A stretch of DNA of 64,000 bases from a virus: IMG/VR virus record IMGVR_UViG_3300032242_000965, positions 1-64,000 of that record; one strand, written 5' to 3'. Shown one piece after another: positions 1-64,000 of the stretch. The notes under the pieces were generated by a model. It saw nothing but the letters and a program-made list of their open reading frames with translations, searched no databases and was not told where the DNA came from. A program made the position numbers and the translations under genes. Each line of letters begins with the position of its first letter. Position 1 is the stretch's first letter.

Positions 1-416
1 CTATCATACGTTAAACCATTGTCACCGGCAAATCCAGATCCGTCATTAAATTGAATTTGTCCTGATACACCACCGGGAGACCCACTACCACCACCACCGT
101 CAGTTGCCCAACTTAAATTACCTGTACTATCCGTTTGTAGAAATTGCCCATTAGTACCACCAAGAACTTTAAGGTTCTGTACTGGTATAGTTAGTATGCC
201 ACTAACTTGACTAGCATTGATAATACAGTCTGGGCTATCTGTTAATATTTGAGTTAGTGTAGGTTGATGTCCTACAGGTGGATCCATAATAGGATCATTA
301 CCTATGTGAACTGTTTTGGTGTCTGTTGCAAAACCTAATTCACCAATATCTAATTGGGGTAAGTCTGAATGAGCACCGGTGCGAACTTGTATTTTGGAGA
401 TTTGTACTATGGCCAT
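1..416 (-). CDS. Tail-fibre/structural protein, partial (3' end outside window)
   Basis: The reading frame starts at the ATG at 416 and runs off the left edge without a stop (at least 138 codons). The N-terminus (MAIVQISKIQVRTG...) and the stretch reading GELGFATDT followed by VHIGND resemble the N-terminal domain of fibre or neck-appendage proteins of T4-type marine phages. A Gly/Ser-rich segment and a stretch GQIQFNDGSGF follow, typical of fibre shafts. A perfect late-promoter motif TATAAATA lies five bases before the ATG, so it is expected to be a late virion gene. The receptor-binding part, if any, lies outside the window. Confidence 0.75.
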   Translation of the reverse strand, partial: MAIVQISKIQVRTGAHSDLPQLDIGELGFATDTKTVHIGNDPIMDPPVGHQPTLTQILTDSPDCIINASQVSGILTIPVQNLKVLGGTNGQFLQTDSTGNLSWATDGGGGSGSPGGVSGQIQFNDGSGFAGDNGLTYD

Positions 417-421
417 AGTAG

Positions 422-429
422 TATTTATA
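422..429 (-). promoter_or_regulatory. T4-type late promoter TATAAATA
   Basis: Exact match to the T4 late consensus on the minus strand. Five bases separate it from the ATG at 416, so the +1 expected from T4 spacing coincides with the A of the start codon. Confidence 0.7.
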
Positions 430-1111
430 CAAATTGCGAGTAGTACTGCTCCAATCTGTTAAACCACATGTCACTATATTTGTCAAATTCGTTACCCTCA
501 ATGATGAATTCTTGGTATACTACGTCGGCAGTACACATAAAAATAACACCCTTACGTATCTTTGTACCATGAACTTCATTATGTGCATTAGCATAAGCGG
601 CTAATTGAACAAAGTAATCATCGATCCATTCACGTTTTTTGAATTTATTAGACTGCTTATGATCCATAATACAGTCAGATCCATCATGCACACCACATAA
701 GTCAGTAGTACCTGCATAGACCTTAGGAAAGTATAACGGAACTTCTGTGCCCCAGTATTCGTTACATTTAACTAAACCGTTATTAACGATTTGTTGTGCC
801 ATTTTATGTGCTTGAATACTGTATGGATTACTACCGGGGTCACTAAGAACACCGTTCTTAATATAGTCTTCAATATACTTGTGCATTCGTGTTCCACGAC
901 CTGCAGCCTCTGTAGTAATTGCTTGTGCTTGTGCGGTTCCTACACGCTTGCGCCAATTGTTTAATGCTTGTTTACTTTCTTCACTTTTAGTAGCATCTAA
1001 TACTGTAGTAACACTGGGGAGTTTTTCACCGTCTGGTGTAGCATATCTACGTTTACCGTCGATTGTTACACGCTCCATTGGTTGATAATTATATTTGTTT
1101 GGGTTGTACAT
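425..1111 (-). CDS. PD-(D/E)XK superfamily nuclease (Cas4/RecB-like)
   Basis: Protein of 228 aa. The C-terminal half carries the nuclease signature: AGTTDLCG (motif with Asp), then CIMDHKQSNK (D-x-K catalytic core), then a QLAAYANA helix, the order seen in RecB/Cas4-like and phage exonucleases. The N-terminal region has LPSVTTVLDAT and GTRMHKYIEDY; the latter resembles the G-x-x-x-H helix of this superfamily. Probable role: processing of DNA ends in phage recombination or host DNA breakdown. An early promoter with TATAAT six bases before the ATG drives it; no SD sequence is present. Its exact substrate cannot be judged from sequence. Confidence 0.75.
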   Translation of the reverse strand: MYNPNKYNYQPMERVTIDGKRRYATPDGEKLPSVTTVLDATKSEESKQALNNWRKRVGTAQAQAITTEAAGRGTRMHKYIEDYIKNGVLSDPGSNPYSIQAHKMAQQIVNNGLVKCNEYWGTEVPLYFPKVYAGTTDLCGVHDGSDCIMDHKQSNKFKKREWIDDYFVQLAAYANAHNEVHGTKIRKGVIFMCTADVVYQEFIIEGNEFDKYSDMWFNRLEQYYSQFV

Positions 1112-1117
1112 TTATCT

Positions 1118-1146
1118 ATTATACTACGAATGTATGCGTTTGTCAA
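1118..1146 (-). promoter_or_regulatory. Early sigma70-type promoter, predicted leaderless
   Basis: Minus strand TTGACA (1141-1146), 17-base spacer, TATAAT (1118-1123), six bases, then ATG at 1111. The -35 overlaps the end of the iscA-like gene. Confidence 0.8.
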
Positions 1147-1466
1147 ACTCTAAATGATTCTCCGCACCCACAACGATCCCGTTCGTTAGGATTCTTAAAG
1201 TCAAACCCTTCATTCAACCCATTACGTAGATAATCTATTTTCATACCCTTTAGATATAGCATATCTTTATTAGATATTAATATAGTAAATTCAGGATAAC
1301 TTATACGTTCATCAAATGGATCGAATTTTATCTCTTTAACATATTCTAATACATATGCTAAACCACTACAACCTGTAGTACGTACACCTATGCGTATACC
1401 TTGACAATGTTTCTTACTTATTAATTGTTTAACTTTATTAACTGCAACCTCAGTTAAGTGTACCAT
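1143..1466 (-). CDS. A-type iron-sulfur carrier protein (IscA/ErpA-like)
   Basis: Protein of 107 aa, the normal length for A-type carriers. The three conserved cysteines are present: one in TTGCSGLAY and two in CGCGESF at the C-terminus. The family binds and delivers [2Fe-2S]/[4Fe-4S] clusters to apoproteins in the cytoplasm. The start at 1466 overlaps the 3' end of iscU by 17 nt, so the two are translated together. It could be IscA, ErpA or SufA; sequence alone does not separate them. Candidate client proteins in this phage include the radical SAM enzymes at 51109 and 61866. Confidence 0.9.
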   Translation of the reverse strand: MVHLTEVAVNKVKQLISKKHCQGIRIGVRTTGCSGLAYVLEYVKEIKFDPFDERISYPEFTILISNKDMLYLKGMKIDYLRNGLNEGFDFKNPNERDRCGCGESFRV

Positions 1467-1836
1467 ATTTTTCTTTATAGTTAGTTACTGCTGCTTTAAT
1501 CGCATCCTCCGCAAGGATGCTACAATGGATTTTAACGGGAGGCAGTGCAAGTTCTTCTGCAATCTCTGAATTTTTAATTTGTTCTGCCTCATTGAGGGAC
1601 TTCCCTTTAACCCACTCTGTAACAAGGCTGGAGCTTGCAATTGCCGATCCACATCCATATGTTTTAAATCTTGCATCTGTAATAATTCCATTCTCTACTT
1701 TAATCTGTAGTTTCATTACATCACCGCATGCGGGTGCACCTACCATACCAGTGCCTACGTTTTCTTCATCCTTGGCAAAGGAACCCACATTTCGTGGGTT
1801 CTCATAATGGTCTATAACTTTGTCACTATATGCCAT
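1450..1836 (-). CDS. iscU: Iron-sulfur cluster scaffold protein IscU
   Basis: Protein of 128 aa, full family length. It has all three cluster-ligand cysteines (GAPACGDVM, YGCGSAIASSS, HCSILAEDA), the cluster-exchange aspartate after the first cysteine, and the LPPVK motif recognised by the HscA chaperone. Such a protein would take sulfur from host IscS and form [2Fe-2S] clusters. Preserved chaperone-binding and catalytic residues argue for a working protein that plugs into the host Isc machinery. No iscS, hscA or ferredoxin is visible in the window. It is translationally coupled to the downstream A-type carrier and is probably an auxiliary metabolic gene acquired from a bacterium. Confidence 0.95.
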   Translation of the reverse strand: MAYSDKVIDHYENPRNVGSFAKDEENVGTGMVGAPACGDVMKLQIKVENGIITDARFKTYGCGSAIASSSLVTEWVKGKSLNEAEQIKNSEIAEELALPPVKIHCSILAEDAIKAAVTNYKEKYGTLN

Positions 1837-1837
1837 G

Positions 1838-2182
1838 TTATCCTAATGGGTTAGGTTTGTTTGCTTGTTTGCTTGCCATTTGTTGTAGAGTCTTTTGATT
1901 ATCCCCTACTTCTTGTTCTTGACTATCCATTTCAGGTTCTTGACCTTTAAAGATAACTTCTTTATCATTTACATCGGCAATGATATTACTAAGAGGTTCT
2001 TTTTTGACTATATCAAACAAGTCATTCTTATCAACAGGAACATCGTGCTTTCTTAATATCTTTAAGAAAAGTTCTGTTGGTAAGTTTTGATTATGACCCT
2101 TGAAACGTGATTCTAAATAACTTGCAACAGCAGTTAGACTGACACGTAACGGGTCATCATCAGCGAATTCAAACAGTCTCAT
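1838..2182 (-). CDS. Hypothetical phage protein
   Basis: Protein of 114 aa, one base from iscU and followed one base from the next upstream gene, so in a tight operon. The N-terminus MRLFEFADDDPLRVSL resembles the short 'MRxxEF' starts of other genes here (5601 and 35430). The centre is charged and helical; the C-terminal third is Gln/Lys-rich and probably disordered. No known domain recognised. Confidence 0.6.
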   Translation of the reverse strand: MRLFEFADDDPLRVSLTAVASYLESRFKGHNQNLPTELFLKILRKHDVPVDKNDLFDIVKKEPLSNIIADVNDKEVIFKGQEPEMDSQEQEVGDNQKTLQQMASKQANKPNPLG

Positions 2183-2183
2183 T

Positions 2184-2897
2184 TTAGCGAGTGGATCTGC
2201 CTAATCCAGGTACTTCTTCTTCTGGCTCTTCTGGCATCTCTAAATCTTCTCCACCACCCATGCCTAAATCTTCTTCGCCATCCATAGCAGGTTCTTCAGC
2301 AGGCAATTCACCCATCTCACCATTCATACCCATTTCATCACCGAATCCACCACCCTCACCTGTGATAACACCTAATGCTGAACGTAGTCCAGTCTTAGAT
2401 TGTGTTAATGCGGCTTGTAATGAAGTTAATGCTTCAGTCACTTGACTTTCGAATTGTTCGCTTTCACTTGTACCAAACTCTGAACTGACACCTTGTACAA
2501 CTGCTGGTAATTCTTTTACTAGCATATCACTTACAGATTCAATCATCTTTTGCATTTCGTCAATCATTTCATTGGCTGCTAATACAACTTGTGACTTTTC
2601 AACTTCTTCATTCTCTAATACAATCTTAGGATTGTACATTGGAAGAGTCTTCAACTCACCATAATGATGTGTCAATGCTTGTTCCATGAACATTAGTTTC
2701 ATGTAACTTGGGTTTTGCTCAGTAGGAACATTCTTACTGCTTTCTTTCAATTCAGACATTAAACCCTTGACTTTAGACAACATACGCTTTGTATCGTAGA
2801 TGCCCAATCCGTCAACGTTTAAGTTGGTATTGAAATGTTCCTTCAATGCACGTTTTGCATTTAAAGTTGGTTTGTTGTTAAGTTCGTTTAGTTTCAT
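2184..2897 (-). CDS. Hypothetical protein with acidic Gly/Glu-rich tail (possible virion core protein)
   Basis: Protein of 237 aa. Residues 1-170 are mainly helical; residues after about 180 are low-complexity Gly/Met/Glu (GGGFGDEMGMNG, EEPEEEVPG). An SD sequence (AGGAAG) lies six bases before the ATG, and a late-type GATAAATA motif lies 25 bases upstream, which suggests late expression. An acidic, helical, low-complexity protein would suit a prohead core or internal protein, but this is inference from composition only. Confidence 0.55.
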   Translation of the reverse strand: MKLNELNNKPTLNAKRALKEHFNTNLNVDGLGIYDTKRMLSKVKGLMSELKESSKNVPTEQNPSYMKLMFMEQALTHHYGELKTLPMYNPKIVLENEEVEKSQVVLAANEMIDEMQKMIESVSDMLVKELPAVVQGVSSEFGTSESEQFESQVTEALTSLQAALTQSKTGLRSALGVITGEGGGFGDEMGMNGEMGELPAEEPAMDGEEDLGMGGGEDLEMPEEPEEEVPGLGRSTR

Positions 2898-2922
2898 AGT
2901 TCTTCCTAGAGTGCTAATAATA

Positions 2923-2930
2923 TATTTATC
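2923..2930 (-). promoter_or_regulatory. Late promoter motif GATAAATA
   Basis: One mismatch to TATAAATA; leader of about 20 nt with an SD sequence before the gene starting at 2897. Confidence 0.5.
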
Positions 2931-2940
2931 TTTGGTTCAA

Positions 2941-3420
2941 TTATTTTGTCAGTTTATTAAATTGCTGATCCTGTAATGTATTGGACATACTTGCGTAATC
3001 GTCCAATTCACGTACAATGTTGGTCTTTTTTAGTACTTCCTCGTTCAACTTAGTGTATGCTAGACCCATAGTATCTGTAGTTGTTCTAGACTTTAATAAT
3101 TGTTGCTGTAATTGGATATGTGAGTCAGTACTTGCCAATAATATATCCAATTCTTCTACTTTCCTAGCATACATAATTTTATTGGATTTATCTAGTGTGG
3201 CCCACATAACTGCGTTACGTAAACTATTGAATTTCTTAACGGTATATGTATTAAACTTCTCTATGACATAATCTCCGGATCTTAGTGTTTTAATAAGATA
3301 TTCATCGTACATAATATATCCATTTTCATCTGGGTAGATAATATGTTTTTTAATCTGTCCAATATTGTCTTTGTCTAGTATACGTTTAAGTATCTTAAAC
3401 ATTCTTTTTTCATTCATCAT
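2941..3420 (-). CDS. Hypothetical phage protein, coiled-coil C-terminus
   Basis: Protein of 159 aa. The first 80 residues are mixed alpha/beta with many Lys/Tyr; the rest (from about residue 85) is predicted helical with heptad-like Leu spacing. The start overlaps the end of the upstream gene by 11 nt. No family recognised; probably a late or structural operon member because it follows the late-motif gene at 3874. Confidence 0.55.
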   Translation of the reverse strand: MMNEKRMFKILKRILDKDNIGQIKKHIIYPDENGYIMYDEYLIKTLRSGDYVIEKFNTYTVKKFNSLRNAVMWATLDKSNKIMYARKVEELDILLASTDSHIQLQQQLLKSRTTTDTMGLAYTKLNEEVLKKTNIVRELDDYASMSNTLQDQQFNKLTK

Positions 3421-3874
3421 TTATAACCTCAAAATGTATGTTCTTTAATTCAGGGGTAGTGTCTAAAAAGTTAGGTAGTTTTTCCCATTCAGATCCTACT
3501 TTAATCATGGGTACTCCGTCACAGTCTTTATATAAATTCCCCAATTCATTTATCCCATCATCATATACTTTATTATGCGGTATAGAAACAATAAATGACC
3601 AACATGATGTTGCAACATCCTCATTGTCAAATAAGAAACCGAACATATCTAAACTAGTGTCAAATAATATGATTTCTTGTACAGGGTCTGTAATATCTTC
3701 GGGCTGGCTACGTAATGATAATACTTGTATTATTGTATCAAAATTAGTTTGTGTATTTCTAGTTTTTTCCCAACGTTTAGTTTGTTCTGGAGTGCCATTG
3801 ATAGGGGGTTTACGGTGTATATTCCCTGTCTTTGTTATATCAAATAATGTATAGCACTTTAATTTAAAACTCAT
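3410..3874 (-). CDS. Hypothetical phage protein
   Basis: Protein of 154 aa, mixed alpha/beta with many aromatic residues (for example SCWSFIVSIPHNKVY). It starts directly after the terminator at 3893-3917, so it needs its own promoter. A late-type motif GTTAAATA ends four bases before the ATG and no SD is present, which predicts a leaderless late message. No family recognised. Confidence 0.6.
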   Translation of the reverse strand: MSFKLKCYTLFDITKTGNIHRKPPINGTPEQTKRWEKTRNTQTNFDTIIQVLSLRSQPEDITDPVQEIILFDTSLDMFGFLFDNEDVATSCWSFIVSIPHNKVYDDGINELGNLYKDCDGVPMIKVGSEWEKLPNFLDTTPELKNIHFEVINDE

Positions 3875-3878
3875 ACAG

Positions 3879-3886
3879 TATTTAAC
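3879..3886 (-). promoter_or_regulatory. Late promoter variant GTTAAATA, predicted leaderless
   Basis: Lies between the upstream terminator and the ATG at 3874, four bases from the start codon. Its position downstream of a terminator supports real function. Confidence 0.5.
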
Positions 3887-3892
3887 AGAGGT

Positions 3893-3917
3893 AAAAAAAC
3901 CCTAGAAAATCTAGGGT
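3893..3917 (-). terminator. Rho-independent terminator
   Basis: Minus strand stem ACCCTAGA / TCTAGGGT with a short T loop, followed by a run of seven T. It ends the transcript of the gene at 3942-4328. Confidence 0.85.
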
Positions 3918-3941
3918 CCTTTTATAGTCGTTAAACTAAAA

Positions 3942-4328
3942 TTATGCTAGTTTGAAACCGTTGTTAGCAACAGTAGCACCAGACAAGTCATAAGTGTTAA
4001 CTGTACCTAATCCTTGGATAGCAGTTTGTAATGTACCTGCTGTCCATGCAGCTACTGGGTAAACAGCGATAGACATTGCACCTGAACTTGCTTCTACTTG
4101 ATAGAAGTGTGTGGTTGCCAATTGAGTGATACAACGGATAACTGCTTCAACTGCACCGCCTGTACCTAATTGACCTGCTGCATCAGCACCTAAGTCTAAA
4201 GAGAAGAACTCTAACTTTGGACCAGCGATTTGAACTGGAACGCCTGTTGTAGCGTAGCCAGGGCCACCTAATGTGTCGATTGCGAATACTGGTAGTACGT
4301 CACCGTGTGTACGAGTTTGAATTGCCAT
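3942..4328 (-). CDS. Probable virion structural protein
   Basis: Protein of 128 aa, small-residue rich (Ala, Gly, Thr), with no Lys/Arg cluster, resembling phage decoration or appendage proteins. It stands alone: late motif CATAAATA upstream (4377-4384), a 40-nt leader with an SD (AAAGGAAAAA) and its own strong terminator downstream. Such a monocistronic arrangement is usual for abundant virion proteins. The precise role is not known. Confidence 0.6.
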   Translation of the reverse strand: MAIQTRTHGDVLPVFAIDTLGGPGYATTGVPVQIAGPKLEFFSLDLGADAAGQLGTGGAVEAVIRCITQLATTHFYQVEASSGAMSIAVYPVAAWTAGTLQTAIQGLGTVNTYDLSGATVANNGFKLA

Positions 4329-4376
4329 GATATTTTTCCTTTAAAAATTTGAGTCTCATATAGATACTCATACTAT

Positions 4377-4384
4377 TATTTATG
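4377..4384 (-). promoter_or_regulatory. Late promoter motif CATAAATA
   Basis: One mismatch to TATAAATA. The leader to the ATG at 4328 is about 43 nt and contains an SD sequence. Confidence 0.5.
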
Positions 4385-4406
4385 CCTGGAAGAAAAAAAT
4401 GTTGGT

Positions 4407-5597
4407 TTAGCGGCCTAATAGATTTTGACGGCTAAAGCCCATACGGTCTACGAACTTGAACCCGTTCGCTACATAACCCTCTTGAGTCTGTGTTCCGTCT
4501 TGTAGATAGCCCTTGACTGGACTAGTTTTACTTGCTTTATCTAATTGTTTGACAATAGGGCCTTTTAGATTATAGATAGCACTCCATATCATAAATGCCC
4601 CTATCAATCCTTGCTTGTTAATCTCAAAATGTCCGGGCACTTTCTTCTTTGTAGCAGGATCAACATATCCAAACATCTTACCTCTTACCGCATCAGTCAT
4701 TTGCTTACCTTGAGCAAAAGCCATAAAGTCTTTGAGTAAATTATTGAAATTACCCTGACGTACTTTCTGATTAATAAAACTAGTGAATAGATTACTGTTT
4801 AAATAACTCTTACACCCTTGAGGTGCAACTAATAATTGGTCTACTGCTTGACCATATTGACCAATTAATTGGTCTGCTTTAGATTTCTGAGGTTCACTAT
4901 ATTTTAATTTAGTTTCTATAGGCATTTTACTAGGAATAATTGCTACATTACTATTATTCTTTAACTGTCCTATACTACCATTTAAACTAGTTGCTTCATC
5001 TGTACTGACAGCATTAGGTTTAATATATTGATGTACTGCTATTCCAGCAACTTTGTTCTGCATCAATTTACCTATATCACTATTAGCATCTACTGTATAT
5101 GTGATACCATTTGGATTTGCCTTAAATGTATATAATCCATTCTTTTCTTGTAATGGTTGACTGAACAGTAAATCACCCCAATAATATCCCTGGCTAGGAT
5201 CTTCTTTGCTTAATCCATTCCATATTTGATTTAATATTTGATGTAATCCTGAACGGTCTACACCGCGGTCTACATCATACTTCTGAAACAATTCAGGGGT
5301 ATATGCAATGCGACCAGCACCATCACCTTTGTTAAACATATGCTTATCCATAATAGCAAACTTACCATTAGGTCCGCGACCAAAGATAATTGCAGGATAT
5401 CCGTCCCATTTAATTGTAACTACGTTGGGATTCTGTACAGTAGACACAATAGCGTTTACTGCTGTTTGTGCATAACTACTACCACCAATAAAGATAGCAT
5501 CCTCAGGATGGTCTAAATGGCCCTTAGCCTCATTAAGAATGGCTATAGGGGCATTGATGGTTGTAAGAGTTTCAATTAATTCACGTATCGAATTCAT
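4407..5597 (-). CDS. Phage protein with nucleotidyltransferase/ligase-like KxDG motif (DUF6267-like)
   Basis: Protein of 396 aa. Around residue 63-75 it reads TIKWDGYPAIIFGR, matching the K-x-D-G active-site motif I of ATP-dependent DNA/RNA ligases and capping enzymes. Further stretches fit later motifs in order: FAIMDKHMF, then YYWGDLLFS (compare motif III), then AGIAVHQYI (compare motif IV 'EGIVV'). A C-terminal part of about 150 residues is unrelated. I associate this with a phage family of unknown function (DUF6267), but that is from memory. Possible roles are nucleic-acid end joining, nucleotidyl transfer, or a virion role using the same fold. It follows one unknown gene (5601) closely. 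Confidence 0.55.
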   Translation of the reverse strand: MNSIRELIETLTTINAPIAILNEAKGHLDHPEDAIFIGGSSYAQTAVNAIVSTVQNPNVVTIKWDGYPAIIFGRGPNGKFAIMDKHMFNKGDGAGRIAYTPELFQKYDVDRGVDRSGLHQILNQIWNGLSKEDPSQGYYWGDLLFSQPLQEKNGLYTFKANPNGITYTVDANSDIGKLMQNKVAGIAVHQYIKPNAVSTDEATSLNGSIGQLKNNSNVAIIPSKMPIETKLKYSEPQKSKADQLIGQYGQAVDQLLVAPQGCKSYLNSNLFTSFINQKVRQGNFNNLLKDFMAFAQGKQMTDAVRGKMFGYVDPATKKKVPGHFEINKQGLIGAFMIWSAIYNLKGPIVKQLDKASKTSPVKGYLQDGTQTQEGYVANGFKFVDRMGFSRQNLLGR

Positions 5598-5600
5598 AAT

Positions 5601-6380
5601 TTACTTACCCTGAGCCTGCGCATTTTGTATTGCTCTAAGTAAATTAGCATCGTTGGGATCATTAGGATCTAATCTGCCGCCGGCGGCCATCATATTTTTT
5701 TCTGCAGCAGGTTTTTTTGGTCTAGATGTAGATTGTTGTATAGCACTAGTGGCCGCGGCAACACTAGGATTCCCGCCGTTATTAAATAAACCTGCTATAG
5801 CATTGTTATATTGTTTAGGTGCAATCACCCTTAATTTTATCAGTGTAACTGCGGCAATACTTAATAAATCATCAATTTCTTGAGAAGTATTATTCATATT
5901 TCTAATTTTAGATATAATTTGATTTGTGTCTGTTTCAATAGTAGGAGCTTGTACAGGGGCGACAGCCACTTGGGGTCCAGATTGCATTCTTGTTTGACTG
6001 CTAGCCGGTGGCATCATTAATGCAATATGATAAACTACATTACCTAGTTTTTCTAAACTACCTGTACTAAGTCTATCATTCTCTGCATCACTTACTGATT
6101 TGGCTAAACTAGCTTTATATGCAGGTGCTATTTTCCTTACATCCCATTGATTTTTTCTCCAATACATTGATAGAAACTCATTCAATGTTAAATTAGGATG
6201 AATTTGAAAATCTCTGGTAACCTGCTGTACGAAATTGTTGATGAAGTTTTTTTGTTGATTTGGATCTACTCCTGGTTTCGCAGGTCCATTTATTGTTTTA
6301 CCAAGATATGACCCTAATGCTTTCCATGGATCAATACCGATTCCCCCAGCTTCATCAAGCTTAAATTCATTAGACTTCAT
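5601..6380 (-). CDS. Hypothetical protein with 'MKSNEF' N-terminus, possible capsid-targeted protein
   Basis: I place the start at 6380, not at the upstream ATG (6434), because AGGAAGA lies at good distance and the overlap with the gene at 6370 falls to 11 nt. Protein of 259 aa. The N-terminus MKSNEFKLDEAGG resembles MRANEFITEGG of the gene at 35430; both contain an (L/I)-x-E step like the T4 prohead protease cleavage site. The middle is helical; the C-terminus is Ala/Asn/Pro-rich and disordered. Function unknown. Confidence 0.6.
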   Translation of the reverse strand: MKSNEFKLDEAGGIGIDPWKALGSYLGKTINGPAKPGVDPNQQKNFINNFVQQVTRDFQIHPNLTLNEFLSMYWRKNQWDVRKIAPAYKASLAKSVSDAENDRLSTGSLEKLGNVVYHIALMMPPASSQTRMQSGPQVAVAPVQAPTIETDTNQIISKIRNMNNTSQEIDDLLSIAAVTLIKLRVIAPKQYNNAIAGLFNNGGNPSVAAATSAIQQSTSRPKKPAAEKNMMAAGGRLDPNDPNDANLLRAIQNAQAQGK

Positions 6381-6615
6381 CGTTCTTCCTAATACTACGG
6401 GAGAAACGGTCTTGGTCACGGGCTTTAATTGCATTTAATAACTTACGTTCAAGTATCGCAGCCTTTTCAGGATCATAATTCTTATTAATCATTTCTAATA
6501 GATTAATAGCACTAGTAATGATATTATGGGCACGGCTTTCAATAATGTGCTTAGTGTCACGATTATTACCGACTATTTCCAATTCCTCTAAGAGGCTGCG
6601 AGTTTTCTTTTGCAT
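6370..6615 (-). CDS. Hypothetical small helical protein
   Basis: Protein of 81 aa, charged and helical throughout, with many Arg/Lys/Glu. A GATAAATA late-type motif (6635-6642) precedes it with a leader of about 14 nt. Its end overlaps the next start by 11 nt. No family recognised. Confidence 0.5.
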   Translation of the reverse strand: MQKKTRSLLEELEIVGNNRDTKHIIESRAHNIITSAINLLEMINKNYDPEKAAILERKLLNAIKARDQDRFSRSIRKNDEV

Positions 6616-6634
6616 ATATGTAGATCCCTACATA

Positions 6635-6642
6635 TATTTATC
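6635..6642 (-). promoter_or_regulatory. Late promoter motif GATAAATA
   Basis: Lies between the helicase gene end (6638) and the 81-aa gene start (6615). Confidence 0.45.
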
Positions 6643-8056
6643 TTCTAGTTATCTTTAATAATGTATTAATTCTTGCATTAATTGCCGAACCCTCGACCTT
6701 TTTCTCCCCGGGTTCTATAGTTTCGTGGATTTTCTCATTTACTGAAGTTACTGTACTACTGGGTTTTAATCTACTCATAATGTCATTTCCTGAGGGTTGA
6801 GGTTGAGGACGATAACTATTACTACCCTCTGGATCTGGGTCTGTGATTCTCAGGGTATTTAAGTCAAATGCTAATTCGATATTCTGACCGACCCCAGAAC
6901 TACTACGGGTTTTCATTAATTGTAATTGATATTGTCCCTTTTCACGCATATGTCTACTTGTAAAAATACCGAATACATTATCCGCTGTATTAATCTTTGA
7001 AATACCACCTGAAATATGACTATGGTCAAATTGAATTTCGTCAACCGCAGTACGATTTAACTGACTTGCTGTTACAAATAATACACGTAATTCTTTTGCC
7101 AAATTACGCAATTCTTCACTTACATATTTGTCTTTAATAAACAAGTCACTTGGGCTGACTTTTGCTGATACTGGCATCAATAGATCCAAATAGTCAACAC
7201 ATAAAAAGTCCAATTTCTTTTTAGTCTTTACTTCCAATTCTTTACAATAACTACGTAAGTCATTTACTGTACTTTGTGCTGGTAGATATTTAATTTGTAA
7301 TCCACCAGACTTTTTAGCAAGCATTTTTACTTTCATTTCAACATCATCAATGTTCTTAAAGATTTCTTTACTTCCAGTATCAGTCATCATACCATCAATA
7401 CGCATAGCACTTAATTCTTCACTTAATTCTAATGAAATATAAGCACCATTTAATCCTGCTTGACTCCAATTAACTGATAAGTTCTGCATAAACAATGATT
7501 TACCAGATCCTGAACCACCTGCAAAGATATTCAATTCTCCTCTGTTGAATCCTCCGTAAAGTTTCTGATCCATGCAGGGCCATCCCGTACTAATTTGTCC
7601 GTTATTATTTTTAAGTTGCAGAAGTCGCCCCCTCGGGTCAGCAAAGTAATCTGTACCCATGTCTTTTGTCAAACTAATCTGCACCGCATCTTTGATTAGT
7701 TTCTCTACTGGGTTATAATCGCCCTTCTCTAATAGGTCAGCACTCTTTAGTATTGCACGTTCTAGTTCTTGTCTACGTGTAAACTTCTCAAACTCATCTA
7801 AGAACCAATCATAGTGACCTTGCTCAAACTCTGTCACTGGTTCTATCTCTATACCTGTTACTGCAACAACTTGTGCGCTATCGGGCAACAAGTTATATTT
7901 CTCCATGTGTTCTTTGAAGAAGTTAGCCACAGGGCGTAAACTCTTATCAAAGTTGTCTGGGTTCATTATGTTCATAACCCTTACATATAATTCTGCGTTT
8001 GTCAACATCATACGCAAGAATAGTGTTTGCACATTTACATTATATTCTTCTACCAT
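6638..8056 (-). CDS. Replicative DNA helicase, T4 gp41/DnaB-type
   Basis: Protein of 472 aa, the size of T4 gp41. The RecA-like core is clear: Walker A AGGSGSGKSLFMQNL near residue 180, Walker B FLCVDYLDLLMP near 285, and the sensor region VTASQLNR. The N-terminal 150 residues form the primase-interaction region. It is the hexameric 5'-3' helicase at the phage fork. Its start overlaps the end of the primase gene by 17 nt, so the two primosome subunits are co-translated. Confidence 0.95.
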   Translation of the reverse strand: MVEEYNVNVQTLFLRMMLTNAELYVRVMNIMNPDNFDKSLRPVANFFKEHMEKYNLLPDSAQVVAVTGIEIEPVTEFEQGHYDWFLDEFEKFTRRQELERAILKSADLLEKGDYNPVEKLIKDAVQISLTKDMGTDYFADPRGRLLQLKNNNGQISTGWPCMDQKLYGGFNRGELNIFAGGSGSGKSLFMQNLSVNWSQAGLNGAYISLELSEELSAMRIDGMMTDTGSKEIFKNIDDVEMKVKMLAKKSGGLQIKYLPAQSTVNDLRSYCKELEVKTKKKLDFLCVDYLDLLMPVSAKVSPSDLFIKDKYVSEELRNLAKELRVLFVTASQLNRTAVDEIQFDHSHISGGISKINTADNVFGIFTSRHMREKGQYQLQLMKTRSSSGVGQNIELAFDLNTLRITDPDPEGSNSYRPQPQPSGNDIMSRLKPSSTVTSVNEKIHETIEPGEKKVEGSAINARINTLLKITRR

Positions 8057-9017
8057 TCATTATCTTTCTTTTTTGCATTTGTATCTTAATCTTATTGTTA
8101 GTAGCATATTGAAATATGCTTAACAATGTAGGTAGTTTACCATATCTTACCACAGCGTCATTCACATCTTTAACGTCATTGTGCCAGTTAGGTAGACTAA
8201 CACTATACCCTAACTCCAATGCACGGTCAGTCATTTTTAATCCTGCTTCATCTTGGTCTGGAACTACAATGATACGTTTACCTAGACTGTTTAAAATTTC
8301 TGCTTGTTCGTTGCTAATGTCATCATGCATTACTGCAACACCATCAATACTAATTGCATCGAAAATACCTTCGGTGACTATACATACTTGATAGTCTTGT
8401 TTTTGCTTGTTAGTATTGAACACATAACCAGGTTGCTGGTTGTTAAGATATTTAGGTATTCTGTTATCTAAAAATCTGCTAGTGTTGCCTACGATTTTGT
8501 TCTTGTAATAGTATGGTACTACTACACGATTACTGTTGCGACCTTCGTCATTTGGAGTAACTATAAATCTATAGTTATGTATATCTATCTTGCGTTTAGT
8601 TAGATAATCTATGTATACTTTGTGTTTTGGGTTATTTACATCTAACTCTTCACCTTCAGGTAATTGAGTAGTGTTAAACTTTATGTTGTTCTTTTTCTTT
8701 TGTATTGTAAAGTCTAATAAGTCTTTATATTGTAAACTTTCTAAACTCCAGCGTTGTATTTCAAGTTCATCAATGCCCATCCAACCTAAATATTTTCTAG
8801 TGTTCTTACTAATTGGTTTGCCTAGTGTGAAACTACACTTGAACCCACAGTTGAAACAATGCATTACCCAGTTCTGACCTTCCATACGCAGTCCGCCACG
8901 ACTTCTAGTATCGGGTCTATGTCCGCCGTAGTTACTACAACAAGTTGCATTAAAACTTATCCAACCGTTATGTGCCTTTTTCTTTTTACTAGGAATTAGT
9001 GTAAGGATGTCAAACAT
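8040..9017 (-). CDS. DNA primase, T4 gp61-like
   Basis: Protein of 325 aa, near T4 gp61 size. The N-terminus has a zinc-binding motif with Cys pairs and a His (CCSNYGGH, later CFNCGFKC). The TOPRIM fold follows: IVTEGIFDAISID (catalytic Glu) and VVPDQDEAGLKM (D-x-D). It makes RNA primers for lagging-strand synthesis together with the overlapping helicase. An early promoter places the transcription start at the ATG; no SD is seen. Confidence 0.93.
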   Translation of the reverse strand: MFDILTLIPSKKKKAHNGWISFNATCCSNYGGHRPDTRSRGGLRMEGQNWVMHCFNCGFKCSFTLGKPISKNTRKYLGWMGIDELEIQRWSLESLQYKDLLDFTIQKKKNNIKFNTTQLPEGEELDVNNPKHKVYIDYLTKRKIDIHNYRFIVTPNDEGRNSNRVVVPYYYKNKIVGNTSRFLDNRIPKYLNNQQPGYVFNTNKQKQDYQVCIVTEGIFDAISIDGVAVMHDDISNEQAEILNSLGKRIIVVPDQDEAGLKMTDRALELGYSVSLPNWHNDVKDVNDAVVRYGKLPTLLSIFQYATNNKIKIQMQKRKIMNGRRI

Positions 9018-9023
9018 ATTACA

Positions 9024-9052
9024 AGTTTAACACAAACTGTAAGTAAAAACAA
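9024..9052 (-). promoter_or_regulatory. Early promoter, predicted leaderless (primase-helicase operon)
   Basis: Minus strand TTGTTT (9047-9052), 17 bases, TAAACT (9024-9029), six bases, ATG at 9017. Weaker hexamers than the others but identical geometry. Confidence 0.6.
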
Positions 9053-9065
9053 GTAAGTTGGTATA

Positions 9066-9824
9066 TTATCGGGAAAGAATTCTGGTTACTTGTCCAACTG
9101 TACTATCAAATTTTAATTGAATATATGGATGATAACCTGTAACAGTATATCCTTCGGATCCCATCATAGGCATCATGGTATCACTATAATCAAATTCTTC
9201 TATGTCATACCAATGTGAGGTTCCGGTTGTAGAACCTTGCACAGTTACCACACCTACATACCCATCATATGACACTTGTAATGTAATATTAGGATTATAT
9301 TGTGTAGTTAACGTTGAACTGTTATATACACCAGACGGGCCACCGTTATTAGTGTCATGTAATATGTTAAGTGATTGTACTGGCATACGTGATGGGAATA
9401 TACTATTTACAATATCAACATCACCCCTACCCGTACCATTTTTATCTACTAATCCCGGTACACTTAATCCTAATTCGTCAGGTAACTCTAGGCTATAGTA
9501 ACATTTTTGAGTATTAATATCACTTAAATCGTCTGCTGTGGTTCTAAGTTCTGCAATACCCGTTAAAGATAATGTGTTTACTAAACTTTTCTGCAATAAT
9601 ATTTTAGAGTTATCATAACTAATAAGTCTGAAGGTTATTTCCTTACCTGTAATATTTACTGGTTTCTGTTCTTGGTTTAAGAACTGAAATTGCAGTCTAG
9701 TATCACTTCCTTTATGTAGTTTTAATGTTTTAGCGTACACGTTTTCATATCTCCTAGGTGAGGAACCTATATCAATCACTACTAGTTGTCGGGGTATATA
9801 TTGATAAATTTCGGTTGAGTACAA
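9066..9824 (-). CDS. Baseplate/tail-fibre protein with BppU-like N-terminal domain
   Basis: Protein of 252 aa starting at a TTG codon with a good SD (AGGAG, six bases away). Residues 30-110 (LKLHKGSDTRLQFQFLNQ, NITGKEITFRLI) resemble the Ig-like N-terminal domain of baseplate upper proteins (BppU). The C-terminal half has beta-rich sequence (ITLQVSYDGYVGVVTVQG) and ends in a short beta domain. A perfect TATAAATA late promoter lies 18 bases upstream. Likely virion appendage; receptor contact is possible but not shown. Confidence 0.65.
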   Translation of the reverse strand: MYSTEIYQYIPRQLVVIDIGSSPRRYENVYAKTLKLHKGSDTRLQFQFLNQEQKPVNITGKEITFRLISYDNSKILLQKSLVNTLSLTGIAELRTTADDLSDINTQKCYYSLELPDELGLSVPGLVDKNGTGRGDVDIVNSIFPSRMPVQSLNILHDTNNGGPSGVYNSSTLTTQYNPNITLQVSYDGYVGVVTVQGSTTGTSHWYDIEEFDYSDTMMPMMGSEGYTVTGYHPYIQLKFDSTVGQVTRILSR

Positions 9825-9841
9825 TTTTGGCTCCTGTCTAG

Positions 9842-9849
9842 TATTTATA
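9842..9849 (-). promoter_or_regulatory. Late promoter TATAAATA (leftward)
   Basis: Exact T4 late consensus, leader about 12 nt with an SD, upstream of the TTG start at 9824. Confidence 0.75.
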
Positions 9850-9877
9850 TAAAATAATATATTGGGAAAGATCCGGG

Positions 9878-9885
9878 TATAAATA
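9878..9885 (+). promoter_or_regulatory. Late promoter TATAAATA (rightward)
   Basis: Exact late consensus on the plus strand, 29 bases from the leftward one, facing the plus-strand gene at 9894. Expected +1 is near 9891. Confidence 0.7.
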
Positions 9886-9893
9886 ACGTAGCA

Positions 9894-10283
9894 TTGGCAA
9901 TAATGATAAACAACGAATTTTTCAAAAAACTAACTGAGAATCATCCTTTTATAACTGTTTGCTCCTACGCTGGTCAAGACTATGTAGGAATCGTACAGAA
10001 TAGGGATGATATAGTCACCACTATATATGACTATGGATCCATCATTGATGCATTATTGCGTGAACGATTTTTAGAACTAGGTGATACTTGGTGGTGGGAA
10101 TCTAATAGATTAGTACCTATCAATATGTTCTTACGTACTGATTGGGATCCTTTTAAACCTTACTTAAGAACCTTCAATAACAAAAGCCTTAATATAGTTC
10201 ATGGACCAATATGTAGTATGTTAGAATTAGGCAAACGTAAAAGTAAACGCAAGTCTATTACATTAGTCAAACGAATGTCCTGA
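9894..10283 (+). CDS. Hypothetical phage protein (one of two plus-strand genes)
   Basis: Protein of 129 aa if the TTG at 9894 is used, 126 aa from the ATG at 9903; no SD supports either. The text INNEFFKKLTENHPFITVCSY and later TWWWESNRLVPINMFL suggests a compact alpha/beta protein; the C-terminus is strongly basic (LGKRKSKRKS). Its 3' end overlaps the convergent mini-DnaE gene by 21 nt. Late promoter TATAAATA precedes it. Function unknown. Confidence 0.65.
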   Translation: MAIMINNEFFKKLTENHPFITVCSYAGQDYVGIVQNRDDIVTTIYDYGSIIDALLRERFLELGDTWWWESNRLVPINMFLRTDWDPFKPYLRTFNNKSLNIVHGPICSMLELGKRKSKRKSITLVKRMS

Positions 10284-10844
10284 TTCTAGTAGATTCATAT
10301 GAACTACTACAAGTTGTGCATAGGCAATAGCATGACTTTTCTTAAAACTATATCCATCACTACCTTTATCCCATACAGTATTTGAAACATCGCGCCATGT
10401 CTCGCCAATCAAATGTTTCTTACCAGGTCTCAGTAATGCTAAGAACATTGCTAGTCTAGGTATACTATTGATTGGTTCTGGCATTTTTTGTATGCTACTA
10501 TAATGATTGCTTAGATGAATAAGTTTCTCTACAAAACTCTTATCATATAGTTTTACCCAATTAGGTTCACGCATCGTTTCAATTAGATGTTGTTCGTCTT
10601 TGATTGCACTATAAACAAATACATTTAGTAAGTCTAATTTAATATAACCTCGTTTTTCGGCAACAGTATAATCTATATTAGCCATGTCATTCATACTATC
10701 ATATGGTATATCAGTTACATATACACCTGTTGCATGTTTACGAATAGGGCTAACATTACGCATACTTGCAGGTATATGTTGTATATGTTCTAATATACTA
10801 TCTCTATTGCCAAAGTCAATGTCAATGTCACTATTAAATTTCAT
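10263..10844 (-). CDS. Miniature DNA polymerase III alpha (DnaE, family C)-like protein
   Basis: Protein of only 193 aa that carries, in order, four landmarks of bacterial DnaE: SDIDIDF at residues 5-11 (compare PDFDVDF with catalytic Asp 401/403 of E. coli), KHATGVYV at 36-43 (compare KHAGGVVI), GYIKLDLLNV at 66-75 (compare GLVKFDFLGL with catalytic Asp 555), and LLRPGKK/GYSFKKSHAIAYAQ at 137-177 (compare FRPGPL and GYGFNKSHSAAYAL). The three palm aspartates (D6, D8, D71) are kept, while the PHP, OB and tau-binding regions are absent. It overlaps the DEDD exonuclease gene by 4 nt. Whether it polymerises, or is a remnant with another role, cannot be judged; T4-type phages normally use family B gp43. 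Confidence 0.7.
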   Translation of the reverse strand: MKFNSDIDIDFGNRDSILEHIQHIPASMRNVSPIRKHATGVYVTDIPYDSMNDMANIDYTVAEKRGYIKLDLLNVFVYSAIKDEQHLIETMREPNWVKLYDKSFVEKLIHLSNHYSSIQKMPEPINSIPRLAMFLALLRPGKKHLIGETWRDVSNTVWDKGSDGYSFKKSHAIAYAQLVVVHMNLLESGHSFD

Positions 10845-11398
10845 TTTCTAGGTTCTACCAATCCAACTTTAATTAATTTCATATATGCTTGTTGTACAAC
10901 AATTGCTTGTCGTTCAGCATCTTCTACCGCCTTGTGGCTCGTAACATGACCATCTGACTTAAGTTTAACACCACATATATCATAGATAGTTCTAGTATCT
11001 CTAATGTTCCAGAAACTCCACGGTGGTAATTGTTTAAAGTTGCGCCATGCACTTTCCATTACAACAATATCAAAACTTGCACCATTACTCCATACATGTC
11101 CATTGTTATAACGCCAGCACCATTTGTATAATGTATCCATACAATCTTTGAACGATACTCTATCTCTGTCACCTAATGCTTCTTCTTGTGCGGCTAGACT
11201 TTGTTCACCCCACCAACGTAATGTATCATCATTGATAGTGCGATTGTACAACTCTGTTTGGTCTTCGATTGTAGGGCGCAATTCTAATCGTTCAATAATG
11301 CCTACACCTTTAGGGTCGAACAATACTGCGCCGATTGTAAGTATAACACAATCAGGTCCTGTATCTAAACTCTCAATGTCAACCATTATATCTGCCAT
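10841..11398 (-). CDS. DEDD-family 3'-5' exonuclease (DexA/DnaQ-like)
   Basis: Protein of 185 aa. Motif ExoI is MVDIESLDTGPDCVILTIG (D-x-E), ExoII lies at WSNGASFDIVVME, and ExoIII is SHKAVEDAERQA with the His-x4-Asp of DEDDh enzymes. T4 DexA and the Rv2179c-type exoribonuclease family share this pattern. Candidate roles are host nucleic-acid degradation, or proofreading for the coupled mini-DnaE protein. The stop overlaps the downstream start (ATGA), so expression is coupled. Confidence 0.88.
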   Translation of the reverse strand: MADIMVDIESLDTGPDCVILTIGAVLFDPKGVGIIERLELRPTIEDQTELYNRTINDDTLRWWGEQSLAAQEEALGDRDRVSFKDCMDTLYKWCWRYNNGHVWSNGASFDIVVMESAWRNFKQLPPWSFWNIRDTRTIYDICGVKLKSDGHVTSHKAVEDAERQAIVVQQAYMKLIKVGLVEPRK

Positions 11399-11401
11399 AA
11401 T

Positions 11402-11722
11402 CTACCTTAATAATTCTGTTACAATTTGCAACTGTTCTAATAAATCTTTCACTGCCGGCTTATCTTTATGTTTTCTAATATCGTTCATTAATCTATTAAA
11501 TTTCAATAGTTCATTATTACCTTCAACAACAAACACATTTTGTGTTCCGTTACCATTAAATGCTAATACTGGACCACTTACCTCTCCTTGACTGAATACT
11601 ACATTAATACGATCACCGGCGGCAGGTGCTTGTCTGAATACTAGATTATTGTTATCATCTATATGATATTCAGAAGAACTTTGTACTATCCCATTAACAG
11701 TGATAAAACCATCTAATCTCAT
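11402..11722 (-). CDS. Hypothetical protein with fibre-like N-terminal domain
   Basis: Protein of 106 aa. Residues 1-50 (GFITVNGIVQ, LVFRQAPAAGDRINVVF) match a small beta domain repeatedly found in phage fibre or hub proteins. The C-terminal 40 residues are helical and charged. It sits between the exonuclease and the mini-protein array in one run of overlapping genes, so structural function is not assured. Confidence 0.55.
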   Translation of the reverse strand: MRLDGFITVNGIVQSSSEYHIDDNNNLVFRQAPAAGDRINVVFSQGEVSGPVLAFNGNGTQNVFVVEGNNELLKFNRLMNDIRKHKDKPAVKDLLEQLQIVTELLR

Positions 11723-12007
11723 TTATACTTTCCACAATTCGTACATAGTTTTAAATTTGTCGTCCCATATGATTATTGTAACATTTCCTGAGGCTAAAAG
11801 AAAGTCCCAGCCCATACCTCTTTCCCCGAAATTACGTCTGCACCATTTTATAATGATACTTGGGTCTTCTTTCTTACTCTTACAATCATATACATATTGA
11901 ACCTTATTACCACGATCCAAATAGTGTCTATCTGTTATAAGATGGTAATCTACTTTGTCGTATGGTTTGTGTGGTACAAATGTACCTGTACTATTTCCTA
12001 TTGCCAT
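11723..12007 (-). CDS. Mini-protein array member 1 (LRW-tail family, divergent)
   Basis: Protein of 94 aa. It carries a core seen in its neighbours: IIIKWCRRNFGERGMGW in the middle and a terminal block IIIWDDKFKTMYELWKV. The C-terminus replaces the family LRW with LWK. It abuts the preceding and following genes. No known domain; see the array finding. Confidence 0.6.
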   Translation of the reverse strand: MAIGNSTGTFVPHKPYDKVDYHLITDRHYLDRGNKVQYVYDCKSKKEDPSIIIKWCRRNFGERGMGWDFLLASGNVTIIIWDDKFKTMYELWKV

Positions 12008-12010
12008 AAT

Positions 12011-12235
12011 TTATCCATATTTTAATGTAAACCAAGTTGCCAAACTATCTATATAGAATGTAAAAATGGTGTATCTTTTGCTATCGACCCAATGCCCTGA
12101 TATTGGATCAGACTCTGGTGGTATATATTCAAAGTCAAAATGTCTTCCTTGAACATAACCATTACTTTTCAATTCTTGTACTATCTCTAGTGCTTTGTTA
12201 GGTCCCATATCTTCCATTGTTATTCTTTTTGTCAT
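12011..12235 (-). CDS. Mini-protein array member 2
   Basis: Protein of 74 aa ending TFYIDSLATWFTLKYG, the family pattern of a hydrophobic strand, an acidic turn, then A-x-x-F-x-L-[RK]-[WFY]. N-terminus contains a helix (KALEIVQELKSNGY). The start overlaps the stop of the neighbouring gene (ATGA). Confidence 0.6.
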   Translation of the reverse strand: MTKRITMEDMGPNKALEIVQELKSNGYVQGRHFDFEYIPPESDPISGHWVDSKRYTIFTFYIDSLATWFTLKYG

Positions 12236-12477
12236 AAGAACTTCAATACAAAATAACTTGCCAACTTATCATCTTCAAACTCTAGGTACCATACTAGTGC
12301 TTTACTAACTACACCGGTACGAGTAGTCATTTCTTCTTGTTCACATTTTGCTAACCAACCCTGCCCACCTATACTTCTGGGCAAATAGTGCAGTCTAGGA
12401 CCTACATTTTTTATCAACCACATTTCTTCTCTTGGATTTAATCTACGACCTAATCTTACTCTTGATTTTACTGCCAT
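12232..12477 (-). CDS. Mini-protein array member 3
   Basis: I take the start at 12477 (MAVKSRVRLG) rather than 12492, which lowers the overlap with the upstream gene to 10 nt; either is possible. The protein (81 aa) has a basic N-terminus and ends YLEFEDDKLASYFVLKFL, matching the family signature. Function unknown. Confidence 0.55.
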   Translation of the reverse strand: MAVKSRVRLGRRLNPREEMWLIKNVGPRLHYLPRSIGGQGWLAKCEQEEMTTRTGVVSKALVWYLEFEDDKLASYFVLKFL

Positions 12478-12773
12478 CTTAATAGAAACCATTCACAGTC
12501 TTTTATATCTTTGAACCAAAGCATATTACTATTTGCATACCAACGTTGATTGTATGACCATACACCGGGTTTATCTACTGTGCCACTATGTCCAAAAATA
12601 TCAACACACCAGGCTAGCATTTCTTGCCATTCACCACTAGAAACAATAGGAAATACTTGATGATACTCTATACCATATGCATGACCTACACCTTTATACT
12701 TAACTGAACGAATTGCCGCCCAGCCACCACTAGTACCTTGTAGTTTATTAGTTAGTTGTCGTTTCTTTAACAT
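12468..12773 (-). CDS. Mini-protein array member 4
   Basis: Protein of 101 aa from the ATG at 12773; 12812 is an alternative that would overlap a small upstream gene. It reads EWQEMLAWCVDIFGHSG in the centre and LWFKDIKDCEWFLLRWQ at the end, the clearest match to the array consensus together with member 6. Function unknown. Confidence 0.6.
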   Translation of the reverse strand: MLKKRQLTNKLQGTSGGWAAIRSVKYKGVGHAYGIEYHQVFPIVSSGEWQEMLAWCVDIFGHSGTVDKPGVWSYNQRWYANSNMLWFKDIKDCEWFLLRWQ

Positions 12774-12870
12774 GATATTTTGAGTAAGGATAATGTTCTT
12801 GCAACCATTCAAGTAGTTCAGGATCGTATGGAAACTTGATTGAATTTGTTCTTTCAGTTATGTACATCAT
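12748..12870 (-). CDS. Small hypothetical protein (40 aa)
   Basis: A short frame (MMYITERTNSIKF...) fills the gap between array members 4 and 5. Its start overlaps the preceding stop as ATGA, and it reads YDPELLEWLQEHYPYSKYH, a plausible folded helix. It lacks the LRW tail. The overlap with the next start is 26 nt. It is supported mainly by coupling and by filling a gap. Confidence 0.45.
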   Translation of the reverse strand: MMYITERTNSIKFPYDPELLEWLQEHYPYSKYHVKETTTN

Positions 12871-13127
12871 ACCCATCTCAATATAAACCATTCAGCATCT
12901 TGTCTATGTTTGAACAAATAATTACTACCTAGTCTCTGCCAATTATTTTTACAATTCCAATTCAACCATAGAATAATATCAATCGCTTGTTCATTAGATT
13001 TAAAATAAAATTGTACCGGCGTCCAACCATCTTCAATTAAAATGGATGACATAATTTTGTCATCAATATCTTGTTGCATTTGTTTTGCAATATTAGACAT
13101 TATTTCATCTTGTAATTGGCTATTCAT
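12867..13127 (-). CDS. Mini-protein array member 5
   Basis: Start taken at 13127 (ATGA overlap with the upstream stop); 13133 is an alternative. Protein of 86 aa: an N-terminal helix rich in Gln/Asp/Met, then DIILWLNWNCKNNW, then the tail FKHRQDAEWFILRWV. Function unknown. Confidence 0.6.
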   Translation of the reverse strand: MNSQLQDEIMSNIAKQMQQDIDDKIMSSILIEDGWTPVQFYFKSNEQAIDIILWLNWNCKNNWQRLGSNYLFKHRQDAEWFILRWV

Positions 13128-13363
13128 GACCATCTCAACATAAAATGAATAGCATCACGTTCATCTATAAAATCAAATATCATATAATCTTGTGTGGGAT
13201 GCCATGTAAACTTCTCACCTGGCATACCGAACTTTTCAATAGCCCATATACATATTTCATCCCAGATGAGTATACCATCACGACCATTAGTCCAATCTAG
13301 CCTGACTTTAGTACCCTGCTTGTCTAAGGGTATCTTTGATTTGTTTTGTAAGTTCTGGTTCAC
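13124..13363 (-). CDS. Mini-protein array member 6
   Basis: Protein of 79 aa from a GTG codon inside the end of the zinc-finger gene (56-nt overlap). It gives the best view of the fold: IWDEICIWAIEKFGMPGEKF, then IFDFIDERDAIHFMLRWS. Function unknown. Confidence 0.6.
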   Translation of the reverse strand: MNQNLQNKSKIPLDKQGTKVRLDWTNGRDGILIWDEICIWAIEKFGMPGEKFTWHPTQDYMIFDFIDERDAIHFMLRWS

Positions 13364-14015
13364 GATGAAACTTCAATGCCCATTGTTCTGGATTTATATA
13401 ATCTATGACTATTTTAGCATGGTCTGTGTTTAATGTCTCTAAGAAACGGGCGCCACTATCACTCTGATATAACATCCATGGACTTATTTTACCCGTTGTG
13501 ATGGCATGACATATCTTATTTGGATTTGCATAACGTAATACATCATTAGGTTGTATATGTGCATCTTCACCTAATACCCCGCAATACTCTACACTTCTAG
13601 CAAGTGCATCAAATGGGTCTTCGGTTCTTAAATACTCGCATAGATATTTGGTATAGTTATTATCGCTAATCCAATTATCTATTTTAATATTATCTTTTAG
13701 TAACCAATCAATATATCTACTTGGGTTCAATACATTTACATCTACACAATAACTACCGAACTTTGCAAACAACGCATAATAGGGATTCTTTATGAACTCC
13801 TCATATGTTTTGTTTTTTGTTTTACTTGCGCTATGCTTACTGTAAAACTGTAACCAACTTTGAAAGCCTAGTCGATTGCCTGCATGGTCACGATGTAGCC
13901 ATCGTTGTTTGTATTCACAAATATGACTGAATAGTGTCTTTTCACGGACAAATTCTCTGTTACAGAATTCACAACCATATTTTACTGGTTGTTCAATTAC
14001 CGCTTTCTTTTTCAT
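13308..14015 (-). CDS. C2H2 zinc-finger phage protein
   Basis: Protein of 235 aa. A classical zinc finger lies at residues 14-33: CEFCNREFVREKTLFSHIC (here Cys2-His-Cys). The remaining 200 residues are alpha-helical with many Tyr/Trp. Similar proteins occur in T4-type marine phages near replication genes, to my memory. DNA binding is plausible. It overlaps the clamp-loader-like gene upstream by 23 nt. Confidence 0.6.
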   Translation of the reverse strand: MKKKAVIEQPVKYGCEFCNREFVREKTLFSHICEYKQRWLHRDHAGNRLGFQSWLQFYSKHSASKTKNKTYEEFIKNPYYALFAKFGSYCVDVNVLNPSRYIDWLLKDNIKIDNWISDNNYTKYLCEYLRTEDPFDALARSVEYCGVLGEDAHIQPNDVLRYANPNKICHAITTGKISPWMLYQSDSGARFLETLNTDHAKIVIDYINPEQWALKFHREPELTKQIKDTLRQAGY

Positions 14016-14580
14016 ACTTCTCTATATCTGCCTCAGTAATTACATTTGCTAATGTTTTAATATCACTATATTTTAAGTTAGGGTATATCTTTGCTAAGAA
14101 ATGCATCTTCTTATGTTCTGTTACATACGTTTCACTCATTGCCATTATTTCATCAGAACTATATTTAGGATATATCTTTGTAAAGTAATCAATGATGTCA
14201 CTAATTTTAACTTTGTCACGTAAACTAGTAACACCTATCTTAAGATGAGGTATCCATTGATGATATTGTTTACCTGCTCCTAGACTTCCTGCACAAAACA
14301 TCAACCATTGTAATTTAGGATGACGTTGCACATATTCATTGAACAGATGTTTATTCACAGCACCATCCATTGCCATTACATAGTAACCTTGAATATCACT
14401 TGAACTTTTTACTGTACTAGCCCAATGCGTCATCATATAGGGTACAAACTTTTTCTTTTGTTCTTCACTAAGTCTATCATAGTAGCCATAGTCTTTTTTA
14501 TCAATAGCCAACAATGTTTCAAACAAGTCTAGGTCTTGTTTTTGAAACTTTTCATCTACTGATACTTTTTCTTTTGCCAT
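13993..14580 (-). CDS. Possible clamp-loader small subunit (gp62-like)
   Basis: Protein of 195 aa, near the 187 aa of T4 gp62. The pattern KFVPYMMTHWAS, then YVMAMDGAVNKHLF, then KLQWLMFCAGSLGAGKQYHQWIP follows the layout of gp62 in marine T4-type phages (helical collar protein with an 'NRYL...W' block). Identity is weak and gp44 or gp45 is not in the window. If correct, it would hold the ATPase ring that loads the sliding clamp. The next gene starts one base away. Confidence 0.35.
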   Translation of the reverse strand: MAKEKVSVDEKFQKQDLDLFETLLAIDKKDYGYYDRLSEEQKKKFVPYMMTHWASTVKSSSDIQGYYVMAMDGAVNKHLFNEYVQRHPKLQWLMFCAGSLGAGKQYHQWIPHLKIGVTSLRDKVKISDIIDYFTKIYPKYSSDEIMAMSETYVTEHKKMHFLAKIYPNLKYSDIKTLANVITEADIEKYEKESGN

Positions 14581-15083
14581 TAGAATGCCTGATTATAATC
14601 TACGATTTCACAATTACGACTAATCTCTTTTACAAAATAAACACATCTTGGTTTAGGACCATCATCTAACGGTACACATAAGAACTGACCATTCTTCAGT
14701 CTAGGTGCATACCATGTAACATCATGGTATATGTTTACAATCTCAATGTCTAGGAAACTGGGTCTAAAACTACTGAGTGGATTAAACTCAAATACTTTAA
14801 ATCCTCTATCATTAACGCTTGTTAACGGTAATGTTTCTAAGTCCCCGATTTCTGGTTCACCGATTAATACTTGCCAATCCATTGGCATCTTAATTACCTT
14901 ATCATCAATATGTAATACCAATGCAGGACTGTTAAAACTCTCTAAAAAGATTAACGGTATATAATGGTAATCAACGTTAGTAGGATTACTGTTATCAAGT
15001 ATTGCGAAACGTAAATCATCTATTTCCTCAGGTAATGTTTCTAGGTTGTAATATTGGTTGTTTTCTAAGTTTAATATACGCAT
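14580..15083 (-). CDS. Hypothetical phage protein
   Basis: Protein of 167 aa, beta-rich, acidic, with many Pro/Asp. It is the first gene of a long operon (15083 down to 10263). A consensus early promoter has its -10 six bases from the ATG, so the message is predicted leaderless. No family recognised. Confidence 0.6.
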   Translation of the reverse strand: MRILNLENNQYYNLETLPEEIDDLRFAILDNSNPTNVDYHYIPLIFLESFNSPALVLHIDDKVIKMPMDWQVLIGEPEIGDLETLPLTSVNDRGFKVFEFNPLSSFRPSFLDIEIVNIYHDVTWYAPRLKNGQFLCVPLDDGPKPRCVYFVKEISRNCEIVDYNQAF

Positions 15084-15089
15084 GATATT

Positions 15090-15118
15090 ATTATAACACT
15101 TTCTTATCTATATGTCAA
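15090..15118 (-). promoter_or_regulatory. Early promoter, predicted leaderless
   Basis: TTGACA (15113-15118), 17 bases, TATAAT (15090-15095), six bases, ATG at 15083. It overlaps the end of uvsW. Confidence 0.85.
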
Positions 15119-16561
15119 TTTTTCTACGTCAAATGGGTAGTTTGCTTCCTTATAGAAAGCCTTACGTTGTGTTAGGTGTCGTTTCGCAAATTTACACGTG
15201 CTGGTGATATCCCAGATTTGTACAAAGTCTTTGTCTTCCGCTTTCCTAATACCTCGCCCAATAGATTGTATAACCCTGACAAAGCTCTTTCCGGGTTCCA
15301 CAAGAACCAAATTAAATATCCTAGGAATATTAATCCCCACAGCGGCCACACCATAAGTCGCCACAATAACTTTGTTAGTAGCAGTAGCCACTTCATCATA
15401 CTGTTCCTTTCTTTCTGTCATATCAGTACCACCCGAAACAAAAACACTATCGGGGATTCTACTTACTAATTCTTTACCTGCATTAACTCTATCAACAAGT
15501 ATAAGAGTATTACCTGTTTGACTTATATCTATAATCTTTTGTGCAATAGCATCTAATCTATACGTGTCTTCTAACAAGTGCTTTAGTTCACTCTGGTAGT
15601 TACTAAACTCTACATCATCTTTAAGTTGCAATATCTTAACATGACATTGTGCTAGTACACCCTTTTCTTGTAGTTCACTTGCTGATAATTTATTAGTAAG
15701 ATTACCTAATGAAATATATAATGCTTGGGCCTCATAAATTGCTTTAGGTATCGTTCCAGTCAATCCCCAACGAATTGGAATCTGACTCATCACACCTGTC
15801 AATAATTCTTTCAATACATCAGCCTTAGCCATGTGTACTTCATCAACCATTACACAAACAACACCTTCAATGAACTCACCGATTGACACTTCTGCTTCAC
15901 CTGACTTAGTATTCTTTAGCATGTTACCTAAACTTTGCCAGGTACAAATAGTATGTGTCTTACCATATTCTTTTCTATCACCAAAGTATACACCAACATC
16001 TAATCCTAGATTGATATAGTCGGCTTCTGTTTGTACAACTAAACTCTTGTTAGGGACAATAACAATACTACGACCATAATTTTGTACACTATAACTAAGT
16101 GCAGCTGTCATTAATGTTTTACCTGCACCTGTTGCTACTTCTTGTATTGATTGCGGGTTTGCTAGAAATTCGTTTACTACTGTTAACTGATAGTCACGAA
16201 ACGCTACAGGTTCTCCTGCTTTAGGATGCCCTTTAGGCCAAGTATGCATACTAAAAGTATCTTCTTCTATCTTATTAAAATTAAAGACTGTGCTATATGT
16301 ACGCAGGTCTTCTAATTCAATTTCATATCCTGCATTGTCTAATAAAGGTAATATCTCAGGCAATAGATTTACATAAGTTGAACCACCTAAACTAAAGTAA
16401 CTGATTTTGCCGTTCCAACGACCAAGTCGGACACTTGGCAGATATCTTGCACCCGGCTTCTCATACTCAAATTTCTTCATCAACGCTTTTCTATCAGGCA
16501 ATTCTAAGCCCTCAATTTTTACGTTGACTTCATCTCTAATTATTAACTTACATTGTTTCAT
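15104..16561 (-). CDS. uvsW: UvsW-type superfamily 2 helicase
   Basis: Protein of 485 aa, T4 UvsW length. Motif I is EVATGAGKTLMTAAL, motif II is VMVDEVHMAKA (DEVH box), motif III is WGLTGTIPK, and motif VI reads VIQSIGRGIRK. UvsW is an ATP-driven helicase/annealase that unwinds branched DNA and R-loops, switching T4-type replication from origin to recombination mode. Its start overlaps the upstream HARP-like gene by 14 nt. Confidence 0.95.
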   Translation of the reverse strand: MKQCKLIIRDEVNVKIEGLELPDRKALMKKFEYEKPGARYLPSVRLGRWNGKISYFSLGGSTYVNLLPEILPLLDNAGYEIELEDLRTYSTVFNFNKIEEDTFSMHTWPKGHPKAGEPVAFRDYQLTVVNEFLANPQSIQEVATGAGKTLMTAALSYSVQNYGRSIVIVPNKSLVVQTEADYINLGLDVGVYFGDRKEYGKTHTICTWQSLGNMLKNTKSGEAEVSIGEFIEGVVCVMVDEVHMAKADVLKELLTGVMSQIPIRWGLTGTIPKAIYEAQALYISLGNLTNKLSASELQEKGVLAQCHVKILQLKDDVEFSNYQSELKHLLEDTYRLDAIAQKIIDISQTGNTLILVDRVNAGKELVSRIPDSVFVSGGTDMTERKEQYDEVATATNKVIVATYGVAAVGINIPRIFNLVLVEPGKSFVRVIQSIGRGIRKAEDKDFVQIWDITSTCKFAKRHLTQRKAFYKEANYPFDVEKLTYR

Positions 16562-17597
16562 ACATTGATTTTACTTTTTGTGGGACTTCACTATTCACTA
16601 AATGTATAACCTTATCTGTATACATATTAGATATAAGTGCAGTACGCATGTTATTGGTTAGTAATACACTACATTTATATTTTTTAATTTCTGATGTATC
16701 TTGTTTTTGATTTTTATCAATCAACAATAGATTAATATTGTTTTCTTCTAAGAAACCCTGAAACTCTGTAGTTATATATCTCGAAAAATATGTTGAATTA
16801 TACACTACAACAGCCTCACATTCAATATGTTTTAGATATTCTACCAATTCTATAACATTGTCAGCCTCTAATGTCGGTTGAGTTTCTTTTGCAAAATCAA
16901 TTACTTCCTCATCAATATTCATACCATTGACAACGCTATCATCAATCGTAATACCATGTCTTACTAGTTTAGTAATTGCAAATGGATTAATATCATCTAG
17001 TAACTCGCTTACCGCATCATATACGTATTCATTAGCGGCTAATAAGTAATAGGTGTTGTTTAGGTAAACTAATGTTGGATTCCAATATTTATATTTTTCA
17101 AATTCAAATAGGTATTCAATAACGTCTTTTATGTCATTACTATAATTAACTATACTAAAATTATTCTCTGTATGTTCCATAACATACTTTAATGTCTCTG
17201 TACAATAGTCAGTAATCCAAATTCTAGTATCTCTATTCCATACTATAGGATATTTACTATCCTTTAATAATTGTATATAGTTCTTCTTATAAGGTGTTCT
17301 TATGCATAACTTATCTTCCTCAGTATATACCATTGCCTCGGTAAATTCAGGACTACTGATAATGAGAGGACGTGTCCATGGTAGATTGGTTAAGTCAAAG
17401 GCTACTAATTTATTCTTTGCGAGTTGTCTACTATATCGTAAAATAATCTTGTCTAATAACTCATTCTGGTTAGTAGTTAATGGTTTATTATTTTCGTATA
17501 TATTATTCAAAAACTTCTTGTCGTAGGTACCTAAACTAATATTATGAACTAGGTAATGGATAACTTGTTCTTTTGTAGTAGGGGCAATTTTCGACAT
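16548..17597 (-). CDS. Hypothetical protein with HARP-like segment, coupled to uvsW
   Basis: Protein of 349 aa. Residues 90-150 (IRTPYKKNYIQLLKDSKYPI, then WNRDTRIWITDY) resemble a HARP domain: basic-aromatic start, then a W-x(n)-W strand pair as in annealing helicases. The C-terminal 120 residues look like a helicase C-terminal RecA fold without a Walker A motif (IECEAVVVYNSTYFSRYI, then VLLTNN). Perhaps an accessory subunit of UvsW. It starts at a predicted leaderless promoter. Confidence 0.45.
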   Translation of the reverse strand: MSKIAPTTKEQVIHYLVHNISLGTYDKKFLNNIYENNKPLTTNQNELLDKIILRYSRQLAKNKLVAFDLTNLPWTRPLIISSPEFTEAMVYTEEDKLCIRTPYKKNYIQLLKDSKYPIVWNRDTRIWITDYCTETLKYVMEHTENNFSIVNYSNDIKDVIEYLFEFEKYKYWNPTLVYLNNTYYLLAANEYVYDAVSELLDDINPFAITKLVRHGITIDDSVVNGMNIDEEVIDFAKETQPTLEADNVIELVEYLKHIECEAVVVYNSTYFSRYITTEFQGFLEENNINLLLIDKNQKQDTSEIKKYKCSVLLTNNMRTALISNMYTDKVIHLVNSEVPQKVKSMYETM

Positions 17598-17603
17598 ATT
17601 AAT

Positions 17604-17632
17604 ATTATATACTTATCAAGTAACATAATCAA
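17604..17632 (-). promoter_or_regulatory. Early promoter, predicted leaderless
   Basis: TTGATT (17627-17632), 17 bases, TATAAT (17604-17609), six bases, ATG at 17597. It lies just after the terminator of the AAA+ gene. Confidence 0.75.
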
Positions 17633-17644
17633 GTATAGTGGAAA

Positions 17645-17669
17645 AAAGAGGGACATAAAGTCCCTCTTT
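17645..17669 (-). terminator. Rho-independent terminator
   Basis: Minus strand stem AAGAGGGAC / GTCCCTCTT with a 5-base loop, then TTTTTT. It ends the transcript of the AAA+ ATPase gene. Confidence 0.9.
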
Positions 17670-17690
17670 ACTACTTGATGAAAGGGGTAA

Positions 17691-18740
17691 TCAAGCAGAT
17701 TTCATACAAGTACTTGTAGTCAATGCTTTCCAATTGCTAGGGCTAATCTTTACCAAGTCAGCAATTTTCAAGCACATACGCATACTCAATTCACGCAAAC
17801 GACTTTGATTCTCAAACATAAAATCAATAATCATTTCACCTTCATTATTTTCAAAGTCATATTCTTTGAAAAGACCACCGTCAGCGTCACGGTGAACTTG
17901 CTTAATACGCAACATTTTGTCACGTTCGCTATCAATAGTCAAGTCCAAAAAGTGACAACGACTTTGCAATGCCTCTAAGTGGTCTTGCAATTTCTTAGAT
18001 TTAACATTTTCAAACTTTAAGTTTGTAATGAAAATTGCAGTACCATTAAAATCAAAACTATCAGGGATACCTTCACGGCGTAACAATGAACTGTCAGAGT
18101 TCCAGCAAATGCGTCTACGCTTGCCTGAGTCCAACGCAGCCTTAAGAATGTTCAATGACAAATCATCGGCAAATACGCTATCGCAATCGTCAAATACTAA
18201 TACATTCTTACGATCCGAAAACTTGTACAATTGTGCATACAAGCCAAGTGCAGTCATAGCACCTTTGATAACTTCATAACGAACACGCTTGCCTGCAAGT
18301 TTATCAAACAAACTAGCCTTTTCTAATTGTGTCTCGACACCATATGACTTACCGACACCTGGAGGGCCTGAAACAATCATAGCACGAATGTCACCGTTGA
18401 TTGCCGCTTTTGACATTTCCTCAAGAACTGCAAAACGGGTAGCAATACGATTCATTGCCTCATCGTCAGATTCTTTTGGTGCAATAGTTTTGACTTCTTT
18501 AGTCTTAAATTCAATTGCGTTATTCACTTCTGTATCTCCATTAACAAATTCAATGTTTTCAATTCCATCTACCTTAACTTTAACATTTTCAATATTAACA
18601 TTAGGGAAGTGGCCCTCGTTTTTAACTGTCACGTATCCACCTTTCTTGCCTGTTTGATAACCTTTAACAAGTGTAAAAGTTTTGTTCACAACTGGCATAT
18701 TACGATACTCACCAAATTTAACACAAATCACTGATGACAT
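17691..18740 (-). CDS. AAA+ family ATPase
   Basis: Protein of 349 aa from the ATG at 18740, preceded by SD AAAGGGG. Walker A VSGPPGVGKSYG is near residue 122 and Walker B VLVFDDCDSVF near 180; a sensor-1 IFITNL follows. The N-terminal 100 residues are a separate beta domain. Substrate unknown; phage AAA proteins of this type occur near recombination genes. It is flanked by a promoter and a terminator, so it is monocistronic and strongly expressed early. Confidence 0.8.
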   Translation of the reverse strand: MSSVICVKFGEYRNMPVVNKTFTLVKGYQTGKKGGYVTVKNEGHFPNVNIENVKVKVDGIENIEFVNGDTEVNNAIEFKTKEVKTIAPKESDDEAMNRIATRFAVLEEMSKAAINGDIRAMIVSGPPGVGKSYGVETQLEKASLFDKLAGKRVRYEVIKGAMTALGLYAQLYKFSDRKNVLVFDDCDSVFADDLSLNILKAALDSGKRRRICWNSDSSLLRREGIPDSFDFNGTAIFITNLKFENVKSKKLQDHLEALQSRCHFLDLTIDSERDKMLRIKQVHRDADGGLFKEYDFENNEGEMIIDFMFENQSRLRELSMRMCLKIADLVKISPSNWKALTTSTCMKSA

Positions 18741-18770
18741 AGAAACCCCTTTCAATCAATCAATACAAGT

Positions 18771-18799
18771 ATTATAACAGATATTTGATTTATTGTCAA
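18771..18799 (-). promoter_or_regulatory. Consensus early promoter with leader
   Basis: TTGACA (18794-18799), 17 bases, TATAAT (18771-18776). The leader to 18740 is about 24 nt and contains an SD. It begins TTGACAATAAA, a block shared with other early promoters. Confidence 0.92.
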
Positions 18800-18999
18800 A
18801 TATCAAATGCGTATTCACCCTGAATAGGACCACTGATTCCAACTGTTCCTAGACCGAATTCTTTGCTTAGTGTGTGATACACTTTGCGGGCTTCATTTTC
18901 GTCACAAGCGACAAACAAGCACCCTGATGTAAAACTAGCAATGTTGTTTTTCTGCAACACTTTGGAAACTAGTGATAAAATTTCGTTTTCAGTAAGCAT
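18796..18999 (-). CDS. Small hypothetical early protein
   Basis: Protein of 67 aa. I use the ATG at 18999, preceded by AAAGGAG and a 6-base spacer. An earlier ATG at 19047 falls between the -35 and -10 elements and cannot be used. Sequence (ENEILSLVSKVLQKNN, then CLFVACDENEARKVY) suggests a small alpha/beta fold. No family recognised; likely a host-takeover protein judged by its own strong early promoter. Confidence 0.7.
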   Translation of the reverse strand: MLTENEILSLVSKVLQKNNIASFTSGCLFVACDENEARKVYHTLSKEFGLGTVGISGPIQGEYAFDI

Positions 19000-19028
19000 T
19001 TGAACTCCTTTAATCAATCTATAGACAT

Positions 19029-19057
19029 AGTATATCACAATGCCCATTTATTGTCAA
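19029..19057 (-). promoter_or_regulatory. Consensus early promoter with leader
   Basis: TTGACA (19052-19057), 17 bases, TATACT (19029-19034); leader about 23 nt. It shares TTGACAATAAAT with the previous promoter. Confidence 0.9.
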
Positions 19058-19944
19058 ATTTTGGCTAGTGTCCAATTCTTAATACTTAAGTATTCAAAAT
19101 CATCCATAGATTTTACAAAGGCTGTACCTGAAATTTGTAATACTTTTTTACTACTAAACATATCGTCCCATATGTGTAATAATGGATTTTTAGGTTCTAA
19201 TTGAATTGATGAAATAGTATTACTTTTTTCAGTAAACCAATACTCCATAACTTTCATTCTTTTATTATGTTTTTTCACACTAGCAATAGGTGTTAATTCA
19301 AAACTAGACTGTTTACCGTTCATTCTCTCTAACTTAACACCCGTTAACCTATTTTCAATAGATGTTTTGATTTCATCAATTTTAACATCATACTCATAAA
19401 ATTCAGGTAACTTATAAATGAGCGGGAACAATTCTTCTGTAGCACGATTTTCATCACCGTGTACAAAAGTATTCAGGTCTTTTCTAAAATGTGTTAATGG
19501 TTGACCTTTTAATGTTAGCATCATTATCTTTTTACTATAATAATCACGAACTGTTTTTGCAGATTCCCTATCATCAAACGTTACGCTATCAAACAATTTT
19601 CTATCTGTCATTTTACTATATCTGTATTCAGCAGGACTATCATCACGTTGACGTTTCCACGCACAACTAATTGCCAATACATCTTCTTCAAATTCGTATA
19701 TTTCTTGTTTTTTATAGTGCGTGTTGGTATTCAATAAATCATCTAATGATTGAATGCCGATTTTACCAAAACCAGTATTTCCGTTACCACCTATTGCCAT
19801 ACTACCTAAACCAGCATGATTCTGCCAAGAACCTTGCGAGGTACTAGTGATTGAAATAGATGGAATAGGTTGAGTATTCATTTGTTTATTACCTGTTATT
19901 TGAACCATACCATGACCTTTATATCTGTACGTGCTGGTATTCAT
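19054..19944 (-). CDS. Hypothetical phage protein
   Basis: Protein of 296 aa. The start at 19944 overlaps the UvsY-like stop as ATGA. The first 60 residues are Gly/Ser/Asn-rich and probably disordered; the rest is alpha/beta (VHGDENRATEELFPLIYKL). No family recognised. By position, directly after UvsY, it may take part in recombination or repair. Confidence 0.6.
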   Translation of the reverse strand: MNTSTYRYKGHGMVQITGNKQMNTQPIPSISITSTSQGSWQNHAGLGSMAIGGNGNTGFGKIGIQSLDDLLNTNTHYKKQEIYEFEEDVLAISCAWKRQRDDSPAEYRYSKMTDRKLFDSVTFDDRESAKTVRDYYSKKIMMLTLKGQPLTHFRKDLNTFVHGDENRATEELFPLIYKLPEFYEYDVKIDEIKTSIENRLTGVKLERMNGKQSSFELTPIASVKKHNKRMKVMEYWFTEKSNTISSIQLEPKNPLLHIWDDMFSSKKVLQISGTAFVKSMDDFEYLSIKNWTLAKI

Positions 19945-20399
19945 AGTGTTACATCTTCCATACCGGCCGTCCTTAGACGAACTATATGGCCCATTTGCCA
20001 TTGCTTGGCTTCAAGACCCTTCATAATACCTAACCAACGATTACGCAGTAATGCAACTTCATTTATGATGGTCTCAAAGTCAACAACTTCTTGTTCACCG
20101 TCTACATACTTCTCAGCATCACGGCTAGTCAATACTCTATTATACGCCTCTAGGTATTTTTGAAAATGCTTTCGGCGAATTTTCCGTAATTGAATATTGA
20201 GATAGTTTAATACTGCCTCTATTTCTTGTAGTTGGTTAAAACGATGTTCGGTAACACCCGGGATACCAGCAATAAGTTTTTCAACATTACCTGATATCTT
20301 TACGTCACTTTTAGCAGACATTAACTCTGCCTCATATGCTGACATGAAATCGGGTATTACGCTTAAGTCGTTGCTTACACGTGTATACCAGTTTGACAT
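19941..20399 (-). CDS. UvsY-like recombination mediator
   Basis: Protein of 152 aa, T4 UvsY is 137 aa. The block HRFNQLQEIEAVLNYLNIQ, basic IRRKHFQKYLEAY, RDAEKYVDGE and LRNRWLGIMKGLEAK follow the pattern of UvsY in T4-type phages of marine bacteria, and the gene sits two genes from uvsX. UvsY loads the UvsX recombinase onto gp32-covered ssDNA. Assignment rests on motif memory plus synteny. Confidence 0.7.
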   Translation of the reverse strand: MSNWYTRVSNDLSVIPDFMSAYEAELMSAKSDVKISGNVEKLIAGIPGVTEHRFNQLQEIEAVLNYLNIQLRKIRRKHFQKYLEAYNRVLTSRDAEKYVDGEQEVVDFETIINEVALLRNRWLGIMKGLEAKQWQMGHIVRLRTAGMEDVTL

Positions 20400-20651
20400 T
20401 TAATCCCAATCTTCGTCTTGGTCTTCGTCTTGGTCTTCGTCTTCGTATTCTTCTTCTTGGAAGTGTTGTTCGGCATAGCCTTTTAATGCCTTAGTGATAT
20501 CTTTGTCTTTGAATGCATCCTTGATATCATCTACTTCATAGTTACTGTCCATTAGATAATTCACTAATGTGTCTGCCGCCTCACCACGTTCACTCATATC
20601 AATATAGTCACGTAGTGCATCCCAAACTTCTGTGATTACAGTTAAACTCAT
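20400..20651 (-). CDS. Small acidic protein between uvsX and uvsY
   Basis: Protein of 83 aa. The last 20 residues are almost all Glu/Asp with Gln (DEDQDEDQDEDWD). Helical N-terminus (VWDALRDYIDM). Such a tail could bind a DNA-binding protein or mimic DNA. It overlaps uvsX by 4 nt (ATGA). Confidence 0.6.
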   Translation of the reverse strand: MSLTVITEVWDALRDYIDMSERGEAADTLVNYLMDSNYEVDDIKDAFKDKDITKALKGYAEQHFQEEEYEDEDQDEDQDEDWD

Positions 20652-21712
20652 TCTGCAGGTTCTCCTTCAGAAGATGTACTTATCGTTGATTTTGATTTTG
20701 AAGTATATTCACTCATAACCTTATCTAAACAACCATCTTCATTACTTTCCCATGCTTTGCGGAATAGTTTAATGATTTCACCGTCATCAGTTGTATAACT
20801 TAAACGATTACCTTCTTTAGCGAGAATGCCTGCTTTCTCATACATATCAAGTAAGCCACTATACGGATTCATACCGGTTGCATATGGAATTTTAATTTGC
20901 ATTGATTCAAAAGGTTTTGCATAACGTGTTTTCATAATTTTGCAAGCGGCACGAATACCGTTTACTTCTGAAACTTTGTTACCTTCTTCATCTTCTTTTA
21001 GTTTCAACTTCTTCATAGCAACTACAATAGAACTTGCATATACGAAACCTTGTCCGCCTGAGATTTTATCATCTGGATCAAACATATCTTGGCTTGCGTA
21101 TGTGTGATTAGTAGCAACTAAGCCTACATTCAAACTACCAAACATGTTTACACAATTACGAACAAGTGCTGTTAGTGCTTTAGGCTTACGACCCATATCA
21201 CCTTTCAAATCACCTGCATCAAATTGATTAACGTCAGTTGGTGTTAACAACATACCTAAACTATCTAATACAAATAATACTTTAGGTCTTTCACCTTCTG
21301 CTAATGTTTTGTAATCGGCAACAAATTTACTGATTGTCTTGGCTACATCATCAATCATAGCCATGTTGAGTTTCAATAGTTTACTTTCGTCAGTATCTAC
21401 ACCCAATGCTTTTAGCCAGTCTTCGTCCAAGGCATTTTCCGTATCAACCAAGATAACAAAGATTCCTTGTTGTTGTGCATGTCGGACAAGATTGCCTGAA
21501 CATATATAACTTTTGCCTGAACCGCTTTCACCAGCAAATACAGTGACCTTGCCCAAAGGAACGCCTTTGTTAAAATCACCACTGATAAGATAATTGAGTG
21601 CATAATTTCCTGTACTAACCCAGTCTGTAGGATCGTTATATCCGATACTGAGTCCCTCTATTGATTTTGTTATTTCTTTTCTAAACTTACTTACGTCAAA
21701 TGGTTTAACCAA
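20648..21712 (-). CDS. uvsX: RecA-like recombinase UvsX
   Basis: Protein of 354 aa. Walker A GESGSGKSYICS near residue 65, Walker B VLFVLDSLGML near 150, a RecA L2-like area and NHTYASQDMF. UvsX polymerises on ssDNA for strand exchange and recombination-dependent replication. It uses a TTG start (21710-21712) with SD AGGGGA and its own early promoter inside the end of the preceding gene; no downstream ATG gives an intact N-terminus. Confidence 0.95.
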   Translation of the reverse strand: MVKPFDVSKFRKEITKSIEGLSIGYNDPTDWVSTGNYALNYLISGDFNKGVPLGKVTVFAGESGSGKSYICSGNLVRHAQQQGIFVILVDTENALDEDWLKALGVDTDESKLLKLNMAMIDDVAKTISKFVADYKTLAEGERPKVLFVLDSLGMLLTPTDVNQFDAGDLKGDMGRKPKALTALVRNCVNMFGSLNVGLVATNHTYASQDMFDPDDKISGGQGFVYASSIVVAMKKLKLKEDEEGNKVSEVNGIRAACKIMKTRYAKPFESMQIKIPYATGMNPYSGLLDMYEKAGILAKEGNRLSYTTDDGEIIKLFRKAWESNEDGCLDKVMSEYTSKSKSTISTSSEGEPAE

Positions 21713-21950
21713 TTTTATCCCCTAAATGTTTTACGCTAGTATATGTACTAAATGATTGTTTGTCAAGTAAGTCGGGACATTGTTCTGCCAACGTATCCAA
21801 TTCATAATCATTTGGATAGTGACGCAATGCACCTCTTGCTCGGTCTCTAACTATGCTTGGTACCCTTGGAGTCTTACCAGGATCACATAGTTCCTCTAAT
21901 AGTTTTTTACCTTGCTTGATAGCACGGTATCTTTCGTCTGGTAGTGTCAT
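21705..21950 (-). CDS. BPSL0761-like small protein
   Basis: Protein of 81 aa. The N-terminus MTLPDERYRAIKQGKKLLEE and the block RVPSIVRDRARGALRHYP look like the BPSL0761 family, small proteins of beta- and gammaproteobacteria of unknown function; I recall this from sequence pattern. It lies between gp32 and uvsX, and contains the uvsX promoter. A host-like domain in a phage replication block points to a betaproteobacterial host. Confidence 0.55.
   Translation of the reverse strand: MTLPDERYRAIKQGKKLLEELCDPGKTPRVPSIVRDRARGALRHYPNDYELDTLAEQCPDLLDKQSFSTYTSVKHLGDKIG
21738..21766 (-). promoter_or_regulatory. Early promoter of uvsX
   Basis: TTGACA (21761-21766), 17 bases, TATACT (21738-21743), leader about 19 nt. 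It lies within the coding region of the 81-aa gene. Confidence 0.85.
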
Positions 21951-21965
21951 AACATTACTCCTTAA

Positions 21966-21989
21966 TGAAGGGAACTTTTGTTCCCTTCA
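21966..21989 (-). terminator. Hairpin, weak terminator
   Basis: Minus strand stem TGAAGGGAAC / GTTCCCTTCA with loop AAAA. Only a poor T-run follows, so it may be a partial terminator or an RNA-stability element downstream of gp32. Confidence 0.6.
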
Positions 21990-21997
21990 ATTACCTA

Positions 21998-22990
21998 TTA
22001 GGCGCTTGCGTTTTGCTTACGGGCACGGATCATTGCTAGAATGTCCTGTGTCTTGTCACTAGACGCCGCTTGTGGTACTACTACCGGAGTTGATGTTGCT
22101 TCTGGCTCATCTTCATGGATAGGCTCTGCTACGGGTGCAGTTACGGGCTGAGATGCTTGTGTTACCTCAGATTGTTTAGCCGTTGTCGCTCCTGCAGGTG
22201 CTTCTAATCCATATGGACGATAATATTGTCCCCAACGCTCATTGTCGTATGGGCGACCATCTACACTTGCCTCAAACATTTCTTTGATAATGCGTAGTTC
22301 TGCCTCAGTTGGTTTCTTTGGCAAGAACTCAGTTAGATTGAATAAACCATGACTATCAATAGCTGCCTGTTCTAATTCAGTTAATGCAGTTTCTTTACGT
22401 GCCCAGTTACTGGTTGAGTAATCTGCATAACCACCTTTACTTGTTTTCTTAACGTTGAAGTCAAGACCACGTGTATAGTGTGTTGGAATTTCTTCCATCT
22501 CAGGATCCATGATACTTGCTTTAATAATAGCAAAGATTTGTGGGCTGATAACAAATCTACGAATTGGATTTGCTGGTTGCTTGTCATCTCCAATTGGATT
22601 TTGACGAACAAAACCTTGGAACAAATAACTACGCTTTTTCCAATACTTGTTAGCCATTTCTTTCAATGACTCATCTTTATACCAAGGACGAACCTCAGCA
22701 AGTACTGGACAGTTCTCACCATACATTTCCATGCATGGAACTTGTACTTGAACTTGTTTTACGTTTGGATCACCTTTAACACCATTGAATGGAAGTTTGA
22801 TGATTTGACGCTCTACCCAAAAGAAAGTATTTGTACTATTCGCATCTGGTAAAAAACGAATAGTAGCAGTAGTGCCTTCGTCCATGTTCCAGTGTGGGTA
22901 AATTGCGTTGTCAGATTGCTGACTGCCTGAGCCAGTTGACTTATTTTCTTGTGCTTGAATTCTAGCACGAATTTCTGCTAATGATGCCAT
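21998..22990 (-). CDS. Single-stranded DNA-binding protein, gp32-like
   Basis: Protein of 330 aa. The OB-fold core starts with AIYPHWNMDEGTTATIRFLPD, followed by WVERQIIKLPFNG and the Cys pair CMEMYGENC, near the T4 gp32 zinc site. The C-terminal 70 residues are acidic and Pro/Ala-rich, the usual protein-interaction tail; the extreme end is basic. It covers ssDNA at the fork and in recombination. Own promoters lie 80-110 bases upstream with a long leader. Confidence 0.9.
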   Translation of the reverse strand: MASLAEIRARIQAQENKSTGSGSQQSDNAIYPHWNMDEGTTATIRFLPDANSTNTFFWVERQIIKLPFNGVKGDPNVKQVQVQVPCMEMYGENCPVLAEVRPWYKDESLKEMANKYWKKRSYLFQGFVRQNPIGDDKQPANPIRRFVISPQIFAIIKASIMDPEMEEIPTHYTRGLDFNVKKTSKGGYADYSTSNWARKETALTELEQAAIDSHGLFNLTEFLPKKPTEAELRIIKEMFEASVDGRPYDNERWGQYYRPYGLEAPAGATTAKQSEVTQASQPVTAPVAEPIHEDEPEATSTPVVVPQAASSDKTQDILAMIRARKQNASA

Positions 22991-23041
22991 AATGTTTATA
23001 TCCTTTTTTCATTAAGTTGGTCTTTGTTTTAATATTCGCCA

Positions 23042-23055
23042 CACATAATTATGTG
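23042..23055. promoter_or_regulatory. Perfect 14-bp palindrome in the gp32 leader
   Basis: CACATAATTATGTG reads the same on both strands, just after the predicted early +1 (23064). It could be a repressor site or a hairpin for autoregulation, as T4 gp32 regulates its own mRNA. Confidence 0.4.
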
Positions 23056-23070
23056 ACTAACATGTGATAG

Positions 23071-23098
23071 AGTATAACATACTTTTCTCACCTGTCAA
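23071..23098 (-). promoter_or_regulatory. Early promoter of gp32
   Basis: TTGACA (23093-23098), 16 bases, TATACT (23071-23076). A CATAAATA late-type motif (23101-23108) lies next to the -35 element, so gp32 may also be read late. Confidence 0.75.
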
Positions 23099-23120
23099 TG
23101 TATTTATGCCATATATGGCA

Positions 23121-23142
23121 AACCTCACAAATAAGTGAGGTT
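23121..23142 (-). terminator. Hairpin terminator candidate
   Basis: Minus strand AACCTCAC / GTGAGGTT with a 6-base loop, little T-run. It follows the 516-aa gene at 23153. Confidence 0.6.
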
Positions 23143-23152
23143 TTATTTGCCC

Positions 23153-24703
23153 TTATTTGGCTAACTTCATAATACGTATTAATGGATCAACACTTTCGGT
23201 TGCACCACCTACTAGTTTACCACGCAATCCTTTTTGACTACGTTCTGGGTTGCCTAGTATTGTGCCACCTGCATTAACTTTAGCAGTAGCACCTAATTGA
23301 CCTACTGCCGCCTGTTGTGGTCCGATATCTTCTGCCACACCTTGTTCTTTTGCTTTAGCAGCAGCCTCACGTTTTTTACGAAAAATTTCACGGAAGTAGT
23401 CATCATCTTCTTCTTTACTGAATGGATAAGGATTATGTTCTCTGTTAGATTGTTTGCGCGGTGTATCCCCAGGACGGTCATAATCAATGCCCGGTAAATC
23501 TTCTGGTCTGCCTTCCGCCACACCTTTTTGTTTTTCCCACTCTTTATCAACTCTTATATTATGTTCTTTACCACCAGGACCGATATCACTAACTCTAGTG
23601 CCAATTGGTTTGTTGGTTTTAATAACAACGGGTTTCATTGGATGTGTTTTTACACCAGCTGCTTTGCCATCTGGGAATGCTCTTTCAACATCACGTGAGT
23701 ATATACCTTCTGCTACATCATCTGCCCATGCTTCTAATGCAACTACTTCTTTAATCTCTTGATTCTCACTAATGGTTTTATTCAATCTATTAAGAATTGG
23801 TATAACACTTTCAATGCGTGGATCTAAACTACTATTCATAAACATTTCACTTAGGTCTTCATCACCTTCACTCTCCATTAACGGAGGTGCCCAACTTTCA
23901 AAGTAGTTGTTGTAACCACGCTTGCCTGCTAACTTGTGTAGTGATTCACGCAAACTCATATAGTGTTCTGTACCAGCACTTACTAATCTTTGTGTATCTT
24001 CATTGAACTGTCCATTGCGAGTGGCACGAATGAATCCTGCCATCTTTGAGTATTCTTCACATAATCCTGTAATATGATTCCACTTGTCATCATTAACTTT
24101 ACCACCTTCAGCAATATGTCTTGCATAAACACGTGCTAGTCCTGGCTTAGTTGTTGGTGCTAAAAATCTTTCACCTAGTGCATTCTCAATAAAGATTTGA
24201 TGAATGTTGCGGTAACGTTGTTCACCTTCTTCAATATTACGATTATGTTTAATGATAATCTTACACTCAGGGATGTTATCACTATAACTAGCCTTCTTAC
24301 CCATTGGGTAATAGCCTTCTTCTAATTTTTTACTATGTTCTCTTTTAGCCATATCATATTCCAAGTTGTCCATATCATCTAATTCAAAACTCTTTGTTTT
24401 ACCAAATGTCATTTGTCTTAGTGCAGGTATTAATTTATTCCATGTAACTTCACCGTGTTCGCTTTTACTAGGACTATTGCGTATAACGTCACTATAGAAC
24501 ACTTTCATTTGACCCTCATTGTCTAAACTAATTGCGGCTGTACCGTAGTTTTCCCCGTCTAATTTAAACTGAAACTCAATAACTTCAGCCTCATCAGGAA
24601 CACTTACCTCTTTACCATTTGTGGATTTAAGTATAGGATCATATCCATTACTTTTCAAGTAATTGTATATGTCGTTTTTAGTTTTGTCTTGGTTTTTTGC
24701 CAT
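23153..24703 (-). CDS. Hypothetical protein with repeated GVAE motifs (probable virion/head-associated)
   Basis: Protein of 516 aa next to the large terminase. Residues 1-300 are ordered alpha/beta; 350-500 are Lys/Glu/Gly-rich. KGVAEGRPED and EQGVAEDIGPQ show a V-A-E step that resembles the (L/I)-x-E cleavage rule of T4-type prohead proteases, as in other proteins of this genome. Upstream late motif CATAAATA (24722-24729). No function recognised. Confidence 0.6.
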   Translation of the reverse strand: MAKNQDKTKNDIYNYLKSNGYDPILKSTNGKEVSVPDEAEVIEFQFKLDGENYGTAAISLDNEGQMKVFYSDVIRNSPSKSEHGEVTWNKLIPALRQMTFGKTKSFELDDMDNLEYDMAKREHSKKLEEGYYPMGKKASYSDNIPECKIIIKHNRNIEEGEQRYRNIHQIFIENALGERFLAPTTKPGLARVYARHIAEGGKVNDDKWNHITGLCEEYSKMAGFIRATRNGQFNEDTQRLVSAGTEHYMSLRESLHKLAGKRGYNNYFESWAPPLMESEGDEDLSEMFMNSSLDPRIESVIPILNRLNKTISENQEIKEVVALEAWADDVAEGIYSRDVERAFPDGKAAGVKTHPMKPVVIKTNKPIGTRVSDIGPGGKEHNIRVDKEWEKQKGVAEGRPEDLPGIDYDRPGDTPRKQSNREHNPYPFSKEEDDDYFREIFRKKREAAAKAKEQGVAEDIGPQQAAVGQLGATAKVNAGGTILGNPERSQKGLRGKLVGGATESVDPLIRIMKLAK

Positions 24704-24721
24704 AATTTAGTCTCAATACTA

Positions 24722-24729
24722 TATTTATG
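24722..24729 (-). promoter_or_regulatory. Late promoter motif CATAAATA
   Basis: Overlaps the end of the terminase gene; leader about 13 nt before 24703. Confidence 0.4.
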
Positions 24730-26272
24730 CGAATACCGCAAAGAAGGGTAAGGGCATGATAATTTCTTGGTGATCTCTAATATGATTCTCTAAATCTACA
24801 TTAAAATCACTTAATTGTTGCATAACTCTAACTGATAATAACGCAGCCATAACCAAATCGTCGGTTTCACCCAATTTAGCCTCATAACTAGCACCCTTAG
24901 CAACAAAGGTCTTTAGTTCTGATACTAGACTTTTACTGTTAATTGTTAGTTTCTTACTTTCTAATAACGCTTTGAATTTAGCACAAGCTGCTAACTTACT
25001 CTTGTTCGTAGTAGTGAATCCTTTGCGCTTTTTGCCCGGCTCACTAATGAAGTTACCTACAATGTTTTGCTCACCGTATTCAGCAAGTGACACTAATGCC
25101 GCTTCACCCACACTATTATTTTCGATACTATAATAGATATTTCTTGGTTCTGTTGTACAGTCAACTATGTACTTGTTTATTTGTGCTATTAACTTAACCT
25201 GACTTTGAATGTCGGTTTTATTATGCTTCCACTCACCTACTTGTGTAGTGGTGTTTGCTTCAAAGATTTGTATACCTGCTGGGTCACCACCTGTACCGAT
25301 ACTAGGATCTAGTGTGACAACATATATGTTACCCTTTTTAGGTGTCTTATACCAACGTATTTGTCCTTGGCGCAATATAGGCTCAGTACCTTCTAACTCA
25401 ATAAGTGTGCTAGGATTTATTAATGTTTCATCAGCAATAATGAATTCGCAATTCATCTCTCGGCGGAATCTATCTTCGCCAAGTTGAGAACGCATTTCAT
25501 CAGCCCACTTTTCATCACGTTCAGGATGAGCATGCCATGTTGCTTTATATGCTCTGAATCCGTTTACACCTAAATCAGTTGTGTTACCGAATTCATCTTC
25601 ACACTTGTTTGCACCCTTCCAAATCAATGCGAATTGGTCTTCGTCACTGTTTGGGGTTGAAGTGATAATTGCTTTACCACCAGTACTCAATGTAGGAGTA
25701 ATAGATGTCCAGAATTCTTGTGCAATAGTAGGTCTTACGAATGCAAACTCATCTAAGTATAATAATGAAATAGATAGACCACGACCTGTGTTTTCTGTTG
25801 TAGTAGCACTAACGATACGACTACCATTATCAAATGTTAAACTACCTTTGTTATAATCAACTGCGCCTGCTTTAATGTGGTCGGGGCAGTTCTCATACGC
25901 ATAGCGAACACGTTGCATAATCTCTTGTGCACCTGCATATTTGTGTGCGGCTATTAATACAGTACTATCTGGTACAAACATCGCATACCAAAGTAAGTAA
26001 CCTGCGGCACTAGTTGACTTACCTGTTTGTCGTGCCATTAAGTTAATGCTGAAACGATATTTGTGATATGTTTCAATTAAGCCACGTTGAAAGTCCCATG
26101 GGTGATAGTGCATACTACCACGTGTTGGGTGCTGAATCATAAAAAAGTTATCCATGAAGTATAGATAACCTGTGTCTGGGTCACAACACTTGATATAGTC
26201 TTCTAAATCCTTATCTGTCTTAAACTTAGTTTTCTTATAAGGAGTTTTAACTAGTGTTGGGGTGTCTGCCAT
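24725..26272 (-). CDS. Large terminase subunit, gp17-like
   Basis: Protein of 515 aa. ATPase domain: Walker A NLMARQTGKST near residue 75, Walker B SLLYLDEFAFV near 165, coupling motif ITSTPN. Nuclease domain: VTLDPSIGTGGDPAG (RNase H-like Asp), IENNSVGEAAL, and TDDLVMAAL near the end. It drives DNA into the prohead and cuts the concatemer. It lacks the longer N-terminal extension of T4 gp17 (610 aa). A small terminase (gp16) is not evident. Confidence 0.95.
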   Translation of the reverse strand: MADTPTLVKTPYKKTKFKTDKDLEDYIKCCDPDTGYLYFMDNFFMIQHPTRGSMHYHPWDFQRGLIETYHKYRFSINLMARQTGKSTSAAGYLLWYAMFVPDSTVLIAAHKYAGAQEIMQRVRYAYENCPDHIKAGAVDYNKGSLTFDNGSRIVSATTTENTGRGLSISLLYLDEFAFVRPTIAQEFWTSITPTLSTGGKAIITSTPNSDEDQFALIWKGANKCEDEFGNTTDLGVNGFRAYKATWHAHPERDEKWADEMRSQLGEDRFRREMNCEFIIADETLINPSTLIELEGTEPILRQGQIRWYKTPKKGNIYVVTLDPSIGTGGDPAGIQIFEANTTTQVGEWKHNKTDIQSQVKLIAQINKYIVDCTTEPRNIYYSIENNSVGEAALVSLAEYGEQNIVGNFISEPGKKRKGFTTTNKSKLAACAKFKALLESKKLTINSKSLVSELKTFVAKGASYEAKLGETDDLVMAALLSVRVMQQLSDFNVDLENHIRDHQEIIMPLPFFAVFA

Positions 26273-26273
26273 T

Positions 26274-27683
26274 TTATGCTACTGGAGTTACAGTTACAAT
26301 AACACTAGGACTTGCTGGCATAGCAAAAGGTGATGTTTGTGCGGCTTGTGCTACTAGTTTTATGTGACCAACATCAGGGTTAGAACCTACTAATGCCCAA
26401 TATACTTCAATATAATCATTTGCCGCCATTGAAGGTACTATTGTATCATTAGTAAACCATATATTTGTAGGATTATTGTTTAATGTTATACTATCTTGAC
26501 TGTATGCAATATCACTACCGTTCTTTCTAAACCATGTACTTAATACTACTGTTCCTCCACCGTTTTGGTATACACCTAATTGTGCCTTAACTGCATACGT
26601 ACCTGCCTTATTTACAATAATTCTACTATTAGATGTACCGGTACCTTTTGTTATACCTAAATTGGCAATAGTAGTATCAAACAATATCGGTGTTATAGTA
26701 CTAGCACTTGTAGTAATGTTTGCTGTATTACCAAAAGAACCATAATTGATTGCATTAACATTACCGGTAATATTAACATTACCTGTAACAGATAAGTCAC
26801 CATTAATTGTAGCACCACTAGTATTAAATGTAACTTGTTTTTGAATTGTATTTGAACCAGTTGGAGTTAGCCAAAATTCAATACGACTACCTTGATTAGT
26901 ACTAGTTTGATTTTCATCTGCAATCATATCCATTCGTGTTGTAGAGATTGCAGGCCATCCGCCAGTTGCATATGGTGTAGCACCATAACGACTAATAACA
27001 TCATTGTTTAATAACTGACTTGGGCTTGCACTAGTACCATTATAATGACGACCAATAACAGCCGCATAATTGTTAGTACCTACACCATCAATATAAACTC
27101 TTGCAGGATTAGTAGTTTGACCAGTTATACTTAACATGACACCTGGATTCTGTGGTGTTATGCTAGTACCATCAGCAGTAATTGAAATAACCCCGCTAGT
27201 TGCTGAGCCGCCGGTGTTACTAGTAACTACTAAATTACCTTTAACACTTGCTTTGTTATTTGTAACTTGAAATACGTTACTTACTCCAGTAACAGATAAA
27301 TTAATATTACCGCTAGGTGCTAATGTTAGTGCTGTACTTCCTGATATTAAGTTTGCTTGTAATCCTGCTGTACCGTTAAGTTGTAATATACCATTCGTTA
27401 CTGTTAACACCCCTACATTAGCACTATTAGCAGTATCTTCCATACGAATACTATTTGGACCCATATACAAGTCAGCCCATTTCTTAGTAGGTGTGCCTAA
27501 TGTATATGCGCTACTAGCTGTAGGGATAATATTTCCAGTAATATTCATATCAGTGCTAGTGATATAATTCTTTATAACTGTTCCATTTGCAGTTTGTGTT
27601 AAGCCGGTATCGTCTACTAAAAAGATTGTAGTACTTGATACTGCATTTATTACTGGTAATTCTGTTAATTTTTTATTTGCCAT
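26274..27683 (-). CDS. Tail-fibre/appendage protein
   Basis: Protein of 469 aa. The N-terminal segment reads KLTELPVINAVSSTTIFLVDD, a common N-domain of marine phage fibres. The central region is a repetitive beta structure (LSVTGNVNITGNVNAIN). The C-terminal 130 residues form a C1q/TNF-like beta domain (GTYAVKAQLGVYQNGGGTVVL, then IEVYWALVGS). This is the usual plan for a host-binding fibre tip. It starts after a 50-aa gene. Confidence 0.75.
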   Translation of the reverse strand: MANKKLTELPVINAVSSTTIFLVDDTGLTQTANGTVIKNYITSTDMNITGNIIPTASSAYTLGTPTKKWADLYMGPNSIRMEDTANSANVGVLTVTNGILQLNGTAGLQANLISGSTALTLAPSGNINLSVTGVSNVFQVTNNKASVKGNLVVTSNTGGSATSGVISITADGTSITPQNPGVMLSITGQTTNPARVYIDGVGTNNYAAVIGRHYNGTSASPSQLLNNDVISRYGATPYATGGWPAISTTRMDMIADENQTSTNQGSRIEFWLTPTGSNTIQKQVTFNTSGATINGDLSVTGNVNITGNVNAINYGSFGNTANITTSASTITPILFDTTIANLGITKGTGTSNSRIIVNKAGTYAVKAQLGVYQNGGGTVVLSTWFRKNGSDIAYSQDSITLNNNPTNIWFTNDTIVPSMAANDYIEVYWALVGSNPDVGHIKLVAQAAQTSPFAMPASPSVIVTVTPVA

Positions 27684-27684
27684 A

Positions 27685-27837
27685 TTATTCTACTATTAAT
27701 TGATTTCCGTTATCATCTGTTAAAAACTCACCCGCATCTGTGATTAACAAATCATTGTTATATACTTCAGCCATGCTTATGGTAATGCCAGGAGTACTGC
27801 TAATACCAGGTTCGATTACTAAATATGTTCCACTCAT
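27685..27837 (-). CDS. Small paralogous protein 1 (MSGTYLVIE)
   Basis: Protein of 50 aa. It is related to the 56-aa protein at 33911: both begin MS(S)GT-L-V and contain a similar end (DDNGNQLIVE versus EDDQYGFVTE). Each sits directly upstream of a long fibre gene. A perfect TATAAATA late promoter ends four bases before the ATG. Possibly a fibre-associated or chaperone peptide. Confidence 0.55.
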   Translation of the reverse strand: MSGTYLVIEPGISSTPGITISMAEVYNNDLLITDAGEFLTDDNGNQLIVE

Positions 27838-27841
27838 GCTT

Positions 27842-27849
27842 TATTTATA
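27842..27849 (-). promoter_or_regulatory. Late promoter TATAAATA, predicted leaderless
   Basis: Exact consensus, four bases before the ATG at 27837. Confidence 0.7.
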
Positions 27850-27894
27850 TCCCAATTATTCTTATTTTTAATAACTTATATCTTTTAATTTCTG

Positions 27895-30800
27895 TTATAC
27901 CGTCTTGATTCCAAATACTGCCCAGTTATAACCATCACTCCATACATCCCAATATTGTGTAGTAGCTTGTGCTAACACTTTGGTACTTGCAGAACTACCG
28001 CTTGGACCATAGAAGTTACCTGCTGGTGTACTTAATGTAATGTTTTGTGAAGTATTTTGCCAGAATCTATAACCTATACCTGAGTTAGCAGCCTGTGTTG
28101 GGTCTGGTAGTGTAACAGTATATGTACCTGAACCAGCAAATTCAATAAATCCACTAGCATCTGCCACTGTCAATGTAGTAGTTGTAGTAAGCACTCTTGC
28201 ACTCTTTCGTATGCCACCAGTAACAGTCAAGTTGCCACCAACTGTGACATTACCAGTTGTAGTCATTGTATCAAGTGTGTTGAGGGCAAAGGCTTGGTTA
28301 ATCTGTGTAACTGTGGCCCAACTGTAGTTGGCTATCACACTTGCGTATTGACCATTAACATTTCGTAACACAATAGTTTGATTAGTATTTGGTGTATATA
28401 CTATTGATAATGGCACTGAACTAACTTGAGTGGTGGCTAAAGTAGCAAATCCCAGTGCTGTGGATAACGCAGTTCCTGAAACAGAGTCAACCCACTGGTA
28501 TCCTAAATAATTTGAAGCACCAGTGACAGCCAATACCGCAGTTAGGTTATAAGTAACACCAGAAGTTAAAGTCCATACGCCAGTTGAAGTATTGTACGGC
28601 ACAGTACCTGTGGCACTTTGAAATACAATATTAGTCGGTGTTCCTGGACTGCCAATGACCTGATTTGATGTCAAAGTCACGCTACTGTATTGATTGTTGA
28701 CCGTGCCAGTAGCAGTGGCTTGAATTGCTATTTTAGGATTAAGTTGTTTGATTGTAGCTCTGGTTCCAATTGCTAAAACTGTACAAGTCCCGCTGCCGTC
28801 TGTGGCTCTTAGTTTTACTGTTTGATTAGTATTAGGAGTATAGATAAGTCTAGCACTACTTGAATAATTGTCATTTGCTGTCCAAGTTGCAGGAACAGAT
28901 ACACCAGAACTACCTGTGCTAGTTGCGGCACCGTTTGATGTATCAAGTTGAGCATTGGTTGTAGCATCTACCCAACTATACCAAATAAATGCACCGGTAG
29001 AAGTAAAAGTATTAGTACACAATGTTGCCTCTAATAGATATGTTTTACCTGCGGTTAGTGTGAAGATATTGCTGGCGTATGCGATACCACCATTTGTCGC
29101 AGTTGTTACATTGAAATTAATATCAGCATTTTTAGCAACAAAAGTTTGGTCTGCTGATTTTTCAACCTGTATGTAATCTGGATTCACTGTACCATAAGTT
29201 GTTGGCTGACCGTTGACGATAACATTACCAGCGTAGACATTGCCTTGCCCACTACTACCAGCAATCAAGTTAGCACCAGTAATGTTGCCAGTAGCAGTGA
29301 GATCGCCGCTGGTGGTGTTAATTGTCACCCGTGCTGTAGCATCTAATGTTGGAGAGAACACAATGTTGCCTGTACTACCAGCTGTGCCATTACCAGTCTG
29401 AATATAACTAGTAGTGCCGGCAGTGACAATTCTAGTCTTAGTAGCTGTAGCATTGGCTATGTTGCCTAATGTCAATGCACCATATCCTGCAATCTCTGCG
29501 TTAGAAGTTAAGTTACCACCAGTGATTGTGCCTGTTACATTTAAACTAGTTAATGTACCTGTGCTTGTAATGTTAGGTTGTGTATTTGTATATACAGTAC
29601 CTGCTATTGTTGCATTACCCACTTGACCTGTTACATTCGCACCGGTAATACTAGTCAATCCACTACCAGTGCCTGTTGTTTGTAGATAACTAGTTGCAAC
29701 AACACCACCTAAGTAATTTGCATTGTTTGCATTTGCTACCCATCCGGTTACATTTGCACCAGTGATAGAACTTAATAATGATCCATTACCTGAATGATAA
29801 TTAGCAACTAACAGATTACCTAAACTAGCATTACCTGATGTTAGGTTGCCAGTATAAGTTGGTAGATAAGCAGAAGTATTTGAGTTACTATAGAATGTAT
29901 CAGTAATACCATATCCACTTATTGTTGTTGGTTTACTTGATATATTAGTCCAAGTAACAGCATTTGCTGTATTAGCCCAATTAGAAGTAATTGCATAGTT
30001 GACATTACCGGATACATTGGTACCAGTTATTGCATTTGCTGTATTAGCCCAATTAGAAGTAATTGCATAATTCACATTACCACTAACATTAGTACCAGTT
30101 ATTGAGTTGGCAACATTAGACCAGTTACTTGTTATTGCATAATTGACATTACCGGATACATTACCGCCGGTGATACTAGTCAATAAACTACCGTTACCGC
30201 TAAAATAATTACTCTTTGTCAGATTACCTAGGTTTGCATTACCTGATGTTAAATTACCAGTGAACGCAGCCATTGCAGTATTTGCTCTGTCTGTAGTATA
30301 ATATAGGTTAGTACCTTCAGTCAAATTAGTTGTAGTCTTTACGGCTAGTCTGGCGTCGAATGCAGTATTGGATCTTACATCTGTATAGTATAAGTTTGTA
30401 CCTTCACTTATATCTGTTGTACTTAATGTAACTGCACCTGTTTTAGTATTAACACTTGTAACACCACCTGTAACAGTAATAACGCCAGTTGTATTATCAT
30501 AACTACCGCTACCAGTTACACTTATCGCAGTTCTTGCTCTAGCATTTGTAAAGTATTTGTTAGTGCTACCTTCAGTTACATTGTCTGTTGTCTTGATTGC
30601 TAATCTATTGTCAAATGCGGTATTAGCCCTGTCTGTAGTAAAATATAAATTAGTAGATCCCTCAATAAGATTATCGGTTGTTTTTGCAGACAATCTATTA
30701 TCAAAAGCAGTATTTGCTCTTGCAGTTGTAAAATATAAATTAGTGCCTTCAGTTAATTCTGTAGTATTGATTGGTATATTGATATATGTGCCACCATCAC

Positions 30801-31164
30801 GTGTTTGTTCCCACTTTTGTGTTGATTCATTCCAACGCAATGCGGTGTTTGAACTAGATCCTCTACCAACGACTATACTGGCGTTTAAGGTAGGTGTACC
30901 AGTAGCACCACTGTTTAATGTTATTTTATTATCTGTGATGTTTTGAACACTAGTATTAGTAATTGTTTCAGTGCCTGTAACGTGTAAGTTATGAAAGGTA
31001 ACATCACTTGTAGTATCCAAACTTTGATTAGGTTTACCGGTAACATTGGCATATGCTACTGTATTTGCAGTATTGGCAATATTAGCAATAACTGCATTAC
31101 TTACAGTAACGTTTGAAGTACCTGTTGCTTTTGGTACTAATTTATAATCTGATAAATCTGACAT
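27895..31164 (-). CDS. Long tail fibre with tandem repeats
   Basis: Protein of 1089 aa. Residues 1-130 hold a fibre N-domain and a trimerising region; 135-300 carry about six copies of a 30-aa motif EGTNLYFTTARANTAF; 330-420 carry 24-aa copies of NVSGNVNYAITSNWANTA; the rest includes beta domains (GNITSTGTLTSLNVTG) and the distal domain ends FWQNTSQNITLSTPAGN. This is a trimeric long fibre. The SD AAGGAATAG precedes the ATG. Host range is likely set by its C-terminal domain. Confidence 0.85.
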   Translation of the reverse strand: MSDLSDYKLVPKATGTSNVTVSNAVIANIANTANTVAYANVTGKPNQSLDTTSDVTFHNLHVTGTETITNTSVQNITDNKITLNSGATGTPTLNASIVVGRGSSSNTALRWNESTQKWEQTRDGGTYINIPINTTELTEGTNLYFTTARANTAFDNRLSAKTTDNLIEGSTNLYFTTDRANTAFDNRLAIKTTDNVTEGSTNKYFTNARARTAISVTGSGSYDNTTGVITVTGGVTSVNTKTGAVTLSTTDISEGTNLYYTDVRSNTAFDARLAVKTTTNLTEGTNLYYTTDRANTAMAAFTGNLTSGNANLGNLTKSNYFSGNGSLLTSITGGNVSGNVNYAITSNWSNVANSITGTNVSGNVNYAITSNWANTANAITGTNVSGNVNYAITSNWANTANAVTWTNISSKPTTISGYGITDTFYSNSNTSAYLPTYTGNLTSGNASLGNLLVANYHSGNGSLLSSITGANVTGWVANANNANYLGGVVATSYLQTTGTGSGLTSITGANVTGQVGNATIAGTVYTNTQPNITSTGTLTSLNVTGTITGGNLTSNAEIAGYGALTLGNIANATATKTRIVTAGTTSYIQTGNGTAGSTGNIVFSPTLDATARVTINTTSGDLTATGNITGANLIAGSSGQGNVYAGNVIVNGQPTTYGTVNPDYIQVEKSADQTFVAKNADINFNVTTATNGGIAYASNIFTLTAGKTYLLEATLCTNTFTSTGAFIWYSWVDATTNAQLDTSNGAATSTGSSGVSVPATWTANDNYSSSARLIYTPNTNQTVKLRATDGSGTCTVLAIGTRATIKQLNPKIAIQATATGTVNNQYSSVTLTSNQVIGSPGTPTNIVFQSATGTVPYNTSTGVWTLTSGVTYNLTAVLAVTGASNYLGYQWVDSVSGTALSTALGFATLATTQVSSVPLSIVYTPNTNQTIVLRNVNGQYASVIANYSWATVTQINQAFALNTLDTMTTTGNVTVGGNLTVTGGIRKSARVLTTTTTLTVADASGFIEFAGSGTYTVTLPDPTQAANSGIGYRFWQNTSQNITLSTPAGNFYGPSGSSASTKVLAQATTQYWDVWSDGYNWAVFGIKTV
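29950..30175 (-). repeat. Near-identical 72-nt tandem repeat inside fibre gene
   Basis: Three copies of a 72-nt unit encode NVSGNVNYAITSNWANTANA blocks; two copies are nearly identical in DNA, which allows recombination to change fibre length. Confidence 0.8.
30282..30755 (-). repeat. Diverged tandem repeat (about 30-36 aa unit) inside fibre gene
   Basis: About six copies of E-G-[ST]-N-L-Y-[FY]-T-T-x-R-A-N-T-A-F; the protein is conserved more than the DNA. Confidence 0.75.
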
Positions 31165-31182
31165 TCCCTATTCCTTATTTTA

Positions 31183-33909
31183 TCAATAAACTCTCCATGT
31201 AGTGCCGTTATAGAACAATCCAAAACTTTGATTGTCAACACTTACTGTCATATCACTTGCTGATCCCATAATTGTTTTACCGTTTCTAGCAATTACTAAA
31301 TTGTGCGTAGAATAAGAACCCCCGGCGCATGCAAAATATATTGCATCACCCGTTGATGGACTTGATGGTAATGTTGCTGTTACTATGTTTGATGTTGTAT
31401 CAACTCCATATCTTCCACCAACAGTTGCACTAAAGTCTGTTGATTTAATATCGAAAGGTAATTCAACTTTTATTACAGGCTTATTGTTATTATCTAAAAT
31501 ATTACCATCTGCAGGTAATGTTAGATTACCGTTTTGTTCAAAGATCCATATATTTTTACTACCAGTTGGATGATTAAAATTAGTAGTCAATTCTACTGCT
31601 TCAGAACCAATAATAAGTTGTGTAGTCTTTTGACCAACATTACTGTCGTAATTTACAAATGATAACCCTGTACCACCACCTGTTGTTGTATTATAAACTT
31701 CAAAGTTTAAGTCGTTACCTTCTTCTGCAACAACATCACCGGGAACAGTTAGTGTACCGTTATTATCAAATTGCCAAGTATGTTCAATACCACTAACTGA
31801 CCCGCCATCATAAACCTTGATGTTTGCACCGGTCGTTGTTGCATCAATAGTAGTAAAAACATTGGGTTCGTTTTGATTACTTACTGATTGTAAACGTGCC
31901 TTAGAACTATAACCGGCACTCATGGATTGTATTACTAAATCAGTATTATATCCTCTTATTATAGAATTATCCGGTGTTTGTAATGTTTGATTATTAAACT
32001 GCCAAGCATAATATGAACCTTGAATATCTGTTTCTATCTTAAAATTATAATTATTAAGACTTGTTCTTGTTAATACATTATTGCTACCATCAACTATAGT
32101 TTGACGAACTTCATTTCCGTTACCGATTGGATCAACTGCTGTAATAGTAACATTGTTTTCTGACTTGCCGTATATGATTCCATCAGTAGCAAAGTTCCAT
32201 ATCATGTTATCATTGTCTACTCCGATAACTACATTACCACCTGAACTTGTAACATTAGCATAACTAGTACCATTGGTAATTAAGTTAGTGTTGGCACTAA
32301 CACCACTACTACCATATAAACTACCAGTTACCCCAATACCATCACCATCAAAGCCACTGCTACTGTGACTGCTACCATATCCACCCTGTCCACTAGTACT
32401 AATAGTATTGAAATTAGCATTTGTAACAAAGAAGCCAAAAATTCCATCTTGATAAGTTACAACATACTCACCGCCGCCTACCTCACTTGAACTAGATACT
32501 ACGTCACCATTGTTATAAGATATCTCATTTGCTATGTTAGTGTTGATATAATTAGCACTATCATATTCATCATTTCCGCCGTCATTAATATAATTGCTTG
32601 GCCAATTACTTCCATCAAAGAATTCAAAGTTTGTTTTTACACTAGGAATGATTGACTTAAAGTTATCAAAGTTGTTATAGAACAAAGATTTCATAGTGGC
32701 TATATCATTATAAGAATAACTGCCTGGTGTATTACCGTCTATGATAACATTGTCAATAACAGATTCTACAAATTCTCTTAACGCAACTGTAGAAGTCTGT
32801 GTAACATTATCACTAATGACAACTAACATTACTACAATATCGCTACCTGCTAGGCCCGTTACTTGGAAATCATCACTACTTGTTGATGTATCAATAGTAC
32901 TTGTAGGTGTAACGGTATCTTTATAAATTACTAGTTTGTTAATTGGACCATTAGGATCACTGTAGTTATCATACATACTACCATAATGCGCTCTAAAGCC
33001 CTTATATGGTTCTAGTAATGTTGATCCGCCACCGCCTCCAGCTAATAAATCAGTGCCTGATGTGTCTCTGATTGTTTTGCCTATAGGTAATATTAGATCA
33101 CCGTCATGACCAAACTTCCAACGATGCCCAGTACCCGGTATATCATCGGGAATATTATCATTAGTTCCAATAGTTATATCACCGTCAGTTGTTGTACGAA
33201 CATACTGTGAATCATTACCTACAAACAAACTTGTTATTTGTAAATTACCAGTAGTCAGATGTAAGTGGTTGCCTTCACCACCGGCATTTGTTGGATATAC
33301 TACTAATTTTTGATTAGCATCACTGCCGTCAGCCGGAGTTAACACTATTGCCGTACCAACACCACTTGGGCTAGTAGTTTCATTAATAGTACTACCTGTA
33401 GGTAGATTTAAGTTACCATCTTTATTAAATGTCCAAGTAGAAGTAGTACCACTTCCATAAGAATTAGCAGTTTGTAATCTAATATTACCGTCGATGGTTA
33501 TCACTTCAAAGTCACTAACTTCCTGTGGTGTAATATTAAATGTTTTATGACCTGCATTATCTGTTGTTTGAGAAATGTTGGCACCATTTGCTAATTCTAA
33601 AACAGCATCATCATGGAAAGTCCATCGATATCCATTGACTTGAACAGCCGCATTACCATTTTCTACCCAAATATAACTATCATTGCTTTCTAATTCAACA
33701 TAGTTACTACCTACGATATTAACAATATTATTACTGGATCCGATATTATCACCATTGAATGTAATATTGCCGGTGTCAATACCGCCTGCATAGTTTTTAA
33801 GTTGAAGTGCAGTTATTTTGTAATTATTGCCACTGTCTATTACTGGAAGTTCTGTACTATCTACTATACTAGATAGTGAACTCATTTGTGATATTTTTAT
33901 ATTTGCCAT
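31183..33909 (-). CDS. Long tail-fibre protein
   Basis: Protein of 908 aa. The N-terminus KISQMSSLSSIVDSTELPVID is the same class of N-domain as in the 469-aa fibre. Repeated phrases 'W-x-F-x-x-[DN]-G-x-L-x-[LV]-P' (WTFNKDGNLNLP, WKFGHDGDLILP, WIFEQNGNLTLP) mark six or more beta repeats. A distinct inserted domain (residues 300-520) contains no repeat. The C-terminus resembles a fibre tip. Preceded by the 56-aa paralogous gene. Confidence 0.8.
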   Translation of the reverse strand: MANIKISQMSSLSSIVDSTELPVIDSGNNYKITALQLKNYAGGIDTGNITFNGDNIGSSNNIVNIVGSNYVELESNDSYIWVENGNAAVQVNGYRWTFHDDAVLELANGANISQTTDNAGHKTFNITPQEVSDFEVITIDGNIRLQTANSYGSGTTSTWTFNKDGNLNLPTGSTINETTSPSGVGTAIVLTPADGSDANQKLVVYPTNAGGEGNHLHLTTGNLQITSLFVGNDSQYVRTTTDGDITIGTNDNIPDDIPGTGHRWKFGHDGDLILPIGKTIRDTSGTDLLAGGGGGSTLLEPYKGFRAHYGSMYDNYSDPNGPINKLVIYKDTVTPTSTIDTSTSSDDFQVTGLAGSDIVVMLVVISDNVTQTSTVALREFVESVIDNVIIDGNTPGSYSYNDIATMKSLFYNNFDNFKSIIPSVKTNFEFFDGSNWPSNYINDGGNDEYDSANYINTNIANEISYNNGDVVSSSSEVGGGEYVVTYQDGIFGFFVTNANFNTISTSGQGGYGSSHSSSGFDGDGIGVTGSLYGSSGVSANTNLITNGTSYANVTSSGGNVVIGVDNDNMIWNFATDGIIYGKSENNVTITAVDPIGNGNEVRQTIVDGSNNVLTRTSLNNYNFKIETDIQGSYYAWQFNNQTLQTPDNSIIRGYNTDLVIQSMSAGYSSKARLQSVSNQNEPNVFTTIDATTTGANIKVYDGGSVSGIEHTWQFDNNGTLTVPGDVVAEEGNDLNFEVYNTTTGGGTGLSFVNYDSNVGQKTTQLIIGSEAVELTTNFNHPTGSKNIWIFEQNGNLTLPADGNILDNNNKPVIKVELPFDIKSTDFSATVGGRYGVDTTSNIVTATLPSSPSTGDAIYFACAGGSYSTHNLVIARNGKTIMGSASDMTVSVDNQSFGLFYNGTTWRVY

Positions 33910-33910
33910 G

Positions 33911-34081
33911 TTAATTTTCCGTTACGAATCCATATTGGTCATCTTCAGTAGTAATTATATTATTTGTCTCATCTAAAATATAGTTGGAATAAACCGGTGG
34001 GTTGAAGATATCATAATTTAGTAATTGCATACCGCCGGATAATTTAACCCCGTTCAATACTAAAAGTGTACCGGAACTCAT
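33911..34081 (-). CDS. Small paralogous protein 2 (MSSGTLLVL)
   Basis: Protein of 56 aa, paralogue of the 50-aa protein at 27685 by start and end pattern. It lies one base before the 908-aa fibre gene and one base after the 99-aa gene, so all three are coupled. Confidence 0.55.
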   Translation of the reverse strand: MSSGTLLVLNGVKLSGGMQLLNYDIFNPPVYSNYILDETNNIITTEDDQYGFVTEN

Positions 34082-34082
34082 T

Positions 34083-34382
34083 TTATTTTTCCGTGTCCAT
34101 TATAACGATAGTCATTGTTCCATCTGACGCTTGATGTGTCATACCGGCTACCTTCCATCCCGGAGTAGTTTCAAAGATATATGCTTCACTACCTGGCATT
34201 GCAAAGCTAGCAATATTTGCAGTTGGATTAGTCCCGAATTGTAACCAATGATGGTCACCTGTCAATGTTATAAGAACTTTACGTGCATTGATTGCCGTTG
34301 ATTGTCTTGAACTTGTAGTAGTTGCAACTGTCTGCCATCTTGGTGCGCCGTTACTAAAGTATAGAGGTATTTTGTGATCCAT
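34083..34382 (-). CDS. Probable virion protein
   Basis: Protein of 99 aa with beta-rich, aromatic sequence (YFSNGAPRWQTVATTTSS, then WLQFGTNPTAN) like small phage appendage or capsid-decoration proteins. It is the middle member of the late operon that leads into the long fibre. Function unknown. Confidence 0.55.
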   Translation of the reverse strand: MDHKIPLYFSNGAPRWQTVATTTSSRQSTAINARKVLITLTGDHHWLQFGTNPTANIASFAMPGSEAYIFETTPGWKVAGMTHQASDGTMTIVIMDTEK

Positions 34383-34383
34383 G

Positions 34384-34665
34384 TTATTTTCCTATTGGCT
34401 TTTCGCCGGTTAAGTATGGTCTACTAAACCATAGTTGAAACCATTCTTTGGTTCCGGGTTGTATGTTGTTTTTCTTCATCAACAAACCCTTTTCGTTTCC
34501 AGTAATACTTATATTACTTTCTTCCCCTATCACCTGACTAGTAATTCCGCTAAGTTTTTTTAAGTCTTCTAGGGTTGTGTCTAGGTTCTCTTGATGTGAC
34601 GGAATGGATTTAAGTTTATTAAATCCATTCATAAGTTGTTTTTGCTTATATACATCAAAGGACAT
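34384..34665 (-). CDS. Hypothetical phage protein, first gene of fibre operon
   Basis: Protein of 93 aa. Helical N-terminus with a coiled-coil trend (LDTTLEDLKKLSG), then GTKEWFQLWFSRPYLTGEKP. A GATAAATA late motif ends four bases before the ATG and no SD is seen. Function unknown. Confidence 0.55.
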   Translation of the reverse strand: MSFDVYKQKQLMNGFNKLKSIPSHQENLDTTLEDLKKLSGITSQVIGEESNISITGNEKGLLMKKNNIQPGTKEWFQLWFSRPYLTGEKPIGK

Positions 34666-34669
34666 GATG

Positions 34670-34677
34670 TATTTATC
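34670..34677 (-). promoter_or_regulatory. Late promoter GATAAATA, predicted leaderless
   Basis: Four bases before the ATG at 34665. Confidence 0.55.
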
Positions 34678-34680
34678 TGA

Positions 34681-35373
34681 CTATTTGATGTCTATCGGTC
34701 TTGTCTTAGTAGCAACAATAGAATAATATATCTCAGGAATAGCAGCACTTTCGTCAGTCTGTGGGTTCTTTACAGTTAAATCAAACTTCATATCATTGAA
34801 TTTGTCGATTCTAAACCCAGTACGTTGCAATAATGCGGCTAATTGAATGTTACCCATAACACTATAATTTTCAGCATTAAATTCGTGTTTTCTGTCATTG
34901 TTCTCGGGTGCAGGGACCTCAATATATATCTTGCCATTTAATTTCAATAATCTGTTATATTCAACTAATGTGAAAATAGGATATGGACTAGTTTGTAACA
35001 TCTGACGCATATAGACAAAATCAATAGTTTCGTCATTAAAACCGTCTTTCTGTGGTAAAAAGGTCATATCATAGTTTTTTACACTATGCCCTTTATTTCT
35101 ACAGACTTCTGTATCTTTATCATTCAATGTTATACCCAACATGTTAGTATAACCATTTTCTTTCATTTTGTCTAAGAAGTAACCCTGACCACATCCAATA
35201 TCTAATATCGCAGCACCCTTAGGAATATTCAAAGGATCAATATGCATTTCAATTGATTTTTCAATAATGGCTTTGCTAAATTCAGGAGACGGGTCAGTTG
35301 ACATAACAGTATAAATCCATTCATTGAAGAACTTCAATTTTACTAAGTCAAGTGTTTTGTTAATGTCAATCAT
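34681..35373 (-). CDS. Class I SAM-dependent methyltransferase
   Basis: Protein of 230 aa. The SAM-binding glycine loop is GAAILDIGCGQGYFLDKM, with a later acidic residue in DKDTEVC and a motif 4/5 region FVYMRQMLQTSPYPI and LLKLNGKIYIEVPAP, the Methyltransf_11/25 layout. The substrate is unknown; protein, glycan or small molecule are possible. It is found between fibre genes, so modification of fibre or receptor material is a guess. Confidence 0.8.
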   Translation of the reverse strand: MIDINKTLDLVKLKFFNEWIYTVMSTDPSPEFSKAIIEKSIEMHIDPLNIPKGAAILDIGCGQGYFLDKMKENGYTNMLGITLNDKDTEVCRNKGHSVKNYDMTFLPQKDGFNDETIDFVYMRQMLQTSPYPIFTLVEYNRLLKLNGKIYIEVPAPENNDRKHEFNAENYSVMGNIQLAALLQRTGFRIDKFNDMKFDLTVKNPQTDESAAIPEIYYSIVATKTRPIDIK

Positions 35374-35429
35374 TTATTATCCTATAAGTTAATGATATTA
35401 CTTATCTGGATAATAGAGTGTTATTATTT

Positions 35430-35816
35430 TTATTTGCTGAAGCCTTTGAAGCCTAATACTGGGCTGACTTTATGAGTATCGCCTGGCTCACTACTCTTAC
35501 CACGCTTTGCCATTTTATGATGTTCGCTTGGAATAGTCTTAAGTGCAGATTGAATCATATTATGTTCTTCATCTGTATATGGATGATAACTATTGAACTT
35601 CTCTACTGGACTAGCCGCGTCCATTTTAACTTTTTTAGTAGACTTGCCATCTGCCATAGCCATTGCCATGCCTAAACGATTTTGATGGTAAACACGATCG
35701 TATCCACCTACGTCACGTGCAATTATACTGCCACCTGTACCGGTAGCGTTTTCATGGTCTTTGTGCATTTTACCACGAACAGGGCCACCTTCAGTTATAA
35801 ATTCATTTGCTCTCAT
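35430..35816 (-). CDS. Hypothetical protein with 'MRANEFITE' N-terminus
   Basis: Protein of 128 aa. The N-terminus MRANEFITEGG holds an I-x-E step of the T4 prohead protease type; the rest is Gly/Lys/His-rich and basic (TKKVKMDAASPVEKF). A small, basic, cleaved internal protein co-packaged with DNA would fit, but there is no direct proof. Confidence 0.5.
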   Translation of the reverse strand: MRANEFITEGGPVRGKMHKDHENATGTGGSIIARDVGGYDRVYHQNRLGMAMAMADGKSTKKVKMDAASPVEKFNSYHPYTDEEHNMIQSALKTIPSEHHKMAKRGKSSEPGDTHKVSPVLGFKGFSK

Positions 35817-35817
35817 A

Positions 35818-36639
35818 TTAATTATCTATCTCATATGATACTAAGTGAATAATAGGATCATTGAATTGGGGACTTACCATTATTCTTATGTTACCAAAGA
35901 ATCTATCAACATTGTAAGTTGTTACCGGTAGTACTCCGCTAAAGACTGTACTATGTGCAGTATATTTAACAGTGGCTTCGTCACCTGTCAATATTACATT
36001 AAGTACTACCGACTGTGTATAATTGGTACCTACTTTTCTACTTGAGGTTACTTTAAATGTAGCACTAGTAAATCTTGCGGTTGGTACCTGATATATAACT
36101 TGATTAGGGGTAGCGTCAGGTGTTGTAGTTTTAAAAGAGCCAATTATTGAATTACCATATGCAAGACTATTACCTAAGGCAGTATCACCAGTAGTAATAA
36201 GATTTCCACTTACCTGAATGTCATTTAATCCTGCTAAACTAATTTTAGCACCGGGACTACCTACAATAGAGAATGATATTACATTTCCCGATTCTGAAAG
36301 ATTAACATTGCCTAAATCAAGACCATCATTGCTTACATAAATTTTATGTATTGGATTAGCACGTGTACCTATATCTACGGTTGATCCATTAACCACACTT
36401 ATATTTGAATTAAACTGTAATCTATTGTTAGCAGTATCAAAGTATAAATTAGGGCTACCGGTATATGTATTTGCTGTTTTGAACTGTAGTGACCCTTCAA
36501 TTCCTGATGGAGTAGGGAAACTAAAGGATGCTAAAGAAGTAAAATTATTATTGATTTTATCAAAAGCAACACGTAACGGATCACCTGTACCATCGTTAGC
36601 AAGTGCACCTATATCAATTAAATCGACTGGGATTGTCAT
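35818..36639 (-). CDS. Tail-fibre or neck protein
   Basis: Protein of 273 aa. The N-terminal motif DIGALANDGTGDPLRVAF with NNNF is the common N-domain of marine phage fibres. A beta-rich middle (NGSTVDIGTRANPIHKI) and a C-terminal beta domain follow. Late motif GATAAATA upstream at 36661-36668 with a 16-nt leader. Confidence 0.7.
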   Translation of the reverse strand: MTIPVDLIDIGALANDGTGDPLRVAFDKINNNFTSLASFSFPTPSGIEGSLQFKTANTYTGSPNLYFDTANNRLQFNSNISVVNGSTVDIGTRANPIHKIYVSNDGLDLGNVNLSESGNVISFSIVGSPGAKISLAGLNDIQVSGNLITTGDTALGNSLAYGNSIIGSFKTTTPDATPNQVIYQVPTARFTSATFKVTSSRKVGTNYTQSVVLNVILTGDEATVKYTAHSTVFSGVLPVTTYNVDRFFGNIRIMVSPQFNDPIIHLVSYEIDN

Positions 36640-36660
36640 ATTTTTATTCCATTAATAATA

Positions 36661-36668
36661 TATTTATC
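36661..36668 (-). promoter_or_regulatory. Late promoter motif GATAAATA
   Basis: Leader about 16 nt to 36639; lies between divergent genes. Confidence 0.5.
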
Positions 36669-36693
36669 TTTTATTGTCTGGGCACGATATTCC

Positions 36694-36701
36694 GCTAAAT
36701 A
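36694..36701 (+). promoter_or_regulatory. Possible late promoter variant GCTAAATA
   Basis: Precedes the plus-strand nuclease (SD AAAGGAG at 36711-36717). The same CGCTAAATAT block lies upstream of the outer-membrane barrel gene. A TTGTCT 16 bases upstream could instead make this a sigma70 -10. Confidence 0.4.
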
Positions 36702-36722
36702 TATGACTTTAAAGGAGTTTTT

Positions 36723-37541
36723 ATGCGTAAAATTATGTTGTCATTAACACTATTATTAGTAAGTTCAATGACATTTGCTTGGACACAACGTCCACCACAG
36801 GATCCACAGACATGTAAAGTACATGCACCATATGGATTTCCTCAGTCTGTAGGAGTAAATCCTATTTGCCGTCAAGCATATCTAGTTGGATATGATGCGG
36901 CTGCTAAATTACCAAGATTCGTTACTTACGAATTATTACCGCAAAATGCACTAGGATGTGTTGCACGTACTAACGCATTTGCTGCCGACCAATCAGTTCA
37001 AAATGGTCCTAGACCAGATGATTATGCAGGTACAGGATATGACAAGGGTCACATGGCTCCAGACGGTGACTTGAGTTGGGATACACAAGTTGAGTTTGAG
37101 AGTTTCTTAATGACTAACATGAGCCCTCAGGCTGGTTCATTGAATCGCGGTATCTGGAAACTATTAGAAACTAGTGTACGTGGTTGGGTCGTTCAAGGTA
37201 ATCAAAGTTATACAATTTATGTTGGTGGAATATATAATGCACAAGACAAGAAAATTGGTAATGGTGTAGTTGTTCCTCATGGCTTCTATAAGATTGTTAT
37301 TAACAACAAAACAAATGAAATTGCAGGTTGGGGATTCCCTCATGTTGCACCCTATCCCAACTTAGGTAATGACTTAACTAAGTTCCGTATGCCAGTTGCA
37401 GACATTATGAAGCAAGCAGGTGTGCAATATGCATTCCCTCAAGGTGCTAAAGAAGTGCAACCAGGTAAAGAATGGCCAGTAAACTTTGGTGATTTGACTA
37501 AAGCAAAACGTGCTAAGTGCCCGGGCTCTAAAGACGATTGA
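36723..37541 (+). CDS. Secreted DNA/RNA non-specific endonuclease (NucA/EndoG family)
   Basis: Protein of 272 aa on the plus strand. A signal peptide of about 20 residues (MRKIMLSLTLLLVSSMTFA) is followed by a mature domain with YDKGHMAPDGD (the D-[RK]-G-H catalytic motif; His is general base), then NMSPQAGSLNRGIWK, with the metal-binding Asn. This is a Mg2+-dependent sugar-nonspecific nuclease acting in the periplasm or outside. For a phage it might degrade host or competing DNA during or after lysis, or DNA released by other cells. It is followed by a bidirectional terminator facing the lysis genes. Confidence 0.92.
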   Translation: MRKIMLSLTLLLVSSMTFAWTQRPPQDPQTCKVHAPYGFPQSVGVNPICRQAYLVGYDAAAKLPRFVTYELLPQNALGCVARTNAFAADQSVQNGPRPDDYAGTGYDKGHMAPDGDLSWDTQVEFESFLMTNMSPQAGSLNRGIWKLLETSVRGWVVQGNQSYTIYVGGIYNAQDKKIGNGVVVPHGFYKIVINNKTNEIAGWGFPHVAPYPNLGNDLTKFRMPVADIMKQAGVQYAFPQGAKEVQPGKEWPVNFGDLTKAKRAKCPGSKDD

Positions 37542-37557
37542 TTAATTTTAATCCAAT

Positions 37558-37583
37558 AAAAAAGCACCCTAGGGTGCTTTTTT
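37558..37583. terminator. Bidirectional rho-independent terminator
   Basis: Stem AAAAGCACCCT / AGGGTGCTTTT with A-run and T-run on both sides; ends the nuclease (+) and the holin gene cassette (-). Confidence 0.93.
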
Positions 37584-37598
37584 TGTGCCAGTAATTAA

Positions 37599-37814
37599 TT
37601 ACTTGGGTGCAAATTTTTCACTTGCAGTAAAGCCTAATCCGGCTACTACTATATACATCAATGCGTTTAACATTGGTGCATCTATTTTCAAATCATACAA
37701 TAAGTCACCAATTGCGGCAGCGCCTATTAATAAGAATGATAATAATGTAATAACTCTTTTGCTACTAATGCTATCATTAGTACCATCACTTAACATACTT
37801 TTTAACCAACTCAT
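37599..37814 (-). CDS. Holin-like small membrane protein
   Basis: Start taken at 37814 (MSWLKSMLSDG). Protein of 71 aa with two hydrophobic segments (VITLLSFLLIGAAAIGDLLY and LNALMYIVVAGLGF) and short charged ends, the class II holin plan. It is the last gene of the membrane/spanin cassette. Holin function is inferred from topology and location. Confidence 0.55.
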   Translation of the reverse strand: MSWLKSMLSDGTNDSISSKRVITLLSFLLIGAAAIGDLLYDLKIDAPMLNALMYIVVAGLGFTASEKFAPK

Positions 37815-37816
37815 AA

Positions 37817-37960
37817 TTATCTCCAAAAGAATAATATTGCTTTTAACTTGTCTATATACTTTTGTAAGTACTTAGATTGAAAGTCTTTTGCATATTGTGG
37901 TTGAGGAAAGTTCCAACCAATAAATGCACCGATTGCTATATAAATTAATGTCTCTATCAT
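37817..37960 (-). CDS. Small membrane protein (47 aa)
   Basis: Short frame between the DUF4337-like gene and the holin-like gene: one N-terminal hydrophobic segment (LIYIAIGAFIGWNF), basic helical tail (YLQKYIDKLKAILFFW). It begins just before the holin-like gene and has an SD (GGAGTTAGTT) upstream. Confidence 0.55.
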   Translation of the reverse strand: MIETLIYIAIGAFIGWNFPQPQYAKDFQSKYLQKYIDKLKAILFFWR

Positions 37961-37970
37961 AACTAACTCC

Positions 37971-38561
37971 TTAAATTGGTAACCAGAGCCATAAACCTTG
38001 GCTCATTAATAAAAATCCAACCGCACATACTCCAAAACTACCCCAGAACAACGGCATACTAACTGCAAGAATACTTGCTGATAATAATACGATTGCTAAC
38101 TGATATGCAGTACTTGCATAACTCATCCATGGGCTACGTACTTTAGCTGCGTCACGGTCTGCTTCTAATTTCTTAGCACGTGCCATAATATCTTTCATAC
38201 CGTCTTTTGGTTCGTTCTCATAACGGTCAATCTTAGCAGTAAGTTCTTCTACACGTTTCTTGTCACCTGCTTTTTGTGCATCATATAATGCATACTCAGC
38301 AGCGGTTTTCTTAATACTCTTTGCTTGGTAGAAACTCCACTCAGATCCTGCTTTAATTGTATTACCTAGAATAGTACTAGAATATGTACCACCAAAATAA
38401 GCATTGATTGCTAGTAATAACGCAAACACGTTAATTACCATACCTGCTTTGTCTTTGATTTTTGCTTCACGTTCGCTACGTGAGCCTGCAGGTGGTTTAA
38501 CTGCATTTGGGTCTTTTGGTTGTTTGTTGACTAGGTTCAACATGCTATCTATTAGTGCCAT
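37971..38561 (-). CDS. DUF4337-like membrane protein
   Basis: Protein of 196 aa. One segment (VINVFALLLAINAYFGG) near the N-terminus, then a long soluble coiled region containing EWSFYQAKSIKKTAAEYAL, which matches the SDQWAYYQAKSIK pattern I associate with DUF4337, and two more hydrophobic segments at the C-terminus. Known bacterial family of unknown function. Its place in the cassette suggests a role in membrane disruption or lysis control. Confidence 0.6.
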   Translation of the reverse strand: MALIDSMLNLVNKQPKDPNAVKPPAGSRSEREAKIKDKAGMVINVFALLLAINAYFGGTYSSTILGNTIKAGSEWSFYQAKSIKKTAAEYALYDAQKAGDKKRVEELTAKIDRYENEPKDGMKDIMARAKKLEADRDAAKVRSPWMSYASTAYQLAIVLLSASILAVSMPLFWGSFGVCAVGFLLMSQGLWLWLPI

Positions 38562-38576
38562 TATATTCTCCTTATT

Positions 38577-38834
38577 TTAGGCTAAACTTGCTAGATTAAT
38601 CAAACCGTTTATAGCGGTATTCATTAATAATAAATTTTCTTGCTCTACCATGTGTTGATTAATATTCAACTGACGTTGTATATCTTTAACTAACTCTATA
38701 TATTCTTCTTTACTAATTTCCCCTCTCATACACATATCTGTATATTCATGTACCTTTGCAGCCGCATCAGTTACATCAGGGTTTCTACTATTTACATTTG
38801 CTAATTCTTCTTGGTGTTGTTGTACAGTACTCAT
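38577..38834 (-). CDS. Hypothetical helical protein in the lysis cassette
   Basis: Protein of 85 aa, amphipathic helices (EISKEEYIELVKDIQRQL), ends in a hydrophobic block (LLLMNTAINGLINLASLA). The start overlaps the upstream lipoprotein gene by 4 nt. Could be an antiholin or cytosolic partner. Confidence 0.5.
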   Translation of the reverse strand: MSTVQQHQEELANVNSRNPDVTDAAAKVHEYTDMCMRGEISKEEYIELVKDIQRQLNINQHMVEQENLLLMNTAINGLINLASLA

Positions 38835-39232
38835 CTTGGCTTCTTTCCTTCGCTTTGTTGCATTGTATTTGCCGAGTCTTCTATATTCTTAAACTTAATT
38901 TTACAGAATACAGGGCTCACTGTTCCACTATCATATTTGTCTGATAATCCTTTTACCATATCATTCAACTCAACTGTTGCTTGTTGTATTGGTTTATTAT
39001 GAGGTAAGTGTTCTGCATAGTGCATTAGAAATACGCTAGTATATGATAGTTCTTTTGCTAATCTTTTTGATTCTACTGGGTCACTACATTTATCTTTTGC
39101 AACACCTGCTTTAGTTCTAATCTCAGTTATTAACTTATACTCATTATTATCATACTTCATTAGATATGCATCTAATGCATCGTTAAACGTAGCGCATCCA
39201 GACAATAATAGAACTAATAATACTTTCTTCAT
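38831..39232 (-). CDS. Lipoprotein (spanin-like)
   Basis: Protein of 133 aa. Lipobox LLLSGC at residues 8-13 with Lys-rich start, so acylated at Cys13 and sent to the outer membrane. The mature part is helical with Lys/Asp. Overlaps both neighbours by 4 nt. Alternative: a lipoprotein that protects against other phages. Confidence 0.6.
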   Translation of the reverse strand: MKKVLLVLLLSGCATFNDALDAYLMKYDNNEYKLITEIRTKAGVAKDKCSDPVESKRLAKELSYTSVFLMHYAEHLPHNKPIQQATVELNDMVKGLSDKYDSGTVSPVFCKIKFKNIEDSANTMQQSEGKKPR

Positions 39233-39531
39233 TTGATGCTTTCAAATATATTTTTCTGTATCTGATACCATTCAATCCATGTGTCAACTTTAACTGCACA
39301 TTCATAATATGTTGAATAGTTAATCGTAACTGTTTTTGCTACATCGCTTAACTTTGAACTATCATCTAGTTTCTTTAGATTAGGACAACCTTCCATCACA
39401 ACTTTACTTGGTGCTTCTGGGAAGCTCCTGCTAACTGGAACACTAGTGCAACCTGCTAATACAAATATTACTAACATGATGAGTAATATAAGTATCGTTA
39501 CTGATTTAACTACTTCATTTTGATTATTCAC
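39229..39531 (-). CDS. Outer-membrane spanin candidate (Rz1-like lipoprotein)
   Basis: Protein of 100 aa. An N-terminal hydrophobic helix ends in VLAGCTS, a lipobox at about residue 27, followed by Pro/Ser residues (SVPVSRSFPEAPS), as in o-spanins. It overlaps the preceding i-spanin-like gene by 4 nt, the usual linked spanin pair. Confidence 0.65.
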   Translation of the reverse strand: MNNQNEVVKSVTILILLIMLVIFVLAGCTSVPVSRSFPEAPSKVVMEGCPNLKKLDDSSKLSDVAKTVTINYSTYYECAVKVDTWIEWYQIQKNIFESIK

Positions 39532-39968
39532 TTTGTCTTCTCCGCTGAGTCGTTGTGTGCTTTTACAAATTCTTTAGGAATTACACATTGGTTATCATAC
39601 TTAGTTACTTCACGGTCTATGTATTGTTTTACAACTAAACCCTTTTCACGGATAATCTTTACTTTTTGTTGTGCTTTATTATCTAACTGAGAATTAGCCT
39701 GCTTGGATTGTTCTTCTGCTTTTGCTACTTTGGCTTCCATGTCATGTACACGCTTGCGCCATTCCATTTCAGTACCATAACCGCCTGTAAAATAGACTCC
39801 CACTAATATAAAGAATAGTGAAAGAACATGAAATATTGGTCTATAGGGTATTAGTACAGGAACTAGTGCTAAAAAGAAACTAGCCATATATATGACTATA
39901 CCAGTTGCTATAATAGCAAAGATAGCCATCTGTAAGAAACTGTCGGGGATTAAACTTAATAAGAACAT
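39528..39968 (-). CDS. Inner-membrane spanin candidate (Rz-like)
   Basis: I place the start at 39968 (MFLLSLIPDSF) because a late motif CATAAATA ends five bases before it; an earlier ATG at 39995 lies beyond the motif. Protein of 146 aa with two hydrophobic N-terminal segments and a coiled coil (KVAKAEEQSKQANSQLDN) that would span the periplasm. With the lipoprotein it makes a plausible spanin complex that fuses inner and outer membranes. No endolysin is recognised in this cassette. Confidence 0.6.
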   Translation of the reverse strand: MFLLSLIPDSFLQMAIFAIIATGIVIYMASFFLALVPVLIPYRPIFHVLSLFFILVGVYFTGGYGTEMEWRKRVHDMEAKVAKAEEQSKQANSQLDNKAQQKVKIIREKGLVVKQYIDREVTKYDNQCVIPKEFVKAHNDSAEKTK

Positions 39969-39973
39969 ATCTG

Positions 39974-39981
39974 TATTTATG
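39974..39981 (-). promoter_or_regulatory. Late promoter CATAAATA, predicted leaderless
   Basis: Five bases before the ATG at 39968; lysis genes are expected late. Confidence 0.6.
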
Positions 39982-39996
39982 CAGATATTATCCAAA

Positions 39997-40203
39997 TTAT
40001 GTGTATTTTAGATTATACCAAAGTAAATTTTCTTCTGTAAATTCAGCCTCAACTACTACTTTATATCCATACTGATCTCCTATTCGTATATAAAATACAG
40101 GAGTTTTAGTTGAATGTTCTTTGACCCATTTACAATGGTCAGTTTTTTCCCATTCGGCTAATGGGAAGGCGGCATAAAGTTCAGGATCTTCAACATCACC
40201 CAT
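39997..40203 (-). CDS. Mini-protein of the LRW-tail family (dispersed)
   Basis: Protein of 68 aa. It ends VEAEFTEENLLWYNLKYT, the family pattern (strand, acidic turn, F/Y-x-L-K-Y). Located between the spanin and thymidylate synthase genes, away from the main array. Confidence 0.5.
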   Translation of the reverse strand: MGDVEDPELYAAFPLAEWEKTDHCKWVKEHSTKTPVFYIRIGDQYGYKVVVEAEFTEENLLWYNLKYT

Positions 40204-40220
40204 GTTGAATTGATAGACAA

Positions 40221-41093
40221 TTACACTGCCATTTCTGCTTTTATTTGTTGGTGACTGTTGTAATTCTGTAATTCTATATCTCCCATTGTAAACTTATTAA
40301 TATCCTTAATGTCAGGATTAAGTTTTAATGTTGGTAGTGACAGTGGATCACGTGTTAACTGCTCACGAACCTGGTCAATGTGCATTTTATAGATATGTGT
40401 ATCACCTGTACTAATAATTAATTCACCTACAGTCATATCACAGCATTGTGCAATTAGATGTGTAAGCAATGCATAACTAGCAATGTTAAATGGGAGTCCT
40501 AAGAACACATCAACACTACGTTGATACATATGACAACTTAATTCATTCTTGCTATTCACATAGTATTGACTCATAACGTGACAAGGTGGCAATGCCATTT
40601 GGTCTAGTTCGCCCACGTTCCAGGCATTAAGAATATGCCTACGCCCATTAGGATCTCGTTTAAGTCCTTCTATGAGATTTGCCAATTGGTCAACGCTATC
40701 AGGTTCATATTCACTACTACTAGTCCAGCGTTTAAGACCTGTTAACCAAGTACGCCATTGAACTCCGTATACACGACCCAAGTCACCGTCAAATTTAGCC
40801 TTATCTCTCCAGTAGGGAGCATATGCATTTGGTGTCCATATTGTAACCCCGCCTTTTTCACCATGTGTGATTTCTGCTAGTCGGCGTTCATCACCTGATC
40901 CTTCGATAAACCAAAGTAGTTCACCTACACAGGATTTCCATGCTAATTTCTTTGTGGTTACGGCTGGAAAGCCCCTACGCAAATCAAAGCGAATACTACG
41001 TCCAAACACACTAATAGTGCCAATGCCAGTTCTATCATCTTTTGTTTCTCCGTTATCTAATATATCTTGTAATAAGTCTAAGTACTGTTTCAT
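40221..41093 (-). CDS. thyA: Thymidylate synthase ThyA
   Basis: Protein of 290 aa, standard length. Catalytic block LPPCHVMSQYYV (nucleophilic Cys), with upstream RRHILNAWNVGELDQMA, folate site FNIASYALLTHLIAQ and C-terminal phosphate-binding region. It makes dTMP from dUMP with methylene-tetrahydrofolate, feeding phage DNA synthesis. It overlaps the 98-aa gene by 4 nt. Confidence 0.98.
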   Translation of the reverse strand: MKQYLDLLQDILDNGETKDDRTGIGTISVFGRSIRFDLRRGFPAVTTKKLAWKSCVGELLWFIEGSGDERRLAEITHGEKGGVTIWTPNAYAPYWRDKAKFDGDLGRVYGVQWRTWLTGLKRWTSSSEYEPDSVDQLANLIEGLKRDPNGRRHILNAWNVGELDQMALPPCHVMSQYYVNSKNELSCHMYQRSVDVFLGLPFNIASYALLTHLIAQCCDMTVGELIISTGDTHIYKMHIDQVREQLTRDPLSLPTLKLNPDIKDINKFTMGDIELQNYNSHQQIKAEMAV

Positions 41094-41386
41094 AATTTAC
41101 CTAACAATTTATCTGTCTCAGGTTGTACTGTTTCAGCAATAGTTTCTAAATTTAGTATAAATTCAAAACTGTTGATAAGAGGATCTAACTCAGTTAGTTT
41201 ACGTGAGATGACCTCTTCAACTTCGTCAGGGCTTAGTCCTTGTTTGAAAAGAGATTGTATATTAATAGTATGCTGTTTTTTACCTACCATTCTAACTACA
41301 ATCTTTTTAACAAATTGTACGGGAACTCTACTCTTTTCTACATCCTCTAGAATATGTTCCCACTTACTCAAAAAATCAGGTGACAT
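41090..41386 (-). CDS. Hypothetical protein coupled to thyA
   Basis: Protein of 98 aa, helical and charged, with a central block VVRMVGKKQHTINIQSLF. Overlap ATGA with thyA implies coupled expression. No family recognised. Confidence 0.6.
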   Translation of the reverse strand: MSPDFLSKWEHILEDVEKSRVPVQFVKKIVVRMVGKKQHTINIQSLFKQGLSPDEVEEVISRKLTELDPLINSFEFILNLETIAETVQPETDKLLGKL

Positions 41387-41393
41387 TATTGCC

Positions 41394-42092
41394 TTAAATA
41401 GTTACAGTTGCCTTTGCAGGACGACCGCGCTTTTTAGCAACAGGTGCTGATGGTGTAGTAGTTTGTGTTGTGGTTGAAATACCTAACATCTCATTAGCCT
41501 CTTGTTGCAATCTTGCACTTTCTGCTAACAAACCTTTTGCTTCTGCTTCCATTCTTGCCGCTTGTTGTTTTAGATTATTTGCTAATGCAGTATCACCTAA
41601 TATACCTGGCACATCTGGTACACCAACTGGCGGTGTTGTTTTTGCGGCTTCTTTGTTACGCATACGTTGTGCAACTTGTTTAGAACTTTGTAATCCTAAA
41701 CTTTGATCCATTTCGGCTAACCGCTGTACAGCCTCTTCACCTTGTTTCATTTCATCTAAAATCTTATTCAACTCATCTAATTTAATTTGAGTAGAAGGAC
41801 TAGGTGTCATTACAACTTGATTAGTTTGTACTTTCTTTAGTAAGCCTTCTTTATGAAGTACTTGTAAAATAATTTTACCATCATTTGTATGAGTACGATT
41901 TAATGCATCGGCTAGATTTTCACTATTTTGCCCGATATCACTTTCAATACATTTCATTAATGGATCATGTATATGTCTGTTTAATGATTCAGTATATACT
42001 GCTAATGCCATGTGGTCTTCACCTGGTACTTCTCTGAATACAACAGCAATCTTGCGATCACCAATTTTTCCTACGTGTCTTAAAAAACTCAT
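41394..42092 (-). CDS. Hypothetical T4-type phage protein with AT-hook-like C-terminus
   Basis: Protein of 232 aa. N-terminal block SFLRHVGKIGDRKIAVVFRE followed by VPGEDHMALAVYTESL is, as I recall, conserved in T4-type phages of marine bacteria; function unknown. The middle is a coiled-coil with repeated Gln/Ala. The C-terminus is VAKKRGRPAKATVTI; RGRP is an AT-hook core that binds the minor groove of AT-rich DNA. SD AAGGAG precedes the start. It may be a DNA-binding nucleoid or head factor. Confidence 0.6.
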   Translation of the reverse strand: MSFLRHVGKIGDRKIAVVFREVPGEDHMALAVYTESLNRHIHDPLMKCIESDIGQNSENLADALNRTHTNDGKIILQVLHKEGLLKKVQTNQVVMTPSPSTQIKLDELNKILDEMKQGEEAVQRLAEMDQSLGLQSSKQVAQRMRNKEAAKTTPPVGVPDVPGILGDTALANNLKQQAARMEAEAKGLLAESARLQQEANEMLGISTTTQTTTPSAPVAKKRGRPAKATVTI

Positions 42093-42154
42093 AATGTTCT
42101 CCTTATGCTTTATAAGCTATAGCAATATTTAATTGATATTAGGTTATCCAAAAA

Positions 42155-42403
42155 TTAATTACTGCCAGCCCAACGCAATTCATATATCATTGCTTCTTTT
42201 GGATCTTCAAAGTAAATATAATAAATATCCAACAGTAGATTAGATATATCCATCGATGTTCCAAATCTACCGTATAGTTTTTTTACTACCCAAAGGTAAG
42301 ATTCTTCAGACATACTAGTAGTAGCCTTTACGAAATGTTTGGGTATGCCACCTTTTACTTCTCTGGTACCAAACCAACTTTGAGGATCAATTTCTCTTTT
42401 CAT
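42155..42403 (-). CDS. Mini-protein of the LRW-tail family (dispersed)
   Basis: Protein of 82 aa. The tail reads YIYFEDPKEAMIYELRWAGSN; preceding LWVVKKLYGRFGTSMD matches the W...FG block of the array at 11.7-13.4 kb. Overlaps the neighbouring gene by 17 nt. Confidence 0.55.
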   Translation of the reverse strand: MKREIDPQSWFGTREVKGGIPKHFVKATTSMSEESYLWVVKKLYGRFGTSMDISNLLLDIYYIYFEDPKEAMIYELRWAGSN

Positions 42404-42623
42404 CTTTTATTAAATTATAAACCATGATTGCTTGATTGAGTATATCACGTAATGCTACGTTTGTCTTAGCCTTTCGGCGAATCTCACCCCACAATTGGTC
42501 TTCTTTAAGTTGTTCATGTAAAGACTTTTTCTTTTCAGAAATGGAAACAAGTTCACGGTCAAGTGAACCTGATTCTCTTTTATAAACTGTTTCACCTTTA
42601 TCCGGTGATTCAAATACACTCAT
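42387..42623 (-). CDS. Hypothetical helical protein
   Basis: Protein of 78 aa, Lys/Glu-rich helix (LVSISEKKKSLHEQLKED, then QLWGEIRRKAK). Overlaps the mini-protein start. No family recognised. Confidence 0.5.
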   Translation of the reverse strand: MSVFESPDKGETVYKRESGSLDRELVSISEKKKSLHEQLKEDQLWGEIRRKAKTNVALRDILNQAIMVYNLIKDEKRN

Positions 42624-42632
42624 CTAGTCAAC

Positions 42633-43043
42633 TCATCTAGTCAACACATCTAGCATCTTATATTTTTCGTAGGCATCAACTACAGCAGGATTATTATTAT
42701 TAATTGTAGGCACTACTTGCCACCATAATTCATCACCTACTCGAAATGGGTGATTATAACTCGCGGAGCCGACAAATGTTCTTGGTTGGTGAATCTTACC
42801 TCGATACCAAAGTCGTTCTGCTAACTTTAAGACTTCTTCTAAATCATAATCACCTATTTCATAACGGTCAGAATTTCTTGCACCTATATTACCATATGTA
42901 TGATATTGTTCTACTACAGCCACAAACTTTTCATAGTCAGGACAATCAGTACGTGTTACAATGAACATTACCTCATCCTCGGACACTTCACCTGCTAACA
43001 GACTTTGTAAGCATCCGCCTAAACTTGTACCGATATACATCAT
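42633..43043 (-). CDS. Hypothetical phage protein
   Basis: Protein of 136 aa. Sequence GTSLGGCLQSLLAGEVSEDE, later DDYDLEEVLKLAERLWYRG-like region with Arg/His rich C-half. Overlaps the upstream gene as ATGA. No domain recognised. Confidence 0.55.
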   Translation of the reverse strand: MMYIGTSLGGCLQSLLAGEVSEDEVMFIVTRTDCPDYEKFVAVVEQYHTYGNIGARNSDRYEIGDYDLEEVLKLAERLWYRGKIHQPRTFVGSASYNHPFRVGDELWWQVVPTINNNNPAVVDAYEKYKMLDVLTR

Positions 43044-43363
43044 ACGATTACAGGCCTTTTTTCTACTCGGTCGCTATAAATTTTCTGTCCATTAGCACGA
43101 ATAAAATCCACAATACCTTGAGGTGCGGTTTCAAATGCTGATTTAATTGATTCCTCAGTTAGTTCATCATCTGCATTGAATGCATAAATTTCATAATGAC
43201 GTTGAGGGTTTGATTGCGCCCTTATTGTCATTATACTAATGTTAGGGTAAATAGGAAGTGGCACACCCTTAAGAGTATTCCACATTATTTGTTTCTCAAG
43301 GTCACTATGACAATACAAATATTCAAGACCTTGATTATCCCACATTGCGAGATATTGTTTCAT
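43040..43363 (-). CDS. Hypothetical phage protein
   Basis: Protein of 107 aa (MKQYLAMWDNQGLEYLYC). Predicted alpha/beta with many Tyr/Trp. The gene follows a 33-aa membrane protein after one stop codon. No family recognised. Confidence 0.55.
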   Translation of the reverse strand: MKQYLAMWDNQGLEYLYCHSDLEKQIMWNTLKGVPLPIYPNISIMTIRAQSNPQRHYEIYAFNADDELTEESIKSAFETAPQGIVDFIRANGQKIYSDRVEKRPVIV

Positions 43364-43465
43364 TTATTCACCGTTAGATTCAAAAAACTTTTGAAGAATT
43401 TTTACTATCACTAGTATAATACATACCGCCGCAAGACATTCTAATAAAAAAACGATTACTGGCAT
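43364..43465 (-). CDS. Tiny membrane protein (33 aa)
   Basis: Frame MPVIVFLLECLAAVCIILVI with a Lys/Gln tail, so one transmembrane helix. It has a strong SD (AAGGAGAG) six bases upstream and ends with TAA directly abutting the next ATG. Function unknown. Confidence 0.6.
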   Translation of the reverse strand: MPVIVFLLECLAAVCIILVIVKILQKFFESNGE

Positions 43466-43476
43466 ACACACTCTCC

Positions 43477-44763
43477 TTATTGTTCATCGTATAATGCAAA
43501 TGTTCCGAATGGGGGATTAGGATTCTTGTCACCATGAATGATCCAAGTAGTATCGCAATACTCTGCATCACCCCAAGAGCCACAAGGGTAACCATCAGTA
43601 AACACAATCAAACGTTTTGGTTCGATAGCACTTTCTTTTAAGTATGTAAAGATACAATCAAAGTCAGTGCCACCACCGCCCATTACTTCATAGTTTTCAA
43701 TCAAGTCCATGTTGTCACTATGAAAGTCTTTTGGGTTGTACGTTTCAGTATCAAAACAGAATACATGAACTTTGTAGCCATCAAACGAACTCATCATGCC
43801 ACCAATTTCACCTAAAAAAGCCTGTGCTTGTTTATTTGAAATTGAGCCTGACATGTCGATAGCAACAACTACGTCAATCTCTTCACCTGGTGTCATGCCA
43901 GGCATGATAGCATCCATGTGCCAACTTCTACGTGAGGGACGCATCCAAGAATAGTCTGTGCGAATAGCACTAGTCAAGTTTGTTTGAATCAACTCACGCC
44001 AGGGCATGACTGGATTAGTATGTTGTTGAATTAATCGTTCAACACTCTTAGGTAATGTACCTGCCTCTGCACTTTGTGCGGCACTGATAATTGCTTGCTT
44101 GATTTCTTGACGGGCACGTTCACGTTCTTCAGGTGTCATTTGCTTAGGGCGCTTGCCTTTGCCTTTTTTCTCACCGTCGTTACCTTCTTCACCGTCATTA
44201 TCACCATCTTCACCATCCATGTGATCGTCCAATAATTGTTCAATCAAATCATCGATGTTGATTTTCTTAACATTCTTCATTAAGTCATCATAGATTTCTT
44301 CTGCAGGCTTGCCATCGTATTTTGTTTCATATAAGCAAGGCACAGTAGTAATGAATTGACCTACATGATGACGTTTCAAATCAGCATTGACTGCATAGTC
44401 ATCAGCAATGTTCCACATTTGCGGATCACGTTCACCTCTACGACCCATATGGTCATAAACAACGTGTAATACTTCATGACCAAATAAGAATTCAATTTCT
44501 TTTGGCTTTAGCATTTTAATAAAGCGACTATTGTAATAGAATGTAATTCCGTCAGTAGCGGCAGTAGCACACCATTCGTCAGCATTTACCAATTTCATTC
44601 GTGTAGCAAGATTACCAAAGAATGAATGACGCAACAACAATCCAATACGTGCACCTACTAATAGTTCACGTGCCTGTGCATCAATCTTAGGGTCAGTAGG
44701 ACCAATTAGATTGTCAAATTTACTACTACGTTTTTTCTTAGTTGGGCTGATTACGTCACTCAT
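43477..44763 (-). CDS. VWA-domain protein with N-terminal metallopeptidase-like domain (DUF2201-like)
   Basis: Protein of 428 aa. N-terminal HExxH-type zinc motif FGHEVLHVVYDH near residue 92; a charged linker (EDGDNDGEEGND) follows at about 195-210; the C-terminal von Willebrand A-like domain contains VVAIDMSGSISNKQA (MIDAS D-x-S-x-S) and later FTDGYPCG. This architecture partners MoxR AAA+ ATPases in bacteria. It has a consensus early promoter and SD AAGGAG. Role unknown, probably chaperone or cofactor insertion rather than classic proteolysis. Confidence 0.85.
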   Translation of the reverse strand: MSDVISPTKKKRSSKFDNLIGPTDPKIDAQARELLVGARIGLLLRHSFFGNLATRMKLVNADEWCATAATDGITFYYNSRFIKMLKPKEIEFLFGHEVLHVVYDHMGRRGERDPQMWNIADDYAVNADLKRHHVGQFITTVPCLYETKYDGKPAEEIYDDLMKNVKKINIDDLIEQLLDDHMDGEDGDNDGEEGNDGEKKGKGKRPKQMTPEERERARQEIKQAIISAAQSAEAGTLPKSVERLIQQHTNPVMPWRELIQTNLTSAIRTDYSWMRPSRRSWHMDAIMPGMTPGEEIDVVVAIDMSGSISNKQAQAFLGEIGGMMSSFDGYKVHVFCFDTETYNPKDFHSDNMDLIENYEVMGGGGTDFDCIFTYLKESAIEPKRLIVFTDGYPCGSWGDAEYCDTTWIIHGDKNPNPPFGTFALYDEQ

Positions 44764-44788
44764 AGATACTCCTTGTTACAATAACTAT

Positions 44789-44817
44789 ATTATACACTAG
44801 TATTTAATTATTGTCAA
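44789..44817 (-). promoter_or_regulatory. Consensus early promoter with leader
   Basis: TTGACA (44812-44817), 17 bases, TATAAT (44789-44794); leader about 19 nt with AAGGAG. Confidence 0.9.
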
Positions 44818-44984
44818 TTCAAACTTAAGCCACGAAAACCTTTATCAAAGTAAATCATAGCATATGGTTGGGCACTTTCCAAATGATAAAAGGTTTCACC
44901 TTGACCTTTTGTCCAACCTTTTGCACGGACACGTTGACCCAATGCATAAAAATATTTCTTACCTGAGAGACTAGTATGTTTCAT
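44814..44984 (-). CDS. Small basic hypothetical protein
   Basis: Protein of 56 aa from 44984 (MKHTSLSGKKYF), with AAAGGA upstream; an ATG at 45017 lies in the terminator T-run. Beta-rich, basic. It sits between the MoxR and VWA genes and its 3' end overlaps the VWA promoter. Confidence 0.5.
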   Translation of the reverse strand: MKHTSLSGKKYFYALGQRVRAKGWTKGQGETFYHLESAQPYAMIYFDKGFRGLSLN

Positions 44985-44999
44985 TATAAATCCTTTAGA

Positions 45000-45034
45000 A
45001 AAAAAGGGCGAGAACATTCACACTATTCCCGCCC
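45000..45034 (-). terminator. Terminator after the MoxR gene
   Basis: Minus strand GGGCGGGAA...TTCTCGCCC stem then TTTTTTT. A second hairpin CGGTGC / GCACCG (45041-45058) lies before it. Confidence 0.8.
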
Positions 45035-45070
45035 TGTGAACGGTGCGTTTAAGCACCGGGAGTCAGTGGA

Positions 45071-46171
45071 TCAGTTGCCTGCTTCCACAATATATTTTCC
45101 ATACTTCTTATGGAATTCATCAAAGTTCTTCAATTGAGTTGGCTCAATTGGTAACTCATAAGTCTTCAATGCAATCTTAGCACCCATAACTGTCAACTCT
45201 GTTTCAAAGTTGTTCATCATGTAAGTGAAGAAGTTTTCAGCCATTTCATGGAACTGTTTGCTGTTAACTTTCTTGTTGGTGACTGAATCTTTCAATTCGT
45301 AGCACATAGAAATTGTCAATGAGTACATTGCTGAAATTTCTTTTACTTGCAAGTCTTTAACTTTGCCTGATAAAATATCAGTTGGCTCAGGCATCTTACC
45401 TGCAATCTTACGATGAGCCATAAACTTAACTGCTAGACCTTCACCAATAGCACCTGCCACTAAATTGAATTGTGTGTCAACATCCATGTTGTCTTCATCA
45501 TTCAACAAGTCACTAACGAAACACCAACTACGAGGTGTTGCAAATGCACGTGAACTAGATTTGGCATCAAAGTCATACATATCATTCTTTGCGAATGACA
45601 AGTAACCAACAACGTCTTTGTGAATGTTGTTGTTCACAGCCCATGTCTGCCATGATGTAAAGTCAGGGCGCATTTCTAAGTGAATGAAACGATTAGCAAG
45701 GGGCATCGGCATACGATAAGTAACACCTTTGTCGCTATCACGATTGCCTGCCGCAACGATTACAACATTATCAGGCAACTTGTACTTACCTACACGGCGA
45801 TTCAAAATAAGTTGATAGCCCGCCGCTTGTACTGCTGGGGGTGCCGAGTTCATTTCATCTAAGAAAAGAACTACAACTGGATATTGACTTGCTAGTTCAT
45901 CACTAGGCAAATCTACAGGGCTAGCCCAATCCATCTTGTTGATATCTTTATTGAAGAATGGAATACCACGAATATCAGTAGGTTCCATTTGTGCCATACG
46001 CAAGTCAATTACATGACCTTTTAGTTCATCGGCAATTTCCTGCACGACTTCAGATTTACCGATGCCGGGAGGGCCCCAAAGAAAAACGGGACGTTTAGTT
46101 TTGAAAGCACTTAGAATTGCTTTGCGGGTTTGTACACTAGTGATAGTGTGATTGTCGCTAACTGATGCCAT
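45071..46171 (-). CDS. MoxR-family AAA+ ATPase
   Basis: Protein of 366 aa. Walker A LWGPPGIGKSEVVQEI near residue 35, Walker B VVLFLDEMNSAPPAVQ near 108, sensor 1 VVIVAAGNRDSDKG, arginine region RFIHLEMRP; a MoxR-type helical domain at the C-terminus. It is the ATPase partner for the VWA/metallopeptidase protein at 43477, as in bacterial MoxR-VWA pairs. Own early promoter, SD AAAGGAG, terminator downstream. Function in a phage is unknown. Confidence 0.9.
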   Translation of the reverse strand: MASVSDNHTITSVQTRKAILSAFKTKRPVFLWGPPGIGKSEVVQEIADELKGHVIDLRMAQMEPTDIRGIPFFNKDINKMDWASPVDLPSDELASQYPVVVLFLDEMNSAPPAVQAAGYQLILNRRVGKYKLPDNVVIVAAGNRDSDKGVTYRMPMPLANRFIHLEMRPDFTSWQTWAVNNNIHKDVVGYLSFAKNDMYDFDAKSSSRAFATPRSWCFVSDLLNDEDNMDVDTQFNLVAGAIGEGLAVKFMAHRKIAGKMPEPTDILSGKVKDLQVKEISAMYSLTISMCYELKDSVTNKKVNSKQFHEMAENFFTYMMNNFETELTVMGAKIALKTYELPIEPTQLKNFDEFHKKYGKYIVEAGN

Positions 46172-46213
46172 TTATGACTCCTTTAAAAATGACTTGTTGA
46201 CTTAAGAAACTCT

Positions 46214-46242
46214 ATTCTATAGTAAAACTGATTTATTGTCAA
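46214..46242 (-). promoter_or_regulatory. Consensus early promoter with leader
   Basis: TTGACA (46237-46242), 17 bases, TAGAAT (46214-46219); leader about 37 nt with AAAGGAG. Confidence 0.85.
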
Positions 46243-46694
46243 GGCTTACTCATACTTTGGGCAACACTTTCTAATAGTGCATTTACCAATTCACCTTCTC
46301 GGCGAAAGGCCTCACGTTCCCAAGGACGCTTATGATACACTACCGAATACTGTTTACCTAACCAAAAACGCTTATGTTTACCGTTACGTGAAATTTCGGA
46401 TTTATAATGACCACGAATATATTGTTTAGCATGAACCATTTCATGCGCCAATGTCAATAACATTTGAGGTAACTTTAACTGGCTATCAACTACTACAGTA
46501 ATTTCATTCTCACCTGTTTTACTTGCAACACCATTATTACCATCACGTTTGCGTAAATTTGGTGCACTACAAACTAGTAGGCTATATTTTGCTTTATTAA
46601 GGTTTAAGTATTTTGCATAAAACTTTGCAGTCTTATAGAGTAGTAGAACTTTTTCAGGATTTGTATTACCGTGGGCTAGAATTTCAATTTTCAT
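46239..46694 (-). CDS. SprT-like zinc metallopeptidase
   Basis: Protein of 151 aa. HExxH motif in LTLAHEMVHAKQY near residue 80, then a His in the following helix, the SprT/Spartan arrangement. Bacterial SprT is poorly known; eukaryotic relatives cut DNA-protein crosslinks. Overlap with the early promoter of the MoxR gene. A repair or host-takeover role is possible. Confidence 0.75.
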   Translation of the reverse strand: MKIEILAHGNTNPEKVLLLYKTAKFYAKYLNLNKAKYSLLVCSAPNLRKRDGNNGVASKTGENEITVVVDSQLKLPQMLLTLAHEMVHAKQYIRGHYKSEISRNGKHKRFWLGKQYSVVYHKRPWEREAFRREGELVNALLESVAQSMSKP

Positions 46695-46696
46695 AA

Positions 46697-46987
46697 TTAA
46701 GCCCGATTGTCACAATATTCAAACAGAATCCATTTAGCACGATTTAGTGCTTGACGAACATCCTCAATGACCATAAAATCATAGGCGCCGTTGTTGTCAT
46801 ACGCAATCATTTCCTGACAATCAGACATGATACTAGCCGCCATCATAGCAGGACCACTATGACGAAAAGTAATGCTTTGTTCAACTGCCTCACGCATTTG
46901 GGCTTCGGTACAGCCATACATACGAATCTCACGTTTTTGTTGCATGTCTTTAGCAACACCTTGGGCGATAGCAACATCAACTGTCAT
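46697..46987 (-). CDS. Hypothetical phage protein, early
   Basis: Protein of 96 aa. Helical with acidic and hydrophobic blocks (EQSITFRHSGPAMMAASIM). First gene after a consensus early promoter; SD AAAGGAG. No family recognised. Confidence 0.6.
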   Translation of the reverse strand: MTVDVAIAQGVAKDMQQKREIRMYGCTEAQMREAVEQSITFRHSGPAMMAASIMSDCQEMIAYDNNGAYDFMVIEDVRQALNRAKWILFEYCDNRA

Positions 46988-47016
46988 ACGTACTCCTTTA
47001 GTTAATCAATACATGT

Positions 47017-47045
47017 ATTATATACTGTAATGGATTTATTGTCAA
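47017..47045 (-). promoter_or_regulatory. Consensus early promoter with leader
   Basis: TTGACA (47040-47045), 17 bases, TATAAT (47017-47022); leader about 23 nt. The -35 block is TTGACAATAAAT, shared with 18771, 19029 and 46214. Confidence 0.92.
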
Positions 47046-47146
47046 ATCCCAAAGTGAAACAAAAAGTAGTACTTTTGTTATAAATATGTACTAAGTATTA
47101 ATGCAAACGTATAATTAATCGGTATTATATAAGGTTAATGTAATAC

Positions 47147-47401
47147 TTAGGACATCAACTTAGCCATTAACAACAATTTTTCTAAGTGGTCAATGGCTTT
47201 GTTGATTTTATCTTTTTGTTCATTACTATAACTAGTATGGCGTGTTCGCCTTGCTTCAACTTCTAATTTACTAAGTTGACCGACCATTGTTTCAATATTT
47301 TTCAACATCTTACGTAGGTCGGGATTATACGATATACTGTTAAGTTGAATAATTAATTCATTACTCACGTTATCCCAGTCCAATGATGTTTCTATTTTCA
47401 T
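47147..47401 (-). CDS. Hypothetical protein at end of lipid operon
   Basis: Protein of 84 aa, coiled-coil-like helix (MLKNIETMVGQLSKLEVEA). Its start overlaps the stop of the 46-aa membrane gene (ATGA). No family recognised. Confidence 0.55.
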   Translation of the reverse strand: MKIETSLDWDNVSNELIIQLNSISYNPDLRKMLKNIETMVGQLSKLEVEARRTRHTSYSNEQKDKINKAIDHLEKLLLMAKLMS

Positions 47402-47538
47402 TTATCTTTCGTAGGTTCTTCTTTCTTAGAAACCTTTTGAATAGGTTCAGGAAAGTAGGGTTCGATGATATAGTGATTACTTGTCCACCAGCCAAGTCCT
47501 GACAATGCTCCGATTACTATATATGTTGCTATAAACAT
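47398..47538 (-). CDS. Small membrane protein in lipid operon (46 aa)
   Basis: Short frame between the amidotransferase-like gene and the 84-aa gene: one transmembrane segment (FIATYIVIGALSGLGWW), then a Pro/Lys-rich tail. The start overlaps the previous stop as TAATG. It belongs to the late operon that starts at 49921. Confidence 0.6.
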   Translation of the reverse strand: MFIATYIVIGALSGLGWWTSNHYIIEPYFPEPIQKVSKKEEPTKDK

Positions 47539-48182
47539 TATTTCTCCATTAGTTTATTAACGAAATCTAATAATAGTGTATGATGTGTACCGTGATGATA
47601 CTTACCCTTCATCCAACTATAACTATCATACCAAAACTGTTCACTCTCTGGGTGACAACCTATTAGACCGATTCTATTTTGAATAATAGCCATCGGATCG
47701 TTATTACTATATGTAGCAATAGTTTCGAACTTCAAATTATTTCCTACTAATGCACAACCATCATACCAAAACATATTCATAGGTGTATCTTGCCAAGTAA
47801 CTGATATATTTTTAGCATGTGGTCTTCTTGTATCTGTGCCGGGGCGGCTTAAATATTGCACAGCATCAACACCATCTAGTATATTAAAGTAGTGACTGCC
47901 GGCCCAGTATGCACCCATGCATATACCCAAATAACGTCCACCTTTGTTAACGAAATCACGTATTGCTTTTTTGTTGGGCTTTAATAGTTTATCATATGTA
48001 TCACTATCACCAAATCCACCGGGGAAAGCAACCATATCAACATCATCAAAGAAACCCTTTTCCATTTCATTCTTTGAGAATAAACGGAATTCATAATCCG
48101 AGGATAGTGCTTTGATTATTCCGTTTCCAGACTGAACCGAGCATCTTGGATCATGCACGAAAAGTGCTATTTTTGGCTTCAT
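47538..48182 (-). CDS. Glutamine amidotransferase-like protein (BPL_N-type)
   Basis: Protein of 214 aa from 48182. GGRYLGICMGAYWAGSHYF holds the nucleophilic Cys in the oxyanion turn, and VAFPGGFGDSDTYDKLL the upstream loop; a later WYDGCALVGN and CHPESEQFW supply the His-x-Glu of the triad. It matches the BPL_N (biotin-protein ligase N-terminal) subfamily of class I glutamine amidotransferases. Substrate unknown. It is coupled to the agt-like gene by a TAAAATG junction, so may be part of lipid remodelling. Confidence 0.7.
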   Translation of the reverse strand: MKPKIALFVHDPRCSVQSGNGIIKALSSDYEFRLFSKNEMEKGFFDDVDMVAFPGGFGDSDTYDKLLKPNKKAIRDFVNKGGRYLGICMGAYWAGSHYFNILDGVDAVQYLSRPGTDTRRPHAKNISVTWQDTPMNMFWYDGCALVGNNLKFETIATYSNNDPMAIIQNRIGLIGCHPESEQFWYDSYSWMKGKYHHGTHHTLLLDFVNKLMEK

Positions 48183-48183
48183 T

Positions 48184-49173
48184 TTACACCAGATGTTGTT
48201 TGAATATTTGCCAGGCATTAGACCAACTCCAACGCTGACTTCCTTTTTCTACTACATCTCTATTTAACCCCAAGCAACGATCCACTGCTATTTTCAGGTC
48301 ATCATCCATGAAACCTGTTATCCCGCTATCAATTACATCTAATGGACCGTCTGCAGGATATGCTGCAACGGGAGTTCCACAAGCCATTGCCTCTATCATC
48401 ACTAATCCAAATGTTTCCCAACGACTAGGAAACACAAATACTTCTGCATTAGCGTAATACTGTGCTAATTCTCTACCTCTCTTAGCCCCTGCAAAATGTA
48501 CGTCGGGGTACATCTTTTTATAAGTTTCTAACATAGGACCATCACCTACCATAATCTTTAAATAATCCGGATAGTCTAATTTAAAGAAATCCTCAAGATT
48601 CTTTTCTTTACTAACACGACTAACACATAAGATATACTTAGCAGTTGTTTTTTCTCTTAAATCAGGTGTAAAGATTTCGCGGTCTACTCCTCTAGTCCAA
48701 CTAACAATCTCACCATCAAACCCATGACTATGCAAATCTTTAACCATTGTATCTGTAGTAGTTAATACTTTACCTGCATGTTTATGAAACCAACGAACAT
48801 ATGCCCATGTAATAGTTTCAGGTACACCTATTAGTTTCTTTATACCTTCAGGAAACTTAGTATGGTAAGCAGTATTGTACCTAATACTACGTTTTGTAAG
48901 ATATTTTCTAGCAGACAAACCAAGAGGACCTTCTGTGGCGATATGGATATGATCCGGGTTAATCTCCTTAATCGTCTGGCCGATTTTCCTGGGGTAGGTA
49001 ATCTTGACTTCATTGTACATAGGGCAATCAACATAGCCGTACCTCCCGGGGTCAATATATACAACATTATAACCATCAAGAACCGCACACGCCTCAATGT
49101 TTTTGTATGTAGTAACAACGCCATTTATTTGATTAGGTAAGTTGTCTGTTACTATTAATATCGTCTTTGTCAT
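48184..49173 (-). CDS. Glycosyltransferase (GT4), Agt-like glycolipid synthase candidate
   Basis: Protein of 329 aa. GT-B fold, GT4 signatures: NQINGVVTTYKN near the N-terminus, PDHIHIATEGPLGLSAR, then YILCVSRVSKEKNLEDF and FVFPSRWETFGLVMIEAMACG (E-x7-E). This is the pattern of the bacterial Agt family, which glycosylates diacylglycerol in phosphate-starvation lipid remodelling. It overlaps plcP by 41 nt, the same gene pair as in marine heterotrophic bacteria. Alternative: another GT4 of envelope synthesis. Confidence 0.7.
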   Translation of the reverse strand: MTKTILIVTDNLPNQINGVVTTYKNIEACAVLDGYNVVYIDPGRYGYVDCPMYNEVKITYPRKIGQTIKEINPDHIHIATEGPLGLSARKYLTKRSIRYNTAYHTKFPEGIKKLIGVPETITWAYVRWFHKHAGKVLTTTDTMVKDLHSHGFDGEIVSWTRGVDREIFTPDLREKTTAKYILCVSRVSKEKNLEDFFKLDYPDYLKIMVGDGPMLETYKKMYPDVHFAGAKRGRELAQYYANAEVFVFPSRWETFGLVMIEAMACGTPVAAYPADGPLDVIDSGITGFMDDDLKIAVDRCLGLNRDVVEKGSQRWSWSNAWQIFKQHLV

Positions 49174-49921
49174 TTTCTTTAGTCCATGTTATTATTTCCC
49201 AGGTACCTTCCCAGGTTTCTACTAATGCTGTGCAACTTTCTACCCAGTCACCATCATTCATATAGACTATATCATCTACTAATTTTATTTCAGCATGATG
49301 AATATGACCACAAATTACACCGTCAAATCCCCTTTTCTTACAGTATGCTATAAGATTTTTTTCAAATTGGAATATGAAGTCAACTGCTTTCTTTACTCTT
49401 CCCTTAAGATATTGGCTAAGACTAAAGTACCCAAAACCCATACGATGGCGTAGCCAATTGAATTTAGTATTGAACGAAAGAATGAAGTCATATGCTTTAT
49501 CTCCTAAGAATGTTAGCCAAGGTGCTAATCTTGTTATACCGTCAAACATGTCGCCATGTATAACTAAGTAATGTTTACCATCTAATCCTATATGTTCACA
49601 TTGATTACAGACTTCAACATTACCAAAGCCAATATTATATGGCATTAGTGGTCTAAGAAACTCATCGTGATTCCCAGCAACATAAATAACTCTGGTACCA
49701 CGCTTACTATGACCAAGAATACGGCGAACCACATTTGTATGCGATTGTTTCCATCGCCATTTGTTTTGTTGAATTCTCCACACATCTAGTATGTCTCCTA
49801 CTAAGTAGAGAGTATCACATGTATTATGTTTAAGGAAGTTGTTTAATGCATCTGCCTTGCTATCACGTGTACCTAAATGTACATCACTAATAAAAATTGA
49901 GCGATAGGTTCTCTGTGTCAT
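49133..49921 (-). CDS. Metallophosphoesterase, PlcP/LpxH-like (phospholipase C)
   Basis: Start taken at 49921 (MTQRTYRSIFI), five bases after a GATAAATA late motif; an ATG at 49972 precedes the motif. Protein of 262 aa. Metal-site residues: ISDVHLGTR (D13, H15), LVGDILDVW (D43), AGNHDEF (N84, H85, D86), and GVICGHIHH near residue 205; also NDGDWVESC. The layout and SQYLKGRVKKAV block match the PlcP family (often mis-labelled UDP-diacylglucosamine hydrolase), which cleaves phospholipid head groups during phosphate stress. Partner of the agt-like gene. Confidence 0.75.
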   Translation of the reverse strand: MTQRTYRSIFISDVHLGTRDSKADALNNFLKHNTCDTLYLVGDILDVWRIQQNKWRWKQSHTNVVRRILGHSKRGTRVIYVAGNHDEFLRPLMPYNIGFGNVEVCNQCEHIGLDGKHYLVIHGDMFDGITRLAPWLTFLGDKAYDFILSFNTKFNWLRHRMGFGYFSLSQYLKGRVKKAVDFIFQFEKNLIAYCKKRGFDGVICGHIHHAEIKLVDDIVYMNDGDWVESCTALVETWEGTWEIITWTKENDKDDINSNRQLT

Positions 49922-49926
49922 AACAA

Positions 49927-49934
49927 TATTTATC
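49927..49934 (-). promoter_or_regulatory. Late promoter GATAAATA, predicted leaderless, of the PlcP-Agt operon
   Basis: Five bases before the ATG at 49921 and after a terminator at 49977-49995; so the operon starts fresh here. Confidence 0.6.
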
Positions 49935-49976
49935 GGATAAATCCATGATATATTGTGACAAACGTGTGACAATGGA

Positions 49977-49995
49977 AAACCCTCTAAGAGGGTTT
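49977..49995 (-). terminator. Rho-independent terminator
   Basis: Minus strand AAACCCTCT / AGAGGGTTT stem then TTTTCC; ends the 50016-51107 operon. Confidence 0.8.
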
Positions 49996-50015
49996 AATAA
50001 AGGAATACAATAAAT

Positions 50016-50267
50016 TTATTTTTTTGTTTCTTTTACTGGATGAGGCTCTTTACTGATTGGATCAAAATGGGGTGCAATACGTTCCATTTCTTCCGGTGTA
50101 GCAAAACGTTTAGGTTCTGTCAATGTATTTGGAAGCCATAATTGTACAGGTTTCCAAAATTTATGAATGAGGTTATTAATCACAATAACCCCTGCAACTA
50201 CAACTGTAAATCCTAGCATAGTCAATATACTACCTGCTAAGAATACTGCGGCTTGATCCATATCCAT
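50016..50267 (-). CDS. Small membrane protein
   Basis: Protein of 83 aa with one clear hydrophobic stretch (VFLAGSILTMLGFTVVVAGVIVI) and a cytoplasmic or periplasmic tail rich in Pro/Lys. The start follows the rubredoxin stop directly (TAATATG), so co-expressed with the rubrerythrin genes. Function unknown. Confidence 0.6.
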   Translation of the reverse strand: MDMDQAAVFLAGSILTMLGFTVVVAGVIVINNLIHKFWKPVQLWLPNTLTEPKRFATPEEMERIAPHFDPISKEPHPVKETKK

Positions 50268-50268
50268 A

Positions 50269-50397
50269 TTAGATAGTCTCGTAATCTTCTTTGCCTACAC
50301 CGCACTCAGGGCATAGAAAGTCTTCAGGTAAATCTTCCCATTTACCTTCTGTTTCTTCATCGTGGATGTGTCCACATACTACGCATATATGTTCCAT
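50269..50397 (-). CDS. Rubredoxin
   Basis: Protein of 42 aa. Two CxxC knuckles: ICVVCGHIH (Cys5, Cys8) and LCPECGVGK (Cys29, Cys32), with WEDLPEDF between, the rubredoxin iron-binding layout. It is slightly shorter than the usual 45-54 aa. The start codon shares its A with the rubrerythrin stop (TAATG). It would pass electrons to the coupled rubrerythrin for peroxide reduction. Confidence 0.92.
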   Translation of the reverse strand: MEHICVVCGHIHDEETEGKWEDLPEDFLCPECGVGKEDYETI

Positions 50398-50849
50398 TAT
50401 TGGACCTCCTGTAACATTCTTTGATAAGCACTGGCATGACGTTCTTCAACTTTCTTTAGTGCGGCAAAACGCTTTTCTGCCTTTTCTAGTAGTTCAATAA
50501 ACTCACGTGCATGTTCTTTGCTTTCTGTGATTTGTTCTTCGGCCTCTTTAGCGGCTTCAATGTTACCTTCACTCTCAGCGATTGCTTGGAATTGTGGGTA
50601 CATTGTAGTGAATTCATATGTTTCACCGTCGATTGCTTTTTGTAAACATTCTTTTGTACTTGGCTTACCGATTAATAACTCTAGGTGTCCCCAGGCATGT
50701 TTAATCTCTTGGTCTGCTGTATGTTCAAAATGTTTTGCTACATCTTCAAAGCCTTCTTCACGTGCGATACGTGCAAAATAGCGATACTTGATGTGAGCCA
50801 TACTTTCACCTGCTAATGCAGATTCTAAATTTGCTAATGTTGCTGACAT
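50397..50849 (-). CDS. Rubrerythrin (ferritin-like diiron protein)
   Basis: Protein of 150 aa. Four-helix bundle with diiron ligands: LAGESMAHIKYRYFA, TADQEIKHAWGHLE (E-x-x-H), GNIEAAKEAEEQ and ESKEHAREF. It lacks the usual C-terminal rubredoxin domain, which here is a separate gene. Rubrerythrins reduce hydrogen peroxide in the cytoplasm. SD AAGGAAA precedes the ATG. It probably protects the infected cell from oxidative damage. Confidence 0.9.
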   Translation of the reverse strand: MSATLANLESALAGESMAHIKYRYFARIAREEGFEDVAKHFEHTADQEIKHAWGHLELLIGKPSTKECLQKAIDGETYEFTTMYPQFQAIAESEGNIEAAKEAEEQITESKEHAREFIELLEKAEKRFAALKKVEERHASAYQRMLQEVQ

Positions 50850-50858
50850 GTTTTTCCT

Positions 50859-51107
50859 TTATTTAATTTCTGGTAATCTTTTGATACTCTTGTGTTTGAC
50901 AATTATAACATTGTTAATTTTATTTTCAAACATAATGGGTAAATCTAAATGAACCGTTACATAAGGTCCATCGACTGGGTTTAATTGTGTATCATTGCCT
51001 ATTGTGCCCATAAACGGGATATCATTCCATGTACCTGTAACACGATCACCAATATTATATTTACTTTTGTAGGTTACTCTATCAAAATAATCTTTTAGAC
51101 TTGCCAT
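50859..51107 (-). CDS. Hypothetical small beta protein
   Basis: Protein of 82 aa, predicted SH3-like beta barrel (YNIGDRVTGTWNDIPFMGTI, then YVTVHLDLPIM). It is one base from the radical SAM stop. No family recognised. Confidence 0.5.
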   Translation of the reverse strand: MASLKDYFDRVTYKSKYNIGDRVTGTWNDIPFMGTIGNDTQLNPVDGPYVTVHLDLPIMFENKINNVIIVKHKSIKRLPEIK

Positions 51108-51108
51108 A

Positions 51109-52056
51109 TTATATCCTTCTTTTATTAAGAACTACTTCAGGAGCACAATGACAACCTAGTTGTCTACATATTACAGGTTCAATTACTGGGTTAAAAACTT
51201 CAATGAAGTTCTTATCGTGTATTGAATAGTAATCTCTTTTACCAAATAAGAATTGCCCACATGTTCCTGTAAGACAACCATTGAAACTTATAAAAAGGTA
51301 ATTAACACCTAATGTACAACTCCATCCTACAAAGTTATTTAATGAATGCATGATAGGATAGTTTTCGTTTTCGGGTTTTACTATACTACCATTATCAAAT
51401 AACAATGAGATATGATTTGTTACACTATTGGTTATACCCTTTTTGTGATTCAATACATATTCAGATTGTGACGTAGTATACTCTATTTCTCCATTAATGT
51501 AAACTGGTTTGGAACTAAGAGAAAAATCAACACCCGATGATTTCAATTCGTCAACTATACTAACACACTTATCCCAATGTGTGTGATCCATTAATACATT
51601 CACACCAAATGTAACATTCTTATCAATTAGTATTTTAGTTAACTCAATAATATGGGAAACATCCACTTGTTCATGGTGTACGCTAACACTAACATTATTA
51701 AACAAATGCCCATACTCTTTCCACCAACGTAATGTGCGTGATCCATTAGTCATTATCTTTATTTCACAACCTGTATGTTGAATTACATATTCTAAAAATT
51801 CTTCAATGTCAGGCCATAATGTAGGTTCTCCGCCACCTAATACTAACTTAATATGTTCTATATTTTGATTGTTGCGATAATAGTTAATCAAATGAACCAT
51901 GTTCTTTTTTACTATATCAACATCAGGCCAAGGCATGACACCAGTATTACATCCTGGAAAACAGTACCAGCATTTGTAATTACATATATCACTAGGTGTA
52001 TAACTAATCTCTAATGAGTTAGTTGCCTTAGTGTTTTTAATTTCTATAAGTTTCAT
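51109..52056 (-). CDS. Radical SAM enzyme with SPASM-like C-terminus
   Basis: Protein of 315 aa. Radical SAM motif CNYKCWYCF (C-x3-C-x2-C) near residue 27, glycine motif GGGEPTLWP near 75, and a cysteine-rich C-terminus (TGTCGQFLFG, then CRQLGCHCAPE), a SPASM/twitch-type auxiliary cluster site. Chemistry unknown; peptide or glycan modification is typical. The iscU/iscA pair could support its clusters. The ATG follows a terminator by 4 nt, so expression depends on read-through from the barrel gene. Confidence 0.85.
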   Translation of the reverse strand: MKLIEIKNTKATNSLEISYTPSDICNYKCWYCFPGCNTGVMPWPDVDIVKKNMVHLINYYRNNQNIEHIKLVLGGGEPTLWPDIEEFLEYVIQHTGCEIKIMTNGSRTLRWWKEYGHLFNNVSVSVHHEQVDVSHIIELTKILIDKNVTFGVNVLMDHTHWDKCVSIVDELKSSGVDFSLSSKPVYINGEIEYTTSQSEYVLNHKKGITNSVTNHISLLFDNGSIVKPENENYPIMHSLNNFVGWSCTLGVNYLFISFNGCLTGTCGQFLFGKRDYYSIHDKNFIEVFNPVIEPVICRQLGCHCAPEVVLNKRRI

Positions 52057-52060
52057 AAGG

Positions 52061-52084
52061 AAAAAGGCTCCGAAGAGCCTTTTA
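52061..52084 (-). terminator. Rho-independent terminator after the outer-membrane barrel
   Basis: Minus strand AAAAGGCTC / GAGCCTTTT with TTCG loop, then TTTTTCC, directly before the radical SAM start. Confidence 0.9.
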
Positions 52085-52101
52085 TGAAAGATTTCTAAAT
52101 T

Positions 52102-52647
52102 TTAGAAACCACGTGTATATGCTACTGCAACAACTTTTTGATTATTGTCACCGTTAACACGGTCATACTTCAATGCAACTGTATCTTCTTTGCTTAATGC
52201 ATAAGCCAAAGAATAACGTGCTGTATGTGTTTGGTCATTGTTTTGTGTGCTATCAAAAGCAGAACGGAAACGATATCCAACTTTAGCAGTTAAACCAGCA
52301 ACACCCGGAACTGCTACTGCAATACCTGGCTCAACTGAGTAGTATGTAAAGTCTGTAGTATTAGTATACTTTTGACCAACTGCAGCACGTGCATATAAAC
52401 CAACTGGGCCATTAACTGTAGCACCTGCTTCTAAGCGTGTGCTTAGTGCGTTAGTACCTTCAGTTTGTGCATTAGAGAAAGCCAAGTCACCAGCAAAGCC
52501 ACTGAACTCTTTCTTTACGCCCAAAACATATTGTTGTTGTGCGGCTGCACCTGCGTTGTTGATATGTTGACCTTCAACTGTGAAACTATCTGCGGCCATA
52601 GCGCCAAATGCAGCTAAAACCAATGTTGCGATTGCAATTTTCTTCAT
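52102..52647 (-). CDS. Outer-membrane beta-barrel protein
   Basis: Protein of 181 aa. Signal peptide MKKIAIATLVLAAFGAMAA is followed by alternating beta strands (TVEGQHINNAG, GLYARAAVGQ, GLTAKVGYRFRSA, VAVAYTRGF) and a terminal Phe, the BAM recognition signal. This small barrel of betaproteobacterial look would be inserted in the host outer membrane. Possible functions: block superinfection by changing receptors, or uptake. SD AAAGGAAATAA precedes it, with a 10-bp leader hairpin (TATGTTTT / AAAACATA). Confidence 0.8.
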   Translation of the reverse strand: MKKIAIATLVLAAFGAMAADSFTVEGQHINNAGAAAQQQYVLGVKKEFSGFAGDLAFSNAQTEGTNALSTRLEAGATVNGPVGLYARAAVGQKYTNTTDFTYYSVEPGIAVAVPGVAGLTAKVGYRFRSAFDSTQNNDQTHTARYSLAYALSKEDTVALKYDRVNGDNNQKVVAVAYTRGF

Positions 52648-52691
52648 ATTTTATTTCCTTTTAAATTATGTTTTTTTAAAACATAGCCTAA

Positions 52692-52699
52692 TATTTAGC
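52692..52699 (-). promoter_or_regulatory. Late promoter variant GCTAAATA
   Basis: Same CGCTAAATAT context as the plus-strand nuclease gene; leader about 40 nt with hairpin and SD. Confidence 0.45.
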
Positions 52700-52720
52700 G
52701 CAAAAAGATTGCGTAATATA

Positions 52721-53005
52721 TTAAGTGTTATCTGGGGGTAACCCATTACTATGTCTGTCACGTACTTCATCCAAATCTTGGAACATTCTTTGCTCTTGTG
52801 TGGTTAATTCCTTGAATGTTTTTCTAGGATTACCACATAAAGCGCATTCTGGATTACCGCAGTCCATAGCGTGGTGTTTAGCAAACTTATGAGGTTCTTT
52901 AACGTCCATTCCATGTTCTTTAGCAATCTTAGTTTGCTTTTTAATAGCGTTTTCATCTTGGTGTAAACGCTTAGAGTGTTTGAATTTGTCTTGTTCGGTG
53001 CTCAT
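52721..53005 (-). CDS. Hypothetical protein with Cys4 zinc motif
   Basis: Protein of 94 aa from 53005 (MSTEQDKFK); an earlier GTG at 53020 lies in the promoter. Lys/His-rich N-half; motif DCGNPECALCGNPRK near residue 55 has three Cys spaced like a zinc knuckle, as in small phage and host proteins. Leaderless early promoter. Confidence 0.65.
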   Translation of the reverse strand: MSTEQDKFKHSKRLHQDENAIKKQTKIAKEHGMDVKEPHKFAKHHAMDCGNPECALCGNPRKTFKELTTQEQRMFQDLDEVRDRHSNGLPPDNT

Positions 53006-53011
53006 AGTATA

Positions 53012-53040
53012 ATAATACACTAAACTATGTTGCTTGTCTA
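53012..53040 (-). promoter_or_regulatory. Early promoter, predicted leaderless
   Basis: TAGACA (53035-53040), 17 bases, TATTAT (53012-53017), six bases, ATG at 53005. Confidence 0.65.
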
Positions 53041-53735
53041 GCCTTTGCTAGCCCAAATACACTAAATATGGTCAACCACATATAACCTATATCGAATTCA
53101 TACCACTTCTTAGAGAGACGGGTACTCGCTGGGTCCAAATGGTGGTTGTTGTGCAATTCTTCACCACCAATAATAATACCCCAAGGACTAATATTACGAC
53201 TACAATCTTTAGTTTCGCCATTTCTATATCCTATAAAATGTCCAATGCCGTTTATAACTCCGGCTGCCCAAAAGGGTATCCATATCATTTGTATACCCCA
53301 TATCAATATTCCCCAATATCCAAATACTAACGTATTGAACACAAAGAGAATGCCAATGCCAAGTCTGGAGTGAGGAGTGTATATGTTGTGCTCCATCCAA
53401 TCAGAAGGAGTACCAACACCGTATGTATCAACCATGACTTTATCTTTTGATGCTTCATTATATAAAAATGCTCCTTTAAAGAAAACTCTTTTTATCCCAT
53501 ACACATGTGGGCTATGGGGGTCACCTTCTACGTCACTGTATCTATGATGCTTGCGGTGTATTGCTACCCATTGCTTTGTTACCATGCCGGTAGTAAGCCA
53601 CAACCAGAAACGCATAAAGTGACTTAATATAGGGTGAAAGATTATTCCTTTGTGTGCCTGGCCTCTATGTAAGAATAGAGTGACACAAATGATAGTAATA
53701 TGTGTTACTATCAATGTATAGATTAGATATGTCAT
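53025..53735 (-). CDS. Acyl-CoA/lipid fatty-acid desaturase
   Basis: Protein of 236 aa. Three histidine boxes: HRGQAH (residues 23-28), HRKHHRYSD near 60 and HNNHHLD near 197, with hydrophobic segments between, the stearoyl-CoA/delta-9 desaturase pattern. It adds a double bond to acyl chains in the inner membrane using oxygen and electrons. It sits in a region of lipid and redox genes. A late-motif variant ACTAAATA ends four bases before the ATG and lies inside an 8-bp inverted repeat. Confidence 0.9.
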   Translation of the reverse strand: MTYLIYTLIVTHITIICVTLFLHRGQAHKGIIFHPILSHFMRFWLWLTTGMVTKQWVAIHRKHHRYSDVEGDPHSPHVYGIKRVFFKGAFLYNEASKDKVMVDTYGVGTPSDWMEHNIYTPHSRLGIGILFVFNTLVFGYWGILIWGIQMIWIPFWAAGVINGIGHFIGYRNGETKDCSRNISPWGIIIGGEELHNNHHLDPASTRLSKKWYEFDIGYMWLTIFSVFGLAKARQAT

Positions 53736-53739
53736 ACTC

Positions 53740-53747
53740 TATTTAGT
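53740..53747 (-). promoter_or_regulatory. Late promoter variant ACTAAATA within inverted repeat
   Basis: CATACTCT (53733-53740) and AGAGTATG (53752-53759) form an inverted repeat that encloses the promoter and the ATG; may act as an operator or terminator hairpin. Confidence 0.4.
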
Positions 53748-53766
53748 TAAAAGAGTATGATTTTGG

Positions 53767-53928
53767 TCATTTCTTAGGTTTATTACAGTTTGGATCTTTG
53801 CAAATAGTAGTTCGTTTGGTATCACAATCAGGGCAATTCTTTATAGTTGCACGACTAGGCATATAACTTACCTTTTCATACTTACCCGGTTTATCATTTT
53901 TGCTATAACACATTGTAGACTCTTGCAT
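53767..53928 (-). CDS. Small zinc-ribbon protein
   Basis: Protein of 53 aa from 53928 (MQESTMCYSK), preceded by AGGAGAG; an ATG 51 nt upstream lacks an SD. Cys pairs KNCPDCDTK and ICKDPNCNK form a four-Cys zinc site. Directly downstream of the tmRNA terminator. Function unknown. Confidence 0.6.
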   Translation of the reverse strand: MQESTMCYSKNDKPGKYEKVSYMPSRATIKNCPDCDTKRTTICKDPNCNKPKK

Positions 53929-53985
53929 AAGAACTCTCCTATACATATATAACGCGGTAGCAATAGTTTCCGTTGACAAAAGGAA

Positions 53986-54001
53986 ACCTGCCGAAGCAGG
54001 T
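53986..54001 (-). terminator. Rho-independent terminator of tmRNA
   Basis: Minus strand ACCTGC TTCG GCAGGT stem-loop followed by TTTCCTTTT. Confidence 0.9.
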
Positions 54002-54228
54002 CCTGAGTTTCTGTTACGAGGTATTTCTTACCCTAGGATGCTTTTATCAAGCAGCCAATGCGAACTGTGAGTCGTTTGCTTTTACTTTTTTTGCTTCTTC
54101 GGTCGGGTCTAACGTCTTTCTATGCTATGGGCATAGCGACTATTACTTTTCCCCCAACCCTAACGGCTTCTACATTGCCGGACTGTCCATTTCATTACTC
54201 TTGACCCTGTCGAATCTAGGTCAGGCCC
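54002..54228 (-). ncRNA. ssrA: tmRNA coding piece (ssrA), permuted gene
   Basis: The 5' end is GGGCCUGA at 54228, which pairs with the CAGGUCC of the acceptor piece (7 bp, one G-U). The D-arm-like AUUCGACAGGG follows. The tag frame (54094 down to 54050, stop TGATAA at 54044-54049) reads AKKVKANDSQFALAA; the ANDxxxALAA end is the standard proteolysis tag. The resume codon upstream of the Lys-rich part is not certain. The 3' end is only bounded by the terminator. tmRNA rescues stalled ribosomes and marks the nascent chain for proteolysis. Confidence 0.9.
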
Positions 54229-54336
54229 ATCAAAAACATACTATGGTCTATCCGCACTTATAGGTTTCCCTAGAGTAATCCGGTGTACCAGCCCTGATCC
54301 CAACCTTTCGATTTTGTAGAGATTTAAGTATGTTTA
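54229..54336 (-). other. Intervening segment of the permuted tmRNA
   Basis: 108 nt between the two pieces, expected to be removed from the precursor as in bacterial two-piece tmRNAs. It contains no frame of note. Confidence 0.75.
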
Positions 54337-54400
54337 TGGTGGACCTGGCGGGATTCGCACCCGCGTCCAGAATCCTTTTCAATTCACTTCATACAGTCTT
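54337..54400 (-). ncRNA. ssrA: tmRNA acceptor piece, permuted gene
   Basis: Ends in CCACCA at 54337 with a T-arm GCGGG UGCGAAU CCCGC and acceptor strand CAGGUCC. Its GACUGU (54393-54398) pairs with ACAGUC of the coding piece (54181-54186), giving a P2 helix and showing both pieces belong together. The piece lies upstream of the coding piece in the transcript, so the gene is circularly permuted. The exact 5' end is not known. Confidence 0.9.
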
Positions 54401-54409
54401 AACTTGTAT

Positions 54410-55681
54410 TTAATCACAACTAAACAATTCTGTAAACATATTTTGGACATATTGACTGTTGTTCTTTCTAAAGACCCAAACAGGTTCTATAAATACACCG
54501 TTCTTACTATTGTCTACAATATTGTGAGGTCTTACTTGCAATCTCATTCCAATCTTACCCAAATAGTGTGCATTTGGGTATGTCAAAATATCGTCAACCA
54601 TATCATCGCATAAGTTCAATCGTGTACCTTTTGCGATTCTAGGTTCAATGATATTAATCATCATATATGCATCATCACGTAATGTATCCCAAATCATGCG
54701 ATTCACTTTGAAAAAGAAGTCATTTTTCCAACTATCAAATGAGGGATATCTACTATAACTCTGTGTCTCACTATTGTTACTTGCATAGCGTTCTGTTTCA
54801 TAGTACGGAGGACTAGTAAAGTAAAAATCAAATTCATTATGATGCTTACTCCAATCTACATCTTCACTAGGTAGATTATATATTGTTACTGATTTACTAC
54901 CAACACAAGTAAAGTAATTATCATATTCTGTTAGTATAGGAGCATGTCCTAACAATCGTTCATACTCAATGCATTGTTGTTTATAAGTATTATAAACTTC
55001 TGGATTAGGATCACATCCTACGTATTTCTCTGTACATCTTGTACCATAGAATCCTGCAAGTCTATCTCCCCAACCACAACTAGTATCTAGTACGTTGACT
55101 GCATCATGTTTTTCATACAATGCTTTTGCAACACTAGGTTTGAATTGTGTTGCAGTATATGTACCAATTCTAAATCCTTCACGGAACATACTATCGTTAA
55201 TATCTCTATTAGCAATGACACCTAATCTCCAGAACTGCCAATTCATCTTTTTTAGTTGATCCATACTATGCCAAATATCCCAGGGACTAGATACAAGATT
55301 ACTACCACACTTCATACGATTTTCTTGTTGAAAGTAATTGCTAACACTATTATAAACGTGTGACTTATCTATAACACCTAATGGGTTATCTTCATACTTA
55401 TATTTGTAATCAACTTTTTCTAATACAACATCAAAGTCTTTATATTCACCCATCATTGATGTATTACGAAACTGTAAAAACAATTCGTTAAGTTCACTTT
55501 TTTCAATGATTCTACTTGGGAAAGGTATGTTGTTACTAGTGATATATTCTGCTAGTGTGTCTCTGATATCTTCTTTGGAATATAGTTGTATAAATTCTTT
55601 CCAATCAACATTACTAATATTAGGTATTCCCCTACTATCGACATGAGTTTGGATATAAGTTAATACGGATTGGTTGAGCAT
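54410..55681 (-). CDS. DNA methyltransferase (N4-C or N6-A type)
   Basis: Protein of 423 aa. SAM motif I DTSCGWGDRLAGF is near residue 200, and catalytic motif IV YFTSPPYYE is near 285; the S/T-P-P-Y form is typical for N4-cytosine methylases but N6-adenine types share it. No restriction partner is next to it. It may protect phage DNA from host restriction. The gene has a predicted leaderless early promoter; its stop abuts the tmRNA. Confidence 0.8.
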   Translation of the reverse strand: MLNQSVLTYIQTHVDSRGIPNISNVDWKEFIQLYSKEDIRDTLAEYITSNNIPFPSRIIEKSELNELFLQFRNTSMMGEYKDFDVVLEKVDYKYKYEDNPLGVIDKSHVYNSVSNYFQQENRMKCGSNLVSSPWDIWHSMDQLKKMNWQFWRLGVIANRDINDSMFREGFRIGTYTATQFKPSVAKALYEKHDAVNVLDTSCGWGDRLAGFYGTRCTEKYVGCDPNPEVYNTYKQQCIEYERLLGHAPILTEYDNYFTCVGSKSVTIYNLPSEDVDWSKHHNEFDFYFTSPPYYETERYASNNSETQSYSRYPSFDSWKNDFFFKVNRMIWDTLRDDAYMMINIIEPRIAKGTRLNLCDDMVDDILTYPNAHYLGKIGMRLQVRPHNIVDNSKNGVFIEPVWVFRKNNSQYVQNMFTELFSCD

Positions 55682-55687
55682 ATTACT

Positions 55688-55716
55688 ATTGTAACATACT
55701 AATTTGTAATTTGCAA
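55688..55716 (-). promoter_or_regulatory. Early promoter, predicted leaderless
   Basis: TTGCAA (55711-55716), 17 bases, TACAAT (55688-55693), six bases, ATG at 55681. Confidence 0.7.
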
Positions 55717-55717
55717 A

Positions 55718-55900
55718 TTATTCTTTAGTAGTCTGGTGACAACTACCCACAAGTGTTTTATGTTTGGCTTTGTATTCTTGTCGTTTTTGTTCTGGTGCCT
55801 GCTGACACTCTTGCTTAGTTTTATATTTTGGTGATTCACCGGACTCAGGTGTAGGGCCTAATATGCTGAATGTTAATACCCATAATAAATTCTTGACCAT
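55718..55900 (-). CDS. Small exported protein
   Basis: Protein of 60 aa. Hydrophobic N-terminus (MVKNLLWVLTFSILGPTP) resembles a signal peptide; the mature part has two Cys and is Lys/Gln-rich. A late-like ACTAAATT ends 5 nt before the ATG. Function unknown. Confidence 0.5.
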   Translation of the reverse strand: MVKNLLWVLTFSILGPTPESGESPKYKTKQECQQAPEQKRQEYKAKHKTLVGSCHQTTKE

Positions 55901-55908
55901 ATTGCAAT

Positions 55909-55995
55909 TTAGTCACCCATTGTGTCGTTATAGTTTATTATCCATACTACTGCTATTGCACAGATTAAAGTTATTATGGCTTCAAAATATTCCAT
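55909..55995 (-). CDS. Tiny membrane peptide (28 aa)
   Basis: Frame MEYFEAIITLICAIAVVWII with a short polar tail, one transmembrane helix. It fills the gap between the 126-aa and 60-aa genes; no SD seen, so support is modest. Confidence 0.35.
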   Translation of the reverse strand: MEYFEAIITLICAIAVVWIINYNDTMGD

Positions 55996-56010
55996 GATGA
56001 ATTAATTATT

Positions 56011-56391
56011 TTATAATCTTTCAAGTGGATCCCAAGCCAATGTACTATCATTCCAATAATATTGTATTGTGTCGGTAGACGGGGGTTGTGGTATTGGGGG
56101 TTTCCAAGTCCAATCTGAACTATCCATTGACCAACTGGCATATGGTCTTAATGGATAAAATACATCATTTATTCTATCATACTTTCCACCAATTATTGCA
56201 CTATTTCCCCTAAGCGGTTTACCACCATCCGGTTTGCCGTTTACATCATAATGCATATTACGTCTTGTAAATGGATCAGTTTCTATCCAATTATGCGGAT
56301 CCCCAAATTTACCGGAATCAATAGTATGTTTATCACATATGATAATATTAATCACAATGTTATTGTCGTTGATTTGTGCAAAATGACTCAT
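56011..56391 (-). CDS. Virion/appendage-type protein
   Basis: Protein of 126 aa with the pattern YDRINDVFYPLRPYASW and later TWKPPIPQPP, a motif set repeatedly found in tail-associated proteins of T4-type marine phages. Expected in the baseplate or fibre assembly. No SD is clear. Confidence 0.6.
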   Translation of the reverse strand: MSHFAQINDNNIVINIIICDKHTIDSGKFGDPHNWIETDPFTRRNMHYDVNGKPDGGKPLRGNSAIIGGKYDRINDVFYPLRPYASWSMDSSDWTWKPPIPQPPSTDTIQYYWNDSTLAWDPLERL

Positions 56392-56403
56392 AAAATTAAA
56401 AAA

Positions 56404-57519
56404 TTAAAAAGTAATAGTTTGTGAAGAATCGGTTATTGCATGGAACCATCTTTTACTAGCACCGCTTCCACTACTAGTAACTGTGCCACCAGTTAATGCT
56501 CGTGCAGACCATACATATGAGATAATAACTATACCTTGATATCCAGAAGTAGTATCTAGTCCACCATTTTTACTTGAACCGCCACCGCCACCTGAACCAT
56601 AATTTGTAGCATTTTGTCCCGGGCCATTACCGCCACCGCCAGAGCCGCCGGTGCCGCTATATGAACCTCCTCCGCCACCTGCGTAGGTTACACCATCTGT
56701 CCAAGTTAGTCCTGGTCCACCGTTATATCCTGAATTAGGTCCGCCTGCGCCACCACCTCCACCAATGCCTCCACCGCCACCATCATTTCCATATGCAGGT
56801 TGATTGCCAAAATTTCCAGATGTAGGTTTTGGTTGTGTTGAATAGCCGCCGCGTGGGCCACCTGATCCTCTATGACCTGAACTGCCGCCACCAGAGCCTC
56901 CATCACCACCAGCCATATCGTCTGAGCCTCCACCTAAGCCGCCGCCTATTGCAGTATAACCAAATGCAACAGTACTTCCGCCGTTACCCCCGACACCTCC
57001 GGATCCTATAGTAAATGAATATGATCCTCTAGGAAGATTAAAATTCGCATCAATTAAACCACCGGCGCCACCTCCACCGTTTTCCGCATTATTATCACTA
57101 CCTTGACGAGCATGTCCACCGCCACCACCGCCAAGTATTAATACATTTACAGGAAGTGGATTAGGTACACAAGTATTAGAACCATATGTAATATCTGTAT
57201 AGGTACCGTATGTGCCGTCATTTTTTATAGTATATAAATCAGAACCTGAGCAAGTTGCAGCTGGTTGTCCAGTTACCGAACCATATGGTTCGGGGCCTGC
57301 TTTGCCACGTAGTTGACTCATTGAAATATTAGTTCCAGACGGTGAGGCAGCACCACCATTATTAGCTAGTCTTCTGACTAACGGGTCATTAAATGATATA
57401 GGTAATAGAACATTATTAACTGAGTAATTGGTATCCCCATTACTATTTTGAGCGACATTTAATACTCCTCTAACATTGGAAATTGATAACGCTGCTGGGG
57501 AGGCTGTGGTTGTAGTCAT
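56404..57519 (-). CDS. Glycine-rich tail-fibre adhesin (gp38-like)
   Basis: Protein of 371 aa. N-terminal fibre domain (LSISNVRGVLNVAQ, NISMSQLRGKAGP) and then about 200 residues in which Gly runs alternate with loops (GGGGGGHARQG, GGNGPGQNATNYGSG). Gly-rich adhesins such as T2 gp38 bind host receptors by loops on a Gly II sandwich. Start at 57519 is five bases after a late motif. Confidence 0.7.
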   Translation of the reverse strand: MTTTTASPAALSISNVRGVLNVAQNSNGDTNYSVNNVLLPISFNDPLVRRLANNGGAASPSGTNISMSQLRGKAGPEPYGSVTGQPAATCSGSDLYTIKNDGTYGTYTDITYGSNTCVPNPLPVNVLILGGGGGGHARQGSDNNAENGGGGAGGLIDANFNLPRGSYSFTIGSGGVGGNGGSTVAFGYTAIGGGLGGGSDDMAGGDGGSGGGSSGHRGSGGPRGGYSTQPKPTSGNFGNQPAYGNDGGGGGIGGGGGAGGPNSGYNGGPGLTWTDGVTYAGGGGGSYSGTGGSGGGGNGPGQNATNYGSGGGGGSSKNGGLDTTSGYQGIVIISYVWSARALTGGTVTSSGSGASKRWFHAITDSSQTITF

Positions 57520-59461
57520 TCATATATTTATCACAGTAATGCTGGTACAACCATGCCCAGTCATAAGTTAACATGAGTTTTTCTAATCCCCCGTTAACAG
57601 AATCATAGTATTCCATAGCATTTTTTGCACCTAGAATACTCATATTTCCATAATTACCATTACCCACTGTACTCCAACACTCTAGTCTATGCTTGGATTC
57701 CTCATCATTATAGTATTTCAACTTAATACATTCTCTGAAACTAGTTCTCCAGGTATCATATTCGCTTGAATTATATGTGCTAACACCGCTGTTAATTTTT
57801 ACTACTTCAGTGGGACTATCCATAGTATAATCTAATCTCTTGACTTCGGTATTCAATGTAAGTTTACGATTATTTGCTACTATTGCTTGATGTCCATATT
57901 CTAATCCATTGACTGGGTTGGTGCAAGTAAAGATATAGTGACGACTAGATTTCATTCTATTTGGTTGCCAACTAAAGTCAAAGTCATCATTTACTTTTAA
58001 CTTAGCGTTAACTAAAAAGTACCATGGTGTGGTTGATATATTTGCTGCGGCATGTTGGCTTTTAACTCGACCAACAACTCTATCAATTCTATGTATCTTG
58101 TTAGGTAGATTCTTTGTAATCTCTACCAAATGATTATAGTTGTCTTCAGCACAACTCTCCCCATTACTAAAGAATACAATGTCTAATGGTTCTACTTTAG
58201 TAGGGTATCTATGATAAAAAACTTCATGGTAGTCTGATAGTTTATCATATAACTTATAAACCACATCACTGGGTACTATTGCTTCACATTCATTGAGTAT
58301 ATGTAGATATGGTTTGTTTTCAGTATTCGGTAGTATATTTTTATAATCTAATGTAGGTGTACCTACATAAAAATGTACGTACTTACATGAAAACTGATGA
58401 TTTACTACCTCATCAAATATACTATCTATGCATGGTACTTGATTTATAGATAGTTTAGCAACTATATCAGTCATATATTTTGTACCTACACTATCACGTT
58501 GCCTATAGATAATTGTAGGCATACTCTCAGGAGTAAAATATTCATTACCAAATACATATGTATATGGTTCTTCCGTTTCATCGGGGTGCCAACTATAATC
58601 AAAATCATTTACACATTCTACAACTCTAAACTTTTTTGGCATAGGTAAACGTGTTGCGGTTTGTATATCACAATATTTCTTAACAGTGGCATTACGCATA
58701 CTATATATTGGTCCACCTGTCTTTTGCCATTGTGTGCCGAACTCATACATATAAGGTGGTTCAGTATCATCTGGATGCCAACTAAAATCAAAACTATCCA
58801 TGTCAATGCTTTCAGGAATAGTCCATCGTCTTAAACTAGGTAATCGGGTAGCAACTTGAATGTCATTATATTTTATAACTGATGCATCATCAGGTGTATA
58901 TCTTGGTCCACCTGTCTTTTGCCATTGTGTTCCGAACTGATGTATCAGACTAGGCTCATGTGGATGTGGTCTCCAACTATAATCAAAGTCTTCACTAATA
59001 TCATCTGGTATATACCAACGTTCTATTTCAGGCAATAACATTGCCTTGATATCATACATGTATTTCTTTTCTGTTGCACCTTTAACACGATATTGAAATG
59101 AAGGCATGGTATCAACATCATACCATTGATTACCAAATACATAGATAAAGGGTGGCTCGGTATCGTCTGGGTGCCAACTATAGTCAACTGTACAGTTATT
59201 GATTAATGGACGCCAACAACGATTATTAGTATCAGGCAGTCTTCTTGCTATCTGATGGCTTTGATATTTGATACCTTCACTTTCAGGTATAACGAATCTT
59301 GGTCCACCTGTCTTTTGATGTTGTGTTCCAAACTGATGTATATAAGGTCTATCATATGGATCCGGGCGCCAAGTAAAATCAAATTCACTTGTATCTAAAA
59401 AATCAGGGACTTCCCAATATCCTTGCTTGAACAATTCAAGTCTACGACTAACATCTATCAT
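57470..59461 (-). CDS. Repeat protein with glycosyltransferase-like C-terminal region
   Basis: Protein of 663 aa. Five repeats of about 66 aa at residues 25-340, each holding F-D-[FY]-[ST]-W-[HR]-P-[DH]...P-[YF]-[IT]-[YH]-x-F-G; a sixth degenerate copy lies near 495. Residues 345-490 look like a GT-A-like domain (VFFSNGESCAEDNY, STTPWYFLVNAKLKV). The C-terminus (TWRTSFRECIKLKY, WSTVGNGN) is paralogous to the gene at 63284. Likely a sugar transferase with binding repeats, modifying host or phage surface; enzyme activity is inferred. Overlaps carbamoyltransferase by 4 nt. Confidence 0.6.
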   Translation of the reverse strand: MIDVSRRLELFKQGYWEVPDFLDTSEFDFTWRPDPYDRPYIHQFGTQHQKTGGPRFVIPESEGIKYQSHQIARRLPDTNNRCWRPLINNCTVDYSWHPDDTEPPFIYVFGNQWYDVDTMPSFQYRVKGATEKKYMYDIKAMLLPEIERWYIPDDISEDFDYSWRPHPHEPSLIHQFGTQWQKTGGPRYTPDDASVIKYNDIQVATRLPSLRRWTIPESIDMDSFDFSWHPDDTEPPYMYEFGTQWQKTGGPIYSMRNATVKKYCDIQTATRLPMPKKFRVVECVNDFDYSWHPDETEEPYTYVFGNEYFTPESMPTIIYRQRDSVGTKYMTDIVAKLSINQVPCIDSIFDEVVNHQFSCKYVHFYVGTPTLDYKNILPNTENKPYLHILNECEAIVPSDVVYKLYDKLSDYHEVFYHRYPTKVEPLDIVFFSNGESCAEDNYNHLVEITKNLPNKIHRIDRVVGRVKSQHAAANISTTPWYFLVNAKLKVNDDFDFSWQPNRMKSSRHYIFTCTNPVNGLEYGHQAIVANNRKLTLNTEVKRLDYTMDSPTEVVKINSGVSTYNSSEYDTWRTSFRECIKLKYYNDEESKHRLECWSTVGNGNYGNMSILGAKNAMEYYDSVNGGLEKLMLTYDWAWLYQHYCDKYMNDYNHSLPSSVINFQC
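57525..57532 (-). promoter_or_regulatory. Late promoter GATAAATA, predicted leaderless
   Basis: Within the 3' end of the 663-aa gene, five bases before the ATG at 57519. Confidence 0.6.
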
Positions 59462-60936
59462 GTGTGTACTTTAATACCATACATCTTTTCAAAACGTCTT
59501 GCGTCACCTTTGTCGTTGACCATAGGCTCACCACGTATGTTTAAACTTGTATTAAGTAACATAGGACATTCTGTCATTACATACCATTTTTCAAGGAGTT
59601 CTCGTATTCCGCTTCCATCATTAGGGACAGTTTGTACACGACTAGTCCCGTCAACATGAACGATAGCAGGAAATAAGTCAGGATTCCTACAAGTAGCGAC
59701 TGATTGCATATACCTACTGTTATTGAAACCACGAGGCATAACAAAATACTGATTAGCATACTCTTCCAGAATAACTGGCGCAAAGGGTCTGAACTTTTGT
59801 CTGCGTTTAATTTCATTTACTTTCTCCTTAATTTCATTACCTCTAGGGTCTGCTAATAGACTACGATTACCTAATGCTCTAGGACCAAACTCTGCTCTAC
59901 CATTAGCAACACCTACTATGTCGCCTCTAAGCAAACTATCAAGTAATTTATTAACAGGATATTTACCTTTTATATCATATCCTAGAAATGCATCTTTCCA
60001 ATCAAGTTTATAATTGAAGCCTAAGGCAGCAGCACCTAAACTACTACCGGCATCCCCTGGATTAGGCATAATCCAAATATTATCAAAATGTTTACTTAGA
60101 TATTGGTTTGCTACACAATTTAATGCAACACCGCCACCATATACTAAATTTCTACTTTCACCGATTATTCTAGCACGTTGCATTACATTATGAATCAATT
60201 TTTCAACTATATATTGACTACTTGTTGCAATATCAATATTGTCTGCACCTTCTAAAAAATCATCAGACACACCTATGTGTAGATTATGTTTGAATTCTAT
60301 GTCTGTACTAGAAATCAATAATTGGTCATACATATCTATGTATTCAGACATGTCTCCATATGCAGCCATGCCCATTAGAATATATTCTTCTTCATTGGGT
60401 TTTAGTCCCACACGCTTAGTCATTGCACTATAGAATAGTCCTATACTGTTTGGATATCGTTGACTCCATAACTTAGTGTAATTAGGGCCTTTATTAGTAT
60501 AACGTGCATCCCAAATACTAATAGTATCGAACTCACCTATAGCATCAATAATAACTACAGTAGCATCAACAAAACTACTAGTTTGAAATCCTGCTGCCGC
60601 ATGTGTCAAATGATGTCCATGTGTATGTATTTTTCTATTCTCAAACATATTGTGAATATCATTACCTATAATATTCTTGGCAAATAATGTATTGAATCTA
60701 GGTTTCTGTCCTGCACGTAGTTGACGTAGGTATTTTAGTGTTGGGTTTTCATAGTAATGAAGTTCATAGTCATCACTAATATATGACAATGCATCCTCTA
60801 CTAATCGTGGGTGTAGATTCTTATCATTTTTAATCTTGCTGTATCGTTCACTATGCCCGGCAAAAACTATGTTGCCACCACTGATAACACTTATACTAGC
60901 ATCGTGAAAGCCTGCGCTAATTCCTATGTAATCCAT
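59458..60936 (-). CDS. O-carbamoyltransferase (NodU/CmcH/TobZ family)
   Basis: Protein of 492 aa. Kae1-like ATPase N-domain: GISAGFHDASISVI, HHLTHAAAGF (His pair for metal), VVIDAIGEFDTISIW and LVYGGGVALNCVANQ; the C-terminal carbamoyl-transfer domain includes GRAEFGPRALGNRSLLADPR. These enzymes make carbamoyl-adenylate from carbamoyl-phosphate and ATP and transfer the group to a hydroxyl of sugar or antibiotic. Acceptor here unknown; glycan or modified DNA base are both possible. Coupled to the glycosyltransferase-like gene. Confidence 0.92.
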   Translation of the reverse strand: MDYIGISAGFHDASISVISGGNIVFAGHSERYSKIKNDKNLHPRLVEDALSYISDDYELHYYENPTLKYLRQLRAGQKPRFNTLFAKNIIGNDIHNMFENRKIHTHGHHLTHAAAGFQTSSFVDATVVIIDAIGEFDTISIWDARYTNKGPNYTKLWSQRYPNSIGLFYSAMTKRVGLKPNEEEYILMGMAAYGDMSEYIDMYDQLLISSTDIEFKHNLHIGVSDDFLEGADNIDIATSSQYIVEKLIHNVMQRARIIGESRNLVYGGGVALNCVANQYLSKHFDNIWIMPNPGDAGSSLGAAALGFNYKLDWKDAFLGYDIKGKYPVNKLLDSLLRGDIVGVANGRAEFGPRALGNRSLLADPRGNEIKEKVNEIKRRQKFRPFAPVILEEYANQYFVMPRGFNNSRYMQSVATCRNPDLFPAIVHVDGTSRVQTVPNDGSGIRELLEKWYVMTECPMLLNTSLNIRGEPMVNDKGDARRFEKMYGIKVHT

Positions 60937-60937
60937 A

Positions 60938-61039
60938 TCAATATATAAATGGGTCTTTTTTCTTCAACTCTTTGAGTCGTTTACGATACTTATACTCTCT
61001 AAGTATATTCTGATATATTCTCTTAAAAAACTCAATCAT
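60938..61039 (-). CDS. Small basic peptide (33 aa)
   Basis: Frame MIEFFKRIYQNILREYKYR with a Lys-rich tail. The start overlaps the SGNH gene stop as ATGA and the stop lies just before the carbamoyltransferase ATG, so translation coupling supports it. Function unknown. Confidence 0.55.
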   Translation of the reverse strand: MIEFFKRIYQNILREYKYRKRLKELKKKDPFIY

Positions 61040-61869
61040 TTTATTACCTCAAAAAATTTAGTCACTACCGAGTCTTGGTGTAGATTTCCCGGATGCGATA
61101 TTATACCGTTTTTACCGTTCTTATGTTTATTCATATCTCTTGCACGATTCATATGTATAGATTCCGGATATTCAAAATTTTCATAGTACAGTGGGATATC
61201 TGCATAAACTGTAGGATATCTGTCAGTAAATTTACTTTTTTCCATATCCTGACAGGAACTCATTTCAAATAACGGAATATTTGCCAAATCACATATTAGC
61301 TTAATAGTTTTTCGAATGTTATCAAATCTATTGAAAACTTGATGATCCATAACAATAAAATCTTCATATGTTCTTTTCCAATGATTGTTTGTTATAAGGT
61401 TTGGTAACAAAAAACTTACACAGGTATCATCTAACCAGTAGAAATTACGATAGACTGGAGGCCAGTTTATAAAAACTACTTTTGGTTTCTTAGGTGCATT
61501 AGTCATTAAATTTATAAAATTATAATATACAAAATCAACACTACTACCACTTATACTTGCATTAACATAGTCAACATTAGCCTGTTGTGCTATTTTATAA
61601 AAAAATGTATCTGTTACATGTAACCCTATCCCAACTGTAAAACTACAACCGAAAAAAGCATAGTAGTTATCATAGTCAACATCTTCTAACTCTTTCATTC
61701 TATAACCCAATTTGTTAAACTTATATGTTATTGGGTTATTGTAGTAATACCAATCAGATCCATATAACTTCATATTACGATTATATAATTCTTCTGTGTC
61801 AGTCAACGCAAAGGGAATTTCAATCGAAATTAAGTCTATATGAGGTGATTTTAACAAAATATCCATCAC
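61036..61869 (-). CDS. SGNH/GDSL hydrolase-like protein
   Basis: Protein of 277 aa. Block I FFGCSFTVGIGL (catalytic Ser), block II ASISGSSVDFVYYN (Gly), block III with VVFINWPP (N), and C-terminal HPGNLHQDS with His, the layout of SGNH esterases. It could de-acetylate or acetylate glycans. It overlaps the radical SAM gene by 4 nt. Confidence 0.7.
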   Translation of the reverse strand: MMDILLKSPHIDLISIEIPFALTDTEELYNRNMKLYGSDWYYYNNPITYKFNKLGYRMKELEDVDYDNYYAFFGCSFTVGIGLHVTDTFFYKIAQQANVDYVNASISGSSVDFVYYNFINLMTNAPKKPKVVFINWPPVYRNFYWLDDTCVSFLLPNLITNNHWKRTYEDFIVMDHQVFNRFDNIRKTIKLICDLANIPLFEMSSCQDMEKSKFTDRYPTVYADIPLYYENFEYPESIHMNRARDMNKHKNGKNGIISHPGNLHQDSVVTKFFEVIK

Positions 61870-63290
61870 AACCCTTTGAACTCATTATACATAGGAACTA
61901 ATTCAGGATATGTCTCAGTAAAGTTTGTTCCCCTGCGTCTATCATGTTCATCTACAAATGTAACAAAATCTTTACGTTTTGTATTAATGTTAACACTAGG
62001 AGAATTCAATTCTGTTTGTATAATATTATAAATTCTACGCAATTTGTAAATCTCATGTTCATAGAATCCTTTGTACTCTTCTCCGGGTACATTAGTTTCT
62101 TGATTATCTTCCATGAACTTAATTTGTTCTTCTACATAATGTAATAACGATTCTGGTATAATGTAACTTGCTTGATGTTCAGGGTGACGTAGATAAGGCA
62201 TATCTAGCACAATAGGAGTTCTATGATTTTGATATGCAACATGTCTATACTTCAATCTTAGTTGTAGCACATCATTTAGAAATTTAGTATAGCTAGGAAT
62301 GCTTAGTATATTATATGTACTCATTAAACTAATAGCAGCGCCGGGTACTTCATTAATCATGCGTTCAATGTTATGTAGCCATTGATTATAGTTCATTCCA
62401 TAACGTATATACTCAGCCTGTGCTCCATGTGCCTCTGCAGAGGTAAAAATTTGTAAATGCATTACTTTCTTACCCTCTTGTATAATCTTTAGTTTTTCAA
62501 TAAACTTATCATACAGTTCATCCGGCACATTCATATTAGTGTTTACACTAAATGTTAAATTGGGGTTAGGATTCTCAATGATATAGTCAAGTACTTTGAA
62601 TGTGTTTTTACTTAATAAAGGTTCTCCACCTGTAATACGAAACTGTTTTAATTCGTTATACATAGTAGGCCACCAACGCCAAAACGCTTCTACATAAGGA
62701 TTATCTTGATTGTTGGGTATAGGCATTTGTTGATTCTGTTTGAACCAATCTAAGTTATTAAATTTAGTTGTAGTAGGATAAGCGCCATATCGTTCAATTT
62801 CTTCCATCCATTGACTACTGATATTAGGACTACAGTAACTACATTTAAAGTTACACACACTACTGAAACTAACTTCTACATAACTAGGATCAACATTATC
62901 ATCCCAAGGCTTACTAGCAATGTCTTGTATATGACCATGTGCCCAAGTAGTGTCAGCACTTTTATAAGTTCTATCACTATATCTATTACCACTATCTTCT
63001 GCTCTCCAACAATAGTCACATTCGCTAGGACGCACGCCTTCAAGCATTAGTTTACGTTGGCTCTTTTTGAATTCTGTATTATGTAGTGCGGTTGGATTCT
63101 TGCGTAGTTCTTCTAATGGAACTACGTGTGTACCTGGGTGATGACAACTATGTGTATGTCCGTTTTGTAAGTGTAGTGTAACTTGCTTCCATTTAGCTAC
63201 ACAAAAACTAGAACTTACCTTGTTTAACTCAACATAAGTATTTTCTAAATGTTCTGCGTATTCTTCTTCTTTTGTTTTTTTCATTACCAA
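61866..63290 (-). CDS. Twitch-domain radical SAM protein
   Basis: Protein of 474 aa. Radical SAM site SFSSVCNFKCSYC near residue 145, GGEPLL motif RITGGEPLLSKN near 222; N-terminal block with Cys/His clusters (FCVAKWKQ, THSCHHPG, SECDYCWRAE) fits an extra Fe-S cluster or metal site. This family of 'twitch' radical SAM proteins is common in marine phages and their hosts, function unknown. It overlaps the upstream gene by 7 nt. Confidence 0.85.
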   Translation of the reverse strand: MVMKKTKEEEYAEHLENTYVELNKVSSSFCVAKWKQVTLHLQNGHTHSCHHPGTHVVPLEELRKNPTALHNTEFKKSQRKLMLEGVRPSECDYCWRAEDSGNRYSDRTYKSADTTWAHGHIQDIASKPWDDNVDPSYVEVSFSSVCNFKCSYCSPNISSQWMEEIERYGAYPTTTKFNNLDWFKQNQQMPIPNNQDNPYVEAFWRWWPTMYNELKQFRITGGEPLLSKNTFKVLDYIIENPNPNLTFSVNTNMNVPDELYDKFIEKLKIIQEGKKVMHLQIFTSAEAHGAQAEYIRYGMNYNQWLHNIERMINEVPGAAISLMSTYNILSIPSYTKFLNDVLQLRLKYRHVAYQNHRTPIVLDMPYLRHPEHQASYIIPESLLHYVEEQIKFMEDNQETNVPGEEYKGFYEHEIYKLRRIYNIIQTELNSPSVNINTKRKDFVTFVDEHDRRRGTNFTETYPELVPMYNEFKGL

Positions 63291-64000
63291 CCTTCTAATT
63301 TTCTGATTATATCAATCTCTCTCACTAGAGGTCCTTGATTATATCTATCATTGTTATAATTACGTTTAAAGAATTTACTTTGCATTTTGTCAAAGGTGCA
63401 CATTGGTAATCCTAATTTATCACTCAACGGTACACCTATCATAGTCATCTCACGCATAGTATCTTTATCTTTATATTCTTCCCACATCGCTATAAAATTA
63501 TCAAACCATTGCACATTCTTTGCATCCCAATCTGTAAGCATAGTCATATATGTACCTAGTCTTGCACCGTAGATTGCCCAATCACCATTCTCTACATCCA
63601 TACCCACATTATGCCATATAGTTAAATTATTAAGATTGCGACCTGCAACTTTACGTTTAAAATCTTCTATAGATGGCTTTACTCCACCATCTAAGCACAT
63701 CTTTACACCTTCACGGAAGCCAGCACGCCAGGCTTGAAAGGGAGTATAGTTGGGATATGTCGTGCTATAACAATCATTCATACTCCAGTATAAAGTATTT
63801 TTATAATCTAAACAAAAGTCAATAGTACTATCATCACTGCCGTCGCTATTCTCATGTGTACGCATGTTCATTACATACTCTTTAGTCCATGAACTCATGC
63901 CACCATTACCATATACTAATCCATTAATGTTGTTAATTGCCTTCCAACGATACTGTGCTTGTTTGTATATAGGATCTTTGTCAGTAAAATCTAATACAAG
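63284..64000 (-). CDS. Paralogue of the 663-aa glycosyltransferase-like protein, partial
   Basis: The reading frame is open to the right edge of the window (reads DFTDKDPIYKQAQYRWKA before the ATG at 63898), so the ATG is internal and this is the C-terminal part of a longer protein. The block PNYTPFQAWRAGFREGVKM and WHNVGMDVENGDWAIYGAR aligns with TWRTSFRECIKLKY and WSTVGNGN in the protein at 57470. So the two genes share a C-terminal domain. The N-terminal repeats, if present, lie outside. Confidence 0.7.
   Translation of the reverse strand, partial: LVLDFTDKDPIYKQAQYRWKAINNINGLVYGNGGMSSWTKEYVMNMRTHENSDGSDDSTIDFCLDYKNTLYWSMNDCYSTTYPNYTPFQAWRAGFREGVKMCLDGGVKPSIEDFKRKVAGRNLNNLTIWHNVGMDVENGDWAIYGARLGTYMTMLTDWDAKNVQWFDNFIAMWEEYKDKDTMREMTMIGVPLSDKLGLPMCTFDKMQSKFFKRNYNNDRYNQGPLVREIDIIRKLEGW

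Follow-up and report, generated by a model that had tools for sequence, protein, structure and literature searches.

Structure of the permuted tmRNA locus

The RNA known as tmRNA releases ribosomes that have stalled and marks their products for degradation. We analysed a 64,000-nt window (positions 1 to 64,000 of the virus record IMGVR_UViG_3300032242_000965) and found an intact permuted tmRNA gene on its minus strand at about 53978–54401, reading 5′ to 3′ from 54401 and running from roughly where the acceptor piece starts to where the terminator stops. The original prediction had located a circularly permuted, two-piece tmRNA of a phage at 53986–54410 with no strand given; the locus stands, while its strand and extent are those reported here. 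An Infernal search with tmRNA models, as proposed there, gave two matches over gathering: the merged Rfam model RF04321 (tmRNA_permuted) aligned end to end with positions 54398–54047 (109.2 bits versus a gathering threshold of 47, E = 2.2e-20), and RF01850 (beta_tmRNA) aligned with 54449–53981 (92.9 bits versus 84, E = 8.1e-27) and is the best model for this gene in clan CL00001. ARAGORN independently called a permuted tmRNA at 54029–54429. Covariance-model E-values and the comparative evidence below lie far above chance and confirm that the element is a real permuted tmRNA. Its layout is that of an acceptor piece, an intervening sequence (IVS; 54336–54229) and a coding piece, all on the same strand, from which a two-piece RNA is predicted.

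The acceptor piece (54337–54401, minus strand; 5′ end approximate), which corresponds to the 3′ part of a tRNA, contains the 5′ strand of helix P2 (GACUGU, 54398–54393), a T-arm (stem GCGGG/CCCGC, loop UGCGAAU; 54348–54364) and the 3′ strand of the acceptor stem with an encoded CCA (CAGGUCC followed by ACCA; 54337–54347). The coding piece (54044–54228, minus strand) begins with GGGCCUGA (54228–54221), which supplies the 5′ acceptor strand, and continues through UUCGAC, the 3′ strand of P2, the tag and its stop codons before running on towards the terminator. Together the pieces form a 7-bp acceptor stem (GGGCCUG/CAGGUCC-ACCA) that includes G3·U70, and they are joined by pairing of GACUGU with ACAGUC in P2. 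The predicted order of T-arm, CCACCA and coding-piece 5′ end was thus recovered in the window, as was each of the other predicted elements: the acceptor stem, P2, the tag ANDSQFALAA and the terminator.

The tag frame (54044–54079, minus strand) reads GCA AAC GAC UCA CAG UUC GCA UUG GCU GCU UGA UAA, is common to the relatives, and is preceded by U at −5 and A at −4 relative to the GCA resume codon. It has the features expected of a permuted tmRNA: a resume codon, a hydrophobic degron end with AA, and a stop. The gene ends in an intrinsic terminator (53978–54003, minus strand), recognized from the sequence as the hairpin GGACCUGC UUCG GCAGGUUU followed by a U-tract. A search directly upstream of the tmRNA gene found no clear promoter.

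Between UUCGAC and the tag, the window has 129 nt compared to 64–88 nt in relatives. This region contains an extended helix (GGUUGGG/CCCGACC) enclosing an inner hairpin (GUC-CUAUG..CAUAG-GAC) at 54101–54159 on the minus strand. Its counterpart in the closest relatives (L041, L047 and L058) is about 42 nt shorter, being a helix of the GGUUGGG..CCCGACC type without the extra hairpin. The insert region folds better than its shuffles (z = −2.7). Because the hairpin is private to the window, it is without covariation support. It also causes ARAGORN to report a false tag, AMPIA (54137–54120), which we rejected, as its codons lie inside a hairpin insert that the relatives lack.

Covariation supports the acceptor stem and a precursor helix

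We compared the gene with 77 distinct viral relatives, in which the coding piece was located by sequence motif only and pairing was not required. The 7-bp acceptor stem is fully paired in 75 of the 77, and none of the 77 has lost G3·U70. Paired exchanges occur at position 4:69 (G-C, C-G and U-A) and at position 5:68 (C-G, G-C and A-U). Support for P2 is smaller: its pairing score is 14.6 within a sequence versus 12.3 across sequences, and in the window alone it is moderately significant (3% of shuffles are equally good). A occurs at −4 in 82 of 82 tagged relatives, in a search that allowed A or G at −4 and required U at −5. The LAA end is present in 28 of 45 distinct tags, the window's included.

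The 108-nt IVS (54229–54336, minus strand) is expected to be removed, and the helix formed by its ends covaries across 75 distinct viral sequences. In the window, its ends AAACAUACU (54335–54327) and AGUAUGUUU (54242–54234) pair as a 9-bp helix, and UUGAU directly precedes GGG at the 3′ end of the IVS. In most relatives the helix has 9–12 bp, begins immediately after CCA and is separated from GGG by a short stretch of bases, typically UGAU; it is absent from a few groups (e.g. L006, L031, L045 and L054). The IVS ends of a sequence pair far better with each other than with those of other sequences (scores of 21.1 ± 5.7 within a sequence, 11.4 ± 3.1 across sequences and 11.2 after shuffling; n = 75). 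This covariation is good evidence for selection of the gene as one folded precursor. Neither RF04321 nor RF01850 draws the helix. We do not claim it as new, because complementary sequences in the intervening sequence have been noted for the Hodgkinia tmRNA (PMC6581868), and a plasmid copy from Pandoraea can, by eye, form the helix too.

Several viral permuted tmRNAs (L047, L085, L163, L094/L143, L105/L122, L134 and L003) carry tags with an ending other than AA (ANDDTFLLAANA, ANDSTYALRANA, ANDDFYAQEFRKVA, ANDDYYEPLRLVA, ANDSSYLKVA, ANESTFLKVA and ANDADYSVARYA). Such ends may weaken the ClpXP degron.

A variant T-loop and the question of origin

The window's T-loop (U54-G55-C56-G57-A58-A59-U60) has G in place of the usual U55 and differs from UUCGAUU, which is the beta_tmRNA consensus and not a strict requirement. 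Because of this difference, we call the gene beta-like and do not file it as a betaproteobacterial tmRNA. The loop UGCGAAU is common to the window and about 50 viral contigs. In exact-pattern scans of 2.9 million viral contigs, the window's T-arm GGACGCGGGUGCGAAUCCCGCCA was found in 64 contigs, most of which have a permuted tmRNA according to ARAGORN, and the UUCGAUU version with CCA was found in 93, many of them permuted tmRNAs; these were two separate pattern searches, and their counts are not frequencies. Among 84,980 species genomes of bacteria and archaea, this 23-base T-arm has nine occurrences, which lie in Elusimicrobia, one Nitrospirales genome and one WWE3 genome and always in one-piece tmRNAs. 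The pattern, which misses G55 loops carried on another T-stem, was found in no cyanobacterial genome of that collection and in none from beta-, alpha- or any other proteobacteria. A G55 T-loop, without the normally pseudouridylated U, could weaken folding or binding.

When the T-arm is left out of the tree, the window falls in a set of 7 sequences (support 100/99) within a set of 17 (100/100), all viral; the tree has 126 columns, contains viral sequences only and resolves shallow groups only. To explain G55, this tree requires about six changes. Therefore, G55 does not mark a single clean lineage, and the tree does not establish one origin for it.

Two-piece tmRNAs occur in alphaproteobacteria, some betaproteobacteria and cyanobacteria, as the original prediction stated and as the literature agrees (PMC11915505, PMC9004378). 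Its further suggestion, namely that such a host is the probable source of the phage copy, describes a possible origin and not an established one: the best class model is betaproteobacterial, yet the closest sequences found come exclusively from viruses. The near relative L058 is assigned to the alpha model by clan competition, and the class assignment is therefore shallow. Beta-like permuted tmRNAs are carried by a phage of the betaproteobacterium Alcaligenes and likewise by phages of Stenotrophomonas and Xanthomonas, which are gammaproteobacteria thought to have one-piece tmRNA. Because gammaproteobacterial phages carry them too, the host's class does not follow from the best fit of the beta model.

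Phage context and absence of SmpB from the records searched

The tmRNA gene lies at 54 kb of the 88,100-base record, which also encodes a T4-like large terminase with at most about 51–52% identity to any cultured phage among the matches listed. Upstream on the same strand, a 423-aa CDS (54410–55681, minus strand) resembles DNA methyltransferases according to PHROG and stops some 9 bases short of the acceptor piece. Homologues with 65–77% identity occur in about a dozen or more tmRNA-bearing viral contigs (L006, L018, L026, L031, L032, L045, L054, L056 and others), at distances of up to about 2 kb from the tmRNA. Because this neighbour recurs near the tmRNA in related viral contigs, the gene is, judged by its genomic context, a resident phage gene. 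An SmpB gene was found neither in the window's 88-kb record, which is a fragment, nor in 20 related records, which include two complete phage genomes (Yut2, 161 kb, and X1, 200 kb). We therefore presume that the host's SmpB is the partner of the phage tmRNA.

Auxiliary genes near the tmRNA gene encode two radical-SAM proteins, a NodU/CmcH-type carbamoyltransferase and a fatty-acid desaturase (51109–52056, 61866–63290, 59458–60936 and 53025–53735). A 663-aa tandem-repeat protein (units DFDYSWHPDDTEPPY..; 57470–59461) had no hit in a family search and has multi-copy homologues in the tmRNA-bearing contigs L054 and L058. A 181-aa protein (52102–52647) looks like a signal peptide followed by an outer-membrane beta-barrel, which is unusual for a phage; it has a homologue in L047 (42%). 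A plasmid tblastn of an outer-membrane-like protein gave no match.

Comparison with known systems

Because phage two-piece tmRNAs are already published (PMC9004378), the window's gene belongs to a known kind, and its T-loop variant and insert are details for specialists. Methylophilales phage Melnitz and the pelagimyophages have two-piece tmRNAs, and 53 two-piece structures were counted by ARAGORN among phage genomes (PMC9004378). These phages share with the window a permuted tmRNA gene. However, the tmRNA of Melnitz clusters with those of alphaproteobacteria, and a glutamine riboswitch is linked to it, whereas the window fits the beta model best and has no Rfam riboswitch over gathering. Bacteriophage tmRNAs number 79 unique sequences in a 2025 database (PMC11915505), and tmRNA together with SmpB is known in huge phages (PMC7162821).

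Compared to betaproteobacterial members of RF01850, such as the Pandoraea plasmid copy (L171; 131.6 bits versus 93 bits for the window), the window has the same layout, acceptor stem, P2 and 3′ hairpin, but it has UGCGAAU for UUCGAUU, a longer PK1 region with the private hairpin and a longer IVS. That copy, a beta-type permuted tmRNA, lies on the 633-kb conjugative plasmid pPO70-1 of Pandoraea oxalativorans (51352–53406) and has the ARAGORN tag GKNDAFYYEAA; a second place in the plasmid record also matched the query. The cultured Menderavirus (Stenotrophomonas) phages and Xanthomonas phage X1 likewise have a beta-like permuted tmRNA with the IVS end helix; unlike the window, their T-loop is UUCGAUU and their tags are ANDDSYTVRIAA and ANDADYSVARYA. 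These genes are often unannotated. Permuted tmRNAs without deposited annotation are present in Xanthomonas phage X1 (L003, 1466–1916), Alcaligenes phage QDWS595 (L170, 1141–1517) and Stenotrophomonas phage QDWS359 (L172, 967–1384), and in QDWS359 an antisense 'hypothetical protein' overlies the gene.

Proposed function and alternative explanations

From the gene's anatomy, its pairing and covariation, its phage context and the absence of SmpB from the records searched, we consider it very probable that the locus encodes a functional two-piece tmRNA of betaproteobacterial structural type. The following steps, covering processing, alanylation, tagging and the benefit to the phage, are proposed because they accord with established tmRNA biology. 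The gene would be expressed as a single transcript, probably by read-through from the upstream methyltransferase-like gene, and the hairpin terminator would end it. In the precursor, the acceptor stem and the adjoining IVS end helix would form one long rod, from which the host's tRNA-processing enzymes would excise the 108-nt IVS, RNase P cutting at UGAU|GGG and 3′ processing occurring after CCA. After cleavage, the acceptor and coding pieces would stay joined by pairing in the acceptor stem and P2. The host's alanyl-tRNA synthetase would charge the tmRNA via G3·U70, which is the alanine identity element, and host SmpB would bring the charged tmRNA to stalled ribosomes. ANDSQFALAA would then be added to the nascent chain, directing it to ClpXP-type proteases, and the likely benefit would be that ribosomes and amino acids are kept available during infection.

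Alternatively, the phage RNA could act as a dominant interferer that competes with the host tmRNA for SmpB and alanyl-tRNA synthetase, or that applies a tag of the phage's choosing, instead of carrying out normal rescue. A precedent is the tag-less phage tmRNA of DS6A, which inhibits the endogenous tmRNA in E. coli (PMC11915505), and the non-AA tag endings of some viral relatives (FLLAANA, ALRANA, EFRKVA, LRLVA, ARYA and LKVA) would also fit. The window's own tag, however, is canonical (ALAA), its stops are intact and all features relevant to rescue are conserved, and we regard interference as unlikely here.

We assign a much smaller probability to a non-functional gene, whether a decaying remnant or a host ssrA captured recently, for example at an attachment site. 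The ssrA gene is a frequent integration site of prophages, and several of the viral hits are located at the ends of contigs, but the window's match is internal to its record, all its elements are intact and covarying, its nearest relatives are viral and branch together, and its neighbour is kept in tmRNA-bearing viral contigs; these comparative data already largely refute such a reading. The chance that the contig is bacterial contamination, or was misassembled with a host tmRNA, is slighter still: the record is of metagenomic type and not an isolate, but the flanking genes are of phage type and independent viral contigs share both the gene and its neighbour.

A functional rescue RNA that draws on host factors remains our preferred reading. 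More tentatively, and with rather less than even confidence, the window may belong to a long-lived, virus-specific two-piece lineage unlike any bacterial tmRNA and adapted to host SmpB as it operates during infection; its G55 T-loop would evade pseudouridylation by TruB, and its PK1 would be an expanded one.

The betaproteobacterial-type two-piece tmRNA is a recurrent resident gene of environmental phages rather than a one-off capture. About 77 distinct viral sequences give usable covariation for the precursor helix, and their tag variants form a natural series that would let one ask what phages gain from a ribosome rescue RNA of their own.
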